The notes under the pieces are model-generated. The model was not told the DNA's origin, did no database searches, and worked only from the letters and a program-made list of their open reading frames with translations. Position numbers and translations under genes: made by a program. This document shows positions 1-36,471 of a stretch of 36,471 bases of DNA, in pieces (the stretch's first letter is position 1; each line of letters starts with the position of its first letter). The stretch covers positions 1 through 36,471 of the IMG/VR virus record IMGVR_UViG_3300050013_000227; one strand, given 5' to 3'. The stretch is from a virus.

Positions 1-1
1 T

Positions 2-133
2 ACGGTTGTATCATATCTTTGTGGATATTGTGGATGTTGGCATTTAGGAAGAGATATGGATGATAGAGCATGGCGTATTGCAATGAGCTTACCAGAAAAA
101 ATAATAGAAAAAATAAATAAGGTGAATATATGA
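2..133 (+). CDS. C-terminal end of a small protein of unknown function (5' end outside the window)
   Basis: An open frame enters from the left edge and stops at the TGA at 131-133. The visible 43 residues contain a Cys cluster (CGYCGCWH) that could bind zinc, followed by a basic, Lys/Ile-rich tail. The stop overlaps the ATG of the next gene, the tight spacing seen throughout the window. The protein family cannot be told from this fragment. Confidence 0.55.
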   Translation, partial: TVVSYLCGYCGCWHLGRDMDDRAWRIAMSLPEKIIEKINKVNI

Positions 134-315
134 AAATACGTTTAGATTTTGTAACGAATAGTAGTAGTACATGTTATGTATGTGAAATAAGTGGAGAAAG
201 AGAATCTGGAAGAGATATGAGTCGTCAGGAATTAGGATTTATGGTATGTGAAAAAGGTCATCAATTTCTTCCGAAATATGCCATTATAAATGAAGATGTA
301 ATAAAAAGGCATTAG
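130..315 (+). CDS. Small protein with the KIRxDFVTNSSS N-terminal motif
   Basis: A 61-residue protein beginning MKIRLDFVTNSSST, with a GGTGA ribosome-binding site just upstream. This opening resembles the KIR-DFVTNSSSSS start of many small proteins of phages and anaerobes whose function I do not know. It has two short Cys/His stretches (CYVC near residue 15, C-E-K-G-H near 40) that could bind a metal. No membrane segment or signal peptide is seen. Its start overlaps the stop of the preceding gene. Confidence 0.7.
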   Translation: MKIRLDFVTNSSSTCYVCEISGERESGRDMSRQELGFMVCEKGHQFLPKYAIINEDVIKRH

Positions 316-338
316 AAAAAAAATTGGAGGATTATAAT

Positions 339-626
339 TTGAAAGGTTATGGAAGTGATGAAGATGCTTGTGAAGTAATACAACACGTACGAGAAATGAT
401 AGAAGAACTTCCTGGAAGCATTCAATATATAATTGAAGAGGATCCTTTTGGATGTGGAGTTCCTTCAGAAATGTGTCCGATTTGTCAGATGAAATATATC
501 TCTGAAAGTAATATGTTGAAATTCTTATTGAAGAATTTTGAATCAACTACAATGGATGTCGTAGGTTCTATGAAAAAAAGATATAGTTCTTATGATGAAA
601 TGGTTAAAGATCTTAAAGAGGGATAA
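339..626 (+). CDS. Small acidic protein of unknown function with a CPIC motif
   Basis: About 95 residues, opening KGYGSDEDACEVIQHV. I place the start at the TTG at 339 because GGAGG at 327-331 lies 7 bases before it; the in-frame TTG at 324 has no such site. A Cys group near the middle (C-G-V-P-S-E-M-C-P-I-C) suggests a small zinc site. The stop is followed after one base by the ATG of the large gene downstream, so the two are probably translated together. Confidence 0.6.
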   Translation: MKGYGSDEDACEVIQHVREMIEELPGSIQYIIEEDPFGCGVPSEMCPICQMKYISESNMLKFLLKNFESTTMDVVGSMKKRYSSYDEMVKDLKEG

Positions 627-627
627 A

Positions 628-2664
628 ATGGATTTTAAAGAAGTTAAAGAACAATTGCAAGAAAACTTTAAAGAGATATCTGAAGATGTCGATCATCTCT
701 TTGAAGTTGAAGTAGACAAAGATGAGTTGTGGAATCTCTATCTCGACAGCTTTCCGCAGGGTACTAATGAGATTCTTCGAGAAAAACGAGAATTCGATTG
801 TAATAACTGCAAAAGTTTCATTCGGCATTTTGGTCATGTGGTTGTAATCAAAGACAACGAAGTTAAGAGTATCTGGGATTTTGACCCACAGGATTCAACA
901 TATACTCCAGTAATGAAAGCATTAAGTGAATATGTGCATTCTAAACCTATTGTGAATGTATACCTTAGCGATGAACAAAAAATTGGAACTGATTTCAATT
1001 ATGAAATGAAGAATACTGAAAAAGTCGCAGTATGGCATCACTTCTTTATTTCACTCCCATCAAAGTTTGTTAATTATAGTAGTAAATCAATTGATACTAT
1101 CAAAGGGGAATTAAAATCTAATAGAAATACATTTGAACGTTCACTTAAAGAATTAACAATAGATAGTGTAGATACTGTCTTAGAACTTATATCACAAAAT
1201 TCTCTTTACAAAGGTGAAGAATGGAAAGTTCCACTTGAGCAATTCCTTGAATACAAAAAAGGATATGCTGATATAACTATGATATATCCTGATGAATATG
1301 TCTGGGAAAAATCATTGGAAGCTGGAGTTGTTATAAGTAAAATAAGAAATCATAGTATTGGTACATTACTTGTAAATATAAGTGAAGGGATGGAATTAGA
1401 CCTTGCAGTTAGGAAATACGAACAAATAGTTGCACCAACAAACTATAAAAGACCAAAAGCAATCTTTACAGCAAAGATGCTAGAAAAAGCTAAAAATACA
1501 ATAACTGACCTAGGGTACATTGACTCATTACCAAGAAGATTTGCAACTTTGAATGATATGACTGTTAATAACACTCTATATAGTAACAAAGATTCTGCAA
1601 AACGAATGAGTGGAGTGTTCGAAGAAATGGCTGAAGAAATTGCTGTTGATCCGAAACGATTCACAAGGGTTGAAGAAATATCAATTAAAGATTTTATTGA
1701 GAATGTCTTACCAAAAGCAAGAGAACTTGAAGTCCTTGTAGAGAATAAACACACAAATAATTTGGTTTCACTAATTACTGCACAAAATGAAGATGCACCA
1801 AGTATGTTCAAATGGAATAATACAAAAAGTTGGTCATACAAAAATAATATAACTGACAGTATGAAAGAGCGTGTTAAATCTGCTGGTGGTAATGTTGAAG
1901 GAGATCTAAGATTCTCAATCTCATGGAACGATATGGAAGAATGGGATAAAAACGATCTTGATGCACATTGCAAAGAACCAGATGGGAATTTAATTTACTA
2001 TGCTAGGAAAATGAGTAGGCAAACGAAAGGTGTACTTGATGTCGATATTCAAACACCAGGGCAAGGAGAACCCGCTGTTGAGAATATAACTTGGGCAAAT
2101 AGAAGAACAATGGAAGAAGGAGTTTACAAATTCATGGTTTATCAATTCTTGAATCGTGGAGGCAAAAGTGGATTTAGAGCAGAGATAGAATATGATGGTC
2201 AAATATTTGAATTTGAATACAATAAAGAGTTAAAACAAAAAGAAACAATACCAGTTGCAGAGATTACTTACAGTAAAGCAAATGGATTCTCAATTAAAGA
2301 ACAAATTCCATCAAGTGTGGCAACAAGAAATGTATGGGGATTAAAGACGAATAATTTCGTTCCTGTGTCGGTTGTTATGTACTCCCCGAATTACTGGGAT
2401 GAACAGACTGGAATTGGTAATAGACATGTCTTCTTTATGTTGAAAGGTTGTGTTAATGACGAGAAGCCTAATGGATTCTACAATGAATTTTTGAGCAACG
2501 AGTTACTCGAACATAGAAAAGTATTAGAGGCTCTTGGAAGCAAAATGGCAGTTGAAAATGTTGATGATCAACTTTCAGGATTAGGTTTTTCAACAACACA
2601 AAGAAACGAAATATATATAAGGGTGAAAGGACAAACAGAAAGAGTGGTAAAGGTAAAAGTATGA
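628..2664 (+). CDS. Large virus-type protein with a DUF2135-like beta domain
   Basis: A 678-residue protein. The start at 628 is preferred over the in-frame ATG at 592 because it follows the upstream stop and the AGAGGGATAAA site. The first 100 residues contain a CxxC (58-61). The middle is largely alpha-helical without a recognised motif. Residues about 425-535 (DLRFSISWN, NDLDAHCKEPDG, ENITW, GVYKFMVYQF, GFRAEIEYDG) match the pattern of DUF2135/YfaP-like beta-sandwich domains that occur in uncharacterised large phage proteins. No nuclease, NTPase or protease motif is seen, and there is no signal peptide. It overlaps the next gene by four bases (ATGA). The role is unknown. Confidence 0.75.
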   Translation: MDFKEVKEQLQENFKEISEDVDHLFEVEVDKDELWNLYLDSFPQGTNEILREKREFDCNNCKSFIRHFGHVVVIKDNEVKSIWDFDPQDSTYTPVMKALSEYVHSKPIVNVYLSDEQKIGTDFNYEMKNTEKVAVWHHFFISLPSKFVNYSSKSIDTIKGELKSNRNTFERSLKELTIDSVDTVLELISQNSLYKGEEWKVPLEQFLEYKKGYADITMIYPDEYVWEKSLEAGVVISKIRNHSIGTLLVNISEGMELDLAVRKYEQIVAPTNYKRPKAIFTAKMLEKAKNTITDLGYIDSLPRRFATLNDMTVNNTLYSNKDSAKRMSGVFEEMAEEIAVDPKRFTRVEEISIKDFIENVLPKARELEVLVENKHTNNLVSLITAQNEDAPSMFKWNNTKSWSYKNNITDSMKERVKSAGGNVEGDLRFSISWNDMEEWDKNDLDAHCKEPDGNLIYYARKMSRQTKGVLDVDIQTPGQGEPAVENITWANRRTMEEGVYKFMVYQFLNRGGKSGFRAEIEYDGQIFEFEYNKELKQKETIPVAEITYSKANGFSIKEQIPSSVATRNVWGLKTNNFVPVSVVMYSPNYWDEQTGIGNRHVFFMLKGCVNDEKPNGFYNEFLSNELLEHRKVLEALGSKMAVENVDDQLSGLGFSTTQRNEIYIRVKGQTERVVKVKV

Positions 2665-2879
2665 AAACAAATGAAGAAATAAAAGCAAACCCCACAGATA
2701 CTGAACGGTTATTAGTTGCATTAAATGAGGGTGAAATAACTTGGTCAGATGTTGATGGAGCTACTCTTCATCTTTTAGATGAAACAATAGAAGGACAAAA
2801 ATATATAGTAGATTTGGGTGTAGAAATTGAAGAAAAAACATATTTATGGAGAATAATGGGAGAGATAAAAAATGTTTGA
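2661..2879 (+). CDS. Small protein of unknown function
   Basis: A 72-residue acidic protein (MKTNEEIKANPTDTERLL) with no Cys and no membrane segment. It begins in an ATGA overlap with the large gene upstream and ends in an overlap with the coiled-coil gene downstream, so the three are likely translationally coupled. Family not recognised. Confidence 0.65.
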   Translation: MKTNEEIKANPTDTERLLVALNEGEITWSDVDGATLHLLDETIEGQKYIVDLGVEIEEKTYLWRIMGEIKNV

Positions 2880-3240
2880 AGAAGCAACAAGAAAAAAATA
2901 CAGATTTGATTACAGAGGAGCACTTGATGTAGAAGATCTATGGGACTTAAAAGTCACAGACCTTGATACAATATATAAAGGTTTGAAATCCAACCAAAAA
3001 GAAGCTACTGAAGATAGTTTACTCAACACAAGATCAACTGCGGATGTAGTTCTAGATGATAAGATTGCAATTGTTACACATATAGTACATGTTAAACAAG
3101 AAGAGAAAAACGCAAGATTAGAAGCAAAAGAACGCAAAGAACAAAAACAAGAATTACTTGGTATACTCAAAGAAAAACAAAATGAAGAACTAAGAAACAA
3201 ATCCCCAGAGGAATTGAAAAAAATAATAGAGGAACTATAA
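2872..3240 (+). CDS. Coiled-coil virus protein of the FDYRGALDVEDLWDL type
   Basis: A 122-residue protein. The N-terminal part (YRFDYRGALDVEDLWDL, VTDLDTIYKGL) resembles a small protein found in many Gram-positive phages beginning RG-LSVEDLWDL; its function is not known to me. Residues about 70-122 are highly charged and helical (HVKQEEKNARLEAKERKEQ), consistent with a coiled coil. In those phages, as here, it is followed by a small basic beta-rich protein. It overlaps its neighbours on both sides. Confidence 0.75.
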   Translation: MFEEATRKKYRFDYRGALDVEDLWDLKVTDLDTIYKGLKSNQKEATEDSLLNTRSTADVVLDDKIAIVTHIVHVKQEEKNARLEAKERKEQKQELLGILKEKQNEELRNKSPEELKKIIEEL

Positions 3241-3419
3241 TGTTAGGAAGAAAAACAAAATATGAGAAAGTATTTGCACATGGCGATAAAGTTAAATGTA
3301 AAGTAACTAAATTCCAAGGTACAGTTACTGCACACTCAGATTATATGAATGGATGTGACCACTATCATGTTCAACCAGAAGTAACTGAAGCTGGAGCATT
3401 CCAAGAGGGAGATCAATGA
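3240..3419 (+). CDS. Small beta-rich protein, probable KOW/SH3-like fold
   Basis: A 59-residue protein starting at the ATG that overlaps the previous stop (TAATG). The sequence GDKVKCKVTKFQGTVTAHSDYMNGCDHY has the pattern of a small SH3/KOW-like barrel of the kind that follows the coiled-coil protein in other phages. The fold is inferred from the spacing of Gly, Val and Thr, not from a search. Function unknown. Confidence 0.65.
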   Translation: MLGRKTKYEKVFAHGDKVKCKVTKFQGTVTAHSDYMNGCDHYHVQPEVTEAGAFQEGDQ

Positions 3420-3461
3420 TTATATTTGTCATTTAATAATCGGAAAGGAAGGGACAGTAAT

Positions 3462-3806
3462 ATGATAAGTTTTAAAGTGATGGATCAACCAAAAGAAAAT
3501 GATTGGGTAGAAGATAATTGTTGGGTCATAATAGATATTAATGGAATAATAAATGAAGTTATAGAAGTTCCATTCAATGATAAAGATCCTACTAAATTTA
3601 ATAAAGATATAGCAAGAGCTTTCGCAGAAGATCTTTGTGATTTTGAAAATGACAAATATTATGACAAAGAAATTAATAAAGAATGGCCGAAAATTGACAG
3701 AAGAGCAAGAATTAAATATCTTCAAGAACAAATAACAATATTAAGGTATAAAAGAAATATAAAGTGGAATGCACATGGAAATGGTGTAGAAGAGGGTTTA
3801 GGATGA
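3462..3806 (+). CDS. Protein of unknown function
   Basis: A 114-residue protein (MISFKVMDQPKENDWVEDNC). The start at 3462 is chosen over the TTG at 3426 because GGAAGGGA lies just upstream of it. It is acidic with a basic C-terminal third (RRARIKYLQEQITILRYKR) that may be helical. No recognised motif. It overlaps the start of the zinc-ribbon gene by four bases. Confidence 0.65.
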   Translation: MISFKVMDQPKENDWVEDNCWVIIDINGIINEVIEVPFNDKDPTKFNKDIARAFAEDLCDFENDKYYDKEINKEWPKIDRRARIKYLQEQITILRYKRNIKWNAHGNGVEEGLG

Positions 3807-3988
3807 TTCAAAGGATTAAATGCTTTTTCGGAAGACATCAAATTGATAACTTAGGTGGTGGTTCTTGGAACTATTGTATTAATTGTGGGAAAGTATGGCA
3901 AGAATCGTATGTTGTTCCTGGGTATCTTATTTACCGAGGACGTTTAAAAGACAAACATAAGCAAGGAAATAGATATTACTGGAATTAG
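3803..3988 (+). CDS. DUF1660-like small zinc-binding protein
   Basis: A 61-residue basic protein: MIQRIKCFFGRHQ at the N-terminus, then NYCINCGKVWQ. The pattern C-(3)-GRH ... CxxCG matches the small phage proteins grouped as DUF1660, which probably bind one zinc through Cys and His; their role is unknown. The start at 3803 follows GAGGGTTTAGG and overlaps the previous stop. A related protein is encoded at 8268-8507. This is the last gene before the RNA-rich stretch. Confidence 0.7.
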   Translation: MIQRIKCFFGRHQIDNLGGGSWNYCINCGKVWQESYVVPGYLIYRGRLKDKHKQGNRYYWN

Positions 3989-4084
3989 ATCGGGTAGTGT
4001 AGTCCGGTAACACACTTCGTCGAAGCCGAAAAGCTCGGTAGCTACTTCGTCGATGAATCGTCGGTTCAACTCCGACCCCTTTCA
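3988..4084 (+). tRNA. tRNA-like RNA of uncertain identity
   Basis: The segment can be folded like a tRNA. The D arm is GTGT (3997-4000), loop AGTCCGGTA with the usual GG, then ACAC (4010-4013). The T arm is GTCGG-TTCAACT-CCGAC (4060-4076), followed directly by a seven-base acceptor strand, 4077-4083, which pairs with 3988-3994 at five of seven positions. An anticodon stem can be drawn at 4015-4019/4027-4031 with GAA in the anticodon position, but base 33 would be C rather than U and one pair fails. About 28 bases then precede the T arm, so it may have a long variable region, an intron or a duplication: the decamer ACTTCGTCGA occurs twice, at 4014 and 4044. The amino acid is not assigned. Confidence 0.4.
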
Positions 4085-4087
4085 TTT

Positions 4088-4134
4088 GCATGAGCAAGCT
4101 AGAGGAGCAGTGGGTTCAAGTCCCACCTTGTGCA
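4088..4134 (+). ncRNA. 47-nt minimal tRNA-like element (acceptor plus T arm only)
   Basis: Bases 4088-4094 (GCATGAG) pair over seven positions, two of them G-U, with 4127-4133 (CTTGTGC). Directly inside the 3' strand is a perfect T arm, GTGGG-TTCAAGT-CCCAC (4110-4126), and an A at 4134 sits in the discriminator position. Only 15 bases (4095-4109) fill the place of the D and anticodon arms; they can form a three-pair hairpin, GCT/AGC. It starts four bases after the previous tRNA-like element. It could be a truncated tRNA, a processing decoy or part of a larger RNA. Confidence 0.4.
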
Positions 4135-4243
4135 TTTCAATGAAGCGGAGAATAGTGCGTAATGTTCGATGTAGAGGGACGGTACGACGGAGCCGATAGA
4201 CTTTGCGATAGGAGAGGAATACCTGTCGCTGATCCGTAACTAA
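4135..4243 (+). ncRNA. Structured non-coding segment between tRNA-like elements
   Basis: No ORF with a ribosome-binding site is present. G+C is clearly higher than in the flanking genes. The strongest structure is an eight-pair hairpin, 4205-4212 (GCGATAGG) with 4222-4229 (CCTGTCGC), loop AGAGGAATA. ACGGA and TCCGT around it can extend the fold. No T arm is found, so this is not a tRNA by itself; it may be the 5' part of the RNA that follows. Confidence 0.3.
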
Positions 4244-4396
4244 TGGAAGTTATTCAAGATAGCAAAGAGGCATCCAAGGGGATGTGTATTCTATCCTGAC
4301 ACCAAGCCCGAAGGGACAATCCTAGGTCGGTTCGAACGGTATGAACTTGTCAGTTGAACGATAAATACTTGGTAGGTGCAAGTCCTACACTTCCAA
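4244..4396 (+). ncRNA. 153-nt RNA closed by a tRNA-like acceptor and T arm
   Basis: TGGAAGT (4244-4250) pairs perfectly with ACTTCCA (4389-4395). A complete T arm, GTAGG-TGCAAGT-CCTAC (4372-4388), abuts the 3' strand as in tRNA, and A4396 is in the discriminator position. Instead of D and anticodon arms there is a large branched domain: TTCAA/TTGAA (4253-4257 with 4354-4358), GATAG/CTATC (4258-4262 with 4291-4295) enclosing CATCC/GGATG (4271-4275 with 4280-4284), a CCC-GAA-GGG hairpin at 4307-4315, and GACAA/TTGTC (4315-4319 with 4347-4351). A tRNA-like end carrying a long insert recalls tmRNA in outline, but no tag reading frame is seen and archaea lack tmRNA. A tRNA with introns remains possible. 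Confidence 0.45.
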
Positions 4397-4640
4397 TTTC
4401 ACAGTTTGTATGTTTCAAAGTGAAACACAATGACTATCAGATCTCAATACTCTGGTGCAAGGGATATACTGATACGAGCGTTAAGTCCCAGTAACGAAAC
4501 ACGATCGAATAGCGAAACATTCAGAAGGCACTTGCGAGAAGCCAGTTTTGATTCTGGTGGATGACTCGACGAGTAAAGGGAGCAAAACCCCCTCTGCGTA
4601 ACGTGGACGTACGGTATAAATATCCACGCTCCTGCTTTCT
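4397..4640 (+). ncRNA. Structured non-coding RNA region
   Basis: No gene is supported here. Several helices can be drawn by eye: TGTTTC/GAAACA (4411-4427), TGCAAG/CTTGCG (4456-4461 with 4531-4536), CGTTA/TAACG (4479-4496), GCCAG/CTGGT (4541-4558) with an eight-base loop TTTTGATT, ACTC/GAGT near 4563-4573 and CGTGGA/TCCACG (4602-4628). The loop TTTTGATT on a five-pair stem also occurs in the RNA at 11414-11530, suggesting related elements. The RNA boundaries are not known, and the last hairpin overlaps a possible promoter. Confidence 0.35.
4615..4622 (+). promoter_or_regulatory. Possible TATA box for the helicase operon
   Basis: TATAAATA lies about 40 bases before the ATG at 4662, at the distance that would give a short leader containing the GAGGTGA ribosome-binding site. 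It falls inside the loop of a CGTGGA/TCCACG hairpin, so it could instead be part of the RNA. No clear BRE is seen upstream. Confidence 0.35.
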
Positions 4641-4661
4641 TTAAAATAAGAGGTGAAATAT

Positions 4662-4925
4662 ATGCAACAAAATAATTTAGAGGGAATCTTAAATCCCGAT
4701 GCAAAAACTTTAATTGAGAAATATCCTGATGCAAGATGGCTCTATAATCAATTAAATGGAGTTTATGCAGACTATGAAACTTTGTTTGTGATTCAAAATA
4801 TAGAATATGGACATCAATTGATTGTTCCAAATACACATTTACCCAATCATAGAAAAGCTTGGAGGATATTAGAAAAAGTTGAATCGAAATATCATGATAT
4901 ACATTATAAGAAGGTGATGTGGTAA
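4662..4925 (+). CDS. Small protein of unknown function preceding the helicase
   Basis: An 87-residue protein (MQQNNLEGILNPDAKTLIEK). The ATG at 4662 is preferred over the in-frame GTG at 4653 because GAGGTGA lies immediately upstream, overlapping that GTG. No metal site or membrane segment. Its stop overlaps the ATG of the SNF2-like helicase (TAATG), so it may be expressed and act with it, but its family is not recognised. Confidence 0.7.
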   Translation: MQQNNLEGILNPDAKTLIEKYPDARWLYNQLNGVYADYETLFVIQNIEYGHQLIVPNTHLPNHRKAWRILEKVESKYHDIHYKKVMW

Positions 4926-6685
4926 TGTTCGTGGAAATATATCAGGCAGCAATATCTCCAACAGGTGAGGGTTGGTTAGATATTAAATTCATCTATAATG
5001 CAAAGATAGTTAATATAATGAGAAGTATGAAAAAGAAGAGGTTTGATCGTTCCAGAAAAGTCTGGAGCATACCATCCACATTATTTACTGAGTTAATTAC
5101 AAAATTAGATTGGGAAAAGGTTAAATATTTCGATTACAGAGAACAAGGAAAAACAGAACTTAAAATGGCTGTGAATATTAAAACCGATGGATTTACTACA
5201 ACATTTGGTGATCTCATTAGTCGACCTGAGATGTCGAGACTATGGTACTTAAAAAGACCACGTGATGGATACCGTGTCGCTGAGTTGTTGAATCAGGATG
5301 GATACAATGTCGAAGTGTATGATGAAGTCGAATCTGTTAGTCTTTCGATGAGTCGTCCCTCTGTCGAACTTTATGATTTCCAGAATGAAGCTATGGATTT
5401 CTTGCGAAAGAACAATTATAATGGTTTAATTGCTCTGGATATGGGACTTGGCAAGACGATCGTTGCTTGTCAAGCAATCTATGAAATAGGAAATGGGCCG
5501 ATTTTAATCGTCGCTCCGTCGTCGCTACTCTACCAATGGTCTGGCGAATTAAATAAGCACTATGGCTATGACAGAGCATTTGTACTTACTTCCAAAGTTC
5601 CTACCAAAGATAGGCAGGAAGTTGTGGATTCATACGACATAATCATAACAAATTATGAATTGTTATTAACGTTCAAAATAAAACGACAGTTCGAACTTAT
5701 GATATTAGATGAAGTACATCGAACTCGCCATTGGCAGACTAAGACATCGAAAGCTGTGGCTAACATAGCTGCACGAAGAGTCATTGGATTGTCAGGAACA
5801 CCGATTACAAATAAACTTGAAGACTTATACAATGTAGCTGACCAGATTAAACCAGCGTACTTTGGAACAATGAGGGAGTTCAAAAGAAAATATATAATCC
5901 AAGATGGATTTAAACGAAGTTATAAAAATCTCGATGAAGTGTACGCAAAATTAAATGGATTAATGTTCAGAAAACGAAAAGATGAGGTATCCTTACAACT
6001 GCCGAAAATTATAGAACAGTGTGTTCAAGTGGTGCTTAGTGGAGCGGAAGTTACAGCATATACAGAAATGTTAAAGAAGCAAAAACATATTCTCGCAGCT
6101 ATTTCAAATGCGAAGGTATTTGCAGTTTCATCAGCTCTTCGAATGGATATAGATGTTTCTTCGAAAGAACGAGAATTGATGAATATTCTTGAAGAAATGA
6201 GTGGAAGAACTATAGTATTCACAGAGTCTAAAGCAGAAGTTAAAAGATTAAGTGAATTGTTGAAAGAAAAAGAGGTATTTGCCCTACATGGAGATGTCTC
6301 AAAACAGAAAAGAGAAGATGTAAAAAAACTGTTTAAGGACTCCGATGATGGAATCTTGTTAATGACCGAGATAGGTACAGAAGGATTGAACTTACAATAT
6401 ACAGGGAACTTAGTAAACTTTAGTTTACCATGGACAGATACAGCACTTCAACAGAGAAACAGTAGAATTCATAGAGATGGAAGCGACTTTGATAAAGTAC
6501 ATATAGTTAATATGACATCAAAAGGTACAATCGATGATCATGTAATGGATGTAATAAAAACCAAGAAAGGATTAACAGATAGAGTAGTTAATGGTATTCC
6601 TGAAGAAGTGGTTGCAAAGATGAGAGATGACCTATTTAGATTAGGTATAACAGTACAAAAAGATGGAACGTTGGTGCAAGGATGA
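4925..6685 (+). CDS. SNF2-family (SF2) DNA helicase/translocase
   Basis: A 586-residue ATP-dependent double-strand DNA translocase. The first 60-70 residues (GWLDIKFIYNAKIVNIMRSM, RKVWSIP) resemble the HARP-like modules in front of SMARCAL1-type annealing helicases. Motor motifs are in order: Q-motif region LYDFQNEAMDFL (149-160), Walker A DMGLGKT (172-178), IVAPSSLLYQW (195-205), Walker B/motif II DEVH (262-265), motif III GLSGTPITN (near 287), TIVFTESK, LMTEIGTEGLNLQ and motif VI QRNSRIHRDG. All are intact and the length is typical. The ATG at 4925 sits behind GGTGAT. Likely roles are fork remodelling or recombination of the viral genome. A patch of unusually CpG-rich sequence lies within the gene (about 5210-5540). 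Confidence 0.92.
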   Translation: MFVEIYQAAISPTGEGWLDIKFIYNAKIVNIMRSMKKKRFDRSRKVWSIPSTLFTELITKLDWEKVKYFDYREQGKTELKMAVNIKTDGFTTTFGDLISRPEMSRLWYLKRPRDGYRVAELLNQDGYNVEVYDEVESVSLSMSRPSVELYDFQNEAMDFLRKNNYNGLIALDMGLGKTIVACQAIYEIGNGPILIVAPSSLLYQWSGELNKHYGYDRAFVLTSKVPTKDRQEVVDSYDIIITNYELLLTFKIKRQFELMILDEVHRTRHWQTKTSKAVANIAARRVIGLSGTPITNKLEDLYNVADQIKPAYFGTMREFKRKYIIQDGFKRSYKNLDEVYAKLNGLMFRKRKDEVSLQLPKIIEQCVQVVLSGAEVTAYTEMLKKQKHILAAISNAKVFAVSSALRMDIDVSSKERELMNILEEMSGRTIVFTESKAEVKRLSELLKEKEVFALHGDVSKQKREDVKKLFKDSDDGILLMTEIGTEGLNLQYTGNLVNFSLPWTDTALQQRNSRIHRDGSDFDKVHIVNMTSKGTIDDHVMDVIKTKKGLTDRVVNGIPEEVVAKMRDDLFRLGITVQKDGTLVQG

Positions 6686-6957
6686 ATGAAATAGATTGGG
6701 AAAAATATTATAGAGGAACATGGGATAATCATAAATACCCAAATGGAAATAAAGATTTATTAAATGTTCAGGATATAACAAGATTTTTTACGGAAGATTG
6801 GGATAAAATCTCTAAAGAAGCATTAAGTAGAATGTTAAGTCATGATGATCTTGTAGAATTATGTTGGTTATTAGGAAAAGATCGTCAGGAACTTAAAAAA
6901 GAATTACGTAATATCCTTGATAAAAATGTGATTCCAATGTTTAGGAGGTATGATTAA
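6682..6957 (+). CDS. Protein of unknown function
   Basis: A 91-residue acidic protein (MNEIDWEKYYRGTWDNHKYP). The first half is aromatic and the second half looks helical (LSRMLSHDDLVELCWLLGKD). It starts in an ATGA overlap with the helicase gene and overlaps the next gene by one base, which suggests coupled translation. No recognised motif. Confidence 0.65.
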   Translation: MNEIDWEKYYRGTWDNHKYPNGNKDLLNVQDITRFFTEDWDKISKEALSRMLSHDDLVELCWLLGKDRQELKKELRNILDKNVIPMFRRYD

Positions 6958-7355
6958 TGGATAGTGAATATATTACAATGTGTAAAGAAGCTAAAGAAAT
7001 TCAAGATGTCTGGCTTTCGCATATGGGTAGTCCATATGATAAAGTGATTCATATAGAGAATTATAAAGTCATGGCAGAAGTTCCTCACGATAATATGACT
7101 TTTGCTATAATTCCATATACTCCTGAAATATATAGGAGTTCTGAATTAAGTGATTATGTATGGTTGCCAAGAGCAGAAGATCTTCAGAGAATAGCGAGTG
7201 AATTATTATCCCTGAATATGGAAGATTTAAGTTCTGATTATTATGAATTTTTATATGATCCATCGACTCTTATAACCGGATGGTTAGAATATGTCATGCT
7301 CAAATGTTTTAATAAAACATGGCAATGGGTGGATAGAATATGGGTGGAAATATGA
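6957..7355 (+). CDS. Paralogue 1 of a virus-type EIQ-W...LPRxEDLQ family
   Basis: A 132-residue protein with the scaffold MCKEAKEIQDVWLSHMGSPY at the N-terminus, WLPRAEDLQRIASELL in the middle and TGWLEYVMLKCFNKTWQWV at the end. The same three blocks recur in the proteins at 9393-9839 and 19458-19925. The pattern (W-P--GD-Y, then LPRQEDLQ, then ELWL-F-M---F-K-WDG--WV) resembles a family of small uncharacterised phage proteins. The GD-Y motif is degenerate here. No function is known to me. Confidence 0.7.
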   Translation: MDSEYITMCKEAKEIQDVWLSHMGSPYDKVIHIENYKVMAEVPHDNMTFAIIPYTPEIYRSSELSDYVWLPRAEDLQRIASELLSLNMEDLSSDYYEFLYDPSTLITGWLEYVMLKCFNKTWQWVDRIWVEI

Positions 7356-7510
7356 ATTATTGGGCTTGGGATGGAAATAACCATGTTCTAATTGATTCTA
7401 TCTTATTTCAACGTTTATTTAAAGTTTCAATTTCAACTTGGAAAAATAGGATTAATTATCAAGAAAGGATAAATGAAATACGAAATGGTAGTCAAATATG
7501 GGTCAAATAA
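7352..7510 (+). CDS. Small basic protein of unknown function
   Basis: A 52-residue ORF (MNYWAWDGNNHVLIDSILFQ) whose ATG overlaps the previous stop (ATGA). GGGTGG upstream can act as a ribosome-binding site. It is Trp-rich at the N-terminus and basic at the C-terminus. No family recognised. Confidence 0.5.
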   Translation: MNYWAWDGNNHVLIDSILFQRLFKVSISTWKNRINYQERINEIRNGSQIWVK

Positions 7511-7534
7511 ATATAAAAGAGGTAGATGATTAAC

Positions 7535-7942
7535 ATGTATGTAATACCGACAAGCAAATTAGAAAAGACTATTAAAAAAAGTGGAACACCTGAAGGGGTA
7601 TTAGATGGATTATTAGAATGTGTATCTGCTTTAAAATGCCAAGAAAGAATAGAGTTGGAAAAAATCATTAAAGAATTAAAAATATCAGATGGCGAAAAAT
7701 GGGCTGTTGGGTTTACCGAAGATATTAAAAAAGTTGAAATAAAAAGGGTTGGAATAGAATGGAATAACTATAGTGGGATAAAACCTTATTTAGAGGTTAT
7801 AACAAATGATCCTATTAAAGGAGTTTCAACTCATATAGAAGTATTAGCTTCAGAAGTTCAAGATATACTGAAAGATGGAACAACCCATGTAATGATTAAA
7901 GAAACTAGAAGATTTCATAAAGAATTTGTAAAAGCGGTGTGA
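7535..7942 (+). CDS. Protein of unknown function
   Basis: About 135 residues (MYVIPTSKLEKTIKKSGTPE). I choose the ATG at 7535: GAGGT (7519-7523) lies 11 bases before it but only two before the in-frame ATG at 7526, and the next gene uses the same GATTAACATG arrangement. The sequence alternates helix (LDGLLECVSAL, ERIELEKIIKEL) and probable beta strands. No recognised motif. Confidence 0.6.
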   Translation: MYVIPTSKLEKTIKKSGTPEGVLDGLLECVSALKCQERIELEKIIKELKISDGEKWAVGFTEDIKKVEIKRVGIEWNNYSGIKPYLEVITNDPIKGVSTHIEVLASEVQDILKDGTTHVMIKETRRFHKEFVKAV

Positions 7943-7947
7943 TTAAC

Positions 7948-8118
7948 ATGGTTCAAACTCAATATAAGGTTCGAATCCAAACTATTCCCTATCTTTGTAT
8001 GCCTTCGGAATATCCCGAAGAAATTGATGTAGAATTTCATTGTAGTCCAGATTCATATGATGAGATAATGAAAATAATAAAAAAAGAAATGCCAAGTTTA
8101 AGTGATAAAAATGGCTAA
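7948..8118 (+). CDS. Small acidic protein of unknown function
   Basis: A 56-residue ORF (MVQTQYKVRIQTIPYLCMPS) preceded by GGTGTGATTAAC. The end (SYDEIMKIIKKEMPSLS) is probably helical. Its stop lies inside the next ORF, an eight-base overlap. Family not recognised. Confidence 0.5.
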   Translation: MVQTQYKVRIQTIPYLCMPSEYPEEIDVEFHCSPDSYDEIMKIIKKEMPSLSDKNG

Positions 8119-8266
8119 CGGATATGATGGAAGAATTCATTATTATGATACTGATATTATTTGGATCGAACCCAAAATATATCATTTTTATTATGAACCA
8201 GAAAAAGAGCCTGTTAGACGAGGATTGACAAACAAGAAATATCTTGAGATGACCAGGATGCGATAA
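8111..8266 (+). CDS. Small Tyr-rich protein of unknown function
   Basis: A 51-residue ORF (MANGYDGRIHYYDTDIIWIE) overlapping the stop of the previous gene by eight bases and ending one base before the next ATG. The C-terminus is basic (RRGLTNKKYLEMTRMR). Support comes from the tight packing between two other genes; no family is recognised. Confidence 0.5.
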   Translation: MANGYDGRIHYYDTDIIWIEPKIYHFYYEPEKEPVRRGLTNKKYLEMTRMR

Positions 8267-8267
8267 A

Positions 8268-8507
8268 ATGAGTTTATTTGATAAATGGTTAAATTTGAAA
8301 TGCAAATTTAGTGGGCATATTATGTCAGAGATAGAAGATCATCATGGTTTTGTTAAGAAATTTCAATGCATACGATGTGAGAAATATTTTGCAGGAGTTA
8401 CTTTTCGAGAACAAGGACGTAAATATTTTAGGTATATGGAATGGGATGCTGAATGGCAACATGAAGCTAAACAGATGGATAGAATGTTTGAGAAATTTGG
8501 TGAGTAA
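8268..8507 (+). CDS. DUF1660-like small zinc-binding protein
   Basis: A 79-residue protein: LKCKFSGHIM then FQCIRCEKYFAG. The Cys-(3)-Gly-His and CxxC pairs form the same probable zinc site as in the protein at 3803-3988, and both end in an aromatic basic segment. The family (DUF1660-like) is common in phages and has no known function. The C-terminal 35 residues here are an extra charged tail. Confidence 0.7.
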   Translation: MSLFDKWLNLKCKFSGHIMSEIEDHHGFVKKFQCIRCEKYFAGVTFREQGRKYFRYMEWDAEWQHEAKQMDRMFEKFGE

Positions 8508-8508
8508 A

Positions 8509-8757
8509 ATGGATGAAGTAGAAGCAAGATTTTTTGTAAATCTAGAGATTCAAAAAGCTACAAATAGAGAAATTGATTATAGTAAATTAATGAGTACAGA
8601 GAGGTTGCTTGCCCGAATGATTGTTGATGATGCAATTCATAATTATTTTGATACATTTGAAATAAGTTATGATCATTATTCTGTGGAAGATGTAAAAGAA
8701 GCTGGATTTTTGGTTAATAAATTAAGACAAGCTAGAAAAATATTACTGGAGGATTAA
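8509..8757 (+). CDS. Small helical acidic protein of unknown function
   Basis: An 82-residue protein starting MDEVEARFFVNLEIQKATNR, one base after the upstream stop and behind TTTGGTGAG. The longer in-frame ORF back to 8344 would overlap the zinc-protein gene almost entirely and has no ribosome-binding site, so I reject it. The sequence is mostly helical. It ends with a GGAGG that serves the next gene. Confidence 0.6.
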   Translation: MDEVEARFFVNLEIQKATNREIDYSKLMSTERLLARMIVDDAIHNYFDTFEISYDHYSVEDVKEAGFLVNKLRQARKILLED

Positions 8758-8758
8758 A

Positions 8759-9124
8759 ATGATAAAACCATATCCTTATGAGGCATATCGACAAGCATAT
8801 AATATGATGGTTCGAGAAGCTGTTAAAATGTTTGATTTATATGAGGGGGATAAATTTACAATTGGATTTAACGTTAATGCTCCTCATCAGTTATTGTTCT
8901 TACAAGATGGTAACTGGCATCCAACAATTCGAATATATGAAGACGATGATAAATTCGAATATTTCTGGGAAATGGCATATACCGCAGAACCTGCTTATGG
9001 ATGTTATTTAAGTCTTAGGAAAGGAGACAGTTATTTTACTGAATTCCACGGAGAACGTTGTTACGCAAAGAACAGATATTATGAATTTATGCCAGTATTT
9101 ATGTTGGAAAATGAAGGAGATTAA
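8759..9124 (+). CDS. Protein of unknown function
   Basis: A 121-residue protein (MIKPYPYEAYRQAYNMMVRE) with a strong GGAGGATTAAA site. It is rich in aromatic residues, with a helical N-terminus and a probable beta-rich rest (KFTIGFNVNAPHQLLFLQDG). No catalytic motif is apparent. It lies within a run of closely packed small genes. Confidence 0.65.
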   Translation: MIKPYPYEAYRQAYNMMVREAVKMFDLYEGDKFTIGFNVNAPHQLLFLQDGNWHPTIRIYEDDDKFEYFWEMAYTAEPAYGCYLSLRKGDSYFTEFHGERCYAKNRYYEFMPVFMLENEGD

Positions 9125-9126
9125 AC

Positions 9127-9351
9127 ATGGCAAGATTAAGAATAATTGAATCCTATGTAATTGATTATGATGCAGAATATGAAGAGTTTGATTTTATGGA
9201 GGATGCTAAGAAAGAATTAAAGAAATATTATGATGATAATGACATGAGTGAAGAATTTCCAGATCAATGCATTGTTAGTCCTGAAAACAATTGTAGACAT
9301 GATAAATGTATATTTGGAGATACTTGTGAAGGAAATATGGATAATTGGTAA
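9127..9351 (+). CDS. Small acidic protein with four C-terminal Cys
   Basis: A 74-residue protein (MARLRIIESYVIDYDAEYEE) with a GGAGATTAAAC site. Residues about 48-68 contain C-(8)-C-(4)-C-(5)-C with a nearby His, spacing that could hold zinc. The rest is strongly acidic. Family not recognised. A perfect hairpin follows its stop. Confidence 0.6.
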   Translation: MARLRIIESYVIDYDAEYEEFDFMEDAKKELKKYYDDNDMSEEFPDQCIVSPENNCRHDKCIFGDTCEGNMDNW

Positions 9352-9357
9352 TTAGAT

Positions 9358-9377
9358 CGTTAAACGGTTGTTTAACG
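9358..9377 (+). promoter_or_regulatory. Perfect eight-pair stem-loop between two genes
   Basis: CGTTAAAC-GGTT-GTTTAACG lies just after the stop at 9351 and 15 bases before the ATG at 9393, so it immediately precedes the GGAG ribosome-binding site. It has no U tract and is unlikely to be a terminator. It could be a protein-binding inverted repeat or an RNA element controlling the next gene. Confidence 0.5.
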
Positions 9378-9392
9378 AAGTAGGAGAATAAA

Positions 9393-9839
9393 ATGAATAA
9401 TGACTATGTATATATGTGTCAAAAGGCTATAGAGATCCAAGATTTATGGTCTCCTAAAAGTGGGGATTTATATCATTATAAAGGTTGTTTTAATACCATG
9501 AGGCCAAATATGTTTGGTTCAGATATCAATGATGGTATAATTAGTTGGGATAAAGATAAGAATATAACAGGGGTGGATTATAAAAAAGATAAATTCTGGA
9601 TGCCAAGGCAAGAAGACCTCCAAAAACTAAGAGAAGAACAATATGGACATACTCCTTATGCAGTTTATAAATCATTTTTAATGTTTTGGGAAGATAAATT
9701 TACATGGGATAAAAATATGTATGATGGATTTATTACTCCTGCTACTCCTATAACAAATGTATGGCTTATGTATATTATGTATAAATTATTTAACAAAAAA
9801 TGGGATGAAGAAAAAGAGAAATGGGTGATTATAGAATGA
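9393..9839 (+). CDS. Paralogue 2 of the EIQ-W...LPRxEDLQ family
   Basis: A 148-residue protein and the most complete family member in the window: MCQKAIEIQDLWSPKSGDLY, then FWMPRQEDLQKLREEQYG, then TNVWLMYIMYKLFNKKWDEE. All conserved blocks (W-PK-GD-Y, PRQEDLQ, WL---M---FNK-WD) are present. Its relatives are at 6957-7355 and 19458-19925. The function of this phage-associated family is unknown to me. The preceding hairpin at 9358-9377 may regulate it. Confidence 0.75.
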   Translation: MNNDYVYMCQKAIEIQDLWSPKSGDLYHYKGCFNTMRPNMFGSDINDGIISWDKDKNITGVDYKKDKFWMPRQEDLQKLREEQYGHTPYAVYKSFLMFWEDKFTWDKNMYDGFITPATPITNVWLMYIMYKLFNKKWDEEKEKWVIIE

Positions 9840-9907
9840 AAAGAACCGTAGATGGAATTATCTACAGAGTACATAAATTAGTTAAAAATGAAATTTGGAG
9901 GGATTAA
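9836..9907 (+). CDS. Possible 23-residue leader-like peptide before pth2
   Basis: A very short ORF (MKRTVDGIIYRVHKLVKNEI) beginning in an ATGA overlap with the previous gene. Its last codons contain the GGAGGG that is the Shine-Dalgarno sequence of pth2, and it stops one base before the proposed AUU start of pth2. It may exist to couple translation into pth2. Its small size makes it uncertain. Confidence 0.35.
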   Translation: MKRTVDGIIYRVHKLVKNEIWRD

Positions 9908-9908
9908 T

Positions 9909-10250
9909 ATTAAGCAAGCAATTATAATTCGAAGAGATTTAAAGATGTCATGGGGTAAAATAGCAGGACAATGTTGTCATGCAAGTATAAGAGCATTTAT
10001 GGGATCAGAAAAAGAAGATATAGAGAAATGGTTGAAAGAAGGGGAAACAAAAGTCATGTTAAAGGTATATTCAAAAGAAGAATTAAAAGAAACTATGAAA
10101 AAATTCATAGAAAGTGGACTTAATAATGTTCAACCAGTTCATGATGCAGGTAAAACTCAAATACCCGAAGGAGCATTAACAGCTATCGGTATAGGGCCTT
10201 ATGAAGATGAATTGATCGATGAAATAACGAGTGAGTTGAAGTTATTATGA
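9909..10250 (+). CDS. pth2: Peptidyl-tRNA hydrolase, archaeal type (Pth2), probable AUU start
   Basis: Pth2 hydrolyses the ester bond of peptidyl-tRNA released by stalled ribosomes. The protein, KQAIIIRRDLKMSWGKIAGQ followed by CCHAS, has the family signature (K-----R-DL-M--GKIA-Q--HA), then QIPEGALTAIGIGPY near the end. All family blocks are present and the length of 113 residues is normal when read from 9909. At 9909 the codon is ATT, seven bases after a perfect GGAGGG (9897-9902). The only in-frame ATG (9888) has no ribosome-binding site and would add seven residues absent from the family. Pth2 in a virus fits a need to recycle tRNA during infection and sits in a region with tRNA-like RNAs. 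Confidence 0.9.
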   Translation: MKQAIIIRRDLKMSWGKIAGQCCHASIRAFMGSEKEDIEKWLKEGETKVMLKVYSKEELKETMKKFIESGLNNVQPVHDAGKTQIPEGALTAIGIGPYEDELIDEITSELKLL

Positions 10251-10654
10251 GAGAATTTGTTAGTCATTCATTTTTTGGTGAAATTATAAGAATTAGGGTA
10301 TCTGATCAAATGGAAGAGGAGATTAAAGAGACACAAGAAAAATTAAAATCATTGACAGATAATGATTATCGAATAACAGCTGAAAAAAGATATACAGATT
10401 ATGATTCAATGAAAGAATGTTATCCTATTTTAGTTATTACTCCTGATAAATATGAATTTATCGAAGATTGTTATGATGGGCCGAATTCTCTTGGACCTGA
10501 TATTGGATATATTGGATATATGATGTTAGGTCATTTAAGTGATACATATCATCGAAAATATTGGAGACCCCAAACTTCTAGAGAAAAGAGTGAGTATATT
10601 AAATTTTTAACAGGAAAAGAACGTCTTGAATGTATAGCTGAAAATATAAGGTGA
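10247..10654 (+). CDS. Protein of unknown function
   Basis: A 135-residue protein (MREFVSHSFFGEIIRIRVSD) starting in an ATGA overlap with pth2. It has a charged helical segment (QMEEEIKETQEKLKSL), a Gly/Tyr-rich middle (GPNSLGPDIGYIGYMMLG) and a basic C-terminus. No recognised motif and no membrane helix of sufficient length. Confidence 0.65.
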   Translation: MREFVSHSFFGEIIRIRVSDQMEEEIKETQEKLKSLTDNDYRITAEKRYTDYDSMKECYPILVITPDKYEFIEDCYDGPNSLGPDIGYIGYMMLGHLSDTYHRKYWRPQTSREKSEYIKFLTGKERLECIAENIR

Positions 10655-10658
10655 TAAG

Positions 10659-10880
10659 ATGGATGTTGATGAACGAATAAATGAACATAACCAAGAAAAA
10701 TTTGGAGATTGGATTCAGAAAGAAAAAATAACTTTTAAAGTTACAAATAATATTACCAAGAAAACAATCAATGTTACTCTTGAAGGTGATTTTATTACAT
10801 GCAAAAATTGTAGAGATAAAATATTGAGTGGTGGTTTTACTTGGAACCAAGGAAATCTTCAAAGAAAAGAAATTGGGTGA
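10659..10880 (+). CDS. Small protein with a CKNC pair
   Basis: A 73-residue protein (MDVDERINEHNQEKFGDWIQ) behind an AAGGTGATAAG site. It is charged, with one CxxC (CKNC near residue 48), and a second metal-binding pair is not evident. Family not recognised. Confidence 0.6.
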   Translation: MDVDERINEHNQEKFGDWIQKEKITFKVTNNITKKTINVTLEGDFITCKNCRDKILSGGFTWNQGNLQRKEIG

Positions 10881-10886
10881 TGCAAT

Positions 10887-11273
10887 ATGAATGAAATCAA
10901 ATATCGTGCCTGGAGCAAAAAGGATAAAAAGATGTTCTCATGGGAATCAATAGAAAGGACTAAAATCTTCGCAATTGAACCCAAACTAGATCCTTGTAAA
11001 TTTATTTTACTGCCAACTGACGAAAATATTGAATTAATGTTATATACTGGTAAAGAAGATGATTTTGGTATAGAAATTTATGAGGGAGATATTATTGAAT
11101 ATAATTGGTCAGATGAACAAGATGGAGGGCATGAAATTTCACCTGTTGAATGGAGTCTTGCTTGTACAGGATTTTATCCCTTTATTAATGAAATTAGATG
11201 GAGATATGATCTTGAAAACGTAAAAATTATCGGAAATATTTATGAGCATCCAGAACTTGTTCGAAAGATTTAA
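10887..11273 (+). CDS. YopX family protein
   Basis: A 128-residue protein with the hallmarks of the YopX family: the start NEIKYRAWSKKDKKMFSW, the middle LMLYTGKEDDFGIEIYEGDI followed by IEYN, and the end VKIIGNIYEHPEL. YopX proteins are frequent in phages and prophages of Gram-positive bacteria and are thought to form a six-bladed beta structure; no enzymatic role is established. The start lies behind GGGTGATGCAAT. Confidence 0.9.
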   Translation: MNEIKYRAWSKKDKKMFSWESIERTKIFAIEPKLDPCKFILLPTDENIELMLYTGKEDDFGIEIYEGDIIEYNWSDEQDGGHEISPVEWSLACTGFYPFINEIRWRYDLENVKIIGNIYEHPELVRKI

Positions 11274-11308
11274 ATAGACTAAAGGCTAACCAATAATTAG
11301 GTGAAAAG

Positions 11309-11455
11309 ATGTTTGGTTTTATGATAGTACCAGAAGATGATCAAAGAGAAAAAATGATTCAAAATATGCAAGAAGAAATGAGTAGACTTCGTATTAAAAT
11401 GAATATTATTTTTTTGTGGTGCGGTGGTAAGTCCATAGTGAAACTTAGTCCTTGA
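11309..11455 (+). CDS. Possible small protein, 3' end overlapping a structured RNA
   Basis: A 48-residue ORF (MFGFMIVPEDDQREKMIQNM) with a clear GGTGA site. The first 30 residues are a charged helix, as in a real protein. The last 14 residues are read from within the RNA element at 11414-11530, so the gene may have been cut short when that RNA was acquired. Function unknown. Confidence 0.4.
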   Translation: MFGFMIVPEDDQREKMIQNMQEEMSRLRIKMNIIFLWCGGKSIVKLSP

Positions 11456-11530
11456 AATTTGATAAAACTGGGTTATAGGAATGTATTATGGGACACGGTA
11501 AGGAATGGGTTTTGATTCCCATGACCACAA
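11414..11530 (+). ncRNA. 117-nt structured RNA with tRNA-like acceptor and T-arm-like hairpin
   Basis: TTGTGGT (11414-11420) pairs perfectly with ACCACAA (11524-11530). One base inside the 3' strand is ATGGG-TTTTGATT-CCCAT (11505-11522), a T-arm-like hairpin with an eight-base loop. The interior forms GTCCATA/TATGGGAC (11431-11437 with 11487-11494, one bulge) and AACTTAGT/ACTGGGTT (11442-11449 with 11467-11474, G-U pairs). A T-rich run (TATTTTTTCTTTT, about 11535-11547) follows and could end transcription. The layout is tRNA-like at the ends, but no canonical D or anticodon arm can be drawn. It shares the loop TTTTGATT with the RNA region at 4397-4640. Confidence 0.5.
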
Positions 11531-11558
11531 TTACTATTTTTTCTTTTGGGTGAGGCCG

Positions 11559-11693
11559 ATGCGTCTTCTAAGAAGAACAAAGAAGGCTTTTATGGGAACA
11601 CGAATTTCCGTGGAAGAATATGATGAAGCCAAAAAATTATTGCAAAAAATAGAAGAAATCTTACCAATATGCAGGGATAAGGTGAAAAGATGA
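11559..11693 (+). CDS. Small basic helical protein of unknown function
   Basis: A 44-residue protein (MRLLRRTKKAFMGTRISVEE) with a good GGTGAGG site directly before the ATG at 11559. The in-frame extension to 11505 would run through the RNA element and is rejected. It has a basic N-terminus and a helical C-terminus (EYDEAKKLLQKIEEIL), and overlaps the next gene by four bases. Confidence 0.55.
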   Translation: MRLLRRTKKAFMGTRISVEEYDEAKKLLQKIEEILPICRDKVKR

Positions 11694-12133
11694 ATAATGA
11701 TTTAAGTATAATTAAAATTCAAAGAAATATAGAAATTATTGATGGAGAGGAAAGATGGAATAGATTGGAATATGTAAAAGATCATAAATGGTGTTGTGAA
11801 GCATTACAAAAATCTGATTTTACTATAGATCAGTCTGGTAAATTTGGCGATCCTCAATATAAATATTGTTGTGGAGAAGATGAATTCGATTATACAGAAG
11901 AGATCAAGAATTGTCCATATTGTGGAAAAGAAATATTGGTACGAGAATTACCACCAATTAAGAAAATTGGAAAAAAAGAATGGGATGTATTAAATATCCG
12001 AGGATGTTTAGTTAAGAAAACAAATCCAAGGATTGTTTATGAAGATGGAACCATAGATGATATGAAGGGAAAAATGCATACTTGTGAAACTATAAAATTT
12101 GTACCAGATCAAGGGTTCGAACGAAAAGTATAA
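11690..12133 (+). CDS. Zinc-ribbon-containing protein of unknown function
   Basis: A 147-residue protein (MNNDLSIIKIQRNIEIIDGE). It contains WCCEAL near residue 34, YCCGEDEFD near 60 and NCPYCGKEI near 75; the CPYCG knuckle with the preceding Cys pair is typical of a zinc ribbon, as in small phage proteins of the WCCE...CPFCG type. The last 60 residues are basic and lack a recognised motif. It begins behind GGTGAAAAG. Confidence 0.65.
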   Translation: MNNDLSIIKIQRNIEIIDGEERWNRLEYVKDHKWCCEALQKSDFTIDQSGKFGDPQYKYCCGEDEFDYTEEIKNCPYCGKEILVRELPPIKKIGKKEWDVLNIRGCLVKKTNPRIVYEDGTIDDMKGKMHTCETIKFVPDQGFERKV

Positions 12134-12220
12134 ATAAGAGAAGATTCAGAGTATTCTTGTGAAAAGAGTTTTCAGAAATGGGAACTCTTGCCCTCACACA
12201 TTTAAATAAGAGGTGAAGAA
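12134..12220 (+). other. Intergenic leader with a six-pair hairpin
   Basis: This gap carries AGAGTT/AACTCT with a loop of about 12 bases (near 12167-12189), followed by TTTAAATA and the GAGGTGAAG site of the next gene. TTTAAATA is too close to the ATG (about 20 bases) to be a TATA box for a leadered transcript. The hairpin may mark an operon break. Confidence 0.3.
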
Positions 12221-12385
12221 ATGGATCTAGGAAGCTTAACAGAACCAGCACTATTTTGGAAATATGATATTTTAAATGAACAAGAATTTTTAGAAACAAT
12301 AAATGAAGCAAGAGCGGAATATGGATTGGAAGAAGATCTCACGGAAATTCCAATTGCACTTGATAATTATATAATGGAGGATTAA
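12221..12385 (+). CDS. Small acidic protein of unknown function
   Basis: A 54-residue protein (MDLGSLTEPALFWKYDILNE) with a strong AGAGGTGAAG site. It is acidic and helical and contains no Cys. Its last codons hold the GGAGGATTAAA site for the next gene, which begins one base after the stop. Family not recognised. Confidence 0.55.
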   Translation: MDLGSLTEPALFWKYDILNEQEFLETINEARAEYGLEEDLTEIPIALDNYIMED

Positions 12386-12386
12386 A

Positions 12387-12572
12387 ATGGCAGGAACGAT
12401 AGATTATGACATAGCATATGCATTAAGAGAAACTGGAGAAGATGGTGAGAGTTTAACTGCATTAAAAGCAACTATCCAAGATAGATTAGATGATGGATGG
12501 ACTATTATAGCTATTAATGAAAGTCTAACATCTAGTATGGATATACAACATATGGTGTGGTATTATAAATAG
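12387..12572 (+). CDS. Small protein of unknown function
   Basis: A 61-residue protein (MAGTIDYDIAYALRETGEDG) with a GGAGG site in the preceding gene. The middle (LTALKATIQDRLDDGWTIIA) suggests helix then strand. No Cys and no membrane segment. Family not recognised. Confidence 0.6.
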   Translation: MAGTIDYDIAYALRETGEDGESLTALKATIQDRLDDGWTIIAINESLTSSMDIQHMVWYYK

Positions 12573-12580
12573 GTGATGAA

Positions 12581-12829
12581 ATGTTTGTAAAAACAAAAGC
12601 CGAAGAAATAAAAAAAGAGATATATCAAGGTCTTGCAGAACAAATCGACGAAGCAACTTATGATACTTTGATTTCAACAATTAATTTTGAGAAAATATCA
12701 CAAAATATTTGGCTTAATGTTATTGGGCCAATAAAGGAAGAACATGAAAGAGAAATAGAAGAAAAAGAACGAGAAATGAAAATATTACAAGATGAATTAG
12801 AAGATGAAGACGAAGGTGGAGAAGAATAA
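12581..12829 (+). CDS. Coiled-coil acidic protein of unknown function
   Basis: An 82-residue protein (MFVKTKAEEIKKEIYQGLAE) behind AGGTGATGAA. The last 35 residues (EEHEREIEEKEREMKILQDE) form a strongly charged heptad-like helix, so it probably oligomerises. Its stop codon lies in the loop of a hairpin. Confidence 0.6.
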   Translation: MFVKTKAEEIKKEIYQGLAEQIDEATYDTLISTINFEKISQNIWLNVIGPIKEEHEREIEEKEREMKILQDELEDEDEGGEE

Positions 12830-12843
12830 CTCTTCTCTTTTCG
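12819..12843 (+). terminator. Hairpin followed by a T run
   Basis: GAGAAGA (12819-12825), loop ATAAC, TCTTCTC (12831-12837), then TTTT. The stem is perfect and overlaps the end of the upstream gene. It looks like a factor-independent terminator or attenuator, although archaeal termination mainly needs the U tract. Confidence 0.4.
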
Positions 12844-12855
12844 TGAGGGCTAAAA

Positions 12856-13137
12856 ATGACTGAAGTAAAATGGAATTCTATTAAAAAGTATATGGAAGAG
12901 AATAACTACGATTTTGACCAAAAAGAATGGGGTGAAATTCGTGAAAAAATTGGGTCTTTAAGAGGCGTAGAGCGTAATCGCATGCAGATGGATATAGCAA
13001 AACGTTTCGACGATGAGGAAAAGTTCAAAAAAATTAAGCAAATTCAATTTAAAAAGTCAAAATTGTCAGATATAGAGTTAGATAGTATGATTAAACTTCA
13101 AAGAAAAAAATATTTGGGGAGAGATAAAGATGTCTGA
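12856..13137 (+). CDS. Highly charged helical protein of unknown function
   Basis: A 93-residue basic protein (MTEVKWNSIKKYMEENNYDF) behind GTGAGGGCTAAAA. It is rich in Lys, Glu and Arg and is probably all alpha-helical; the C-terminus (KLQRKKYLGRDKD) could bind nucleic acid. It overlaps the start of the interrupted membrane-protein gene by eight bases. Confidence 0.6.
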   Translation: MTEVKWNSIKKYMEENNYDFDQKEWGEIREKIGSLRGVERNRMQMDIAKRFDDEEKFKKIKQIQFKKSKLSDIELDSMIKLQRKKYLGRDKDV

Positions 13138-13177
13138 AATATTAGATTTATTTTTAACTATTTATCCTGATGTTGGA
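13130..13177 (+). pseudogene. 5' part of a small membrane-protein gene interrupted by an insertion element
   Basis: A start codon behind GGGGAGATAAAG opens a frame reading MSEILDLFLTIYPDVG, after which the sequence runs into the hairpin end of the IS1341-type element. The frame resumes beyond the element at about 14455 with a transmembrane segment, so the original gene was probably a membrane protein of about 58 residues. Confidence 0.5.
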
Positions 13178-13182
13178 GAATA

Positions 13183-13202
13183 CCCCATCCGCAAGGGTGG
13201 GG
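13183..13202 (+). repeat. Left-end hairpin of the insertion element
   Basis: Eight base pairs with a GCAA loop (13191-13194), one of them G-U. Subterminal hairpins of this kind are recognised by TnpA as single-stranded DNA. Its stem nearly repeats that of the right end. Confidence 0.75.
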
Positions 13203-13212
13203 ATGAATCCAA

Positions 13213-13228
13213 CCACAAACATATAAAT
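13213..13228 (+). promoter_or_regulatory. Archaeal promoter of tnpB (BRE plus TATA)
   Basis: CCACAAAC (BRE-like) is followed directly by ATATAAAT about 26-30 bases before the tnpB ATG. At that distance transcription would start at or near the ATG, giving a leaderless mRNA, which agrees with the absence of a ribosome-binding site. Confidence 0.65.
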
Positions 13229-13253
13229 AGTGGTTTAACACATAATAAGAACT

Positions 13254-14420
13254 ATGTTAAGGGCATATAAGTATCGAATGTATCCAACCAAAAACCAAAA
13301 AGAAATGATTAACAAACATTTCGGAGCTTGTCGATACGTATATAATTGGGGATTAGAACAGAAAATCCGAACATACAAAGAGAACGGAAAATCAATCAGC
13401 CGTTTTACTCTTAACAAAGAAATAACACTACTCAAACAAAGCGAATCATGGATTAAGGAAATCAACAGTCAATCATTACAGGGAGCTACACTAAACTTAG
13501 ATAACGCATTCACAAAGTTTTTCAGAGAGAAAGGAGGATTTCCAAAGTTCAAATCAAAGAAAAACGGGGTACAATCATTCAATGTGCCACAGAATTATAA
13601 AGTTGATTTCGATAACAATGAAATATACCTTCCTAAGATAGGATGGATGAAAACAAAATTACACCGCAAATTCAAAGGTAAACAGCAAACAGCAACAATC
13701 TCTATGACAAATACTGGTAAATATTATATCAGTATTCTAATTGATGATGAACAATCCTTACCTAAGAATGTAAAATTCAATCAAAAAACCACTGTAGGAT
13801 TGGATATGGGTTTAAACCATTTTCTGATAACTAGTAATGGTATTAAGGTTGATAATCCACGCCCACTTAAAACAGAACTACGTAAACTTAAACGTGAACA
13901 ACGGAAGTTATCACGTAAACAGAAAGGTTCAAATAATCGTGAGAAACAAAGGTTAAAACTCAGTTGTATTCATGAACGAATACGAAACATACGTGAGGAT
14001 TTCCAACATAAACTTAGTAAATCTATTGTATGTGAGAATCAAGCAATAGCAATAGAGAAACTGAACATTAACGGCATGATAAAAAATCATTACCTTGCAC
14101 AGAGTATCAGTGATGTTGGCTGGGCAGGGTTCATGGATAAACTGAAATATAAATGTGAGTGGTATGGTAAAACATTACTCCAAATTGGACAGTTTGAACC
14201 ATCCACTAAAATATGCAGCAATTGTGGACATCACAATCCTGATTTGAAATTACATCATAGAAAATGGGTTTGTCCAGTCTGTAGTGTAAATCATGATCGT
14301 GATATCAATGCTTCAATAAATATACGTGATTTTGCACTGGATAAACAGAATCTTATTAGTACCGTAGGAACTACGGAAATTAAAGCTTCTCAGAAAAAAC
14401 CACAAAAGTGGATTCAATGA
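13254..14420 (+). CDS. tnpB: TnpB, RNA-guided endonuclease of an IS1341-type element
   Basis: A 388-residue TnpB, the ancestor-like relative of Cas12 that cuts DNA with an omega-RNA guide made from the element's right end. The N-terminus (YKYRMYPTKNQKEMINKHFG) is typical. The split RuvC motifs are complete: VGLDMG with D184, AIEKLN with E268, and DRDINAS with D348/D350. The zinc ribbon is CSNC (321-324) and CPVC (340-343). The length is normal and there are no frameshifts, so it is probably active. It keeps the insertion at its site by cutting restored targets. The sequence style resembles methanogen TnpBs. Confidence 0.95.
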   Translation: MLRAYKYRMYPTKNQKEMINKHFGACRYVYNWGLEQKIRTYKENGKSISRFTLNKEITLLKQSESWIKEINSQSLQGATLNLDNAFTKFFREKGGFPKFKSKKNGVQSFNVPQNYKVDFDNNEIYLPKIGWMKTKLHRKFKGKQQTATISMTNTGKYYISILIDDEQSLPKNVKFNQKTTVGLDMGLNHFLITSNGIKVDNPRPLKTELRKLKREQRKLSRKQKGSNNREKQRLKLSCIHERIRNIREDFQHKLSKSIVCENQAIAIEKLNINGMIKNHYLAQSISDVGWAGFMDKLKYKCEWYGKTLLQIGQFEPSTKICSNCGHHNPDLKLHHRKWVCPVCSVNHDRDINASINIRDFALDKQNLISTVGTTEIKASQKKPQKWIQ

Positions 14421-14429
14421 AAGAAGAAC

Positions 14430-14449
14430 CCCCATCCGAAAGGGAGGGG
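14430..14449 (+). ncRNA. Right-end hairpin, probable 3' scaffold of the omega RNA
   Basis: CCCCATCC-GAAA-GGGAGGGG with one A-A mismatch lies ten bases after the tnpB stop. In this family the guide RNA scaffold ends at the right end and the adjoining host sequence (here from about 14458) is the guide. The 5' end of the RNA, within the end of tnpB, cannot be placed by eye. Confidence 0.55.
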
Positions 14450-14454
14450 CAGTT

Positions 14455-14580
14455 CACATCATAATCTTTTTAATTGCAATAGCGATAGGTGCATTAAATT
14501 TAATAGGTACTCTTTTTAGTATTGGATTTTTCATTTTAGGTTTACTTGAAATGAAAGATTATTTTAAAAATTATAAATAA
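14455..14580 (+). pseudogene. 3' part of the interrupted membrane-protein gene
   Basis: The frame reads HIIIFLIAIAIGALNLIGTL, then FSIGFFILGLL and a basic end (KDYFKNYK), stopping at 14580. One long or two short membrane helices are evident. It has no start codon or ribosome-binding site of its own and is in frame with nothing in the element. It fits as the continuation of the piece at 13130-13177. Confidence 0.5.
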
Positions 14581-15204
14581 TTATTTTTTTTCTTCTATTC
14601 CCTGTTGTTGCATAATATATTGATCGATAGTGATAACGTTATTTGTAGCTTGACCATTTTCCATTCGATCAATATCTACTAAAATACCATGATAACTATC
14701 TATGGCATCATTCATAACTTTAAAGAGACCTTCATTATCATCTTCATATTTTATTCCTTTTCTAATTCTTATTCTTTGAACTACTGCTAGTTCATGCATC
14801 ATATCAATAGGATTGATGCCTTCTTTATATAAAATCATTGCCTCTCGACGTTCTTCTTCTGTAAGTTTTGCTGTTATAGCGTCGATAAGATAAGAAGGAG
14901 CTGACCCTGGTTGTAAAGACGGATGTTTCCATTCACTCCCTTCTTTCGTTTCCATTGTAATGCTTCGAGTATAAGTAGGGTCTTTGTAGACTTTCATCTC
15001 ATGAGCAAGTCGTTCTACGTCTTCAGTAGAAATTTTGAACTTTACAGCTACTTCTTTATTTGAATGCATAGGATACATATCTTTAAAAATAAGTCGTTCT
15101 TTAGCATTCAAGCTTTTATCAGTACGTACCCCTGAAATAGCTTCATTTTTCTGGAACTGTTCTTTAACTTGAACAGTTGACAGTTTTGTTTTATTAAGTT
15201 CCAT
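14581..15204 (-). CDS. DNA-binding protein, possibly a terminase small subunit
   Basis: A 207-residue protein read leftward. Residues about 35-75 (LNAKERLIFKDMYPMHSNKE followed by VAVKFKISTEDVERL) form a helix-turn-helix-like region. A middle segment (PSYLIDAITAKLTEEERREA) and an oligomerisation-like helix follow, with an acidic Gln-rich tail. This order resembles terminase small subunits of tailed viruses, but no search could confirm it, and no large terminase gene is adjacent. The ribosome-binding site is weak. It is the second gene of the only leftward operon. Confidence 0.6.
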   Translation of the reverse strand: MELNKTKLSTVQVKEQFQKNEAISGVRTDKSLNAKERLIFKDMYPMHSNKEVAVKFKISTEDVERLAHEMKVYKDPTYTRSITMETKEGSEWKHPSLQPGSAPSYLIDAITAKLTEEERREAMILYKEGINPIDMMHELAVVQRIRIRKGIKYEDDNEGLFKVMNDAIDSYHGILVDIDRMENGQATNNVITIDQYIMQQQGIEEKK

Positions 15205-15228
15205 TAAAAAAAAGAAGATGTTAGAGAT

Positions 15229-15684
15229 TTATAAAGGTGTCGTTAAATCAAATTCTTCAATCTCTTTTATTGTTTTACAATTTATTAATTCTGTTTTTCT
15301 TGCTATTATTGCTACATATTTTTGCAATGTGACTCTTTTTAGAAATAAATTTTCTTTTTCTTGTTTTAAATCTTCTTTTTCAGTTCTATACGCAAGAGCA
15401 ATAGCCCTATATCGACCAAGACTATTGACTTTTTCGGTCAAAACACGAGCAAATTTATTGTTTTTCTCATCAGGATCTACAAAAAATCGAATAGTTGTCT
15501 TCTTTTCTTCATTTAATTGAAATTCGTTTATTTCAATAAGTTCTTCTACAAGGCCAGAGGTTATAGTATAGCCTAGTTCCTCATAAGAACTTAAAACGTC
15601 AGGAATTAAGCCATTATCATATCCCTGTTTCACAAATTCGTAGTCTTCTTCCGTCGTTATTAAATCAAAATTTTGTTCTGTCAT
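15229..15684 (-). CDS. Helical protein of unknown function, first gene of the leftward operon
   Basis: A 151-residue acidic protein (MTEQNFDLITTEEDYEFVKQ). The first half is acidic; the second (LAYRTEKEDLKQEKENLFLK) is a probable coiled coil. No Cys cluster or helix-turn-helix is apparent. Its promoter lies about 27 bases before the ATG, so the mRNA is probably leaderless. Its position opposite the replication operon suggests a regulator or a packaging-related gene, which is inference only. Confidence 0.65.
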   Translation of the reverse strand: MTEQNFDLITTEEDYEFVKQGYDNGLIPDVLSSYEELGYTITSGLVEELIEINEFQLNEEKKTTIRFFVDPDEKNNKFARVLTEKVNSLGRYRAIALAYRTEKEDLKQEKENLFLKRVTLQKYVAIIARKTELINCKTIKEIEEFDLTTPL

Positions 15685-15707
15685 ACATATACATTTTCTT
15701 TTATATG

Positions 15708-15722
15708 ATATATAATTTGTGG
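15708..15722 (-). promoter_or_regulatory. Archaeal promoter for the leftward operon
   Basis: Read on the minus strand, CCACAAA is followed by TTATATAT, a BRE plus TATA arrangement like that of tnpB. The TATA box lies about 27 bases before the ATG at 15684, which implies a leaderless transcript. Confidence 0.65.
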
Positions 15723-15731
15723 TAGGTTACA

Positions 15732-15747
15732 CCGAAACCTTTATATA
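15732..15747 (+). promoter_or_regulatory. Archaeal promoter for the rightward replication operon
   Basis: CCGAAACC (BRE) followed by TTTATATA is a near-ideal archaeal promoter. The start of transcription would fall near 15768-15770, leaving just the GGTGAT ribosome-binding site (15770-15775) before the TTG start at 15781. It is back to back with the leftward promoter and may drive the whole operon to the right edge. Confidence 0.75.
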
Positions 15748-15780
15748 TGAAAAAAGTCAATGGTGGATTGGTGATTTCTT

Positions 15781-16056
15781 TTGAACGAAGATCAAATTAT
15801 ATTAGGAAGACTAAAAAATGAAATATTTAAAAACCAAACAGCTATTATAGATTTAGAAGAAGCATTTACAGATATTTTTATTGAAAAAGAATGCTCCTCT
15901 GCGATATCTGTAATAGCATTGGCCGTAACTGCAATTGAATTAATTGATGTTGCAAAAAAAGATGATTTAGAAAAAGGTAGAATGTTAGAAAAAATTTTTT
16001 CAAAGGCACTTAGATTATCAGATGAGGAGAAACAAGATGTCATATGTGGAATTTAA
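15781..16056 (+). CDS. Small helical protein, first gene of the replication operon
   Basis: A 91-residue acidic protein opening NEDQIILGRLKNEIFKNQTA, with a TTG start five bases after GGTGAT. It is entirely helical in appearance, without Cys or DNA-binding motifs. It overlaps the start of the ATPase gene by 20 bases. As the promoter-proximal gene it may be regulatory; the family is not recognised. Confidence 0.65.
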   Translation: MNEDQIILGRLKNEIFKNQTAIIDLEEAFTDIFIEKECSSAISVIALAVTAIELIDVAKKDDLEKGRMLEKIFSKALRLSDEEKQDVICGI

Positions 16057-17365
16057 GAAAAGATATACAGAAATTACAGGATTAAAATCATTGAACAATG
16101 ATGATATGAATCGTTTTATGTTTTTGGCTGCTTTAGGTGCATTATTACACAAAAGAGGAATAAAAGTAAGAAGAAGATCTAATATGCTTGATACAAGAAT
16201 TCATATTTTAGTCATTCAAGCATCAAGAACAGGAAAGGGTGTTTCTCTTTCATTGATGAGAGAATTTTGTGAAGCTATGAAATGGCTTGATGAAGAAGAT
16301 GAAGAAGAAACAATTAATTTTGTTCGGGAACTTCAGATCACAGATGCAGCTATTGTTGGAACAATAGATGGGAAAATTGCAGAAAGAAACAGAGCAAAAG
16401 GTATAGATCATCCAGATGATCCAGATTATAGAGAACCTGTTATTATAGGAGATTTAGGGCTTTATGATGTTGTTGCATTTTCAGAAGCAAAACAAATGTT
16501 TAAAGCAGGAGCTCATAACGAGGATTTACTTGAACTTATTCAATCCGCCGCAGATCAACCAGGATGGATTGATAAAAAACTTGCAGGCGAAAATAGGATT
16601 CGTTATATTTCTAACGCTACAATTGTAGGAACTACTTATTTCCTAGATGAATTTAAAGAATTATTATTGAAACAAGGAATTTTTCAACGTTTCTTAGTTA
16701 TGGTTAGAGATTTGACTTTTGAGGAAAGAATGGCTCTTGATGAAATGATGATTGATGAACCAGATGCCAAACATGTATCTGAAAAATATTTAGAGAATCC
16801 TTCAGAATATGTATCCAAAGAATTAGCAATACTTGCTAGAGATATTGTACTTCAAGTTGGAATGTTTGATAAAGATATTGTTCTTTCACTTGATGATAGT
16901 GGAAGAAGAAAAATGAGAAGTCTTCATAAACAATTTAAAAATTATTTATCAGGTTTTAGTGGAATAGAATTAGAAATTTTAATGCCTTTTAGTAGTGCAA
17001 TTATTGAATTATATATAAAATTAGGTGCAATTGCTGCTGTTTTAAATGGTAGTAAGACAATAGGAAAAAAAGAACTTAATGAAGTAAGAGATGAAGTTAC
17101 GATTTACACGAAAAGTATTGTCGATAAGATATTAGCAAGTCTTTCAGCTGTCGATCAGAATAAAATACGGAAAACTATAAATACTATATTGAACGATAAC
17201 AATAATAAGGGACGATCGGAGGAAGATTTAAAAAAGTTCGTGTTGAAAGAACTTGATGATGTGAATCCCAGAAGAGTTAATATGGTTTTAAAAGCAATGA
17301 TACAGAACAAAGAAATAATAAAGGATAGTAAGAAAATTTTGAAATTGAATAAAAATGAGGGTTAA
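16037..17365 (+). CDS. P-loop ATPase, probable replication helicase (DUF3987-like)
   Basis: A 442-residue protein. A Walker A-like loop, QASRTGKG (61-68), has Gly where Ser/Thr is usual. It is followed by a region rich in acidic residues, a probable Walker B (VVAFSEAKQMF) and VGTTYFLDEF followed by GIFQRFLVMVRDL, a pattern like the DUF3987 ATPases found in phage replication modules. The C-terminal 100 residues look like a winged-helix segment (EEDLKKFVLKELDDVNPRRV). The start at 16037 lies behind GAGGAG. A replicative helicase is the best guess from position beside recombination and polymerase genes; a recombination ATPase is the alternative. Confidence 0.65.
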   Translation: MSYVEFKKRYTEITGLKSLNNDDMNRFMFLAALGALLHKRGIKVRRRSNMLDTRIHILVIQASRTGKGVSLSLMREFCEAMKWLDEEDEEETINFVRELQITDAAIVGTIDGKIAERNRAKGIDHPDDPDYREPVIIGDLGLYDVVAFSEAKQMFKAGAHNEDLLELIQSAADQPGWIDKKLAGENRIRYISNATIVGTTYFLDEFKELLLKQGIFQRFLVMVRDLTFEERMALDEMMIDEPDAKHVSEKYLENPSEYVSKELAILARDIVLQVGMFDKDIVLSLDDSGRRKMRSLHKQFKNYLSGFSGIELEILMPFSSAIIELYIKLGAIAAVLNGSKTIGKKELNEVRDEVTIYTKSIVDKILASLSAVDQNKIRKTINTILNDNNNKGRSEEDLKKFVLKELDDVNPRRVNMVLKAMIQNKEIIKDSKKILKLNKNEG

Positions 17366-17368
17366 ACA

Positions 17369-18442
17369 ATGGTAGAAGATAAAATAATAGAACAGGGTAA
17401 AGCGACTATTGAAGTTCTTGCAAAAAAAGCAGATATGCCAAAAGAAGAGCTTAATAAATTGTATCAAAAAATTGAACTCGAATTAAAAGAACAGGGTAAA
17501 AAAGTTACTGAAGAAAGAGTTCTTGGAAGGATGCAGAAATTCTTAAAAAGGAAACTTGTTGGTACCTCAAACTTAGTAACCTTGCCAGGCTTCTTAATGG
17601 GAAGAACAACTGCTATGGATAGAGCAAAAAAACATATAAAACTTGCTAAAGATTATATTGAAAAATATGATGAAGCAACAGCTATACAAGATGGATATCT
17701 TAATGAAAAAGGTGAATATTTATACGTCGATGATAGATATAAAAAGGGAAAACCTGTTCCTGAACACGATTTTGAAGCAGATGGATATGGTATTATAGCA
17801 AAACAAATCAAAGTGGATGGAGAAGATGCTCTTGATATGAGGTATGCTGATATTAAATTAAGAGGAGAAGCTGCAATTGAACCAATCGAATTCTTTAAAG
17901 AATCTATGATGAGGCTTTATCCTGTTGAATGCACAGATGAAAACAGATATAAATTCTCTATGAGTTCACTTCCAAAAGATGTTGATAAAGATTATATCAA
18001 TAAATTTGAAGATAAAATCGTACCTTTAATAAAAGCTGCATATCCTAGTAGGGTTGTTAAATCTCTGTCAAATGCAGAAAAAATGTTTAAAATACAGGAA
18101 GATGAAAATGTTTGGAATCCATGGTTACTCATATCTGGAGATGTATTTAAGATAAATATCAGTGATAAAGGTTGGAATATCGTAAGTATTGACGATTTAT
18201 CTCTTGGGGTAGAAGAAAGTGATGATAAGATTGCAAGCTTAGCAGTATTATTTAATCCTCAAACAGTAATGGATTTAAATGTGGATGCTGACGATGCTTA
18301 TTTCCTAGTAGGGCCAAGCAGAAATAAAGAAGATGGAAAAGTAGGTTACTTTGGTCTTGGATATTATGTCGATGAATTCGGAAGAGCAAAAAATGACAAT
18401 GCAACTGAAGTACCTGATGTGACAAACCCATTCGGGAGCTGA
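17369..18442 (+). CDS. Possible single-stranded DNA-binding protein
   Basis: A 357-residue protein (MVEDKIIEQGKATIEVLAKK). The N-terminal 90 residues are helical and basic; the rest looks beta-rich with many aromatic and Gly residues, as in OB-fold proteins. It ends in a polar segment and NPFGS, similar in style to the acidic, Phe-containing tails that SSB proteins use to bind partners. It lies between an ATPase and a Sak4-like protein, which commonly neighbour viral SSBs. No motif proves this. Confidence 0.5.
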   Translation: MVEDKIIEQGKATIEVLAKKADMPKEELNKLYQKIELELKEQGKKVTEERVLGRMQKFLKRKLVGTSNLVTLPGFLMGRTTAMDRAKKHIKLAKDYIEKYDEATAIQDGYLNEKGEYLYVDDRYKKGKPVPEHDFEADGYGIIAKQIKVDGEDALDMRYADIKLRGEAAIEPIEFFKESMMRLYPVECTDENRYKFSMSSLPKDVDKDYINKFEDKIVPLIKAAYPSRVVKSLSNAEKMFKIQEDENVWNPWLLISGDVFKINISDKGWNIVSIDDLSLGVEESDDKIASLAVLFNPQTVMDLNVDADDAYFLVGPSRNKEDGKVGYFGLGYYVDEFGRAKNDNATEVPDVTNPFGS

Positions 18443-18446
18443 TTAG

Positions 18447-19451
18447 ATGGGTATATTTAAAACACAAGAAGATTCAATCAAAGAAGAGGATAGAGCTTCG
18501 ATCTTTGATCGTATTGAAGCTCAATTCAATACTCTTCCAGATATTCCTGACGACAAACCGAATCCTCTTTGTGTTCTTTTTACAGGGGAAATATCTACTG
18601 CTAAAAGTGGTGTTGCTACCGCTTATGTAGCTCAATTAAAAGATGGAGAGTGTATTGTATATGTAGACCTTGATGCAGGGGACATGGACAATATTCTGAC
18701 CTATTGGAGAGAAGAGTATAAAGAAGGAAAGATTAAATATTTCTATCCTATTGTTTGGGCAGAAGATAGCACCCAACAACGCCAACATAAAATCAGCTAC
18801 CAAGATTCAATGAATGAAATGAGAGCATTAGGTATGTGGGTAAATGAAAACCATGAAAAATATAATATTAAAGCTATTATTTTAGATGGTGTTTCAAAAC
18901 TCAAATCTTATGCAGAATATCAGATGAAAAACGATAAGAATATGGATGTTGCAGGAGACCCTCAGCGTAAATATTGGAGAATCAGAAACGTCGATTTTCT
19001 CGAAATTCTTGAACTCTATAAAATCATTCCAATCGATACAATATTCATTGGTCGTGAAAATTTTAACAAAGCACCAGCAGATATGCAAGCGATTGATCGT
19101 GACACAAATGATCTTATCTCACAAAAAGTTGTCTTTAAAATGGATAAAATAGGAGATAAAGTAGTTTACACAGCAAAGATATTAAAATCTCGACACAGTA
19201 TGGAAAACAGAGAAAGCGAAACTATTTTTGCACAAGTGAATAAAGACCCTGAGTTTAATGGAGACAATAGAATTTGCTGGAAACCAGAAAATGTATTTGA
19301 ACTTCTAAGACCTCCAGTAGAGGAAAAAGAAAAGCCGAAACGTAGACCAAAAAAGGAAACTAAGAAACAAGAGATTAAAAAAACAGAAACCAAGAAACCA
19401 GAAGTTACAAAAGAAGAACCAAAGAAAAAAACGAAAAGTGTTTTCGGGTAG
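18447..19451 (+). CDS. RecA-fold ATPase of the Sak4/AAA_24 type
   Basis: A 334-residue protein. Walker A is GEISTAKS (47-54), VYVDLDAGD follows at about 70, and a hydrophobic Walker B strand reads AIILDGVSKL. These fit the small phage RecA-like proteins called Sak4, which act in single-strand annealing or strand exchange with an SSB partner. The last 45 residues are a Lys/Glu/Thr-rich, repetitive tail (KKETKKQEIKKTETKKPE) ending KSVFG, probably disordered and possibly a contact for the polymerase or DNA. It lies directly after the possible SSB gene. Confidence 0.7.
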   Translation: MGIFKTQEDSIKEEDRASIFDRIEAQFNTLPDIPDDKPNPLCVLFTGEISTAKSGVATAYVAQLKDGECIVYVDLDAGDMDNILTYWREEYKEGKIKYFYPIVWAEDSTQQRQHKISYQDSMNEMRALGMWVNENHEKYNIKAIILDGVSKLKSYAEYQMKNDKNMDVAGDPQRKYWRIRNVDFLEILELYKIIPIDTIFIGRENFNKAPADMQAIDRDTNDLISQKVVFKMDKIGDKVVYTAKILKSRHSMENRESETIFAQVNKDPEFNGDNRICWKPENVFELLRPPVEEKEKPKRRPKKETKKQEIKKTETKKPEVTKEEPKKKTKSVFG

Positions 19452-19457
19452 GTAAAA

Positions 19458-19925
19458 ATGGATATAAAAATATTTGAATCTGCGGAAGAACTTCAAAACA
19501 ATTGGAAACCTAAATTAGGTGATTTATATTATCTTAACCAAGAGTTATATATTGGAACTGATGGTTCGTTAACTGCTCAACAATATGATAACCAGCGTGT
19601 TTATTGTAATGAACTCACTCCTTATTTCACTAAGGGTTTTAATTTCGTGGATCAGAAATTTTTTGTGGAAGAAGAAGTTTTTTCACATTCTATTTTTATT
19701 CCTTCTCAGGAATATTTACAAGAAAAATTATTAAAAAAATTTCATTCAGATGAAGCGATATTATTTGCATTTGTGAAATTTTATTGCAATGGAAGTAAGA
19801 TTAATTCATATCATTTCACAGAATTATGGTTATTATTTTACTATTATTATATATATAAACTTGGATGGGATGGAGAAGATTTTGTAAAAATTGAAATTGA
19901 TAAATATGAGGAGAGGCTAGAATGA
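19458..19925 (+). CDS. Paralogue 3 of the EIQ-W...LPRxEDLQ family
   Basis: A 155-residue divergent member: ESAEELQNNWKPKLGDLYYL at the N-terminus, SIFIPSQEYLQEKLLKKF in the middle and TELWLLFYYYYIYKLGWDGE near the end. W-PK-GD-YY is well preserved, while PRQEDLQ has changed to PSQEYLQ. The relatives are at 6957-7355 and 9393-9839. Its end overlaps the next gene (ATGA). Confidence 0.7.
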   Translation: MDIKIFESAEELQNNWKPKLGDLYYLNQELYIGTDGSLTAQQYDNQRVYCNELTPYFTKGFNFVDQKFFVEEEVFSHSIFIPSQEYLQEKLLKKFHSDEAILFAFVKFYCNGSKINSYHFTELWLLFYYYYIYKLGWDGEDFVKIEIDKYEERLE

Positions 19926-20347
19926 ATAGGAGTATAAGAGAGTATATCCATGAGTATTTTTTAGACAGGGAAGAACTCCCTATAAAAGTAATAGACCGTG
20001 ATACCGGAGATTGTAACTACTATGATATTGAATCAGGTACAGGAATATTGAGTAACAACTCTGTTGTTCTGTATCCAATAGGTCGTGATGATTCTGAAGG
20101 AACACCACTTTATCAAGCTGATATTGTTATTGTGAGTATTAAAACAAAATATGGCATAACATTTAGAGGTGGAGTCATAAGAACCGAAGGATTCTGGGCA
20201 TCTGGAATCGATTATTTCGATGATTATGGTAGACTTACAGAGGAAGGAGATTTCTTGGACGAAGTATTTATAGCAGGGATTCGAAAGATTGGCGACTTAT
20301 TAGAAGTAGAGAATAGGGAGGGATTCGATTGGCAAGCTTACTTATGA
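19922..20347 (+). CDS. Probable divergent YopX-like protein
   Basis: A 141-residue protein (MNRSIREYIHEYFLDREELP). GTPLYQADIVIVSIKTKYGI followed by TFRGGVIRTEGFW recalls the YEGDIV/V-W---GF core of YopX proteins, and FIAGIRKIGDLLEVENREG recalls the V-IIGN--E end. The N-terminus (residues 1-40) is unlike YopX. The match is looser than for 10887-11273. Confidence 0.55.
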   Translation: MNRSIREYIHEYFLDREELPIKVIDRDTGDCNYYDIESGTGILSNNSVVLYPIGRDDSEGTPLYQADIVIVSIKTKYGITFRGGVIRTEGFWASGIDYFDDYGRLTEEGDFLDEVFIAGIRKIGDLLEVENREGFDWQAYL

Positions 20348-20502
20348 TGATGGAAGCAGCTATCATAGGCCTCTTTCTTTTAGCAATAGGTTTTATATTA
20401 TATAGAGACGAGAGTGATCGTGATATAAGAATGATTCAGTTTACTGTAACTCTCATCTTATTCTTTGTAATATTAATAGCAATAAAAATAGGTGCATATT
20501 AA
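20344..20502 (+). CDS. Small protein with two membrane helices
   Basis: A 52-residue ORF overlapping the previous stop. MMMEAAIIGLFLLAIGFILY is one membrane helix; a short charged loop (RDESDRDIRM) and a second helix (TVTLILFFVILIAIKI) follow. The start may be any of three consecutive ATG codons. No ribosome-binding site stands out, so translation probably depends on the upstream gene. Function unknown. Confidence 0.55.
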   Translation: MMMEAAIIGLFLLAIGFILYRDESDRDIRMIQFTVTLILFFVILIAIKIGAY

Positions 20503-21303
20503 ATGAAAGCGAGAACGTTACAAGATTTATGGCCTCGAATGGTTAAACATATCATGAGAGAAGGAAGAGAAATAGTTGATCAAAGAGAATCAACGACAAA
20601 AGAAGTTTTGAATATGGTTTGGACAGTAGAAAAACCAGAAGCTTCTGTTATACCTGAAGGTTTTCCACTAGGTAGGGAGGCAGTTAATGCTTACAAAGAC
20701 CAGTTACTTAATCCAGATAGACAAGGTTTTGTATATACTTATGGAAATCGTTTAAGAAATTATATGGCTTTTAGTCCATCAGATGCAGAAGAGAATGAAA
20801 AAAGATTCCAAAAGACACTTGAAAAGAAAAAGAAAGAATTTGAAGAACATCGCACTGGAAAAGCTGCAAGGTTAACAAAAAAACAATTAAAGAAAAGATT
20901 AAATAAAATTAAGTTGGATAAAAAAGAGTTAATTGATATCAAATTAGAAGGCACATATGCTTTCATTGATCAAATAAAAAGAATTATTCTTGAACTTAAA
21001 GAAGCCCCTACAAGTCGTAGAGCTATTGGGGTCACTTGGAGAATTCCAGAAGATCTTTTAACAGATGAAGTTCCATGTATGATATTAGTTGACTTTAAAA
21101 TAAGAGATGAACAGCTCTTTACAACAGTAGTATTCCGTTCCAATGATATCTTCGGAGCTGCACCAGCAAACTTCGTCGCTATAAGGGAACTCAGTCGTTT
21201 CGTCGCTAACGAGCTTTCGATACCAATCGGTCCCATAACTGTTCAATCAATTTCTGCTCACATCTATGAAGGAAATTGGGACGAAGCAATGAGGATAAAA
21301 TAA
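20503..21303 (+). CDS. thyA: Thymidylate synthase (ThyA fold, methanogen type)
   Basis: Methylates dUMP (or hydroxymethylates a pyrimidine nucleotide) for viral DNA synthesis. Residues 53-90 (GFPLGREAVNAYKDQLLN, GFVYTYGNRLRNY) and 156-260 hold the core: APTSRRA, the nucleophile in EVPCMILVDF (C192), FRSNDIFGAAPAN (N223) and ISAHIYE (H253, Y255). This spacing matches the archaeal ThyA type. A Lys-rich stretch at 95-150 is longer than usual. The 3' end overlaps the LAGLIDADG endonuclease gene (TAATG); the C-terminus may continue in the ORF at 21955. The last 200 bases are unusually CpG-rich. Confidence 0.88.
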   Translation: MKARTLQDLWPRMVKHIMREGREIVDQRESTTKEVLNMVWTVEKPEASVIPEGFPLGREAVNAYKDQLLNPDRQGFVYTYGNRLRNYMAFSPSDAEENEKRFQKTLEKKKKEFEEHRTGKAARLTKKQLKKRLNKIKLDKKELIDIKLEGTYAFIDQIKRIILELKEAPTSRRAIGVTWRIPEDLLTDEVPCMILVDFKIRDEQLFTTVVFRSNDIFGAAPANFVAIRELSRFVANELSIPIGPITVQSISAHIYEGNWDEAMRIK

Positions 21304-21980
21304 TGTATATTAATCCACTTAATAATTTTTTCACAAATGAATTAACTAATAAAGAGGCTTGGTTATTGGGATGGATATATAGTGATGGACATTTAGATAA
21401 ATATACATTAAGATTTAAATTGCAAGGAAGAGATGTAGATGTATTGGAAAAGTTTTGTAAAGTTTTTGGAGTCGAAAAAGAACCTAAATTTTATAAGAAT
21501 AAATTTGTTGGGATAACATTTTCATCAATAAAAATGATGGATAATATCGAAAAATTTGGAGTTCCTCGTGGTAAAAAATCTGACATTGTTAAACCTTTAA
21601 AATTATCTGATGATCTTATGCCTCACTTCTGGAGAGGTGTTTGGGAGGGAGATGGAAGTATTAGTATTCATGAAGATAAAAGACGAACTTCACCTTATAG
21701 ATTCAGGTTTAGAACTACATTAACAGGTAATATAAACACATGTAAAGGTTTTAAAAACCAAGTACTAAAAACAGATAATAAAATTATAAAGATGGTTTCT
21801 GGAGCGTCTCAGACTGCAAAAGAATCTACTCAATTAGAATTTTGGGCAAATCTTTATGATTATTTCTATGATGGATATACTTTACATGAAAATATTTACT
21901 TGAACCGAAAACATGACAAATTTTTAGAAATTTTTGATAAGATAGGAGATATTTATGAAAAAGACCGCAAAAATACCTGA
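21303..21980 (+). CDS. LAGLIDADG homing endonuclease inserted after thyA
   Basis: A 225-residue DNA endonuclease of the LAGLIDADG type. The two helices with catalytic acids are AWLLGWIYSDGHLDK (near residue 20) and FWRGVWEGDGSIS (near 110). The start at 21303 uses GAGGATAAAA, which is also the last codons of thyA. The end, GDIYEKDRKNT, is coded by bases that include GGAGATATTTATG, the ribosome-binding site and start of the next ORF. It resembles the endonuclease at 26576-27277 throughout, including these ends. Base composition is poorer in CpG than the DNA on both sides. Confidence 0.9.
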   Translation: MYINPLNNFFTNELTNKEAWLLGWIYSDGHLDKYTLRFKLQGRDVDVLEKFCKVFGVEKEPKFYKNKFVGITFSSIKMMDNIEKFGVPRGKKSDIVKPLKLSDDLMPHFWRGVWEGDGSISIHEDKRRTSPYRFRFRTTLTGNINTCKGFKNQVLKTDNKIIKMVSGASQTAKESTQLEFWANLYDYFYDGYTLHENIYLNRKHDKFLEIFDKIGDIYEKDRKNT

Positions 21981-22296
21981 AAAAATGGAATCGATAAGAG
22001 TACGAATAAGTGCCGACCCGCAAGTGAAATTCTCTTTTGGGTACTTCGATATATACCCAGATGTATACGCTGATGTATACCATTACGTATCAAAAAGAGA
22101 AAGAAGAGATTTAACGCTGCTCGCACAGCTGGCCATCGAAGAATTTGGATATATCGATACAATATGTGAGATTAAACAGACTGATTTTGTTCGTGTTCAA
22201 AGTGAACTGAATGAAAAATATGCAATAGAATGTAGAAATTTACAAGAAATAATTGTAAACCCAGAAGAGTTTATAAAGAATGCAATGGAGGAATAA
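21955..22296 (+). CDS. Protein of unknown function, possibly the detached C-terminus of thymidylate synthase
   Basis: A 113-residue protein (MKKTAKIPEKMESIRVRISA). The piece ISADPQVKFSFG could correspond to the DPRGNF segment near the C-terminus of longer thymidylate synthases, and it lies directly after an endonuclease that follows thyA, as the DnaE pieces do. Against this, methanogen-type enzymes can end where the 266-residue ORF ends, and the remaining 80 residues do not align by eye. Its ATG lies inside the endonuclease gene behind GGAGAT. CpG is again frequent in 22000-22140. Confidence 0.55.
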   Translation: MKKTAKIPEKMESIRVRISADPQVKFSFGYFDIYPDVYADVYHYVSKRERRDLTLLAQLAIEEFGYIDTICEIKQTDFVRVQSELNEKYAIECRNLQEIIVNPEEFIKNAMEE

Positions 22297-22298
22297 AA

Positions 22299-22502
22299 AT
22301 GGAAGAAACAGATAGTGATACAGTACAAAGAGTTGCAGTGGCAGCAGCGAAGAAGATGAAAGATTCACAGGCAAACCCAACTTATAGGGCTACTTGTTGT
22401 GGGGATACATCTTTTACAATCGATCATGAAGGTAAGATATATATTTGTACTCATTGTAATACACAATATAAATTAGATATCGACAGGTGGATAAAAGAAT
22501 GA
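22299..22502 (+). CDS. Small zinc-ribbon protein
   Basis: A 67-residue protein (MEETDSDTVQRVAVAAAKKM) behind GGAGGAATAAAA. ATCCGDTSF followed 17 residues later by YICTHCNTQY gives a four-Cys zinc ribbon. The C-terminus contains the AGGTGGATAAAAG site of the next gene. Role unknown. Confidence 0.65.
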   Translation: MEETDSDTVQRVAVAAAKKMKDSQANPTYRATCCGDTSFTIDHEGKIYICTHCNTQYKLDIDRWIKE

Positions 22503-22729
22503 TTGACGCATTGTCAACTTTCTTTCTCACTTTTTCTATTGCGATGGGATTGGTTTTAGCCGTATTTTTGGGCTTCATTTTAATAGGAATTGCAAATAAG
22601 CTTATGGCTTATTTAGAATCTCCAGTAGTTCAACCAGACCCAAGGGATTTTAATCTTAGTTTCCTAGCAGAGAAGGAGGAAGAAGGAGATGGATCCCGAC
22701 CTTATCAAGACGAAACTGAAGAATTATGA
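22499..22729 (+). CDS. Small membrane protein of unknown function
   Basis: A 76-residue protein (MIDALSTFFLTFSIAMGLVL) with one long hydrophobic segment (residues about 5-40, probably one or two membrane helices) and an acidic tail ending GSRPYQDETEEL. The start at 22499 is chosen for its AGGTGG site. It overlaps its neighbours on both sides. No signal peptidase motif is evident. Confidence 0.6.
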   Translation: MIDALSTFFLTFSIAMGLVLAVFLGFILIGIANKLMAYLESPVVQPDPRDFNLSFLAEKEEEGDGSRPYQDETEEL

Positions 22730-22892
22730 AGCTCAAGGATGGCTTTGGTGTGGTTTAAGATCTTTGGATATGTGCGAAGGATGTGAGGAATGTGTGGATC
22801 AAACAGATGATAATGAAATATTGGAACCGACGAAAAATGCAACAAAGATCAAAGACATTGATGGAAGCATTACTGAAAGATTCAAAGAATAA
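22689..22892 (+). CDS. Small Cys-rich protein of unknown function
   Basis: A 67-residue protein (MDPDLIKTKLKNYEAQGWLW) behind GAAGGAG. Cys residues occur at WCGL and MCEGCEEC, four in all, which could form a metal site. It overlaps the membrane-protein gene by about 40 bases and ends just before the UDG-PHP gene. Confidence 0.55.
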   Translation: MDPDLIKTKLKNYEAQGWLWCGLRSLDMCEGCEECVDQTDDNEILEPTKNATKIKDIDGSITERFKE

Positions 22893-22903
22893 TGAGGGAA
22901 ACC

Positions 22904-24481
22904 ATGGATCAATTAAATAACGAGATAAGAGAATGTAAATTATGCGAGATATCTCAACAGACCCCAAAAAAAGTAATAGGAAAAGGTGTAGGTGATCCTA
23001 AATATCTTTTTATTGGTCTTAATCCTGGTAAAGAAGAAATGCAAGAAGGTATCCCATTTGTAGGGCCTTCTGGAAAACTTCTTGATAGATGGATAGAATA
23101 TCTTGGTATTAAAGAAGATGAATATGCTGTTGTAAATTTAATAAAATGTTTTACAAACAACCAGTCAGAGTTGAACGGTGAGGAAGTAAAGAATTGTAAA
23201 CCATTTTTAGAACAACAAATAGAATTTCTAAACCCACAATATTTTATTTTATTAGGTGCAATACCAGTAAAAACACTAATGGGGCTAAGGGAAATCACTA
23301 AAATAACAGGTAAAATCTTTACAAGAAATGATCAAATGAAACCATACCATCATTTTATTACTCTTGCACATCCATCATATTATGTGAGACAAGGTGGAAA
23401 AGGATGGGATGGGATGTTAGAACCTGTAAAACGATTCATTAATAATCCACAGGGAATAACAAAACCTTTTAATAAAAGGTGGGATGAAGTAACTCCAATT
23501 CAATCACTTGAAGTAGAAATAAAAGAAGTTGATGTGGATAAAAAGATAAAAGAAGTGGCTGCGAAGGTAGTAAAATATCCAAAAGAACAATCATATGTTC
23601 CTATTCATGTACACGATACTTTTTCAATTAAGGATTCGTGTGTACAAACAAAAGATTTAGCAAAGTACGCAAAAGAAATGGGATTCAAAGCTATTGGAGA
23701 AACAAACCATGGAAGTATATCAGGACTGTATGAATTCCAACAGAATTGTGATAAAGAAGGAATAAAGCCTATTCTAGGCGTGGAATTTTATGTTCACGAT
23801 GAAAAATATGGTGATGATAAAGAAAAGAGATATCACATCGTAGCTCTTTGCAAGAATGAAATCGGATTGAAAAATTTATTTAAACTTGTGGATATTTCAT
23901 ACAGGGAAAAATTCTATCGAAAGCCAAGGATTGAGTTAAAAGATCTCTTTAAATATGGAGATGGCCTTGTAATTACAACAGCTTGTAGTAGTGGAATAGT
24001 AGCAATGCATTACTTAAATGGAGAACCAAATTTTGCTCAACAAGTTCTGTTAGATTTAAAATATAGATTTGAAGATGATTTATATGTTGAACTCCAACCT
24101 CATTTCGAATATAAAGATCAAAAGAAATTGAATCCTATGTTAATTGAACTTGCAAATAAGTATGACATAAAAACGATAATTACAACAGATGCCCATTATT
24201 TAAAAATGGAAGATGAAGAAATTCACAAAAGTTTGAAAGCTATCGCATATCATCAAAAATTCGAAGAAGCAGGTTTTGGGCTTTCTACCAACTATTTAAT
24301 GAGTACAGAAGAAATAAAAAAATATTCTTTACTTACCAATATTGATAAGGATACTATTGAAAAATCTTTGCAGAATACAATTTCTATCTCAGATAGATGT
24401 AATGCTCGAATAGAAAAATATGAAAATGCATTACCTAAATTTACTATAACAGAGGATCAAGATGATCAAAAAGATTTGTAA
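22904..24481 (+). CDS. Family 4 uracil-DNA glycosylase fused to the PHP domain of DNA polymerase III alpha (DnaE piece 1 of 3)
   Basis: A 525-residue fusion. Residues 1-185 are a family 4 uracil-DNA glycosylase: iron-sulfur Cys 11, 14, 82 and 98, FIGLNPGKEE (36-45), PFVGPSGKLLD (51-61) and LAHPSYY (154-160). After a 45-residue linker, residues 230-515 are a PHP domain like the DnaE N-terminus: PIHVHDTFSIKDS (H235, H237), GETNHGSISGLY, TDAHYLKM. Its metal ligands look kept, so it may be a proofreading exonuclease. The protein ends where E. coli DnaE passes from PHP to palm; the polymerase continues at 25513. The start at 22904 follows GAGGG. The glycosylase could remove uracil just ahead of synthesis. 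Confidence 0.88.
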   Translation: MDQLNNEIRECKLCEISQQTPKKVIGKGVGDPKYLFIGLNPGKEEMQEGIPFVGPSGKLLDRWIEYLGIKEDEYAVVNLIKCFTNNQSELNGEEVKNCKPFLEQQIEFLNPQYFILLGAIPVKTLMGLREITKITGKIFTRNDQMKPYHHFITLAHPSYYVRQGGKGWDGMLEPVKRFINNPQGITKPFNKRWDEVTPIQSLEVEIKEVDVDKKIKEVAAKVVKYPKEQSYVPIHVHDTFSIKDSCVQTKDLAKYAKEMGFKAIGETNHGSISGLYEFQQNCDKEGIKPILGVEFYVHDEKYGDDKEKRYHIVALCKNEIGLKNLFKLVDISYREKFYRKPRIELKDLFKYGDGLVITTACSSGIVAMHYLNGEPNFAQQVLLDLKYRFEDDLYVELQPHFEYKDQKKLNPMLIELANKYDIKTIITTDAHYLKMEDEEIHKSLKAIAYHQKFEEAGFGLSTNYLMSTEEIKKYSLLTNIDKDTIEKSLQNTISISDRCNARIEKYENALPKFTITEDQDDQKDL

Positions 24482-25136
24482 ACAATGTGGGAATGAATTC
24501 GAAACAATTCCTTCTCGGATTAGAAATGGTAGAGGGAAATATTGTTCAAGAAAATGTTTTCATGAATTTACAAGAAACAAAGAAATAAGGGTTTGTCAAA
24601 AATGCGGGAATGAATTTGAGGCACATCTTTCTGATATTAAAAGAGGAAGAGGAAAATTTTGTTCAAGAAAATGTTTTCATGAATCTAGAGAAAAGAAAAT
24701 AAGGGTTTGTCAAAAATGCGGGAATGAATTTGAGGCACATCTTTCTGATATTAAAAGAGGAAGAGGAAAATTTTGTTCCAACAAATGTCGTGGGAAAGCA
24801 AGATCTGGTGAAAATCATCCACTTTGGAAAGGTGGAAAATCTTATGAACCTTATTGTATTCTTTTCAATGAAGAATTTAAAGAGCGTGTTCGTGAATTCT
24901 GGGAAAGAAAATGTGGAATATCTGGTAAAGATGAAAAAGATGAAGACAAAAAATTGTCAGTTCATCATGTAAATTACGATAAACAAAGTTGTTGTAATAC
25001 AACCGTTCCATTATTTATACCATTAAGTCGTGAATATCATAATAAAACAAATTTTAACCGTGATTATTGGGAAGAAATGCTTACAAATTATATTATGATT
25101 TGGTTCAATGGCGAATGTTATGAGGTGAAAGAATGA
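24462..25136 (+). CDS. HNH homing endonuclease with repeated zinc fingers, inserted in the polymerase gene
   Basis: A 224-residue protein. Three tandem modules of about 38 residues (CKQCGNEFETIPSRIRNGRG-KYCSRKC, then two RVCQKCGNEFEAHLSDIK-RGRGKFCS copies) are treble-clef-like fingers that should bind DNA. The C-terminal half is an HNH nuclease: ENHPLWKGG, CILFNEEFKERVREFWERKC, LSVHHVNYDK (catalytic HH), and NTTVPLFIPLSREYHNKTN. The first 20 bases lie inside the end of the PHP-encoding ORF. It ends in GAGGTGAAAG, the ribosome-binding site of the next gene. The protein at 29721-30404 is a close relative. Confidence 0.88.
   Translation: MIKKICKQCGNEFETIPSRIRNGRGKYCSRKCFHEFTRNKEIRVCQKCGNEFEAHLSDIKRGRGKFCSRKCFHESREKKIRVCQKCGNEFEAHLSDIKRGRGKFCSNKCRGKARSGENHPLWKGGKSYEPYCILFNEEFKERVREFWERKCGISGKDEKDEDKKLSVHHVNYDKQSCCNTTVPLFIPLSREYHNKTNFNRDYWEEMLTNYIMIWFNGECYEVKE
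24583..24778 (+). repeat. Tandem 82-bp direct repeat within the HNH endonuclease gene
   Basis: Bases 24583-24664 recur exactly at 24697-24778, an offset of 114 bases or 38 codons. The repeat encodes one zinc-finger module. Identity at the DNA level, including third positions, points to a recent in-frame duplication; the first module (from 24470) is more diverged. Confidence 0.85.
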
Positions 25137-25396
25137 GTGAATTTGATAAAAATGGAAAAGAAATAAAAGCGTTAGCTGATGAAATGGAAAAACAAAATAA
25201 GAAAACAGAAGAGAATTTAAAAGTTATAGGAACTTTTCTAGGAACAATAATTGGTCTTGCAATTGCAACACTTGTAGTATTTTATGCATTCCATTTAGGT
25301 TGGTACAAATCTTTTATTGCAGCTGCATTAATACTTATAATGATAAAAGTAAATAGTATAGCTCGAAAAGTAAGTGTGTTATATGAAAAAGTGTAG
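25133..25396 (+). CDS. Small protein with two membrane helices between polymerase pieces
   Basis: An 87-residue protein: a charged N-terminal helix (KALADEMEKQNKKTEENLK), then IGTFLGTIIGLAIATLVVFY and FIAAALILIMIKV, two membrane segments, and a short basic end. It begins in an overlap with the HNH gene (ATGA) and overlaps the next ORF. It is unrelated to DNA polymerase and was probably carried in with the insertion. Confidence 0.7.
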   Translation: MSEFDKNGKEIKALADEMEKQNKKTEENLKVIGTFLGTIIGLAIATLVVFYAFHLGWYKSFIAAALILIMIKVNSIARKVSVLYEKV

Positions 25397-25520
25397 TTGT
25401 GGAGGAGAATACCTTCCTCTTAGGGAGGGGAATGAACTTCTCGGAAGGATTCCAGTTGAATTTAAATGTAATAAATGTGGGAAGATATGGGTCGAATATA
25501 GGAGGATAAAACGTGGATAG
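25383..25520 (+). CDS. 45-residue zinc-ribbon protein between polymerase pieces
   Basis: A short ORF (MKKCSCGGEYLPLREGNELL) with CSCGG and CNKCGKIW, four Cys placed as in a zinc ribbon. It overlaps the membrane-protein gene by 14 bases and its end contains the AGGAGGATAAAAC site for polymerase piece 2, whose GTG start lies within its last codons. Role unknown; it may simply couple translation into the polymerase. Confidence 0.6.
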   Translation: MKKCSCGGEYLPLREGNELLGRIPVEFKCNKCGKIWVEYRRIKRG

Positions 25521-26589
25521 TTCAGAATATTTGAAACAGAGATGTCGTGAGAGGGCAGTAAAACTTAACCTTCCAGTTGAGTACGAAGATCGTTTTGATC
25601 GTGAATTTGAAGTTATTGAGGGAAAAGGATTTGTGGATTATTTTTTAATCCTCGCTGATATTGTGGACTGGGCAAAGAGTCAAAAGATAGAAATCGGGCC
25701 ATCTAGGGGAAGTGCCGCTGGCTCTTTGGTCTCTTATTTACTTGGGATTACTCAGATTGATCCTATAAAATATAATCTATTATTTGAAAGGTTCCTTGAT
25801 CCAAATAGAGATGCATTTCCAGATATTGATCTTGATTTTCAAAAATCAAGAAGAGGAGAGGTTCTTGAATACATAAAAGAAAAATATGGAGAAAACCATG
25901 TTTGTCAAATAGTAAATTTTGTTACATTTAAACCAAGACAGACTATTAAAGATGTATGTCGTATATTTGATGTACCTTTCCAAGATGTAAATAGGATGAC
26001 GAATCTTTTATCTGACAAAGTGAAGACGCTTGAAGAGGCAATGGAAATTCCAGAGATAAATTCTTTTTTTAAAAAGAATCCTCAGATGAAAAGAATAGCT
26101 TTTGCACTTGAAGGAGGTATCCGTCAGCAGTCGGTTCATGCAGCTGGCATGGTCATTACTCCAGGAGAAATATCAGAATATATCTCTATAGTAAAGATTA
26201 AAGATTCCATTTGCTCTTGCTTTGATAAGAACGGTGTTGAAGACTTAGGTTTACTTAAACTTGATGCGTTGGGTTTAAGGACGTTAGATGTAATCGCAAC
26301 AACAAAAGAATTAATAAGACAAGATCCTGCTCCGCATGGTGTAGGAAGAGGGATAGGAATAGATCTTCCTACTGAATTTGATGATCCAGAAGTATATAAT
26401 GCAATGAAAGAAGATGGAAATCTTGGGTGTTTCCAAATAGAAACAAAAGGATTGTCAAAATTATTAAAAGATTTAGATGTCCAAGATTTTGAAACTTTAT
26501 ATCATGTAACAGCACTTTATCGACCTGGGCCTCTGAACTCTGGCCAGACTAAAGAATACATAAGGAGGAGTAAAGATGGGGATAGGTAA
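25513..26589 (+). CDS. DNA polymerase III alpha, catalytic palm and partial fingers (DnaE piece 2 of 3)
   Basis: A 358-residue protein that begins exactly where the PHP piece leaves off (SSEYLKQRCRERAVKLNLP). It contains IGPSRGSAAGSL (61-72), the catalytic pair in PDIDLDF (D104, D106), the third acid in LLKLDALGLRT (D251), RQQSVHAAGMVI and ALYRPGPLNSG. All C-family polymerase catalytic residues are present. It starts with GTG behind a strong AGGAGG. It ends with YIRRSKDGDR, corresponding to a point in the fingers domain of E. coli DnaE shortly after RPGP; the missing rest is at 27261. The last codons (AGGAGGAGTAAAG) are the ribosome-binding site of the inserted LAGLIDADG gene. Confidence 0.92.
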   Translation: MDSSEYLKQRCRERAVKLNLPVEYEDRFDREFEVIEGKGFVDYFLILADIVDWAKSQKIEIGPSRGSAAGSLVSYLLGITQIDPIKYNLLFERFLDPNRDAFPDIDLDFQKSRRGEVLEYIKEKYGENHVCQIVNFVTFKPRQTIKDVCRIFDVPFQDVNRMTNLLSDKVKTLEEAMEIPEINSFFKKNPQMKRIAFALEGGIRQQSVHAAGMVITPGEISEYISIVKIKDSICSCFDKNGVEDLGLLKLDALGLRTLDVIATTKELIRQDPAPHGVGRGIGIDLPTEFDDPEVYNAMKEDGNLGCFQIETKGLSKLLKDLDVQDFETLYHVTALYRPGPLNSGQTKEYIRRSKDGDR

Positions 26590-27277
26590 AGGAAATCATG
26601 GAAATCAAAAACAATATTATAATTATAATAGAAATTTCTTTGAAAAAATAGATAATCCAGTAAAAGCATATATTCTTGGTTTTATAGTAAGCGATGGCCA
26701 CATTCGAAAAGATTCTAGTGGATATTATCTTATGTTTAGTATAAAAAAAGAAGATAAATATCTATTAGAATCGTTTTGCGTTGTTTTAGGAGCTTCGATT
26801 CATGCACAAAATTTAGTTAAACGAAAAAGTTCAAATGATGGAAGTTATTATTTACGATTTGCCTCAAAGAAACTTGTGTGTGATTTGTATTCATTGGGAG
26901 TTCCTATTAAAAATAAATCACTTAAAGCTGTTCCAATTGATTGTAAAAAATATAACCAAGATTTTTGGAGAGGAATGTTTGATGGAGATGGGTCAATAGG
27001 TAAAGCTAGTAAAAATCAGAAAACTCCTTCTTTGAGGATAACTTTAACAGGAACTCAAGAAGTTTGTGAAGGATTTGAAAAATATTTAGGATATAATGGT
27101 TATATGCAAAAACATAAAAATTGTTATCAATATCAAAAAACTGTTTCAAAATTAAAAGATATGGAAACAATTTATTCAAAAATTTATCTAAATTGTTCAA
27201 TCCCATTTATCTATGAGAAAAAGGATAAATTTGTTGAAATAATAAAAGAGAGGGAAATTTATGAAAAAAATAATTGA
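26576..27277 (+). CDS. LAGLIDADG homing endonuclease splitting the polymerase fingers domain
   Basis: A 233-residue LAGLIDADG endonuclease: KAYILGFIVSDGHIRK (near residue 25) and FWRGMFDGDGSIGK (near 125) are the two catalytic helices. It is a relative of the enzyme at 21303-21980. It overlaps polymerase piece 2 by 14 bases at its start and piece 3 by 17 bases at its end, so it has almost no DNA of its own outside the coding frame. Stop codons and separate starts rule out an intein. Such free-standing endonucleases cut copies of the gene lacking the insertion. Confidence 0.9.
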   Translation: MGIGKGNHGNQKQYYNYNRNFFEKIDNPVKAYILGFIVSDGHIRKDSSGYYLMFSIKKEDKYLLESFCVVLGASIHAQNLVKRKSSNDGSYYLRFASKKLVCDLYSLGVPIKNKSLKAVPIDCKKYNQDFWRGMFDGDGSIGKASKNQKTPSLRITLTGTQEVCEGFEKYLGYNGYMQKHKNCYQYQKTVSKLKDMETIYSKIYLNCSIPFIYEKKDKFVEIIKEREIYEKNN

Positions 27278-28667
27278 ACATCCTATTTATCAAAAATTAA
27301 CAAAGGATACCAAAGGACTTGTTATTTTTCAAGAAACAATGATGCAGCTTTGTAATAAGCTTGCGGGAATTCCATTAGAAGAAGCATATCGAATTGTTAA
27401 ATTAATTTCTAAATCAAAGAAAGAAGAATTAAAAGAATATAAAAAGAGATTTATCGAAGGTTCTATTTTGAATGGGGTAGAAAAAGAAGATGCTCTGAAT
27501 ATTTGGCAATCAATCGAGGAATCAGGTTCTTATGCGTTTAATAAAAGCCATGCTGTAGGATATTCAGCACTTTCATATCAAACAGCATGGTTGAAATACT
27601 ATTATCCGAAGCAATTCCTAGTAGCGTTGATTCATCACCCAAAACCTCAGAAAGATGAAAAAGAAAAAATGGTTTCTCAAGCTATTCGTGAATTAAGAAA
27701 GAATGGTTTTGAAGTAAGGGCACCAAATATCAACAAATCTAAAAAAGATATCTATATCGCTGATGATGGAGAAATCTACATGGGCTTGTCGAGTGTTGCG
27801 GGGTGTGGAGATAAAGCTGCTGATGAGATTATTTCGAACCAACCCTATGAAAGCTTTGATGATTTCCTTGTAAAAGTTCAGAAAAGAAAAGTTAATATTA
27901 AGATTCGGAAAAATCTTATTCAAGCTGGAGCGTTCGATAAATTTGGTAGAAGAGATGAGCTTTATTATTCACTCAGTGATGAAACCTTTGAAGAATGGGA
28001 TAAAGAAGAGATACTTAAAAGAGAGATGCTTGTTCTCGATTTACCTTCAAAAGAACCTTTGATTAACTATTATGAGAATAAATACCCTCATATAGAATTA
28101 ACTGATATTGATCAGATTGATTTTTCAGACCCTATCGGTGAGGTTTGGATAAAAGGAATTATAACCAATTTTGTTACAAAGAAGGCATCGACTAAACTCG
28201 AAGAAGCAATAGACGTATTAAAAGAAATGGTCTACTTTGACATCGACGATGGAACAATGAAGGTCAATTGTTTCATGTCTCCTGAAATGTTTGATTTATA
28301 TAAGCCTTTGATTGGAGATGGAGAAGCTGTTATTTTGAAAGCTCATACCTTCGGGCAGAAAGTTTATATAGATGGAGTGTTAAACTTAACAAAAGAAAAC
28401 AATAGTTCACTCGAAAAATATTCGATTGATCGACGACAGAAAGAGGTCGACGATATGCATAGAAAACCAAGGTGGTCTATCAATGCAGTCCAGTCCATTA
28501 CATATCATGTTTCAAAGAATGGGAAAAGATATGGACGAATAACCTATGATGACGGCAATTTTGGACTATGTTTTAATATGAAAGTAGAAGATATACAACC
28601 AGGAGAAATTATTTGTTGGACAACAAGTAAAAATCCATTTATTAATATTGTAAAGAGGGTGAAATAA
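27261..28667 (+). CDS. DNA polymerase III alpha, C-terminal part (DnaE piece 3 of 3)
   Basis: A 468-residue protein. KKIIEHPIYQKLTKDTKGLV then IFQETMMQLCNKLAG continue the fingers domain; SYAFNKSHAVGYSALSYQTA matches the conserved GYGFNKSHSAAYALVSYQT of bacterial DnaE. Then come the duplex-binding helix-hairpin-helix region (GLSSVAGCGDKAADEI, IRKNLIQAGAFDKFG) and an OB-fold (GEVWIKGIITNFVTKK, YFDIDDGTMKVNCFMSP). The ATG lies inside the endonuclease gene behind GAGGGAAATTT. No beta-clamp motif is certain. Its expression as a separate chain implies that the polymerase assembles from three polypeptides. Confidence 0.92.
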   Translation: MKKIIEHPIYQKLTKDTKGLVIFQETMMQLCNKLAGIPLEEAYRIVKLISKSKKEELKEYKKRFIEGSILNGVEKEDALNIWQSIEESGSYAFNKSHAVGYSALSYQTAWLKYYYPKQFLVALIHHPKPQKDEKEKMVSQAIRELRKNGFEVRAPNINKSKKDIYIADDGEIYMGLSSVAGCGDKAADEIISNQPYESFDDFLVKVQKRKVNIKIRKNLIQAGAFDKFGRRDELYYSLSDETFEEWDKEEILKREMLVLDLPSKEPLINYYENKYPHIELTDIDQIDFSDPIGEVWIKGIITNFVTKKASTKLEEAIDVLKEMVYFDIDDGTMKVNCFMSPEMFDLYKPLIGDGEAVILKAHTFGQKVYIDGVLNLTKENNSSLEKYSIDRRQKEVDDMHRKPRWSINAVQSITYHVSKNGKRYGRITYDDGNFGLCFNMKVEDIQPGEIICWTTSKNPFINIVKRVK

Positions 28668-29011
28668 TGGAATTACATATAATATATAAAGACGATGAAG
28701 CAGAACAACCACAATTAGTAATGGAAGGAAATAAAGTGAAGGAAATTATAATCAAAGCTCCGTTCATTTTTGAAATGCCATCAGAAAGAATAGAAGATTA
28801 TGATGACGAAGAAGGCAGATCTCTAACTACCTATGTTTCAGGAACCAAGTTATGTAAAAAATGTAATGTCGAAAGACATAGAGATGAGTATCATCCACAT
28901 CGAACGAATAAAGATGGAACTCAAGGTTATTGTATAGGATGTATGCTTAAAATAAGAAGAACATATAATAGAAAGAAAGCAGCAGAGAAAAAAGGAGAGG
29001 CTCAAAAATGA
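28667..29011 (+). CDS. Protein with a CxxC...CxxC finger
   Basis: A 114-residue protein. The first 55 residues are acidic. Residues about 60-105 (LCKKCNVERHRDEYHPHRTN, KDGTQGYCIGCMLKIRRTYN) form the CxxC--K---F---D--YC--C-- finger common in HNH-associated and other phage DNA-binding proteins. No HNH residues follow, so it is probably a DNA-binding accessory or a remnant. It overlaps piece 3 of the polymerase by one base and the nuclease gene by four. Confidence 0.65.
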   Translation: MELHIIYKDDEAEQPQLVMEGNKVKEIIIKAPFIFEMPSERIEDYDDEEGRSLTTYVSGTKLCKKCNVERHRDEYHPHRTNKDGTQGYCIGCMLKIRRTYNRKKAAEKKGEAQK

Positions 29012-29724
29012 GACTCTCCAAATCTGCTATTTTAAAATATCTTAATTGTCCAGCTGATTTCAAATATGATTATATCTTAGATTTCAGACATCAAAGAGAA
29101 GCACCTGGCGAGGATTCTCCCTTAACAATTGGGACTAACATACATCAGATTTTTGAGGATTTTTATAAGAGCCCACTCCTTGAAACATTAGAAGAGCCTT
29201 ATTATGAAAACATATTAGAGATATTATATACCCTTAAAAATGCACAAAAATATGAAAATCATATGGAGAATTTTGCTGAATTCAATACTCACCAAATCAA
29301 AACGAAAGGAATTGGCAGATGGTTGCCCTTAGATTTAGAAATGGAAGTGTTTGATAAAGAGTTAAGATTTTTGGGATATATTGATAGAGTTGATTTAGAA
29401 GAAACCGGATTGAGGGTTATAGATTATAAATCATCTAAAAAAGATAAGCCAGTTAAACATTATCTACTTGAACTCGCTCTATATGCATTAGTATATGAGA
29501 GGTTAACAGGAAACAAAGTCTATGATGCTGGTATTTATTTCAGCAATACAGGAAAATTAAGAACAACACCAATCACAGAAGAGGATAAAGAAAAAGCAAT
29601 GCAAACTATCTTTAATGTAAGAGAAGCTATTAAAATGAAACATTTTCCACCAAAGTCTAATTACTTTTGTAGATTTTGTGACAATCAAAATATTTGCACT
29701 ACTGATATTGAGGCGAGTTTTTGA
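29008..29724 (+). CDS. Cas4/RecB-like PD-(D/E)xK exonuclease with iron-sulfur Cys
   Basis: A 238-residue nuclease. Catalytic motifs are IGTNIHQIFEDF (H46), LGYIDRVD (D126), VIDYKSSK (D139, K141) and LLELALYALVYE (153-164). Cys 14 and the C-terminal cluster CRFCDNQNIC (221, 224, 230) form the four-Cys iron-sulfur site of Cas4 and AddB-type enzymes. Length and motif order match Cas4-like single-domain nucleases. No cas genes or CRISPR repeats are nearby, so a role in processing viral DNA ends with the Sak4-like protein is more likely than adaptation. Confidence 0.88.
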   Translation: MRLSKSAILKYLNCPADFKYDYILDFRHQREAPGEDSPLTIGTNIHQIFEDFYKSPLLETLEEPYYENILEILYTLKNAQKYENHMENFAEFNTHQIKTKGIGRWLPLDLEMEVFDKELRFLGYIDRVDLEETGLRVIDYKSSKKDKPVKHYLLELALYALVYERLTGNKVYDAGIYFSNTGKLRTTPITEEDKEKAMQTIFNVREAIKMKHFPPKSNYFCRFCDNQNICTTDIEASF

Positions 29725-30404
29725 TTTCTAGAATTTGTCAAAATCCAGATTGTGGAAAAGAATTTAAAACAATTCCTTCTCGAATCAAAACAGGAAAAGG
29801 AAAATATTGTTCGAAACAATGTGGAGGCTTGATGAAAAGAATACGGATAAAAAGAATTTGTCAAAATTGTGGAGATAAATTTGAGGTAGTGCCTTCAAGA
29901 ATCAAAAAGGGTGGAGGGAAATTTTGCTCAAAACAATGTTATAGTTTAGCTCAGAAAAAAAAAGTAAAAAGAATATGTAAAAAATGTGGGGAAGAATTTG
30001 AAGTGAAATTTTCAGTGGTTAAAAAAGGACAAGGAAATTTTTGTTCAATATCTTGTGGATTATCTGGTGAAAATAGTAGTTTTTGGAAAGGTGGGATTTC
30101 ATATGAACCTTATTGTGTTCTTTTTAATAGAGGGTTTAAAGAACGTGTTCGTGAATTTTGGGGAAGAAAATGTGGAATATCGGGAATTACTGAAAAAGAA
30201 AATGGACGAAAATTAGATGTTCACCATGTAAATTATGATAAACAAAGTTGTTGTAACACAAATATCCCTTTATTCATTCCTCTTTCAAAAAAATACCATA
30301 AAAAAACAAATGGTAATCGTAACTATTGGGAAGAAATGTTAACTAATTATATTATGATTTGGTTTAATGGAGAATGTTATCTGCCAAAGGAGGATTTAAA
30401 ATGA
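29721..30404 (+). CDS. HNH homing endonuclease with zinc-finger repeats between nuclease and primase genes
   Basis: A 227-residue protein starting at a TTG that overlaps the nuclease stop. Three finger modules (ICQNPDCGKEFKTIPSRI, ICQNCGDKFEVVPSRIK, ICKKCGEEFEVKFSVVKK) lead to the HNH part: NSSFWKGGISYEPYC, LDVHHVNYDK and NTNIPLFIPLSKKYH. It is a paralogue of the protein at 24462-25136 with about the same length. Its last codons contain GGAGGATTTAAA, the ribosome-binding site of the primase gene. It separates two complete genes. Confidence 0.87.
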   Translation: MISRICQNPDCGKEFKTIPSRIKTGKGKYCSKQCGGLMKRIRIKRICQNCGDKFEVVPSRIKKGGGKFCSKQCYSLAQKKKVKRICKKCGEEFEVKFSVVKKGQGNFCSISCGLSGENSSFWKGGISYEPYCVLFNRGFKERVREFWGRKCGISGITEKENGRKLDVHHVNYDKQSCCNTNIPLFIPLSKKYHKKTNGNRNYWEEMLTNYIMIWFNGECYLPKEDLK

Positions 30405-31360
30405 ATTATTTTCAGATTGGTTTGCCGCAACGAAAAGCAATCCCTTTGAATCCAAGAGGAATTAAATTTGCCAAATCAATCATTAAGCGTTTAAATGGAG
30501 TTACAAATCTCTATCGCACAATTTATAATTTTAGTGATAGTTATATAAATTGGAGGGTGGCTATTATAGATAAATTATTTTTTGATTTTGATGTTGATGA
30601 AGAAGGCAAAGAAGGCAAAGAACTCGAACATGCCCGAAAAATGCATGAGTATCTACTCGAAAGGAACTTAAAACATACGATCTTTTTCAGTGGACGAGGG
30701 TTTCATATTTACCTCTTCACAAAAGAAACACATGTGTCAGAGTTGCAGAATCCAATAGTCGCGGTGAAGAATGCACACCGAGAAATAGTTAAGCTTGCAG
30801 ATGTCGAAGTTGATCCAGTAACCACAGACCTTATGAGAATAAGTAGGATACAAAATACAGTTAATATCAAAAGTGGATTATTCTGTATCCCATTAACTGG
30901 TGATGAATTATATCGTTCAAAAGGAGAAATAATGCACATGGCGAGAAACCAGAGAAATGTTGAGCAAGATTTAAGCGGAAATCTTTTAAGCTTAGAGGAA
31001 TATGACAGGGAAGCAGGATTATATGAATTTGCAGAGACTGAACCAATACCAATAGAGAATGAATTCTTAGAGAAAATGCTTCCAAGTTGTGTATTAAATT
31101 TATTATCAAAAGGAGATTGTGTTCGTGATGAAAGATATTTAATTATCACAGCAATGAGAGACAACTTAGTTTCCAGAGAAGACGTTCGAAAGACGCTAAA
31201 AACTTATCTTACTGAAAAAAAATACAAACACTGTGTCTTTGAAGAAGATCAAGTAAACTATTTATATGATAATGAACATCTTTTGTTTAAGAATTGTGAA
31301 ACGATTCAACAAGATGGATTTTGTGTCGAGAATTGCAATGAAAAATTTGTTTATTTATAG
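30401..31360 (+). CDS. Archaeo-eukaryotic primase fused to a PriL-like Cys domain
   Basis: A 319-residue primase that should make primers for the polymerase. The catalytic half resembles PriS: FFDFDVD (D62, D64), FFSGRGFHIYLF (95-106) and MRISRIQNTVNIKSGLFCIP (145-164). The C-terminal 90 residues look like the iron-sulfur domain of PriL: LPSC (C230), a helical stretch, then FKNCETIQQDGFC with ENC (C299, C308, C312). Such PriS-PriL fusions are known in a few archaea and mobile elements. It is smaller than cellular two-subunit primases. The start at 30401 follows GGAGGATTTAAA. Confidence 0.82.
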   Translation: MNYFQIGLPQRKAIPLNPRGIKFAKSIIKRLNGVTNLYRTIYNFSDSYINWRVAIIDKLFFDFDVDEEGKEGKELEHARKMHEYLLERNLKHTIFFSGRGFHIYLFTKETHVSELQNPIVAVKNAHREIVKLADVEVDPVTTDLMRISRIQNTVNIKSGLFCIPLTGDELYRSKGEIMHMARNQRNVEQDLSGNLLSLEEYDREAGLYEFAETEPIPIENEFLEKMLPSCVLNLLSKGDCVRDERYLIITAMRDNLVSREDVRKTLKTYLTEKKYKHCVFEEDQVNYLYDNEHLLFKNCETIQQDGFCVENCNEKFVYL

Positions 31361-31371
31361 GAGGAAAAGAC

Positions 31372-31995
31372 ATGAATAAAATTCATCTTGATTCAAGAGA
31401 ACCAGAAGATGTTCAAGAAGATTGTAAAAAAACTTTCGGAGAAGAAAATGTTGTAGTTGAATTTATGCTTATAGGAGATTTAATATTTCCAAAAGAAAAT
31501 TTATGCATTGAAAGAAAACGAATAGGAGATGCTGTTGGAAGTATAATGGATCAAAGAATATTTAGGCAAGCCGTAAATATGACAGAGAATTTCCAAACTT
31601 GTGTTATAATAATTATTGGTTCATGGAAAGAAATACAAAAAAGTAGATATATAAAATTTAGTGAGAAACAGTTTCTTGGAGCTTGTGCTTCATTGATGAC
31701 TAAATATAATATGAAAGTCTTTTGGGTAGAAAACAATCGTCAATTTTGGTTAACATGTAAATATCTTACAGAAAAATGTAATGGAGATCCAATTGAATTA
31801 GAAACGATCGAACGAGTAAAGTTCAGTGGAGATAAGCATTTCGATATGTTAAGAATTTTAGTCGGCCCTAAAAAAGCACATCTTATTTTAGCAGAACATA
31901 AATTTAAAGACTTAGTTAAACTTACTAAGAAAGATTTGCAACAGATTAAAGGAATTGGGCCAGGAACAGCAGCAAGAGTAAAGGAGTGGTTATAA
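31372..31995 (+). CDS. XPF/ERCC4-family nuclease with helix-hairpin-helix
   Basis: A 207-residue structure-specific nuclease. The ERCC4 motifs are LDSRE (6-10), IGDLIFP (34-40) and the signature IERKR (46-50). The C-terminus (residues about 170-207) is a helix-hairpin-helix pair: ILAEHKFKDLVKLTKKDL and IKGIGPGTAARVKEWL. This is the nuclease half of archaeal XPF/Hef without the helicase. It would cut flaps, forks or recombination intermediates. GGAGGAAAAGAC precedes the ATG. Confidence 0.92.
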   Translation: MNKIHLDSREPEDVQEDCKKTFGEENVVVEFMLIGDLIFPKENLCIERKRIGDAVGSIMDQRIFRQAVNMTENFQTCVIIIIGSWKEIQKSRYIKFSEKQFLGACASLMTKYNMKVFWVENNRQFWLTCKYLTEKCNGDPIELETIERVKFSGDKHFDMLRILVGPKKAHLILAEHKFKDLVKLTKKDLQQIKGIGPGTAARVKEWL

Positions 31996-32366
31996 TGGAA
32001 AAACAAGAATTTTTAGAATATGAAAGTTTTAATTCTGATGGAAAATTTACTCATATAATATCAATTAGAAAGTTCAAAAGCCCTGCTATGAATAGTTTTT
32101 GGGAACAAATAACTTTTATGAATAGGAAATCAGGATGTCGTATGGCAATTGATAAAAATGGAGTAATAACATTCGATGGGAAATTTTATATTAAAGTTGA
32201 TGAATATTTCTATGATGTTGATAGAACAGTAATCGAGAAACATGTCTTTATTGAGGAAGATAAATATGATGATAGATTAATATTAAGTGGCCATAAAGGT
32301 CTTGTTGGTTTCAATTGCTCTTTAATAAAATCTATTGTTATAGAGAGTACGGAGAATTTTGAATGA
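31995..32366 (+). CDS. Protein of unknown function
   Basis: A 123-residue protein (MEKQEFLEYESFNSDGKFTH) starting in a TAATG overlap and preceded by AAGGAG. It is beta-rich in appearance (GVITFDGKFYIKVDEYFYDV). No catalytic motif or Cys cluster. It overlaps the next gene by four bases. Confidence 0.65.
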   Translation: MEKQEFLEYESFNSDGKFTHIISIRKFKSPAMNSFWEQITFMNRKSGCRMAIDKNGVITFDGKFYIKVDEYFYDVDRTVIEKHVFIEEDKYDDRLILSGHKGLVGFNCSLIKSIVIESTENFE

Positions 32367-32572
32367 AATTTAAACCAACGAAAGAAAAACTTATAGAGTG
32401 GAAAGATGCTGGATTAAGCTTCGCTGAGATGGGTCAAATCTGCGATTATTCTAAGTCTTCGATCAATCGCTTTTTTCACGAATATAAACTCGAACCACCG
32501 AAAACAGGGCGAAAGAAGGGATTCAAAGTGTCAGAGGAGACTCGACGAAAGATGAGCGAAGTGGTTGAATAA
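32363..32572 (+). CDS. Small helix-turn-helix DNA-binding protein
   Basis: A 69-residue basic protein. Residues 5-40 (KEKLIEWKDAGLSFAEMGQI, CDYSKSSINRFFHEY) fit a helix-turn-helix of the resolvase/homeodomain-like kind. The C-terminus (GRKKGFKVSEETRRKMSEVV) resembles the NUMOD3-type DNA-binding tail of homing endonucleases. It may be a small regulator or an endonuclease remnant. Its DNA is clearly more CpG-rich than its neighbours. Confidence 0.65.
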   Translation: MKFKPTKEKLIEWKDAGLSFAEMGQICDYSKSSINRFFHEYKLEPPKTGRKKGFKVSEETRRKMSEVVE

Positions 32573-32787
32573 TGTATGAAATAAATATGGAATATAAAAA
32601 TGTTCATATTTATGGAGAATATGACCATGAAGTAGTTCTTTCTTTCGATGAGATAGAAAAACTCTGCCATAAAATGAAAGAAATAAAAAAGTCATGTACT
32701 GCTACATCAAAAGCTGGTTGTAAAGAAGATTGTGACAATGAGCTTTGTAGCATACATATTTTTAAAAATAAACCTATAATAGAGTGA
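32572..32787 (+). CDS. Small Cys-containing protein of unknown function
   Basis: A 71-residue protein (MYEINMEYKNVHIYGEYDHE). The second half contains four spaced Cys (SCTATSKAGCKEDCDNELC) besides one near residue 32, which could be a metal site. It overlaps the helix-turn-helix gene by one base. Family not recognised. Confidence 0.55.
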   Translation: MYEINMEYKNVHIYGEYDHEVVLSFDEIEKLCHKMKEIKKSCTATSKAGCKEDCDNELCSIHIFKNKPIIE

Positions 32788-32791
32788 TAAA

Positions 32792-33139
32792 ATGGACGAA
32801 TTATATGTAACAAATTTTTTAATGACCTATTTTACAGGTGTAACTGAAGTAAATTTCTTTGATTTTGCAAATCAAAGGCATGTATTAGTTCATTTCTTAG
32901 ATGAAACATCTTGGGATGCAAATTTAACAAAAGAAAAAATGCAAGTTCTTGCTCCAATATTTTTACTTGATAAAGAGAATCTTGATATGATGGCAAATCG
33001 AGATAAGGTGGAAACTATCATGTTCTTTACAGCTAGTAGAGGAGCAATAGATCAGTTTATGCAGGAATATACAGAAGAAAATAGACCAAAATATACAGCG
33101 GAAGATGTCAAGAAAATAAAAGAGGAAGAACATGAATGA
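32792..33139 (+). CDS. Protein of unknown function preceding nrdD
   Basis: A 115-residue acidic protein (MDELYVTNFLMTYFTGVTEV) behind GAGTGATAAA. It looks alpha/beta with an acidic C-terminal helix. It overlaps the start of nrdD by eight bases, so its amount should be tied to NrdD. It has none of the radical-SAM Cys motif of the NrdD activase. Confidence 0.65.
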   Translation: MDELYVTNFLMTYFTGVTEVNFFDFANQRHVLVHFLDETSWDANLTKEKMQVLAPIFLLDKENLDMMANRDKVETIMFFTASRGAIDQFMQEYTEENRPKYTAEDVKKIKEEEHE

Positions 33140-34886
33140 ATATATTAAACTAAACAGAGATAAATTATTAGGACTTATCGATGAATATGATAATAATAAC
33201 GCTAATGCTGTTCTAACACCAGGACAATTAGAGTATACTGCATTTGAATATCTAGGAAAAAAATTAGCTGAAACAATGCTATCTCCAGAATGTTTGGAAG
33301 CATATAAAAATGGATTAATATATCTTCACGATTTATCACAATATCCATTTAAAGGACTTAATTGTATTACAATAGACCCAAGACATGTTCTTGGTAAGGG
33401 GATAAACTGTTATGGTGATAACAACATTGGGGTAGTTGGTGGACCAGCTAAACATCTTGATACAGCAATGCATCATTTAGGGCAAGCAATGGGATTATCA
33501 AGTGTATATCAATCTGGTGGTGTTGCATTAGCTTCATTAAACACATTTATCGCTCCATATTGTGTTGATGTTGAAGATGATGAAATTAAACAAGTGATTC
33601 AAAGCTTTGTATATTCAATGAATGAAGCCTTTAAAAATCGTGGAAGTCAAAGTTTATTCAGTAGTGTCAATTTTGATCTTGCTATGCCAAATTTTTTACT
33701 TGAATCACCAGCTATGGGGCCAGGAGGAGAATATAATGGTGTTTATGGTGACTATAAAAAAGAAGCCATACATTTTGTAAAATTATGGAATGAAGTAGTA
33801 ATTAAAGGTGACTATTATGGTAAACCAATATTTTTCCCCAATACCATTTATAATATTGATAATACAGATTTAGATAATTGGGATGATATATTTGATTATT
33901 CAGCAAAATATAGTTTACCTTATTTTAGCAGTGCTAAGAATCATAACGCCAATTACGTGTCTACTATGGGATGCCGTACTTCTCTGCCTTCTAATTGGAC
34001 AGGCGACCCTAACCAAGATTGTATGAGTACAGGGAACGCTGTATACACAACTTTAAATTTACCAATGATTGCACTTAATTCGACAAATATAGAAGAGTTC
34101 TATCAAAATTTGCAAAAATATTGTGATATAATTCATGATTATACGATCGAAAGATTAGAACATATTAAGTATATTTGGAATAAAGATATAGCTACATTCT
34201 ATACACAAGAATTCGAGGGTCAACCATTTTATAATTTAGATAACGCAACATTAGTGATAGGATTTGTAGGGCTAAGTGAAACATGTGAAATATTAACCGG
34301 TTCATCTATAGTAAACAATACAGAAGTGGGCATAGAGATACTTTCTGCATTAAATTATATAGTAAATAAATATAAAGAAGAAGATGAATTACGATGGGGA
34401 ATATTTGCAACCCCAGCAGAATCGGCAGCAAGTAAGTTGGCGGAAAAAACAGTAATGAAATATGGATTTAAAAAATCACGAGCAAAAGGAACTTATGATA
34501 GCCCATACTATACAAATTCATCCCATGTACCTGTTGATGCAGATATTGATATAATAAAACGAATCAAAATCGAGGGACAATTACAAGAACTTACAAGTGC
34601 AGGAAATATAATGAATATATATTTGGGAGAAGCCTATAGTGTACCATCAAGTTTGAAGAGTTTATGTAAAAAAATATATGATAATGGTAATGCATTCTTT
34701 TGGGCTTTTACAGGAGAATATAGTATCTGTGACAGTTGTGATACAACCTTCAAGGGTAATGTTAATAGATGCCCTTTGGATGATGGAGAAACAACTGTAT
34801 TTTCACGCGTTACTGGATATATGACAGCAACTAAGACTTGGAATAAAGGAAAATTAGCAGAATTTGAAGAGCGTAAAAGGTATTAA
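33132..34886 (+). CDS. nrdD: Anaerobic (class III) ribonucleoside-triphosphate reductase
   Basis: A 584-residue glycyl-radical enzyme that reduces ribonucleotides for viral DNA synthesis. YLHDLSQYPFKGLNC (64-78) matches the family. The active-site Cys lies in STMGCRTSLPS (C281), the C-terminal zinc site is ICDSCDT with RCPLDD, and the radical Gly is G562 in RVTGYM, followed by NKGK. It lacks the N-terminal ATP-cone of about 100 residues that senses dATP in many cellular enzymes. No activase gene (nrdG) is present in the window. GAGGAAG precedes the ATG. It implies an anaerobic host. Confidence 0.93.
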   Translation: MNEYIKLNRDKLLGLIDEYDNNNANAVLTPGQLEYTAFEYLGKKLAETMLSPECLEAYKNGLIYLHDLSQYPFKGLNCITIDPRHVLGKGINCYGDNNIGVVGGPAKHLDTAMHHLGQAMGLSSVYQSGGVALASLNTFIAPYCVDVEDDEIKQVIQSFVYSMNEAFKNRGSQSLFSSVNFDLAMPNFLLESPAMGPGGEYNGVYGDYKKEAIHFVKLWNEVVIKGDYYGKPIFFPNTIYNIDNTDLDNWDDIFDYSAKYSLPYFSSAKNHNANYVSTMGCRTSLPSNWTGDPNQDCMSTGNAVYTTLNLPMIALNSTNIEEFYQNLQKYCDIIHDYTIERLEHIKYIWNKDIATFYTQEFEGQPFYNLDNATLVIGFVGLSETCEILTGSSIVNNTEVGIEILSALNYIVNKYKEEDELRWGIFATPAESAASKLAEKTVMKYGFKKSRAKGTYDSPYYTNSSHVPVDADIDIIKRIKIEGQLQELTSAGNIMNIYLGEAYSVPSSLKSLCKKIYDNGNAFFWAFTGEYSICDSCDTTFKGNVNRCPLDDGETTVFSRVTGYMTATKTWNKGKLAEFEERKRY

Positions 34887-34887
34887 A

Positions 34888-35232
34888 ATGATAGACTTAA
34901 CAAAATACGGTATGAATGAAATAAGAGAAATGAAGTGCATCGTCGTTCCATCGTGTAGTCGATGCGGCTTTTTCGATGCTACTTCGGAGAGTTGTGGATG
35001 CACAAACCAATTTATTGCCGATACAGATTGTCCTTATCCAACGGTAGATGATACTATTATACTATTAGGAGGAATGGTTGAAATGACTAGGAAAGAAGAA
35101 TTAGAAGTGGAAATAAATGAATTGATTAAAGAAGAAACTGAAACGAATGTAAATCCAAAGATAGATATATTAATAGATGAATATCATGAAATTTTAATGG
35201 CAGAAATGAAAGAGAAGTTTGGGGATAGATAG
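34888..35232 (+). CDS. Protein with a Cys cluster of unknown function
   Basis: A 114-residue protein starting at 34888 (MIDLTKYGMNEIREMKCIVV), where AAAGGT lies upstream. CSRCGFFDATSESCGC and a later DCPYP form a probable metal site. The second half is an acidic helix (ELEVEINELIKEETETN). It follows nrdD by one base, but the order of Cys does not match NrdG. The first 100 bases are CpG-rich. Confidence 0.6.
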   Translation: MIDLTKYGMNEIREMKCIVVPSCSRCGFFDATSESCGCTNQFIADTDCPYPTVDDTIILLGGMVEMTRKEELEVEINELIKEETETNVNPKIDILIDEYHEILMAEMKEKFGDR

Positions 35233-35847
35233 GTGGGTTTAATTTATAAAGCTGAAAATCTTGTTAATGGAAAATGTTATATAGGACAGACTAATCGTAG
35301 TTTAAAAAAAAGAATAAAAGGACATTACCATGATAGAAAATATGGTACTTATCCGTTTATGAATGCTTTGAATAAATATAATAAAAAGGATTTCAAATGG
35401 GAAATTCTTGAAAATAATATTCAAGGACAATCCCATTTAAATATTTTAGAAAAATTTTGGATACTTCATTTAGATACCAAAAGTCCCAATGGTTATAATC
35501 TACAAAATGGCGGTTATAATTTTAAATGTCATGAATCTACTCGAAAGAAAATGAGTAAATCGAGTATGGGAGATAAAAATCCTATGTTTGGCAAAAGAGG
35601 GAAAGATTCTCCACATTTTGGGAATAAACATACCAATGAAACTAAAAATAGAATGAGAGAACTAAGCCAAGGGAAATATCCTGGAGCTTCTTATAACAAA
35701 AAACATAATCCAGAATATAGATGTTGGCTTTCTAGAATTCGTTATAATGGAAGTAGACGATCTTTAGGAGTTTATGAAGATCCAATTTCTGCTTCTTTGG
35801 TTTATAAGTTGGTATTAGAAGAAATTATTAAATTAGGAGGGATTTAA
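35233..35847 (+). CDS. GIY-YIG homing endonuclease with NUMOD3 repeats
   Basis: A 204-residue endonuclease. The nuclease core is LIYKAENLVNGKCYIGQTNR (residues 3-22) with RIKGH and the catalytic Glu in LEKFWI. Residues about 97-150 carry NUMOD3-type DNA-binding repeats (HESTRKKMSKSSMGDKNPMF, TNETKNRMRELSQGKYPG). The end (RCWLSRIRYNGSRRSLGVYE) looks like an AP2-type DNA-binding fold. It starts with GTG directly after the upstream stop and ends in AGGAGGGATTTAA, the ribosome-binding site for the methylase. Confidence 0.9.
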   Translation: MGLIYKAENLVNGKCYIGQTNRSLKKRIKGHYHDRKYGTYPFMNALNKYNKKDFKWEILENNIQGQSHLNILEKFWILHLDTKSPNGYNLQNGGYNFKCHESTRKKMSKSSMGDKNPMFGKRGKDSPHFGNKHTNETKNRMRELSQGKYPGASYNKKHNPEYRCWLSRIRYNGSRRSLGVYEDPISASLVYKLVLEEIIKLGGI

Positions 35848-35848
35848 A

Positions 35849-36334
35849 ATTACAAATGATGAATGGTGTACGCCTTTAGATTTTTTCAATGGTGTAAATA
35901 AATCTTTTGGCTTTACTTTTGATGTTTGTGCTTCGAAGAAGAATCATCTTCTTGATAAATATTGGACTATAAATGATAATGCCTTAGATAAAAATTGGGA
36001 TCAAGATGAAAATTATTATATGAACCCTCCTTATTCCAAAGGTATTAAAGACTTTATGAAGAAAGTACATGAGGAATCATTGAATGGTTGTAATTGTGTC
36101 GCTCTAATTCCTGCAAATACAGAAACAAGATATTTCCAAAAATATTGCTTAGATAGAAAAGCAGTTGATTCGATTTACTTTGTCGATGGAAGATTAAAAT
36201 TTACAATAGATCGAGTGTCTCAAGGTTCACCAAGATTTGCTTCGGTTCTTGTTTTTTTTGATAGTTCTTATGATTGGAAGCCCATTGACTGGTTTAAATG
36301 CGATCGAACGTTTAATAAGGTGACTGAGATTTGA
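35849..36334 (+). CDS. dam: Phage-type DNA N6-adenine methyltransferase (Dam), probable AUU start
   Basis: A 161-residue methylase of the small phage Dam family, which methylates adenine in short target sites, often to evade restriction. NDEWCTPLDFFNGVNKSFGF, FDVCASKKNH, the catalytic NPPY (59-62) in YYMNPPYSKGIK, and VALIPANTET are all in the expected order. Conserved sequence extends back to 35852, far upstream of the first ATG (36020), and no ATG, GTG or TTG lies in frame after the stop at 35834-35836. The codon at 35849 is ATT, eight bases after GGAGGG, so AUU is the likely start, as in pth2. Confidence 0.88.
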   Translation: MTNDEWCTPLDFFNGVNKSFGFTFDVCASKKNHLLDKYWTINDNALDKNWDQDENYYMNPPYSKGIKDFMKKVHEESLNGCNCVALIPANTETRYFQKYCLDRKAVDSIYFVDGRLKFTIDRVSQGSPRFASVLVFFDSSYDWKPIDWFKCDRTFNKVTEI

Positions 36335-36471
36335 AAACTTGTACAAAATGTGGTGAAACGAAACCTGAAAATGAATTTTATTTTAATAAAAAAGGAAATT
36401 ATTATGGAGAATGTAAAAAATGTTATATTAAAAAAACAAAGAAATATCATTTGAAAAATCCACAAAAAAGA
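36331..36471 (+). CDS. N-terminal part of a probable HNH-type endonuclease (cut by the right edge)
   Basis: A TTG start overlaps the dam stop (TTTGA) and opens a frame that runs off the window. The 47 visible residues contain CTKCGETKPENEFYFNKKGN followed by YYGECKKCYIKKTKKYH, the CxxC finger that usually begins phage HNH endonucleases. The nuclease part itself is not visible. It would be the sixth homing-endonuclease-like gene of the operon. Confidence 0.6.
   Translation, partial: MKTCTKCGETKPENEFYFNKKGNYYGECKKCYIKKTKKYHLKNPQKR

Follow-up and report, generated by a model that had tools for sequence, protein, structure and literature searches.

The virus fragment analysed here (the window, 36,471 nt at its full length) contains a stretch of about 650 nt (3988-4640) without a credible gene, flanked by one ORF that ends at 3988 and another that starts at 4662. 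An earlier note, made from the sequence, had described the region as free of genes and richer in G+C than its surroundings. Both descriptions hold: the longest plus-strand ORF inside comprises only 48 aa, and the G+C content is 46.9%, compared to a mean of 32.1% for the record and a maximum of 40.0% elsewhere in it. This G+C excess tops that of all other ORF-free gaps of more than 300 nt, both within this record and across the 59 related loci that were scanned. The analysis supports tRNA-like elements of a minimal or aberrant kind in a virus of archaea (Table 1), and the best explanation, to which we assign a probability of roughly one half, is that an operon of an archaeal, methanogen-like virus includes here three RNAs that derive from tRNAs and do not decode.

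Table 1. Features of the ORF-free locus and its two neighbouring ORFs, in window positions.
Feature	Position	Strand	Acceptor strands (pairing)	T arm	Further characteristics
Upstream ORF, 74 aa	3764-3988	+			last base of stop codon is first base of e1
e1	3988-4084	+	3988-3994/4077-4083 (5/7, two mismatches)	GTCGG-TTCAACT-CCGAC, 4060-4076	Rfam tRNA score, archaeal tRNA-Glu identity, fold
e2, 47-nt minihelix	4088-4134	+	4088-4094/4127-4133 (7/7, two G-U)	GTGGG-TTCAAGT-CCCAC, 4110-4126	15-nt linker between acceptor and T arm; A4134
Spacer, ORF-free, G+C-rich	4135-4243	+			fold z -0.9; no tRNA features
e3	4244-4396	+	4244-4250/4389-4395 (7/7, Watson-Crick)	GTAGG-TGCAAGT-CCTAC, 4372-4388	two arms; A4396
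3' part, ORF-free, G+C-rich	4397-4640	+			no T arm, no family match, fold z +0.6
Downstream ORF	4662-4925	+			ATG 4662 after AGGTG; longest frame from GTG 4653

The three T arms placed against paired acceptor strands, as previously claimed, were found at exactly the positions proposed, with the acceptor of e1 being paired at five of seven positions. With T arms defined as a 5-bp stem plus the loop consensus, these three are the only ones on both strands of the 36,471-nt record, and among 5000 dinucleotide shuffles of the region one T arm occurred in 21 and two in none. All three T stems are fully paired (5/5), the loop of e3 carrying G55 when tested against the loop TTCRANY, and downstream of each T arm follow the seven acceptor nucleotides, an A, and then TTT. 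The stems share the pattern GTnGG/CCn'AC, in which the varying pair is C-G, G-C, and A-T; this would be consistent with maintenance of the stem, if the copies are related. In the predicted ensemble of the full transcript, the acceptors of the three elements are minor. An anticodon arm (5 bp with a 7-nt loop containing U33) is absent from e1, e2, and e3, and the elements are therefore unable to decode. Thus, the earlier statement that none of them forms an ordinary cloverleaf stands in that no usable anticodon arm exists in any of them, but has to be amended for e1, which scores as a tRNA in Rfam (RF00005; 39.5 bits at a gathering threshold of 29), whereas e2 and e3 gave no tRNA match. ARAGORN called neither a tRNA nor a tmRNA at the locus and no ordinary tRNA within the 36-kb fragment. 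Cloverleafs appearing at a low ARAGORN threshold overlapped one another and were dismissed as noise; a tmRNA, with its tRNA-like domain and tag reading frame, was likewise rejected, as the tmRNA mode of ARAGORN and Rfam yielded no match.

In e1, the 5' acceptor strand is followed by T8-A9, a canonical D arm with GG (3997-4013), an extended hairpin (4016-4057) in the place of the anticodon arm, the T arm, and an A73-like A4084. Its first 20 nt are identical at 18 positions to archaeal tRNA-Glu(CTC) of Halobacteriota, including the D-arm signature GTGTAGTCCGG, which occurs in ordinary tRNAs of 24/60 genomes, of one archaeal phylum, while the reversed pattern occurs in none. Compared to archaeal tRNA-Glu, however, e1 has no anticodon arm but a replacement of 28-46 nt, and its acceptor is broken. 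The sequence thus shows e1 to be a real tRNA derivative of tRNA-Glu origin.

By our own reading of the predicted fold, the extended arm of e1 contains an approximate 3-4-3 bulge-helix-bulge. With an archaeal host, this would fit the suggestion of the earlier note that the elements are intron-containing archaeal tRNAs, which would be spliced at bulge-helix-bulge sites into ordinary tRNAs. However, in tests confined to single excisions and a limited split model, no single excision from e1 yielded an anticodon stem-loop with U33, and the best spliced tRNA model for e3 was equalled by 143 of 300 shuffles, on which ground a multi-intron tRNA was rejected for e3 as well. The interior of e2, at just 15 nt, leaves no room for an intron. 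We therefore regard intron-containing tRNAs as very improbable.

The term 'minimal' tRNA, also proposed before, proved apt for e2, a 47-nt acceptor/T-arm minihelix whose linker contains a 3-bp hairpin. Minimal tRNAs of mitochondria retain an anticodon arm, while e2 has none whatever. With respect to length, e2 is comparably short to the armless or minimal mitochondrial tRNAs cited in PMC7609411. The 121-nt body of e3 is predicted to fold into two arms (4258-4295 and 4296-4353), followed by an 18-nt single strand, and 4145-4241 within the preceding spacer may form a junction in the model. Relative to shuffled sequences, the folds of e1, e2, and e3 reached modest z-scores of -2.0, -1.4, and -1.3, respectively.

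The fold of the whole region (3988-4640) was no better than that of shuffles (z -0.34), and since the 3' part does not exceed them either (z +0.6), the many nested helices previously read from the region carry no weight. These values also speak against one large ornate structured RNA incorporating the tRNA-like parts, as the earlier note had envisaged. GOLLD and ROOL are large ORF-free phage RNA loci often situated close to tRNA islands, and the linker of GOLLD may hold tRNAs (PMC12286853); as a large, ORF-free, and G+C-rich stretch of 650 nt, the locus resembles them. However, it displays no comparable fold, and Rfam returned no match to GOLLD, ROOL, or any other large RNA in the region even at E<=5, although the same library detected GOLLD in a viral locus (L097) that served as positive control. 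An RNA of this kind is hence highly unlikely here.

An archaeal host is likely, as had been suggested, because the fragment encodes archaeal-type proteins and the D arm of e1 is of the archaeal tRNA-Glu type. The thymidylate synthase scores above the curated cutoff for the methanogen equivalog, and its nearest relatives in genomes (31-49% identity) belong to methanogens and other Euryarchaeota. In addition, the fragment encodes an XPF/Hef-type nuclease, relatives of which occur as free-standing proteins in methanogen genomes, and contains a weak match to the primase PriS; some other genes, e.g., that for Pol III alpha, are phage-like. Archaeal tailed viruses such as HGTV-1 carry tRNA genes (PMC8651126). 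The window resembles these viruses in its tRNA-type genes, but theirs are annotated as decoding, whereas the window contains no ordinary tRNA.

The DNA polymerase III alpha of this virus is distributed over three ORFs (22892-24481, 25513-26589, and 27261-28667; together 22892-28667), which abut in the protein family alignment and are split by a pair of HNH-like zinc ORFs and a LAGLIDADG ORF. The first of them bears an N-terminal domain resembling family-4 uracil-DNA glycosylases. The insert between the first two pieces (24464-24824) differs from the corresponding stretch (4293-4683) of L059, a 99% identical relative, and the ORF at 24462-25136 has a paralogue at 29721-30404, both of which point to an active mobile insert. 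The fragment also carries a TnpB gene (IS605 OrfB, Cas12f1-like) at 13254-14420, with TnpA being absent among the ORFs examined.

Searches for homologues of the locus by blastn gave no credible match in INPHARED (50,697 phage records, E 1e-5, no match), 42 viral records, and sets of 12 and 545 archaeal genomes. The only two matches at E<=0.001 were attributed to chance: both were short and isolated, one (L214) lying in apparent coding sequence and the other (L215) having no tRNA-like context. The double T-arm arrangement of e1 and e2 had no match in viral contigs, and a long body combined with a D arm of the e1 type matched once, at an ordinary tRNA-Ser. A single-sequence covariance model of e3 recovered only e3 itself along with weak matches, several of which fell on T arms already known, and nothing in 152 archaeal genomes. 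Scans with the helicase, polymerase, and thymidylate synthase identified L059 as the only close relative, and L059 is without this region. The genome searches also bear on whether the elements are 3'-end remnants of tRNAs kept as integration (att) sites, as tRNA genes are often used by archaeal proviruses (PMC8651126). The elements possess 5' acceptor strands as well, however, and no tRNA 3' end was matched at E<=0.001 in the 545 archaeal genomes, a search in which BLAST would miss short partial matches; we consider this origin extremely improbable.

A comparable architecture was found in other viruses. On predicted folds, the closest described relative in architecture is rnaC of phage T4, a 139-nt RNA of the T4 tRNA cluster whose annotation names it a small stable RNA, species 1. 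Like the window elements, it combines a tRNA-type acceptor and T arm (CCGGG-TTCGAAT-CCCGG) with a replaced anticodon half, long arms being predicted in the positions of the D and anticodon arms. By our own reading of the fold, its acceptor has two mid-stem T-T mismatches, and the e1 acceptor likewise has two mismatches. The two systems nevertheless differ, as rnaC is a single element of a bacterial phage, lies beside real tRNAs, has a much stronger fold (z -4.5), and shares no sequence similarity with the window.

As an exact 17-mer, the T arm of e3 occurs in 117 viral stretches; in the 80 of these that were examined, it lies inside ARAGORN tRNAs in 36 and outside in 44. A family termed F1, consisting of six viral contigs (L228, L232, L248, L249, L293, and L261) in which ARAGORN calls none of the elements, combines a 7-bp acceptor with a D arm into which a hairpin is inserted, a variable arm, and a T arm, the anticodon arm being replaced by a 4-bp hairpin whose loop has 3-4 nt. 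In the alignment of the six sequences, 99% of cells are paired, compared to at most 43% for slid structures, and 13/32 pairs change on both sides, a number reached by none of 500 shuffles. F1 had no match in INPHARED. It shares with e3 the 7-bp acceptor and the same GTGCAAGTCC loop in the T arm, but differs by its tRNA-Leu-like class II body, occurs in other viruses, and has no sequence homology to the window.

Across 266 viral loci, most of them retrieved with T-arm or tRNA-cluster patterns, for which reason the rates are not genome-wide, 441 T arms lay outside the tRNAs called by ARAGORN, and 185 of these had a 7-bp acceptor with near-perfect pairing no more than 200 nt away, whereas 26.5 were expected; these counts include some ordinary tRNAs missed by ARAGORN and some elements with an insert beside the anticodon, where an intron is possible. 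The excess extended, in the same loci and with the same reservations, to bodies longer than 62 nt (99 vs 15.8 expected) and shorter than 38 nt (22 vs 5.1 expected). By chance, a 7-bp acceptor occurs at about 6% of T arms.

Acceptor/T-arm minihelices are substrates of RNase P and RNase Z. If the locus produces three tRNA-derived, non-decoding RNAs, each element would have retained the acceptor/T-arm half, to be recognised by RNase P, RNase Z, and the CCA-adding enzyme of the host, while the anticodon half would have given way to a long hairpin in e1, been almost wholly lost from e2, and been exchanged for the two-armed body in e3. As e1 overlaps the upstream stop codon and a scan restricted to sigma-70 type promoters gave none beyond chance around it, e1 is probably co-transcribed with the upstream ORF as part of a polycistronic transcript. 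The maturation enzymes would cut the elements from this transcript at their tRNA-like ends and add CCA, and the freed elements might remain stable in the manner of T4 species 1 RNA. Most speculatively, they might occupy tRNA-binding or tRNA-cutting proteins, e.g., by acting as decoys for host defences that target tRNAs, or might serve solely to mark the sites of cutting between the neighbouring mRNAs and the RNA of 4397-4640.

We counted in favour of this explanation the three T arms where about none is expected, the perfect acceptors of e2 and e3, the Rfam score and tRNA-Glu identity of e1, the shared A-TTT ends, the lack of a canonical anticodon hairpin, the G+C excess in an AT-rich genome, the fold of T4 rnaC, the acceptor excess over the 266 viral loci, and the compensatory changes in F1. 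Counted against it were the lack of a homologue, the acceptor mismatches of e1, the modest z-scores, the minor share of the acceptors in the ensemble, and the chance rate of about 6% for a 7-bp acceptor. The main rival is decay, in which the elements would be remnants of two or three tRNA genes, one of them for tRNA-Glu, whose anticodon halves were lost through deletion and insertion and which no longer function. In e1, the still recognisable tRNA-Glu sequence, the broken acceptor, and a partial 15-nt duplication (4013-4027/4043-4057) agree with decay, as do the modest folding scores and the frequent recombination by homing elements in this genome. However, the T stems have stayed intact in all three elements and the acceptors perfect in two, the G+C content remains high in a genome of 32% G+C, and a like architecture is conserved with compensatory change in other viruses and in one case is a stable T4 RNA. 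On balance, decay appears the less likely of the two.

An anticodon-less architecture as such is known but little studied, and the pattern seen more widely across the tRNA regions of viruses offers the more interesting lead. Tentatively, the window may be an archaeal-virus example of a large class of conserved RNAs, tRNA-like but anticodon-less, that go unannotated in bacterial and archaeal viruses. These would range from minihelices to bodies of more than 100 nt, be made by tRNA maturation, and be used for purposes other than decoding, e.g., titration of tRNA-directed defence. If so, the window would hold three of them in series with no ordinary tRNA nearby, and T4 species 1 RNA, annotated without a stated function, would turn from a curiosity into a class member. 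Such elements are overlooked by ARAGORN. The usual explanations for tRNA genes in viruses, codon use and resistance to tRNA cutting, each require an anticodon; because elements without the anticodon half cannot decode, they would make the purpose of viral tRNAs directly testable.

Several further arrangements were observed in viral tRNA regions. In many of them, including L137, L138, L093, and L121, T arms are spaced at 40-57 nt, which leaves too little space for full tRNAs. Eight loci (L083, L090, L095, L121, L143, L261, L265, and L282) contain tRNA-like elements with near-constant ends, AGTCAGG...TACAGGTTCGAATCCTGTCCTGACT, and wholly different inner parts of 58-149 nt. An 85-nt element without an Rfam match in L045 (7975-8059) recurs with 88% identity in L132 (4127-4211), in both cases between tRNA-like genes. 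On the minus strand of L183 (2202-2595), three tRNA-like genes have inserts of about 40 nt between D and T arms, and one of them contains a second T-arm-like hairpin. Finally, phage tRNA genes in L148 (3997 and 5133) and L078 (6508) carry inserts of about 80 nt beside the anticodon, which start with a hairpin like NNGGAGTAAACCNN and possibly represent an undescribed small tRNA intron.
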